Position numbers and translations under genes: made by a program
In this document: positions 1 to 15,643 of the stretch, in pieces
How positions within the stretch are numbered: the first letter of the stretch is position 1
Layout of the letters: every line of letters starts with the position of its first letter
From: Gallionella sp.
GTDB taxonomy: Bacteria; Pseudomonadota; Gammaproteobacteria; Burkholderiales; Gallionellaceae
Direction: 5' to 3'
Length of the DNA: 15,643 nucleotides
Assembly: GCA_030690245.1 (NCBI GenBank)
Contig: JAUYGW010000156.1
Span: forward strand, 1-15,643
The notes under the pieces: generated by a model
Told to the model about the DNA's origin: nothing
What the model saw: the letters and a program-made list of their open reading frames with translations, nothing else
Databases searched by the model: none

Positions 1-2
1 AG

Positions 3-62
3 GTAGGTGCGAATTCATTCGCACGGGGTGGCCGCAAAATGGGCGAATGAATTTGCCCCTAC
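3..62. repeat. REP pair (BIME-like), GTAG family
   Basis: Two 22-base palindromes face each other here. The first (3-24) begins GTAGGTGCG and ends CGCAC. The second (41-62) starts GGGCGAATG and ends CCCCTAC, so read on the minus strand it also begins GTAGGGGC. A 16-base spacer separates them. Each can fold into a hairpin of about 8 bp. The pair belongs to the same family as the repeats around the transposase gene at 4159-4611. It lies 10 bases before the Shine-Dalgarno of the response regulator gene, so it would be within the leader of that gene, or between it and an upstream gene outside the window. Confidence 0.85.
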
Positions 63-85
63 AGATGGATACAAGGAGAACCCGA

Positions 86-541
86 ATGGAAAATAAAAGC
101 GAAGTCGTAGAAATCCTCCTGGTGGAAGACAACCCCACCGATGCCGAGCTGGCCATGCGCGCGCTCAAGAAAAACAACCTGGCCAACAATCTGGTCTGGG
201 TCAAGGACGGCGCGGAGGCGCTGGATTTCCTGTTTGCGCGCGGGGAGTACGCGGGCCGCAGCGGTTGCGCACCGCCGCGCGTGGTGTTGCTTGACCTGCG
301 CCTGCCCAAGGTGGATGGGCTGGAAGTTTTGCGCGCTGTCAAAAGCGATACGCGCACCCGAGAAATTCCGGTCGTCGTGCTGACTTCATCCAAAGAGGAT
401 CGGGATATAGCCGAGAGCTATCAATTGGGAGTGAACAGCTATATCAGCAAACCGGTGGAGTTCGAGGCTTTCGCCAAGACGGTCACCGAGCTCGGCATGT
501 ACTGGCTGTTGGTCAATCATCCTCCTGTCAGCGGAAGATAG
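86..541 (+). CDS. Single-domain response regulator (Rcp1/CheY-like)
   Basis: This 151-residue protein is one receiver domain with no output domain. The acidic pair is E14-D15, the phospho-acceptor is D70 in [13 protein letters not shown], and the conserved lysine is K122 in [10 protein letters not shown] short insertion before the acceptor strand (around residues 52-64) is typical of the Rcp1-like group that pairs with phytochrome-type or hybrid kinases. The start at 86 is chosen over an upstream in-frame ATG at 47 because a good Shine-Dalgarno (AAGGAG, 73-78) sits 7 bases ahead, and the ATG at 47 lies inside a REP hairpin. Only 3 bases separate its stop from the HD-GYP gene, so the two are surely co-transcribed. 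The partner histidine kinase is not in the window and may be encoded upstream. It probably relays phosphate, but its target is not visible. Confidence 0.92.
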
Positions 542-544
542 GCC

Positions 545-3500
545 GTGAGCGAACTCAGGATATTGCTGCTGGAGGACTCCCTTTCCGATGCGGAGTTGCT
601 GGAGCATAACTTGCGCCGGGAGGGCATGGTTTTTACCGCGTTGCGCGTCGATACGGAGCCGGCCTTCAAGCAGGCGCTGAGCGATTTCAAGCCCGACATT
701 GTACTGGCAGATTACAACCTCCCGTCCTATAACGGACGTGCCGCACTCGACTACGTGCAACGGGTTCATTCCGGCATTCCGGTCGTCATGGTCACCGGCG
801 CCATCGGCGAAGAGATGGCCGTTGAATTATTAACCGCAGGCGCCAGGGATTATATTCTCAAGGATCGGCTGGCCCGTCTGCCTGCGGCGGTGCGGCGCGT
901 GCTGTCAGCAGAACAGGGCATTCGCGCGCGCAAGGCGGCGGAAAAGGCGCTACAGCAAAGCGAGGCTGACCTCATGGCGCTCGTCGAGCATTCCCCGATA
1001 GCCATGATCGTCGATGTCGGCGTGGAGCCGGACGAAAAGTTCGTCATGATGAACCGGAAGTTCACGGAGTTGTTTGGCTACACGATGGAAGATGTTCCCG
1101 ATGTGCACCACTGGTGGCCGCTTGCCTATCCGGACGAGAAATACCGTGAGCAACTTCGAGCCGAATGGACGAGGCGGGTCGAAAAGGCCGTCCAGAACCA
1201 CGGTGACATCGAGCCCATGGAAGCCACGGTTACCTGCAAGGACGGGTCAAGCCGGTATGTCAAGGCTTCCCTCGCCTCAATAGGCAGCAGAAATATCGTC
1301 ACGCTTGAGGATCTCACCGAGCGCAAAAAAGCAGAAGAGGAATTGGAAAGGTTTTTTAATCTGATTCCAGACCTGGTGTGCGTCGCATCAATCGACGGGC
1401 ATTTCCTGAAAATCAACCCTGCGTGGCAGGAGACGCTTGGGTACACCATGCAGGAAATTCTTTCTAAACCTTTCCTCGATTTTGTCCACCCGGATGACCT
1501 GGATGCGACGATAAAGGAAGTAGAACGGCAACTGAATGGCGAAGCGACCATGCAATTTGCCAACCGCTACCTCTGCAAGGACGGCAGTTACAAATGGCTG
1601 GAATGGAGGGCGACCCCGGCTGTTGACGGGAAGCTGCTGTTCGCCTCTGCGCGAGACGTTACCGAGCGCAGGCAGGCCGAAGAACGGATCCACTTTAGCG
1701 AGGCATTGCTGCGCCAGACCCAATCCCTGGCTACGATCGGCAGTTGGCGGTTCTACGTGCCGCGCAACGAACTGATATGGTCCGATGAAACCTATCGCAT
1801 CTTCGGCATCTCGACCGGCACGCCCCTGTCCTATGAGATTTTCATCGGCCATGTACATCCGGATGACAGGGTAATGGTCGATTCCGCCTGGCAGGCGGCG
1901 CTTAAGGGCGCACCCTACTGCGTCCAGCATCGCATCGTCGTAAATGGTGTGACGCGCTGGGTGGAAGAACGCGCCGAGTTCGAATTCGATGCGCAGGGCA
2001 ACCTCTACTCGGCTACGGGAGCCGTCCAGGACATCACCGAACGCAAGCAGATGGAGGATGAGATCAAGGAAGTATCGGATCACAACCGGACAATCATGGA
2101 AACGGCCAACGACGCCATCATCTGCATGAAGCCGGATGGCACCATCCACCTGTGGAACCACAAGGCGGAGGAGATGTTCGGCCATACCGCCCAAGAGGTC
2201 ATCGGCCAGAAGATGCACCAGTTGATCACTCCCGATCAGTACCGGGGAAAGGAAATCGAGGGCTTGCGGCAATTCGCCAAGACCGGGACAGGTCCGATAG
2301 TGGGAAAGACGCTGGAGCTTTCCGCGCTGCGCAAGAATGGTGTCGAATTTCCGATAGAGCTTTCGGTTTCGTCGATGAACATCCGCGGCGAGTGGCACGC
2401 CACCGGCATCGTCCGCGACATCACCGAACGCAAGCGGGCGGAGCAGAAATTGTCCGAAAGCGAGAAACTCTACCGCTCACTGTTCGAAAACATGCTCAAC
2501 GGGTTCGCCTATTGTCAGATGATTTTCGAACAGGATCAGCCGCAGGATTTCATTTATCTCAGCGTCAATGCCGCTTTCGAGGCGCTGACGGGATTGAAGA
2601 ATGTCGCCGGCAAAAGAGTCTCCGAAGTCATTCCGGGTATCCGGCAATCCGACGCCAAGTTGTTCGAAATTTACGGGCGGGTGTCCCTGACCGGCAAGCC
2701 GGAACGTTTCGAAATATATGTGGAGGCGCTGCAACAGTGGTTCTGGATATCGGTGTATAGCCCGGAAAAAAGTTACTTCGTGGCCGTGTTCGATGTAATC
2801 ACCGAGCGCAAACGGGCTGAAATCGCACTTAAGCATTCCAACCGCGCTCTCGCCACGTTGAGTGCAGTGAACAAAAGCCTGGTACGCGCCAGCGATGAGG
2901 ATGAGTTATTGCATGCTATTTGCCAATCTATCGTCGAGCAGCGCGGCTACCGGATGGTCTGGGTGGGTTATACGCAACACGACGAAAACCAGTCGGTAAA
3001 AGTTGTGGCGAGCGCCGGTTACGACGAAGGCTATCTGGATGCCATTAATGTTAGCTGGGCGGAAAATGAGCGCGGCATGGGGCCGACCGGGCGCGCTATC
3101 CGCAGCGGCACCACGCAGCTGTGCCAGGATTTTGCCAATGACCCGCGCCATCTCCCGTGGCGGGATGCGGCGCTTAAACGCGGCTATGCCGCCAGCATCG
3201 CGCTGCCGTTGACTAACGGCGAAGTGTTCGGCGCGCTCACCGTGTATGCCGACGAAGTGAATACCTTCACGCCCGATGAGGTCAGCCTGCTGGAGGAAAT
3301 GGCGAATGATCTGGCGTTCGGCGTGCGCTCGCTGCATATCCGCCAGGAACGCGACCTTGCCTTGAAGCAAAGCCAACAGCGTCTTGAACAACTGCAAGAC
3401 AACCTGGAAGATTCGGTGCGGGCGATTGCCAGCATCGTTGAAATGCGCGACCCCTATACTGCCGGGCACCAGCTCAGGGTGGCCGGCCTGGCGGCGGCGA

Positions 3501-3970
3501 TCGCCAAACAAATGGGGCTACCCGATGAACAAATACACGGCATCCATCTTGCCGGGATTGTGCATGACCTGGGGAAAATCCAGGTTCCGGCGGAGATACT
3601 GAGCAAGCCGGGCAAGATCAGCGACATCGAGCATCGCTTCATCAAAGCCCATCCGCAGGCAGGTTACGATATTCTGAAAGACATCAACTTCCCCTGGCCG
3701 ATTTCGCAGATGGTGTTGCAACACCATGAACGCCTCGACGGGTCAGGCTATCCGCAAGGGCTCAAGGGCGATCAGATTATTATCGGAGCGCGCATCCTGA
3801 GTGTGGCGGACGTGGTCGAAGCGATGTCCTCGCACCGCCCGTATCGTGTTGGCTTGGGGGTTGAAGCGGCGCTGGAGGAGATCATTAAGCAACGCGGCAT
3901 CCATTTCGACCCGCAAGTGGTGGATGCGTGCCTGGCGTTATTCCGCGAACAGGGTTACAAATTCGAGTAG
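545..3970 (+). CDS. Receiver-PAS(x5)-GAF-HD-GYP protein, probable c-di-GMP phosphodiesterase
   Basis: This is a 1141-residue cytoplasmic sensor-effector. An N-terminal receiver (about 1-120, acceptor D56, lysine K106) is followed by five PAS/PAC units at about 142-260, 267-375, 389-500, 515-630 and 642-755. Four of these end in a D-[IVL]-TER-[KR] linker and the fifth in the close variant DVITERKRAE. Next come a GAF domain (about 789-933) and an HD-GYP domain (about 960-1141). The HD-GYP catalytic signatures are intact: HDLGK at 1007-1011 and HHERLDGSGYP at 1060-1070, so hydrolysis of c-di-GMP is expected from the family. No transmembrane segment or signal peptide is evident. It starts with GTG at 545, with GGAAG at 532-536 as ribosome binding site. 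The stop TAG coincides with the GTAG of a REP element at 3967. The PAS ligands are unknown. The neighbouring receiver protein suggests both answer to one kinase. Confidence 0.93.
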   Translation: MSELRILLLEDSLSDAELLEHNLRREGMVFTALRVDTEPAFKQALSDFKPDIVLADYNLPSYNGRAALDYVQRVHSGIPVVMVTGAIGEEMAVELLTAGARDYILKDRLARLPAAVRRVLSAEQGIRARKAAEKALQQSEADLMALVEHSPIAMIVDVGVEPDEKFVMMNRKFTELFGYTMEDVPDVHHWWPLAYPDEKYREQLRAEWTRRVEKAVQNHGDIEPMEATVTCKDGSSRYVKASLASIGSRNIVTLEDLTERKKAEEELERFFNLIPDLVCVASIDGHFLKINPAWQETLGYTMQEILSKPFLDFVHPDDLDATIKEVERQLNGEATMQFANRYLCKDGSYKWLEWRATPAVDGKLLFASARDVTERRQAEERIHFSEALLRQTQSLATIGSWRFYVPRNELIWSDETYRIFGISTGTPLSYEIFIGHVHPDDRVMVDSAWQAALKGAPYCVQHRIVVNGVTRWVEERAEFEFDAQGNLYSATGAVQDITERKQMEDEIKEVSDHNRTIMETANDAIICMKPDGTIHLWNHKAEEMFGHTAQEVIGQKMHQLITPDQYRGKEIEGLRQFAKTGTGPIVGKTLELSALRKNGVEFPIELSVSSMNIRGEWHATGIVRDITERKRAEQKLSESEKLYRSLFENMLNGFAYCQMIFEQDQPQDFIYLSVNAAFEALTGLKNVAGKRVSEVIPGIRQSDAKLFEIYGRVSLTGKPERFEIYVEALQQWFWISVYSPEKSYFVAVFDVITERKRAEIALKHSNRALATLSAVNKSLVRASDEDELLHAICQSIVEQRGYRMVWVGYTQHDENQSVKVVASAGYDEGYLDAINVSWAENERGMGPTGRAIRSGTTQLCQDFANDPRHLPWRDAALKRGYAASIALPLTNGEVFGALTVYADEVNTFTPDEVSLLEEMANDLAFGVRSLHIRQERDLALKQSQQRLEQLQDNLEDSVRAIASIVEMRDPYTAGHQLRVAGLAAAIAKQMGLPDEQIHGIHLAGIVHDLGKIQVPAEILSKPGKISDIEHRFIKAHPQAGYDILKDINFPWPISQMVLQHHERLDGSGYPQGLKGDQIIIGARILSVADVVEAMSSHRPYRVGLGVEAALEEIIKQRGIHFDPQVVDACLALFREQGYKFE

Positions 3971-4140
3971 ATGCGGAGCTATCTGCCCAAAAACGGGCGA
4001 ATGAATTTGGCCCTACAGATGGGCTTATCCGGGCTTGTGTAGGTGCGGATTTATCCGCACAAAATCAGCAAAACGGGCGAATAAATTCGCCCCTACGGGT
4101 GGGCTTATCCGGGCTTATGTGGGTGCAAATTTATTCGCAC
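3967..4140. repeat. REP cluster upstream of the RAYT gene
   Basis: Five 22-base REP palindromes lie here: 3967-3988 (degenerate, direct), 3995-4016 (inverted), 4039-4060 (direct), 4075-4096 (inverted) and 4119-4140 (direct, GTGG instead of GTAG). Direct copies have the core GTAGGTGCGGATTTATCC. Inverted copies have GGGCGAAT...GCCCCTAC. Spacers inside a pair are 6 or 14 bases. The linkers between pairs (4017-4038 and 4097-4118) are both 22 bases and share GGGCTTATCCGGGCTT. The first REP overlaps the last bases and stop codon of the HD-GYP gene. Confidence 0.9.
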
Positions 4141-4158
4141 ATCAGGCAAGGTGATTGA

Positions 4159-4611
4159 ATGTCCTATGACGATTTGCGCAAAGGCCGTTATAGCGAGCAG
4201 CGGCGCACTTATTTTGTTACGACGGTATTGGCCGAGGGGGAGCGGCGTTATTTTGCCGATTTTTTCTGCGCTCGCTGCGTGGTCGCGGAGATGCGTGCAT
4301 TGCACGATGATGAAGTGGTATTTTCATTGGCGTGGGTAGTCATGCCCGATCATGTTCATTGGCTGTTTCAGTTAGGGGAACAGAAGGATTTGTCTGCTGT
4401 GGTAAAACGCTTCAAGGCGTGTTCCGCGCGCCGGGTGAATGGTTATCTCAATCGGCAAGGTGCGTTATGGCAAAAGGCATTTTACGATCATGCGATACGC
4501 AAAGATGAAGACACCCAAGGTGTTGCACGGTATATCGTCGCCAATCCGCTGCGTGCCGGACTGGCCGAAAAGATTGGCGACTACCCGCTATGGGATGCAA
4601 TCTGGCTGTAG
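4159..4611 (+). CDS. REP-associated tyrosine transposase (RAYT, Y1_Tnp/HUH family)
   Basis: This 150-residue protein belongs to the single-domain Y1 (IS200/IS605-related) RAYT family. It shows the metal-binding HUH motif in MPDHVHW (H65, H67) and the candidate nucleophile Y125 in the helix ARYIVANPLRAGL, followed by the typical C-terminal GDYPLWDAIWL. The length is normal for the family and there is no frameshift, so it looks intact. It starts at ATG 4159, with AAGGTGA at 4147-4153. Members of this family bind and cleave REP palindromes and are thought to spread them; they are usually single-copy and flanked by cognate REPs, exactly as here. Its stop codon TAG (4609-4611) is supplied by the GTAG of the downstream REP. 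It converges on ugd. Confidence 0.93.
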   Translation: MSYDDLRKGRYSEQRRTYFVTTVLAEGERRYFADFFCARCVVAEMRALHDDEVVFSLAWVVMPDHVHWLFQLGEQKDLSAVVKRFKACSARRVNGYLNRQGALWQKAFYDHAIRKDEDTQGVARYIVANPLRAGLAEKIGDYPLWDAIWL

Positions 4612-4701
4612 GTGCGGATTTATCCGCACAAAAATGGGCGAATGAATTCGCCCCTACAAGTGTGCTTATCCCGGCCTGTGTAGGTGCGGATTTATCCGCA
4701 C
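4608..4701. repeat. REP cluster downstream of the RAYT gene
   Basis: Three REP palindromes: 4608-4629 (direct), 4636-4657 (inverted) and 4680-4701 (direct). The 22-base linker at 4658-4679 (GTGTGCTTATCCCGGCC core) is a diverged copy of the linkers found upstream of the transposase. The cluster lies between the convergent ends of the transposase gene and ugd, where its hairpins could also act as a bidirectional transcript end. That role is inference. Confidence 0.9.
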
Positions 4702-4714
4702 ATTTCCGCACATC

Positions 4715-5881
4715 TTAGTCCTTGCCAAATAAATCACGGCTGTAAACCTTGTCAGCCACGTCCCGGATATCGTCGGTAATGCGGTTGGCAACGATGATGT
4801 CGGACTCTTTTTTGAATTGAGCCAGGTCATTCACCACTCTGGAGCGGAAAAACTCCGGTTCCTTGAGCGCGGGTTCATAAACAATGACCTCGATTCCCTT
4901 GGCTTTGATGCGCTTCATGATGCCCTGGATGCTGGATGAGCGGAAGTTGTCGGACCCGCTCTTCATGACCAGACGGTGAATGCCGACTATCCTCGGGTTG
5001 TGCTTGGCGATGCTTTCCGCAATGAAATCCTTGCGCGTGGTGTTGGACTCGACGATGGCGTGGATCAGGTTTTGCGGGACATCCTGGTAGTTGGCGAGCA
5101 GTTGTTTCGTGTCTTTGGGCAGGCAATAGCCGCCGTAACCAAACGAAGGGTTGTTGTAGTGATCCCCGATGCGCGGGTCGAGGCTTACCCCTTGGATGAT
5201 CTGTTTCGTATCGAGCCCGTGGGTGGCCGCATAAGTGTCGAGCTCGTTGAAAAAGGCCACGCGCATCGCAAGGTAGGTGTTGGCAAAAAGCTTGACCGCC
5301 TCGGCCTCGGTCGGGTCGGTAAACAGGGTGGGGATGCCTTGCTTGACCGCACCTTGTTTGAGCAGAGCGGCAAAGGTCTCGGCGCGTGCGGAGCGTTCGC
5401 CGACGACAATACGCGAGGGGTGCAGGTTGTCATACAACGCACGGCCTTCGCGCAAAAACTCCGGCGAGAAAATCAGATTGCCGCAATTGAATTTGGCGCG
5501 GGTTTTGACGGTGTAGCCCACGGGGATGGTGGATTTGATCACCATCACTGCCTGCGGGTTGATGCTCAGGACATCCTGAATGACTGACTCGATCGAGCGA
5601 GTGTTGAAGTAGTTGGTCTCCGGATCGTAGTCGGTCGGGGTGGCGATGATGACATAGTCCGCCCCGGTGTAGGCCTCGCGCTTGTCCAGGGTGGCCCTGA
5701 AGTTGAGCGCCTTGTGCTTCAGGTAATCCTCAATCTCGGCATCTTCGATCGGCGACTGCTTGCGGTTGAGCATCTCGACCTTTTCGGGGACGATGTCGAT
5801 CGCAACCACCTCATTGTGCTGGGCAAGCAGGACGGCGTTGGAGAGGCCTACGTAACCGGTACCGGCGATGGCAATTTTCAT
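4715..5881 (-). CDS. ugd: UDP-glucose 6-dehydrogenase, short form
   Basis: This 388-residue protein converts UDP-glucose to UDP-glucuronate with two NAD+, supplying polysaccharide synthesis in the cytoplasm. The N-terminal Rossmann motif GTGYVG is at 7-12, followed by [37 protein letters not shown] and [22 protein letters not shown] are typical of the family. The catalytic cysteine is C253 in [13 protein letters not shown]. The C-terminal UDP-binding part includes [15 protein letters not shown]. Length and sequence closely resemble E. coli Ugd, unlike the longer 430-450 residue Ugd common in many bacteria. No strong Shine-Dalgarno precedes the ATG. It stands alone, without other sugar-nucleotide or capsule genes in the window. 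Confidence 0.96.
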
Positions 5882-5948
5882 GGATTGGGCGCTAGTGCTA
5901 TAAAAATGATGGCGCGCATTATGCCGCAGAATGAATGGCGGCGTCAGG

Positions 5949-5976
5949 CGCCTATATGCTGGCGCCTACATGCTGG
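5949..5976. repeat. 14-bp tandem duplication at the 3' end of the DUF302 gene
   Basis: CGCCTATATGCTGG (5949-5962) is followed directly by CGCCTACATGCTGG (5963-5976), which differs at one base. The second unit contains the stop codon (CTA at 5966-5968, read as TAG on the minus strand). The first lies just beyond it. Confidence 0.8.
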
Positions 5977-6355
5977 CCAGCGCGTTTTCGAGCTTTGTAT
6001 CGGCCTCGCGCGCCAGCTCCGTGAGCCCGGCATCGCCGAGGATCTGCATCATCGCGGTCGGCTTGGCGAGCTCCACCGAAATCTTTCCCGGCGCGATTTC
6101 GCGGACAACCGCGTTGCACGGCAGCAGGCTCGCTACATCGCTGTTCGCGGTGTAGGCCTCATACGCCAGCATCGGGTTGCATGCGCCGAGAATCACCGTG
6201 GGGATGATCTCCTTGCCGGTCTTTTCCTTGATCTTGCTATGCATGTCGATGCGCGTGAGGATGCCGAAGCCCTCGGCACCCAGCGCCTTGGTGATGCGCT
6301 CGATGGCATGGTCGACGGTGTCGGCGATTTCGCGTTTGAAATTGATGGTGGTCAT
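5966..6355 (-). CDS. DUF302 family protein
   Basis: This 129-residue soluble protein has the DUF302 pattern: an N-terminal strand region (TTINFKREI), GFGILTRIDMHSKIKEKTG, then ILGACNPMLAYEAY and LLPCNAVV, which are the most conserved blocks of the family. There is no signal peptide or membrane segment. A clear Shine-Dalgarno (AAGGAG on the minus strand) stands just ahead of the ATG at 6355. The function of DUF302 proteins is not settled; they are often found in sulfur- and metal-oxidising bacteria. The gene is co-directional with ugd, but an 84-base gap and its own leader suggest a separate promoter. The C-terminus ends inside a 14-bp tandem duplication. Confidence 0.88.
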   Translation of the reverse strand: MTTINFKREIADTVDHAIERITKALGAEGFGILTRIDMHSKIKEKTGKEIIPTVILGACNPMLAYEAYTANSDVASLLPCNAVVREIAPGKISVELAKPTAMMQILGDAGLTELAREADTKLENALASM

Positions 6356-6415
6356 GGTTGTTCTCCTTGTGGTGGGTTACAAATGAAATACGCTGGTTAA
6401 CTCATGGGGGCTGGA

Positions 6416-6432
6416 GTATTAGCGAATGCTAA
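6416..6432 (-). promoter_or_regulatory. Candidate operator/-10 region of the DUF302 gene
   Basis: A 5-4-5 inverted repeat TTAGC-GAAT-GCTAA (6419-6432) lies about 65 bases upstream of the DUF302 start. Read on the minus strand it overlaps TAATAC, a plausible -10 hexamer (6416-6421). No convincing -35 was found. This arrangement would suit a repressor or MerR-type site, but no regulator is encoded nearby. Confidence 0.3.
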
Positions 6433-6497
6433 CACAGTAATTCTCTAAACGAGAAATTCAAACCCCAAACCAAGATAATTCATTGGGCCAGGCTCAC

Positions 6498-6555
6498 GTA
6501 GGAGCGAGCCCTGCTCGTGAATGAAAAAACAATCGCACGCAGGGCGTGCTCCTAC
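6498..6555. repeat. REP pair of a second GTAG family
   Basis: The left copy (6498-6519) reads GTAGGAGCGAGCCCTGCTCG and continues TG. The right copy (6534-6555) is its inverted relative ending GTGCTCCTAC. Both start with the same GTAG tetranucleotide as the RAYT-associated REPs but have an unrelated stem (GAGC...GCTC, and GCAC...GTGC on the other side). The pair is separated by 14 bases, the same spacer length as in two pairs of the first family. Confidence 0.8.
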
Positions 6556-6562
6556 AATTGAT

Positions 6563-6703
6563 CCTAGAGAAAGCAGTTGGCAGGATGGTAGGGGCGAATT
6601 CATTCGCCCGAACAGCAGGTTGCGTGCGAATGAATTCGCACCTACAAGAACAGCTCAACGTATTGAAACAGCATGTTATTTCCCGCCAACTGCTTTTTCT
6701 AGG
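6563..6703. repeat. 22-bp inverted repeat enclosing a REP pair
   Basis: CCTAGAGAAAGCAGTTGGCA (6563-6582, continuing GG) matches the reverse complement of 6682-6703 at 20 of 22 positions. The arms enclose the RAYT-family REP pair at 6588-6645, making a 141-base unit resembling a small element with terminal inverted repeats. It may instead be an older hairpin, downstream of miaA, that was split by REP insertion. Confidence 0.75.
6588..6645. repeat. REP pair of the RAYT family, reversed order
   Basis: The left copy (6588-6609) begins GTAGGGGCGAATTC and the right copy (6624-6645) ends GAATTCGCACCTAC. The spacer is 14 bases. Compared with the other pairs, the G-type palindrome comes first and the T-type second, so the whole pair is inverted. 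Confidence 0.88.
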
Positions 6704-6732
6704 TTGATGTGCAGGCCAATGGATTATTTCGA

Positions 6733-7788
6733 TTAAATGTTCCCGGTGAGAGCGTCGCGCACCGTTTGCGCCAGATCGGGCGCGAGGCAATCCAGTTCGA
6801 TATTCTCCGGCATGGAACGCAGCCAGGTGAGCTGGCGTTTCGCGAGCTGGCGCGTGGCGGCAATGCCGGTTTCCAGCAGTTGCGCATCGTCGATTTCGCC
6901 TTCGAGATATTGCCAGGACTGGCGGTAGCCGACGCAGCGCATCGAGGGCAGGTCGGAGTGCAGCGGATATTTTTTGCGCAGCGCGCGCAGTTCTTCCACC
7001 AGGCCTTGTGCCAGCATCTGCTTGAAGCGCGTCGCGATGCGGGCGTGGAGCTGGGCGCGGTCGGAGGGAACGAGCGCGATGGGGAGGATGCGGTAGGGCA
7101 ATTCATGCCGTGTTTGCCGCTTGAGCAGTGCGGACATCGGCGACCCGGTGAGGCGGAAGATTTCCATCGCGCGCTGCACGCGCTGCGTGTCGTTGGGCGC
7201 GAGGCGCGCGGCGGTTTCCGCATCCACCTGGGCGAGTTGACGGTGCAGGTGCTGGATGCCGTGCTGCGCGACCTCGGCGTCGAGCGCGGCGCGCACGGCG
7301 GCATCGGCCTGCGGCAATGCATCCAGCCCTTCGCGCAGCGCCTTGAAGTACAGCATGGTGCCGCCCACCAGCAGCGGTATTTTTCCTCTTGCGCTGATGT
7401 CCGCCATCAGGCGCAGCGCATCGTGGCGAAACGCAGCGGCGGAATAGGCCTCGGTGGGATCGATGATGTCGATGAGATGGTGCGGCGCGCGCGCGAGGGT
7501 GGCGGCGTCCGGCTTGGCGGTGCCGATATCCATGTCGCGGTATACCAGCGCCGAATCCACGCTGATGAGCTCCACCGGCAGGCGCTGCGCGAGCTCTACC
7601 GCGACCCCGGTCTTGCCGCTGGCGGTGGGACCCATCAGAAGAATTGCCGGGGGCAATTTTTCTGAGGATTGTGGAGCGAGGATCGAGGATCGAGGGAAAG
7701 CTGACCCCTCCCGGCCTCCCCTTGTTAGGGGAGGAGTGCCGGTTTTATCTCGATCCTCGATCCTCAATCCTCGCTCCTGTTCTTTCAT
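6733..7788 (-). CDS. miaA: tRNA dimethylallyltransferase
   Basis: MiaA transfers a dimethylallyl group to A37 of tRNAs that read codons starting with U. The P-loop GPTASGKT is at residues 53-60, followed by [42 protein letters not shown], and the C-terminal [14 protein letters not shown] and [13 protein letters not shown], all family hallmarks. The 351-residue length exceeds the E. coli protein (316), and the surplus is N-terminal: residues 5-41 are the translation of a palindromic repeat (7663-7777). The start at 7788 is supported by an ATGA overlap with the mutL stop, implying translational coupling. The conserved core begins at about residue 45. Heptamer repeats near the start make frame changes conceivable. 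Confidence 0.96.
7663..7777. repeat. Palindromic heptamer-rich repeat inside the miaA 5' end
   Basis: The outer arms are built of 7-base units: GAGGATC/GAGGATT runs at 7663-7694 on the plus strand and their inverted counterpart CTCGATCCTCGATCCTCAAT at 7749-7768, continuing to 7777. In the centre a hairpin with perfect 7-bp arms (CCTCCCC 7715-7721, GGGGAGG 7728-7734) represents a different repeat type, so the element looks nested. The whole lies within the reading frame of miaA and is translated as about 37 low-complexity residues. Confidence 0.85.
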
Positions 7789-9644
7789 TTTCCGCGCATG
7801 AACATCTTGTCCAGCTCATTCATGCTCAACTGGAACCAGGTTGGGCGGCCGTGGTTGCACTGGCCGGCGCGTTCGGTCTGCTCCATCTCGCGCAGCAGCG
7901 CGTTCATCTCGGTGGTGCTGAGGGTGCGGTTGGCGCGCACCGCGCCGTGGCAGGCCATCGTCGCGAGCAGCTCGTTGCGCCGTTCGGTGAGCGCACGCGA
8001 AGCGCCGAATTCGCGCAGTTCGCGCAGCACCTCCTGCGCCACTTCTTCGGCCTCGGCCTGCTTGAGCAGCGCCGGCATCGCGCGCACCACGAGCCGGGTG
8101 GGCGACAGCGGGGCGATGTCGAAGCCAAGAATTTTGAGCGCATCCTGTTCCGCTTCCGCCGTCGCGACATCCAGCGGCTCGGCATAGAAACTTACCGGGA
8201 TCAGCAGTTGCTGCGTGGCGATCTGTTTCTCGTCCAGCGCGGCCTTGAGGCGTTCGTACACGATGCGCTCATGTGCGGCGTGCATGTCCACCACCACCAG
8301 GCCTTGCGCATTCTGCGCGAGGATGTAGATGCCGGAGAGCTGGCCGAGGGCGAAGCCGAGCGGGTATTCATTTTGTTGTAGGATGGGTTGAGCGTAGCGA
8401 TACCCATCGTTTGCTTGCGATGAGGGTTGATGGGTATCGCTACGCTCAACCCATCCTACGTTGCCGGCTTCCTGATTGCGAACCACGGCGGCTTCTTCCC
8501 ACAGGCGATATGCTGCTTCTCGTTCTGCAACACCCAGCCGCATGGTTTGCTGCGCCGGAATATATGATGCAGGCTGCTGTGCCGCTGGAGCGCGGGCATC
8601 TTGCCCGTGTGTCGGAACAGCCAGCGCCTGTTGCAGCGTATGGAAAATGAACTGGTGTATTCCCTGGCTTTCGCGGAAACGCACTTCGCTCTTGGCCGGA
8701 TGCACGTTCACATCCACCTGTTCCGGCGGCAGGTCGAGGAACAGCACGAAGGCCGGGTGGCGCTGGTGGTGCAGGATGTCCTGATACGCCTGGCGCAGCG
8801 CGTGGCTCGCGACCTTGTCGCGCACGAAGCGGCCGTTGACGAAAAAGTATTGCGCGTCGCGCGAGCCGCGCGAGTAGGCGGGCAGCGCGGCCAGTCCTCG
8901 CAGCGACAGATCCGCCGCATGGCGTTCCACCGTCACCGCAGCATGGCCGAACTCTTCACCGAGGATCGCGGCTATCCTTTCAACGAGGCCTTTCACGTTT
9001 GCTCCCTCTCCCGCTTGCGGGAGAGGGTTGGGGAGAGGGGAGGCGGGTAACTGCCATATTGTGCGGCCGTTGTGTTGCAGCGAGAACGCGACATCGGGGC
9101 GCGACAACGCGATGCGCTTGAAGGTTTCTTCGCAATGGGCAAACTCGGTGGCTTCGGATTTGAGAAACTTGCGCCGCGCCGGCGTGTTGAAATACAACTC
9201 GCGCAGTTCGATGCTGGTACCTGGCGCATGGCTGGCGGGAGCGGGTTTGCCGAGTTGCCCGTCCTGTGCTTCCATTTTCCAGCCGTGCTCATCTTGAGCG
9301 GTTCGGCTGGTAAGCGCGAGTTGCGCCACCGCCGCCATGCTCGCCAATGCCTCGCCGCGAAAGCCCATGCTGGCAACCTTCTGCAAGTCATCCAGCGAGG
9401 CGATCTTGCTGGTGGCGTGGCGCATCAGCGCCAGCGGCAATTCGTCCCTGGCGATGCCCTTGCCGTTGTCGCGCACGCGCAGCAGCTTGATACCGCCGCC
9501 CTCCAGTTGCACCGTGATGTCGGTCGCACCCGCATCCAGGCTGTTCTCCAGCAATTCCTTGAGCGCCGAGGCGGGGCGCTCGATCACCTCGCCGGCGGCG
9601 ATTTGGTTGATGAGCAGGTCGGGCAGCAGGTGGATAGCGGGCAT
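7785..9644 (-). CDS. mutL: DNA mismatch repair protein MutL, endonuclease type
   Basis: This 619-residue protein couples mismatch recognition by MutS to downstream repair. The N-terminal GHKL ATPase motifs are present: [20 protein letters not shown] with [15 protein letters not shown] and [10 protein letters not shown]. The transducer part contains [15 protein letters not shown]. The C-terminal domain carries [12 protein letters not shown] (D453-E464), matching the DQHA(X)2E(X)4E nicking motif, plus ACHGAVRA and CNHGRPTW, so this is the MutH-independent type. The ATG at 9644 is preferred over a TTG at 9668 because a perfect TATAAT at 9679-9684 would place the TTG only a few bases from the transcript start, and homologues begin at MPxI-LP. 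Repeat-derived residues occur at about 202-215, 344-353 and 396-423. Confidence 0.96.
8378..8459. repeat. Perfect 31-bp-arm palindrome within mutL
   Basis: GTAGGATGGGTTGAGCGTAG starts the left arm (8378-8408). The right arm (8429-8459) is its exact reverse complement over all 31 bases, with a 20-base loop. It begins with GTAG like the REPs. It is read in frame in mutL as GWVERSDTH...[10 protein letters not shown], residues about 396-423, in the linker between the N- and C-terminal domains. This dispersed repeat type is familiar from proteobacterial genomes. Confidence 0.95.
8587..8613. repeat. GGAG-type REP within mutL
   Basis: GGAG (8587-8590) precedes the hairpin CGGGCA-TCT-TGCCCG (8593-8607). 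In the mutL frame this gives THGQDARAP, a peptide commonly produced by translated REPs. GGAG is the known alternative to GTAG at the start of REP elements. It lies in the interdomain linker of MutL (residues about 344-353). Confidence 0.75.
9002..9040. repeat. Hairpin repeat within the mutL N-terminal domain
   Basis: Perfect 11-bp arms, CCCTCTCCCGC (9004-9014) and GCGGGAGAGGG (9017-9027), are separated by TT and followed by TTGGGGAGAGGG. In frame it yields [14 protein letters not shown] (MutL residues about 202-215), between IWQLPA and the [13 protein letters not shown] segment. The position corresponds to a surface loop region near the transducer domain of E. coli MutL. Confidence 0.85.
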
Positions 9645-9678
9645 ATCGGCAAACAGGCGTTGTGGCAATTCGCCGCAG

Positions 9679-9684
9679 ATTATA
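9679..9684 (-). promoter_or_regulatory. -10 element of the mutL-miaA promoter
   Basis: On the minus strand the sequence reads TATAAT, a perfect sigma-70 -10 hexamer, 35 bases before the ATG at 9644. The -35 region about 17 bases further up (CGCTGC at 9702-9707) is poor. It decides the mutL start, since the alternative TTG at 9668 would be nearly leaderless. Confidence 0.5.
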
Positions 9685-9714
9685 GCGGATGGGCTAATCC
9701 GGCAGCGGTCGGGT

Positions 9715-9720
9715 TATAAT
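9715..9720 (+). promoter_or_regulatory. -10 element of the 9791 gene
   Basis: TATAAT on the plus strand, 71 bases before the ATG at 9791, back to back with the mutL -10 (31 bases apart). The -35 position (GGCTAA around 9692-9697) is weak, so it may need an activator or not be the true promoter. Confidence 0.4.
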
Positions 9721-9790
9721 TGTCGCCGCAAAAATGATTCGTCAACGGACTATTACCGGCAAACCCCGAACGTGCTAAAGGCAAAATGAA

Positions 9791-10255
9791 ATGACAACAG
9801 AACAAATCAGCAAGACCTATGAAGTCGGTTTCTCGACAGACAAGATGCAGCACATTTTTTATATAAGCTGCACGGACGATAGTGATGCAAAATCATTTGC
9901 GCATGCAGTCTTCCATTATTACGACATACCGGCAGACTGGGGCAAAAAAGGTTTCATCACGAAGATTGCCGAGATCAAACCCAGCAATTGCATACCGGAT
10001 TTCCTGCATATCGGCTTGCAGGGCAAAAAAGAATTGGCGATGCCGGAAGAAAACGAAGAATCGCACCGGGCAGTCGGGAAAATGATCAAACAAGTCATGG
10101 ATGATGGATGCGTGCCGATGGCTATCTATGACGAAGAAACTAAAATCATGACAGTCTATGCGACTCATAAAATGGAAATTTCTCCGCAAACCGGCGCGGC
10201 CAGCGTGGTTCTGAATTTCAGCAATGCTGGCGGCATCCCGGTAAAAAAGAAGTAA
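9791..10255 (+). CDS. Unrecognised 154-residue soluble protein
   Basis: I do not recognise a family. The protein has no signal peptide or hydrophobic membrane stretch. It seems an alpha/beta cytoplasmic protein with a polar, acid-rich middle (MPEENEESH) and a basic C-terminus (PVKKK). Two cysteines are in ISCTDD and SNCIPD, and one in DDGCVP, without a spacing that suggests a metal site. AAAGG at 9777-9781 is the likely ribosome binding site. Base composition is clearly more AT-rich than mutL or norB beside it, which may mean recent acquisition. It stands between divergent mutL and the nor genes, with a possible terminator after it, so it is probably monocistronic. Confidence 0.75.
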   Translation: MTTEQISKTYEVGFSTDKMQHIFYISCTDDSDAKSFAHAVFHYYDIPADWGKKGFITKIAEIKPSNCIPDFLHIGLQGKKELAMPEENEESHRAVGKMIKQVMDDGCVPMAIYDEETKIMTVYATHKMEISPQTGAASVVLNFSNAGGIPVKKK

Positions 10256-10267
10256 AGAGTCTTTTTT
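10243..10267 (+). terminator. Possible weak terminator after the 9791 gene
   Basis: AAAAAAGA (10243-10250) and TCTTTTTT (10260-10267) are complementary with a 9-base loop spanning the stop codon. The T-run is right for a terminator, but the stem is A-T only. Confidence 0.3.
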
Positions 10268-10285
10268 GGCAGGCTTCATATTCCG

Positions 10286-10305
10286 CGTTGCCGTAGGGCG
10301 CAACG
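10286..10305. repeat. Small hairpin in the nor leader
   Basis: CGTTGC (10286-10291) and GCAACG (10300-10305) enclose the 8-base loop CGTAGGGC. It could be a terminator stem without T-run or a degenerate palindromic repeat. Confidence 0.35.
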
Positions 10306-10331
10306 CCGGTTATAGTTAACACAGTACGACA

Positions 10332-10347
10332 GCCAGAGCATTCTGGC
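10332..10347. promoter_or_regulatory. Inverted repeat upstream of the nor operon
   Basis: GCCAGA-GCAT-TCTGGC is a perfect 6-4-6 inverted repeat, 52 bases before the first nor-operon start. It is a candidate operator. It does not match the FNR/NnrR half-sites (TTGAT) that often drive nor genes. Confidence 0.35.
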
Positions 10348-10399
10348 GCAACAGGTTTGCAGGGGTATCACAGAGCATAAATTCAAGTGGGGGAAGTCG

Positions 10400-10783
10400 A
10401 TGATCGAACCCGTGGAATTGGCTGATTTCTTCGTGACCTTCTTCTCGGCCGCTGCCGTCATCCTGTGCGGGGCGCTGTACGCCCTCCTTTTTGCCTATTC
10501 CCGGATCAGAAACATGCCGCGCCTGATGCCGCTGGCCTATGCGGCTTATGCGGCGCTGTTCGCCTCCGTCATCGTGCTGGGCGATGCGGCGAACCTGTTC
10601 GGCAGCCTGTTCTGGGCGGCCGTCATGATGCTGATGCTGGCGGGCTACCTGGCCGCGCCGCACGCCGTCTGGCATCTATGCGTGACTACCCATGCGGCGG
10701 CACAGCGCGATATGCCTGCCGCACCGCCGGATAGCAGCAGCCCGGAAACTTTCCAACGACCCTGCAAGGAGAAAACGCCATGA
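10400..10783 (+). CDS. Small membrane protein of the nor operon
   Basis: This 127-residue protein has three hydrophobic segments (about 9-31, 44-61 and 66-88) followed by a polar, proline-rich tail of about 35 residues. I see no cofactor-binding motif. GGGGGAAG ahead of the ATG gives a fair ribosome binding site. Its stop overlaps the norC start by 4 bases (ATGA), so it is translationally coupled to norC. Small membrane proteins accompany nor genes in some organisms (NorE- or NorH-like), and this one may help assembly or activity of the reductase. That is inference, and I cannot assign it to a named family. Confidence 0.82.
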   Translation: MIEPVELADFFVTFFSAAAVILCGALYALLFAYSRIRNMPRLMPLAYAAYAALFASVIVLGDAANLFGSLFWAAVMMLMLAGYLAAPHAVWHLCVTTHAAAQRDMPAAPPDSSSPETFQRPCKEKTP

Positions 10784-11373
10784 CTACCGAAATCTGGTGG
10801 GCGTCCGGAATCTTTTGGCGGAAGACCGCCATCTGGGTGACGGCCGGCTCGTTTGTAGTGCTTGTTTTTCTGACCTTTGACAGCATGTCGCAAATCACCG
10901 CTGGCACCAAACGGGTGCCGGCGTATTCGGCGATCAACCATCGCATCGAATACCGGTTCGACGAGGCGCGCCATGTGCAGGTGCCGGTCATCGGCGCGGA
11001 GGAGCCGCTGTTCGGCAGGAAGCTCACCGAGCAGGAGGCGGAGGCGCTGGTCGATAAAGGCAAGCTGACGGTGCAGGCGAAGAACTGCATGTCCTGCCAT
11101 ACGCTGCTGGGCAACGGCGCGTATTACGCGCCCGACCTGACCAAGGCATGGCTGGATCCGTTCTGGGGTTCGCGCGAAATGCGCGAGGAGCTGATGGTCG
11201 AGTTCATCAAGGATCCTTCCGACAAGCTGCACAACGGCCTCGGCAGGCGCATGCCCAGGTTGGGGATCACCGACGAGGAGGCGCGCGCGGTCGTGGCGTT
11301 CCTGAAATGGATGTCCACGATCGATACCAATGGTTTCCCGTACAACTTCAAACCACTCGACCAGGAGAACTGA
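10780..11373 (+). CDS. norC: Nitric oxide reductase cytochrome c subunit
   Basis: NorC passes electrons from periplasmic donors to NorB. A single N-terminal membrane anchor (about residues 14-35) precedes a periplasmic domain with one c-type haem site, CMSCH (C103, C106, H107), followed by TLLGNGAYYAPDLTKAW, and M158 in RRMPRLG as the likely axial methionine. FLKWMSTIDTNGFPYNF near the C-terminus is typical of NorC. At 197 residues it is about 45 longer than the Pseudomonas or Paracoccus NorC; the surplus lies between the anchor and the haem (about residues 45-85, IEYRFDEARHVQVPVIGAEE). It starts inside the ATGA overlap with the previous gene, and norB follows after one base, with AGGAGA as its ribosome binding site inside the norC end. 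Confidence 0.94.
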   Translation: MTTEIWWASGIFWRKTAIWVTAGSFVVLVFLTFDSMSQITAGTKRVPAYSAINHRIEYRFDEARHVQVPVIGAEEPLFGRKLTEQEAEALVDKGKLTVQAKNCMSCHTLLGNGAYYAPDLTKAWLDPFWGSREMREELMVEFIKDPSDKLHNGLGRRMPRLGITDEEARAVVAFLKWMSTIDTNGFPYNFKPLDQEN

Positions 11374-11374
11374 C

Positions 11375-12817
11375 ATGACAGCGCTCGGGACTATCGATGG
11401 CACCAACCTGAACGGCGGCCAGAAGCTGGCGGTGAAGTATTTTTGCGTCGCCGCAATCCTGTTCGGCGCGCAGATCGCGTTCGGCCTGCTGGCCGGATTG
11501 CAATATCTGATACCGGATTTTCTTTACGAAGTGCTGGATTTTTCGATTAACCGCATGGTGCATATCAACGCGATGGTGGTGTGGATGCTGTTCGGCTTTA
11601 TCGGTTCGGCCTATTGGCTGATGGAGGAAGAGTCCGGCATTCCGGTGGTCGGGCTGAAGCTGGGGAACCTGGTCTTCTGGATATTCACTGCGGCGGTAGC
11701 CGTGGTGGTGGCAGTTTACCTGCTGGTGCAAATAGGGCCGGGCGAGCACAGCACGCTCTGGCTGATTACCGAGGGCCGCGAGTATATCGAGGCGCCGCGC
11801 TGGGCGGATATCGGCATCGTGGTTTGCCTGCTGGTTTTTTTCTTCAATGCCGCCGCCACCTTCAACAAGGGAAAATGGACCGGCATCGGCGGGGTATTGG
11901 TGCTGGATTTGATCGCCCTGTTCGGCATCTATCTGGCGGGCATGTTCTACACCACCAACATCTCGGTGGACCAGTACTGGTGGTGGTGGGTGATCCACCT
12001 GTGGGTGGAAGCGACCTGGGAGGTGCTGGTGGGCGTGCTCATGGCCTACGGGCTGATGACCGTGCTGGGCGCGCGCCGCAAGATCGTGGAAACCTGGCTG
12101 TATATCGAAGTGGCGCTGATGTTCGGCTCCGGCATTCTCGGCCTGGGGCACCATTACTTCTGGATTGGCACGCCGGAATACTGGTTGTCCATCGGCGGCT
12201 TCTTCTCGGCGCTGGAGCCTGTTCCGCTGGTTGCGATGGTGGTGCATGCGGTGTTCGATTCCGGCGTGCACAAGATGCGCAGCAGCAATCATCCCGCGAT
12301 GGCATGGCTGATCGCTCACGCGTTCGGCAATTTCTTCGGCGCGGGCGTGTGGGGCTTCATGCATACCCTGCCGCAAATCAACCTGTACACCCACGGCACG
12401 CAATGGTCGGCCTCGCACGGCCATCTCGCGTTCTTCGGCGCCTACGCCACCATCAACATCGCGTTTTTCTATATCGCGATGCAGAAATGGCGCGGTAATG
12501 TCTGGATGAGCGGTGATTTGGTCGGCGGCTGGAAGTGGAAATGGTCGATGGTGCTGCTGAACCTCGGCATGGTCGGCATGACCATGGGCCTGCTGGTCGC
12601 TGGTTACGAGCAGTCCCAGATCGAGCGCGCCATCGAAGGCTCCACTTGGGCCGGCTACTTCGCGGCGCAGGCGCACCCGTGGTTCCAGCAGGGCATGTTC
12701 TGGCGGATGATTTTCGGCGGGATGTTCGCGGCGGGCTACGTGCTGCTGGTTCTGGACCTGCTGACCATTGGCCGGCATGAAACGCGCCCCGCGCAGAATG
12801 TATCGGCGGGTGGGTAA
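11375..12817 (+). CDS. norB: Nitric oxide reductase catalytic subunit (cNOR type)
   Basis: This 480-residue, about 12-helix membrane protein reduces 2 NO to N2O at a haem b3/non-haem Fe(B) site. The expected ligands are visible: H63 (MVHINA) and H350 for the low-spin haem, H348 for haem b3, and H208, H259 and H260 for Fe(B). The glutamates of HLWVEATWE (E212, E216) and E281 in SALEPVP, diagnostic of NORs rather than oxygen reductases, are all present. The start at 11375 has AGGAGA at 11363-11368. An upstream in-frame ATG at 11330 lies within norC and is rejected. norQ and norD, whose products usually activate cNOR, do not follow; the next genes converge from the other strand. Confidence 0.97.
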   Translation: MTALGTIDGTNLNGGQKLAVKYFCVAAILFGAQIAFGLLAGLQYLIPDFLYEVLDFSINRMVHINAMVVWMLFGFIGSAYWLMEEESGIPVVGLKLGNLVFWIFTAAVAVVVAVYLLVQIGPGEHSTLWLITEGREYIEAPRWADIGIVVCLLVFFFNAAATFNKGKWTGIGGVLVLDLIALFGIYLAGMFYTTNISVDQYWWWWVIHLWVEATWEVLVGVLMAYGLMTVLGARRKIVETWLYIEVALMFGSGILGLGHHYFWIGTPEYWLSIGGFFSALEPVPLVAMVVHAVFDSGVHKMRSSNHPAMAWLIAHAFGNFFGAGVWGFMHTLPQINLYTHGTQWSASHGHLAFFGAYATINIAFFYIAMQKWRGNVWMSGDLVGGWKWKWSMVLLNLGMVGMTMGLLVAGYEQSQIERAIEGSTWAGYFAAQAHPWFQQGMFWRMIFGGMFAAGYVLLVLDLLTIGRHETRPAQNVSAGG

Positions 12818-12828
12818 AAACTTCAGTT

Positions 12829-12940
12829 AGCCACAGATTGACACGGATAACCACGGATAAAGCATCGCGTTGCGAAGGATAGGCATTTCATCCAAATAGT
12901 ACAGGAAAAAACTGATGTGACCCATTGTTCATCCGTGGCT
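12829..12940. repeat. Short dispersed element with CCACGGAT inverted repeats
   Basis: The stretch opens with AGCCACAGAT (12829-12838) and closes with ATCCGTGGCT (12931-12940), inverted with 9 of 10 matches. It also contains ACACGGATAACCACGGATAA (12841-12860). This CCACAGATT-CACGGAT type is a common dispersed repeat. It fills most of the 159-base gap between the convergent norB and Fe-S genes. No clear terminator was seen there. Confidence 0.6.
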
Positions 12941-12976
12941 CAATCGCGTTTTTCAGGATAATTCCGCAGCTGGCTG

Positions 12977-13624
12977 CTAGGCGATCCATATCCCTTCCAC
13001 TCTTACCCGCATGCCGCGTTCCCTTTTCGCCAGTGCATTGACCAAACCAGAGTGGCGCGATTGCAGCATGCACATGCGCGGCAGGAAAAAATAGCGTTGG
13101 CCGATCTGCAATTCCTGACGGGCATGCCTGACGATGCCTTCGTAGGCGATGATGTGGTAGTGGCCGATCTCGCGCCCACGTTCGCGCGCGGCCATCGGCC
13201 CGACGATGCACCAGACGATGACGCCGTTCAGGTAGTCCGGCTCCTCGACCACCACCCCCACATGCGTCACCGGGCAGCCGGTCATCACCGGGCGTCCGTA
13301 CAGCACGTCGCCTTTCTTGACGGCGAGCCGTTCGACGTTCAACGGATTGAGCGGCACGATGATTTCGCGCGGCCCCGGGTCTTCCGGGAACGGCTCCAGC
13401 ACGAAGTCGTAATCCCTGCCCAGCATGTCTTTCCAGGTGATATCCGAATCGGCGGGGAGGATGGGTATGGTTGCGGTAGCAGGCTGGTCGAGGTAGATGC
13501 AGCGCTTGAGCGCATCCGGGTGATCGACGACAAGTTCGGCCAGCCCCGCGCAGGTCTTGAAACCGCATTGCCCGCAGTCCTTGCCGGGCAGTCTTGCCAG
13601 AATTTCCTGTGCGCTTTCCGCCAT
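12977..13624 (-). CDS. 4Fe-4S domain protein, third gene of the ATPase/GTPase module
   Basis: The 215-residue protein begins with a CX2CX4CX16C iron-sulfur domain (C17, C20, C25, C42 in GKDCGQCGFKTC...KRC). This spacing is that of the small Fe-S domain in RnfB and in the large subunit of corrinoid Fe-S proteins. The remaining ~165 residues are unfamiliar, with TGCPVTHVG, GHYHIIAYEG and FLPRMCMLQSRHSG, which add Cys and His. No signal peptide or membrane segment is seen. The start at 13624 overlaps the GTPase stop by one base (TGATG) and has GGGGACAG upstream; an in-frame start at 13720 would overlap the GTPase by almost 100 bases and add a region unlike the rest. The partner enzyme is unknown. 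It may donate or hold a cluster for maturation, or be an electron carrier for the two NTPases. Confidence 0.85.
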   Translation of the reverse strand: MAESAQEILARLPGKDCGQCGFKTCAGLAELVVDHPDALKRCIYLDQPATATIPILPADSDITWKDMLGRDYDFVLEPFPEDPGPREIIVPLNPLNVERLAVKKGDVLYGRPVMTGCPVTHVGVVVEEPDYLNGVIVWCIVGPMAARERGREIGHYHIIAYEGIVRHARQELQIGQRYFFLPRMCMLQSRHSGLVNALAKRERGMRVRVEGIWIA

Positions 13625-14322
13625 CACTGTCCCCGGTAAAACAAGTCGGAATCCAGCGTGCGCAGCACGCCGAAATGATGCTCCGAACCGATCTGCCTTT
13701 TTCCGGCGCAGATCGTGCATACCGCCATCGGCGGGCTGCCCCTGAGCATCATCGGCTCTTTGACTTCACGAGCATGTTCGACCCGCGCGGCGATGCGGTC
13801 GATACCGATGCCGTGCAGCGCATCGGTTTCCAGTACGTCGATGCCTGCTGCATCGATGATGTTGGCGCGGAACACTTCCTTCTCGGCCTGGGAAACCAGG
13901 TCGATCTTGGTGACCACCGCGATGTCCGCCAGCGTCAGCATCGCGCCGATCTTGCGCGGCAAATTCATGCCGCTGGTCGCCTCCAGCACCACAATGCCGA
14001 GCGACCCCTCGATATACGGCGCGCAGCGCAGGCACAACCCCGCCGTTTCCACGAGCAGCGTATCCGCCCCTTGCTTCTCCGCCCATTTCACCGCGTCGCC
14101 CAGCACCAGCACCCCGGCGTGATCCGGGCACAGTTCGCCGGAATACACCTTCCTGGCCGGAATGCCGAACTCGTTTTTGAACAACTCGTCCTCGTCGGCG
14201 AACTGCACGTCGATCTTGAGATAGGCGAGCCGTATTCCTTTGGCCAGCAGCCTGCGCGTCACCTGGCGCAGCACCATGGTCTTGCCGCTGGTGGGCGGCC
14301 CGGCGCACATTATGAGTTTCAT
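13624..14322 (-). CDS. HypB/UreG-like P-loop GTPase, putative metallochaperone
   Basis: This 232-residue cytoplasmic NTPase has a P-loop GPPTSGKT (8-15), a switch region LLVETAGLCLRCAP (E92, C97, C100), and TKID (138-141) for guanine specificity. The order GELCPDHA ... VETAG ... EATSGMNLPRKIGAMLTLADIAVVTKIDL ... DALHGIGIDRI parallels HypB and UreG (SIMIBI class), which deliver nickel to enzymes. Extra cysteines in GELCPDHA and CTIC (C202, C205) could bind metal. ATGA overlaps tie it to the ABC ATPase upstream, and one base to the Fe-S gene downstream, so the three products are likely made in step. No hydrogenase or urease gene is in the window, so the client is unknown. Confidence 0.85.
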   Translation of the reverse strand: MKLIMCAGPPTSGKTMVLRQVTRRLLAKGIRLAYLKIDVQFADEDELFKNEFGIPARKVYSGELCPDHAGVLVLGDAVKWAEKQGADTLLVETAGLCLRCAPYIEGSLGIVVLEATSGMNLPRKIGAMLTLADIAVVTKIDLVSQAEKEVFRANIIDAAGIDVLETDALHGIGIDRIAARVEHAREVKEPMMLRGSPPMAVCTICAGKRQIGSEHHFGVLRTLDSDLFYRGQ

Positions 14323-15137
14323 CGCACATCTCCTGTCGACCTCAGGTTGGCCAGCTCCATGATGACGCGCAGCTCCTCCTCGACCAGCAGTTCGCCGCCG
14401 CGTATCTTGTCGCGCAAGCCGTCCATGACTTTGCCCATCTGATCTATTTTTCCGGCGATACGCTGTTCTTCGGCGCCGGTGGTGATGACATCCTGCATCG
14501 CGCCGCCCTTCATCACGATGCGGTAGTTCGAGAGCAGCGCGATGTGCGGGTCGTGGGTGACGAAGATGAAAATCTTCTCGTATTTGCGCAGCAGTTCGAG
14601 CGCCTTGCTGCGGTCGATACCGGCGTTCTCGATCTCGTCCAGCAGGATGATCGGAGAATTGCCGATGATCACGGCATCGGCGATCAGCAACGCGCGGCTC
14701 TGGCCGCCGGAAAGTTCGGTCATCGCGCTGTCGACGATGATCGGCTCACCGGTCAACTGGTTGGCAAATTCCAGCGTGTCGTCGACCACCGAACCGGTGC
14801 GCCCGCTGTGCCGGATGCGCGCGTGAATCTCGAGGAATTTATGCACCGGCAGGTCGGAAAGAAAGCTGGTGTGCTGCGTGATCAGCGCGATCGGGTTTTT
14901 GGACGGGTCGTCGAGAAATTCGGTAGAGGGAACCGCGTCGTTGATCAGGACGCGCCTGCGGGAGGGAGTGTTTTCGCCGGCGAACAGGCCAATGTCGTTG
15001 ATCAGCGCGGTCTTGCCGGAGCCAGTCGGGCCGACGATGCTGAGCACATCGCCCATCGCCAGATCGACCCGCTCGACCGGATCCTTGTTCCCGGCCCTGC
15101 CGTAGCCGCCCAGAATGGAAATTTTCCTGATCGTCAT
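14319..15137 (-). CDS. Soluble ABC-type ATPase, first gene of the module
   Basis: This 272-residue ATPase has all ABC motifs: Walker A GPTGSGKT (36-43), Q-loop around ALITQHTS, signature LSGGQ (142-146), Walker B ILLDE (E168) and the H-loop VTHD (H195). The C-terminus (about 215-272) is a charged helical extension (KIDQMGKVMDGLRDK). No permease or substrate-binding gene accompanies it and it has no membrane segment, so a transporter role is unlikely. Like the soluble ABC proteins of cluster assembly or enzyme reactivation, it may drive conformational work. The ATG at 15137 follows a plausible promoter at 15171-15199. Its stop overlaps the GTPase start by 4 bases. Confidence 0.87.
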   Translation of the reverse strand: MTIRKISILGGYGRAGNKDPVERVDLAMGDVLSIVGPTGSGKTALINDIGLFAGENTPSRRRVLINDAVPSTEFLDDPSKNPIALITQHTSFLSDLPVHKFLEIHARIRHSGRTGSVVDDTLEFANQLTGEPIIVDSAMTELSGGQSRALLIADAVIIGNSPIILLDEIENAGIDRSKALELLRKYEKIFIFVTHDPHIALLSNYRIVMKGGAMQDVITTGAEEQRIAGKIDQMGKVMDGLRDKIRGGELLVEEELRVIMELANLRSTGDVR

Positions 15138-15170
15138 CGCCGCTGCCTCGCGCCAGTTGTGAGCGTCTTC

Positions 15171-15199
15171 AGTATAGGCTCAATACCGCACTGACGCAA
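15171..15199 (-). promoter_or_regulatory. Candidate promoter of the ATPase/GTPase/Fe-S operon
   Basis: On the minus strand TTGCGT (15194-15199) and TATACT (15171-15176) are 17 bases apart, a good sigma-70 layout, in the 80-base gap between the comEC stop and the ATPase start. It would leave a leader of about 25-30 bases. Confidence 0.45.
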
Positions 15200-15217
15200 A
15201 GCCGTAGCCGTGCCGGC

Positions 15218-15643
15218 CTATGGCCGAGGCACATGCGTCCAGTAGCGGCGATGCGTCTTGCGGTAGCGTTCCACCTGCAAGCCCTGCGCGTTCATCTCGA
15301 CCAGGATTGCACCGTCTTCGTCCGAGCGCAGCAGTTCCGCGCCGCTGTCGGCGTAGCGTTGCAGCACTTCTTCCCTCGGATGGCCGAAGCGGTTGCGGTA
15401 ACCGGCGGTGAACACCGCATAGTCCGGCAGCGTGGCGGCGACAAATTCCAGGCCCGATGAACTCTTGCTGCCGTGATGCGGTGCGACCAGCAGGCTGGTA
15501 TACAGCCTGTCGGCATGTTCCCGGATCAGGCGCGTTTCGGAAGCCTTCTCGATGTCTCCCGCCAGCAATATGCTGTGCTTGCCGATGCCGATGCCGATGC
15601 CGATGCCGATGCCGATGCCGATGCTGATGCGCAGCACGCAACT
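15218..15643 (-). CDS. comEC: ComEC/Rec2 competence protein, C-terminal part (5' end outside the window)
   Basis: The open frame runs off the right edge, so only the last 141 residues are seen. It is the end of the metallo-beta-lactamase-like domain of the DNA-uptake channel protein: SCVLRI...KHSILLAGDIEKASE, then LLVAPHHGSKSSS, FTAGYRNRFGHPREEVLQRY and SDEDGAI, all typical of ComEC. Between SCVLRI and KHSILL a hexanucleotide repeat encodes a run of Ile-Gly. ComEC transports single-stranded DNA across the inner membrane; the fragment shown is the periplasmic or cytoplasmic hydrolase-like domain. The TAG stop is at 15218-15220. The next operon on this strand has its own promoter candidate. Confidence 0.88.
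   Translation of the reverse strand, partial: SCVLRISIGIGIGIGIGIGIGKHSILLAGDIEKASETRLIREHADRLYTSLLVAPHHGSKSSSGLEFVAATLPDYAVFTAGYRNRFGHPREEVLQRYADSGAELLRSDEDGAILVEMNAQGLQVERYRKTHRRYWTHVPRP
15581..15628. repeat. Hexanucleotide tandem repeat in comEC
   Basis: Seven perfect GCCGAT units (15581-15622) and one variant GCTGAT (15623-15628) lie in the comEC reading frame, giving alternating Ile and Gly. As the unit is a multiple of three, changes in copy number keep the frame. Confidence 0.95.

Follow-up and report, generated by a model that had tools for sequence, protein, structure and literature searches.

G3E GTPases with unknown clients are an acknowledged open problem (PMC9164220; this report and the others cited by PubMed Central number are drawn on here through excerpts of their text). 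Several described systems bear a partial likeness to the locus presented below. Component A2 is an ABC ATPase that, together with Fe-S proteins, is described as activating a metal cofactor (PMC12176620). PhnK/PhnL and SufC are non-transporter ABC modules, described as remodelling an enzyme or a cluster scaffold (PMC9947105, PMC9164220). The putative isoprene reductase operon of Acetobacterium wieringae combines a HypB-type GTPase with a 4Fe-4S protein, in a genome reported to lack structural genes for NiFe hydrogenase (PMC10134865). The locus described here encodes a soluble ABC ATPase, a G3E-type GTPase and a 4Fe-4S protein (the FeS protein) in three adjacent genes, referred to as the trio.

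Gene organization

The window, meaning the whole 15,643-nucleotide stretch that was analysed, is contig G000:C281 of a Gallionella sp. draft genome of 2.34 Mb that is 82.5% complete. This host genome has Gallionella, Gallionellales, Ferrigenium and Nitrosomonadales MAGs as its named close relatives. The trio (Table 1) sits downstream of a comEC-like gene and is convergent with norC-norB. The overlaps of 4 and 1 bases claimed by an earlier, sequence-only reading of the window are present on the minus strand. The ABC ATPase and GTPase genes share positions 14319-14322, and the GTPase and FeS genes share the single base 13624 if the FeS gene starts at ATG, or 4 bp if it starts at GTG. A longer FeS start at 13720, given in the ORF list, is without backing from close homologues. 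The shared candidate promoter proposed by the same reading was not recovered, as a sigma-70-type scan of 12800-15643 gave 0 where 0.7 is expected by chance. The comEC-like gene ends 80 bp upstream of the trio on the same strand, so that read-through is possible.

Table 1. Genes, motifs and candidate ligand residues of the trio, with positions in the window
Feature	Positions	Strand	Basis
Soluble ABC ATPase gene, 272 aa, trio gene 1	14319..15137	-	ORF
ABC Walker A GPTGSGKT (residues 36-43)	15009..15032	-	Residues 36-42 identical in 17/17 loci
ABC signature LSGGQSR (residues 142-148)	14694..14714	-	LSGGQ identical in 17/17 loci
ABC Walker B IILLDE (residues 163-168)	14634..14651	-	D167, E168 in 17/17 loci
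G3E-type GTPase gene, 232 aa, trio gene 2	13624..14322	-	ORF
GTPase P-loop GPPTSGKT (residues 8-15)	14278..14301	-	G8, P9, P10, G13, K14, T15 in 17/17 loci
GTPase CPDH motif (C65-H68)	14119..14130	-	C65, H68 in 38/38 and 17/17 loci
GTPase CxRC (C97, C100), in the ExAGLCxRC G3 region	14023..14034	-	38/38 and 17/17
GTPase TKxD at the G4 position (T138-D141)	13900..13911	-	T138, K139, D141 in 38 and 17/17
GTPase C-terminal CxxC (C202, C205)	13708..13719	-	38/38 and 17/17
FeS protein gene, trio gene 3; 216 aa from GTG 13627 or 215 aa from ATG 13624	12977..13627	-	ORF
4Fe-4S ligand stretch CX2CX4CX16C (C18, C21, C26, C43; 216-aa numbering)	13499..13576	-	PF04060, exact motif
FeS second Cys/His set in beta-rich C-terminal domain (C118, H122, C140, C186, H192)	13052..13276	-	Conservation

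Protein families and conserved residues

The ABC protein scores 50.1 bits against PF00005 (cut-off 25) and has an H-switch, THD. Its motif residues are kept in 17/17 loci except at position 43 of Walker A, which is T or S in 16 loci and A in L004. Among the best 25 of its 143 NCBIfam matches, none reaches the cut-off of its family. No further gene recurs beside the trio across the compared loci.

The GTPase matches PF02492 (cobW/HypB/UreG) at 43.1 bits against a cut-off of 20.7, while the EutP/PduV and MeaB models are barely above their Pfam cut-offs. None of its 15 NCBIfam matches reaches cut-off, and it falls below the equivalog thresholds for HypB (TIGR00073, 43.8 vs 121.2 bits), UreG (TIGR00101, 27.3 vs 204.2 bits) and MeaB (TIGR00750, 24.6 vs 240.75 bits). 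The structure model has a UreG/HypB/MeaB fold, with nickel-bound UreG nearest and HypB second among the chains preselected by Foldseek. Six Cys/His residues are invariant (C65, H68, C97, C100, C202 and C205), some of them at metal positions of HypB and UreG. A profile alignment sets CPDH opposite the EC-H of HypB and the GCPH of UreG, which hold their metal Cys, and sets the ExAGLCxRC region opposite ENVGNLICP of HypB. From conservation and alignment together, we infer that C65/H68 and C97/C100 would be metal ligands. Outside these positions some variation is seen, as at S12 of the P-loop, where L047 and L048 have C and L049 has V.

In the window, the G3 motif of the GTPase reads ETAG and G4 reads TKID. 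The usual G4 motif of GTPases is NKxD, so with TKxD in its place the preference of this protein for GTP is an assumption. The CxCC motif of COG0523 proteins is absent from the GTPase on reading of its sequence, its cysteines lying in CPDH, CxRC and CxxC. Profile match, predicted fold and invariant residues agree with the description given by the sequence-only reading, a nickel-chaperone-like GTPase with extra Cys pairs, and support assignment of the protein as a probable G3E member of the HypB/UreG/MeaB kind with additional invariant cysteines.

The FeS protein matches PF04060 at 41.0 bits (cut-off 23). Both the CX2CX4CX16C cluster and the further Cys/His residues noted earlier are present and conserved. 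Residues C118, H122, C140, C186 and H192 are kept in 80, 81, 81, 81 and 80 of 81, respectively. Across the complete trio loci, C118 is found in 14 of 15, with Y in L004, and the other four residues in 15 of 15. A structure search with the whole model returned no confident fold match for residues 68-216, and no NCBIfam family reached its cut-off among 13 matches. One of these, the acetyl-CoA decarbonylase/corrinoid iron-sulfur protein (CFeSP) gamma model NF003195, scores 25.8 vs 306 bits and covers only residues 33-85 of the 247-aa ORF.

Coinheritance and selection

The order ABC-GTPase-FeS is kept in all 15 complete loci, from 15 genomes: the window, L001-L007, L027-L030, L032, L047 and L048. 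Three further loci were left out. In L031 the contig begins inside the GTPase gene, with the FeS gene next. L040 has the ABC tail and the GTPase, and its FeS gene is broken by a Mu-like prophage after about residue 83. L022 is a remnant with ABC residues 1-60 beside FeS residues 166-216. Duplicate records of L003-L006 were left out as well. Overlap of the genes is not universal, since ABC-GTPase gaps of 9-296 bp occur in 10 of the 15 complete loci and GTPase-FeS gaps reach 48 bp.

Protein-distance matrices of the three families, compared two at a time, give r = 0.952, 0.956 and 0.965, with 0 of 2000 permutations as high. Comparison with six relatives gives dN/dS values of 0.04-0.11 (ABC ATPase), 0.05-0.09 (GTPase) and 0.06-0.17 (FeS protein). 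The trio is a genuine unit under purifying selection. The sequence-only reading had treated the three genes as one unit, and the constant order and correlated divergence bear this out; the FeS gene stands beside the other two in every complete trio locus, so the genes are not a combination that seldom occurs together.

Taxonomic distribution

Matches to the FeS protein occur in 11 of 120 genomes of the Gallionellaceae sample and in 2 of 78 Zetaproteobacteria (G356 and G386, the latter Mariprofundus aestuarium). In the order sample (300 genomes) and the class sample (229 genomes) the host genome alone has a match. GTPase matches occur in 4 of the 349 genomes of the phylum sample, these being the host genome, the two Zetaproteobacteria carriers and G502. 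FeS homologues in a WOR-3 bacterium, an Omnitrophota bacterium and a Helarchaeota archaeon have 56-58% identity to the Mariprofundus protein. The FeS protein has 1,424 database matches at E up to 1e-3, and those listed (120) are at least 62% identical. Such strong conservation combined with very sparse, patchy occurrence suggests that the trio has been horizontally transferred. A plasmid location was considered and rejected. The FeS protein had no match among plasmid records at E 1e-5, and the relevant GTPase match is to a 2.1-Mb Fusobacterium record that is filed as a plasmid and looks like a chromosome.

A second architecture with a binding-protein-like partner

This record, from Fusobacterium vincentii, encodes the one strong relative of the GTPase found in the search of plasmid records, with 37% identity over 97%. 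The gene order is a DUF1858-SBP_bac_6 protein (392 aa), the GTPase and an ABC ATPase, the last being 43% identical to the ABC ATPase of the window over 249 residues. No signal peptide is visible by eye in the SBP-like protein, which is apparently cytosolic. The only match to the FeS profile in this F. vincentii record is an RnfB-like gene in an rnf-like cluster (E 1e-5, N-terminal part; names assigned by eye). At E up to 1e-3, 6,477 database entries match the Fusobacterium GTPase. Identity is 75% or more in the 120 listed, and other G3E proteins may be present among the remainder.

The same arrangement occurs in G502, a proteobacterium of another family and alphaproteobacterial on a reading of its neighbour genes. 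It has a distant relative of the binding protein (22.9%, E 6e-22), a GTPase (41%) and an ABC ATPase (44%), and its 11.5-kb contig has no FeS match. Because the GTPase-ABC pair also occurs with another third partner, the pair rather than the trio is the core.

Proposed function and alternatives

From the gene set, its order, coinheritance and selection, the folds predicted for the GTPase and the cluster head, the conserved residues and the sister architecture, we infer, with confidence close to even, that the trio is a soluble machine that loads a metal centre, or reductively re-activates one, in a client encoded elsewhere. The GTPase would bind a transition metal at an interface built from C65/H68 and C97/C100, in the manner of HypB and UreG, and hydrolysis of GTP would release it. 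The FeS protein would take the metal on its C118/H122/C140/C186/H192 domain; alternatively, its CFeSP-like 4Fe-4S head might supply a low-potential electron. The ABC ATPase, as a soluble dimer with no permease, could use ATP to open and close the client or the complex, in a power stroke modelled on A2 (activation of methyl-coenzyme M reductase), PhnK/PhnL (C-P lyase) and SufC. In the sister architecture the SBP-like subunit would replace the FeS protein as carrier of a ligand. Against this metal-machine reading stand the differing neighbours of the trio, the failure of the hydrogenase and NO reductase tests given below, and three regions to which no role is assigned (the C-terminal CxxC, the ABC C-terminal tail and the FeS C-terminal domain); against the proposed metal site in the FeS protein stands C118, which is Tyr in the complete locus L004. 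A wider version, which we consider doubtful, would be a new class of ATP- and GTP-using metallocentre machine with an ABC-G3E core, exchangeable cargo and one or more metalloenzyme clients, in bacteria and perhaps some archaea.

The main rival, which we consider unlikely, makes the FeS protein itself the client. The GTPase and ABC ATPase would load its C118/H122/C140/C186/H192 site, after which it would act as a stand-alone oxidoreductase; in the sister architecture the binding protein would play its part. Across the 15 complete trio loci, no gene other than the FeS gene was found next to the pair every time. The FeS protein has two conserved Cys/His sets, and the trio seems to travel together, which would suit an enzyme that brings its own maturases. 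However, the C-terminal domain has no confident known fold and hence no catalytic site that can be named, C118 is lost in L004, and the sister-type partner matches a binding-protein family rather than an enzyme.

A role in zinc or iron homeostasis, with the metal passed to housekeeping proteins, is quite unlikely. Zinc-linked COG0523 GTPases provide a precedent (PMC2770081, in excerpt). Downstream of the pair in F. vincentii, in the same orientation, lie a DUF6162 gene as well as two binding-protein genes and an ABC ATPase gene, these last three looking by eye like a zinc importer of the ZnuA/ZnuC type; a CDF-like transporter gene, assigned by eye, adjoins the trio in L028. Recurring metal-uptake genes are not seen at the other loci (partly by eye), however, a 4Fe-4S head would be odd for plain zinc supply, and the GTPase lacks the CxCC of COG0523 proteins.

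The neighbours of the trio point to no one client. They vary: in most close relatives the trio has comEC and mutL nearby, and norCB is there in some and missing in others (partly by eye). Other loci have dnaK/dnaJ, cytochromes, the CDF-like transporter, PEP-CTERM proteins or an aminotransferase (also partly by eye). The sequence-only reading had noted the absence of a client, which is correct within the window; elsewhere in the same genome, contig G000:C107 matches the large subunit of NiFe-hydrogenase.

That the trio serves to mature or reactivate a [NiFe]-hydrogenase, probably one of the NAD-reducing Hox type, was at first a promising idea to which we now give little chance. The GTPase resembles HypB, and in L032 the trio adjoins an ORF with formyl transferase and enoyl-CoA hydratase regions, which we take to be HypX (HypX/HoxX-like). 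A related ORF adjoins the trio in L031, from the same genus, and these two are the sole hydrogenase link seen at any locus. Both Zetaproteobacteria carriers of the trio match PF00374, and hoxWHYUF has been reported for two Mariprofundus CP strains (PMC5513912, in excerpt), which we counted in favour. What weakened the idea is the absence of association, together with carriers in which no PF00374 match was detected. In the family sample, PF00374 of any type is found in 10 of 11 genomes with the trio and 82 of 109 without it (Fisher p 0.45). Among the 78 Zetaproteobacteria, 34 have PF00374, and 32 of these are without the trio. Of seven carriers of the trio or the sister architecture that were searched, G336, G349 and G502 have a match, but PF00374 went undetected in the drafts G348, G250 and G953 and in the complete F. 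vincentii record, which is of the sister type.

Patchy occurrence could also indicate an anti-phage defence island, a reading with very little chance. The ABC ATPase matches PADLOC model mad3 (65.3 bits, E 1.7e-18, best stretch residues 138-212) and, more weakly, AriA, mad8 and LmuB, and one copy of the trio is interrupted by a Mu-like prophage. We set this reading aside because the ABC ATPase alone has PADLOC matches, the GTPase and FeS protein having zero. Its matches may reflect common ABC motifs only, given that it also has matches to 143 NCBIfam families, and the strong purifying selection and conserved metal-type residues of the trio also speak against defence.

Least probable of all is repair of nitrosative damage or maturation of NO reductase: norCB is a convergent neighbour in the window, L002 and L023 (the same locus as L003), but it is absent where the trio lies between comEC- and mutL-type genes (L001, L026) or beside a comEC-type gene (L025), and the distribution of norB, in 2 of 11 family genomes with the trio and 33 of 109 without it (Fisher p 0.51), effectively refutes NO reductase as a general client.

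Comparison with known systems

Matches were at superfamily level only, so the trio is not strongly homologous to any named pathway. Relative to UreG and HypB, the GTPase has CPDH instead of CH or CPH, an additional CxRC and C-terminal CxxC, TKxD in place of NKxD, and an ABC ATPase as its partner. With its 232 aa it has no room for the additional C-terminal domain that most COG0523 proteins carry, as described in the excerpted text of PMC2770081. The FeS protein aligns with the CFeSP large subunit over residues 3-50 only, and the rest of CFeSP is unmatched.

The ABC ATPase may be likened to A2, PhnK/PhnL and SufC by role, only generic ABC matches being found among those listed. A2 differs in being a 59.5-kDa methanogen protein that works with McrC/Mmp proteins, and the excerpt of that report (PMC12176620) gives its co-purified subunits without naming a G3E GTPase. 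PhnK/PhnL and SufC have other partners, and the excerpts describing them mention no GTPase (PMC9947105, PMC9164220). The A. wieringae operon has a TIGR00073 HypB, two HypA and a proposed oxidoreductase client, and an ABC ATPase is absent from its five genes as excerpted (PMC10134865). No description of the trio or the pair was recognised among the matches listed in open-licence PubMed Central literature. The components come from known superfamilies, and the combination appears to be new. In it, a G3E GTPase has a constant partner, the soluble ABC ATPase, and one or the other of two defined cargo proteins. These small operons can be expressed heterologously, which makes the identity of the metal, complex formation and the search for a client directly testable. 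Compared with the systems above, the module may unite GTP-driven delivery of a metal with ATP-driven reductive activation.

Altered copies of the trio

One genome, G318, carries a complete copy of the trio of ABC ATPase, G3E-type GTPase and FeS protein genes on contig C102, besides a remnant of a second copy on contig C81. In the remnant (L022:8856-9160), the region encoding residues 1-60 of the ABC ATPase adjoins that encoding residues 166-216 of the FeS protein, and it looks like the product of an internal deletion. The complete copy (L004:7818-9992) is changed at two otherwise conserved positions: T43 of the ABC ATPase, the last residue of Walker A, is replaced by Ala, and C118 of the FeS protein, from its second Cys/His set, by Tyr. 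Considered together with the remnant on C81, this copy may be losing function, or the changes may reflect MAG error.

At another locus, L029, the complete FeS gene is shortly followed by a second stretch (2307-2432) that encodes the protein's last 42 residues again. A Gallionellaceae-type trio is interrupted by a Mu-like prophage (L040:903-9151, IMGVR_UViG_3300025308_000147), recognised by eye from its genes of baseplate and tail type; the prophage lies within the FeS gene, whose first 83 or so codons precede it.

Fusobacterium sister locus

The sister locus in Fusobacterium (L033:7823-10807) has a gene for a DUF1858-SBP_bac_6 protein beside the G3E GTPase and ABC ATPase genes. Because this protein lacks an evident signal peptide, it is probably a cytosolic solute-binding protein. 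The 2.1-Mb Fusobacterium vincentii record NZ_CP084075.1, listed in the plasmid collection as plasmid pSB055A and carrying almost no annotation there (one feature), appears to be the chromosome.

Other features of the window

For the conserved 154-aa protein, the Pfam search gave no match above its cut-off and the NCBIfam search no match at all. The repeat within the comEC-like gene encodes an alternating Gly-Ile run, the 6-bp unit length preserving the reading frame.

Additional features and their window coordinates
Feature	Position	Remarks
Conserved 154-aa protein	9791-10255	Homologues in L001, L026, L032
6-bp repeat	15580-15630	8.5 copies, 97% match; within comEC-like gene
REP-like palindrome families	1-70, 3967-4141, 4607-4702, 6587-6646	GTAGGTGCGAATTCATTCGCAC type
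Y1/IS200-like transposase gene	4159-4611	REP-like palindromes around gene

Together, the palindromes and the transposase gene resemble a REP-associated transposase system.
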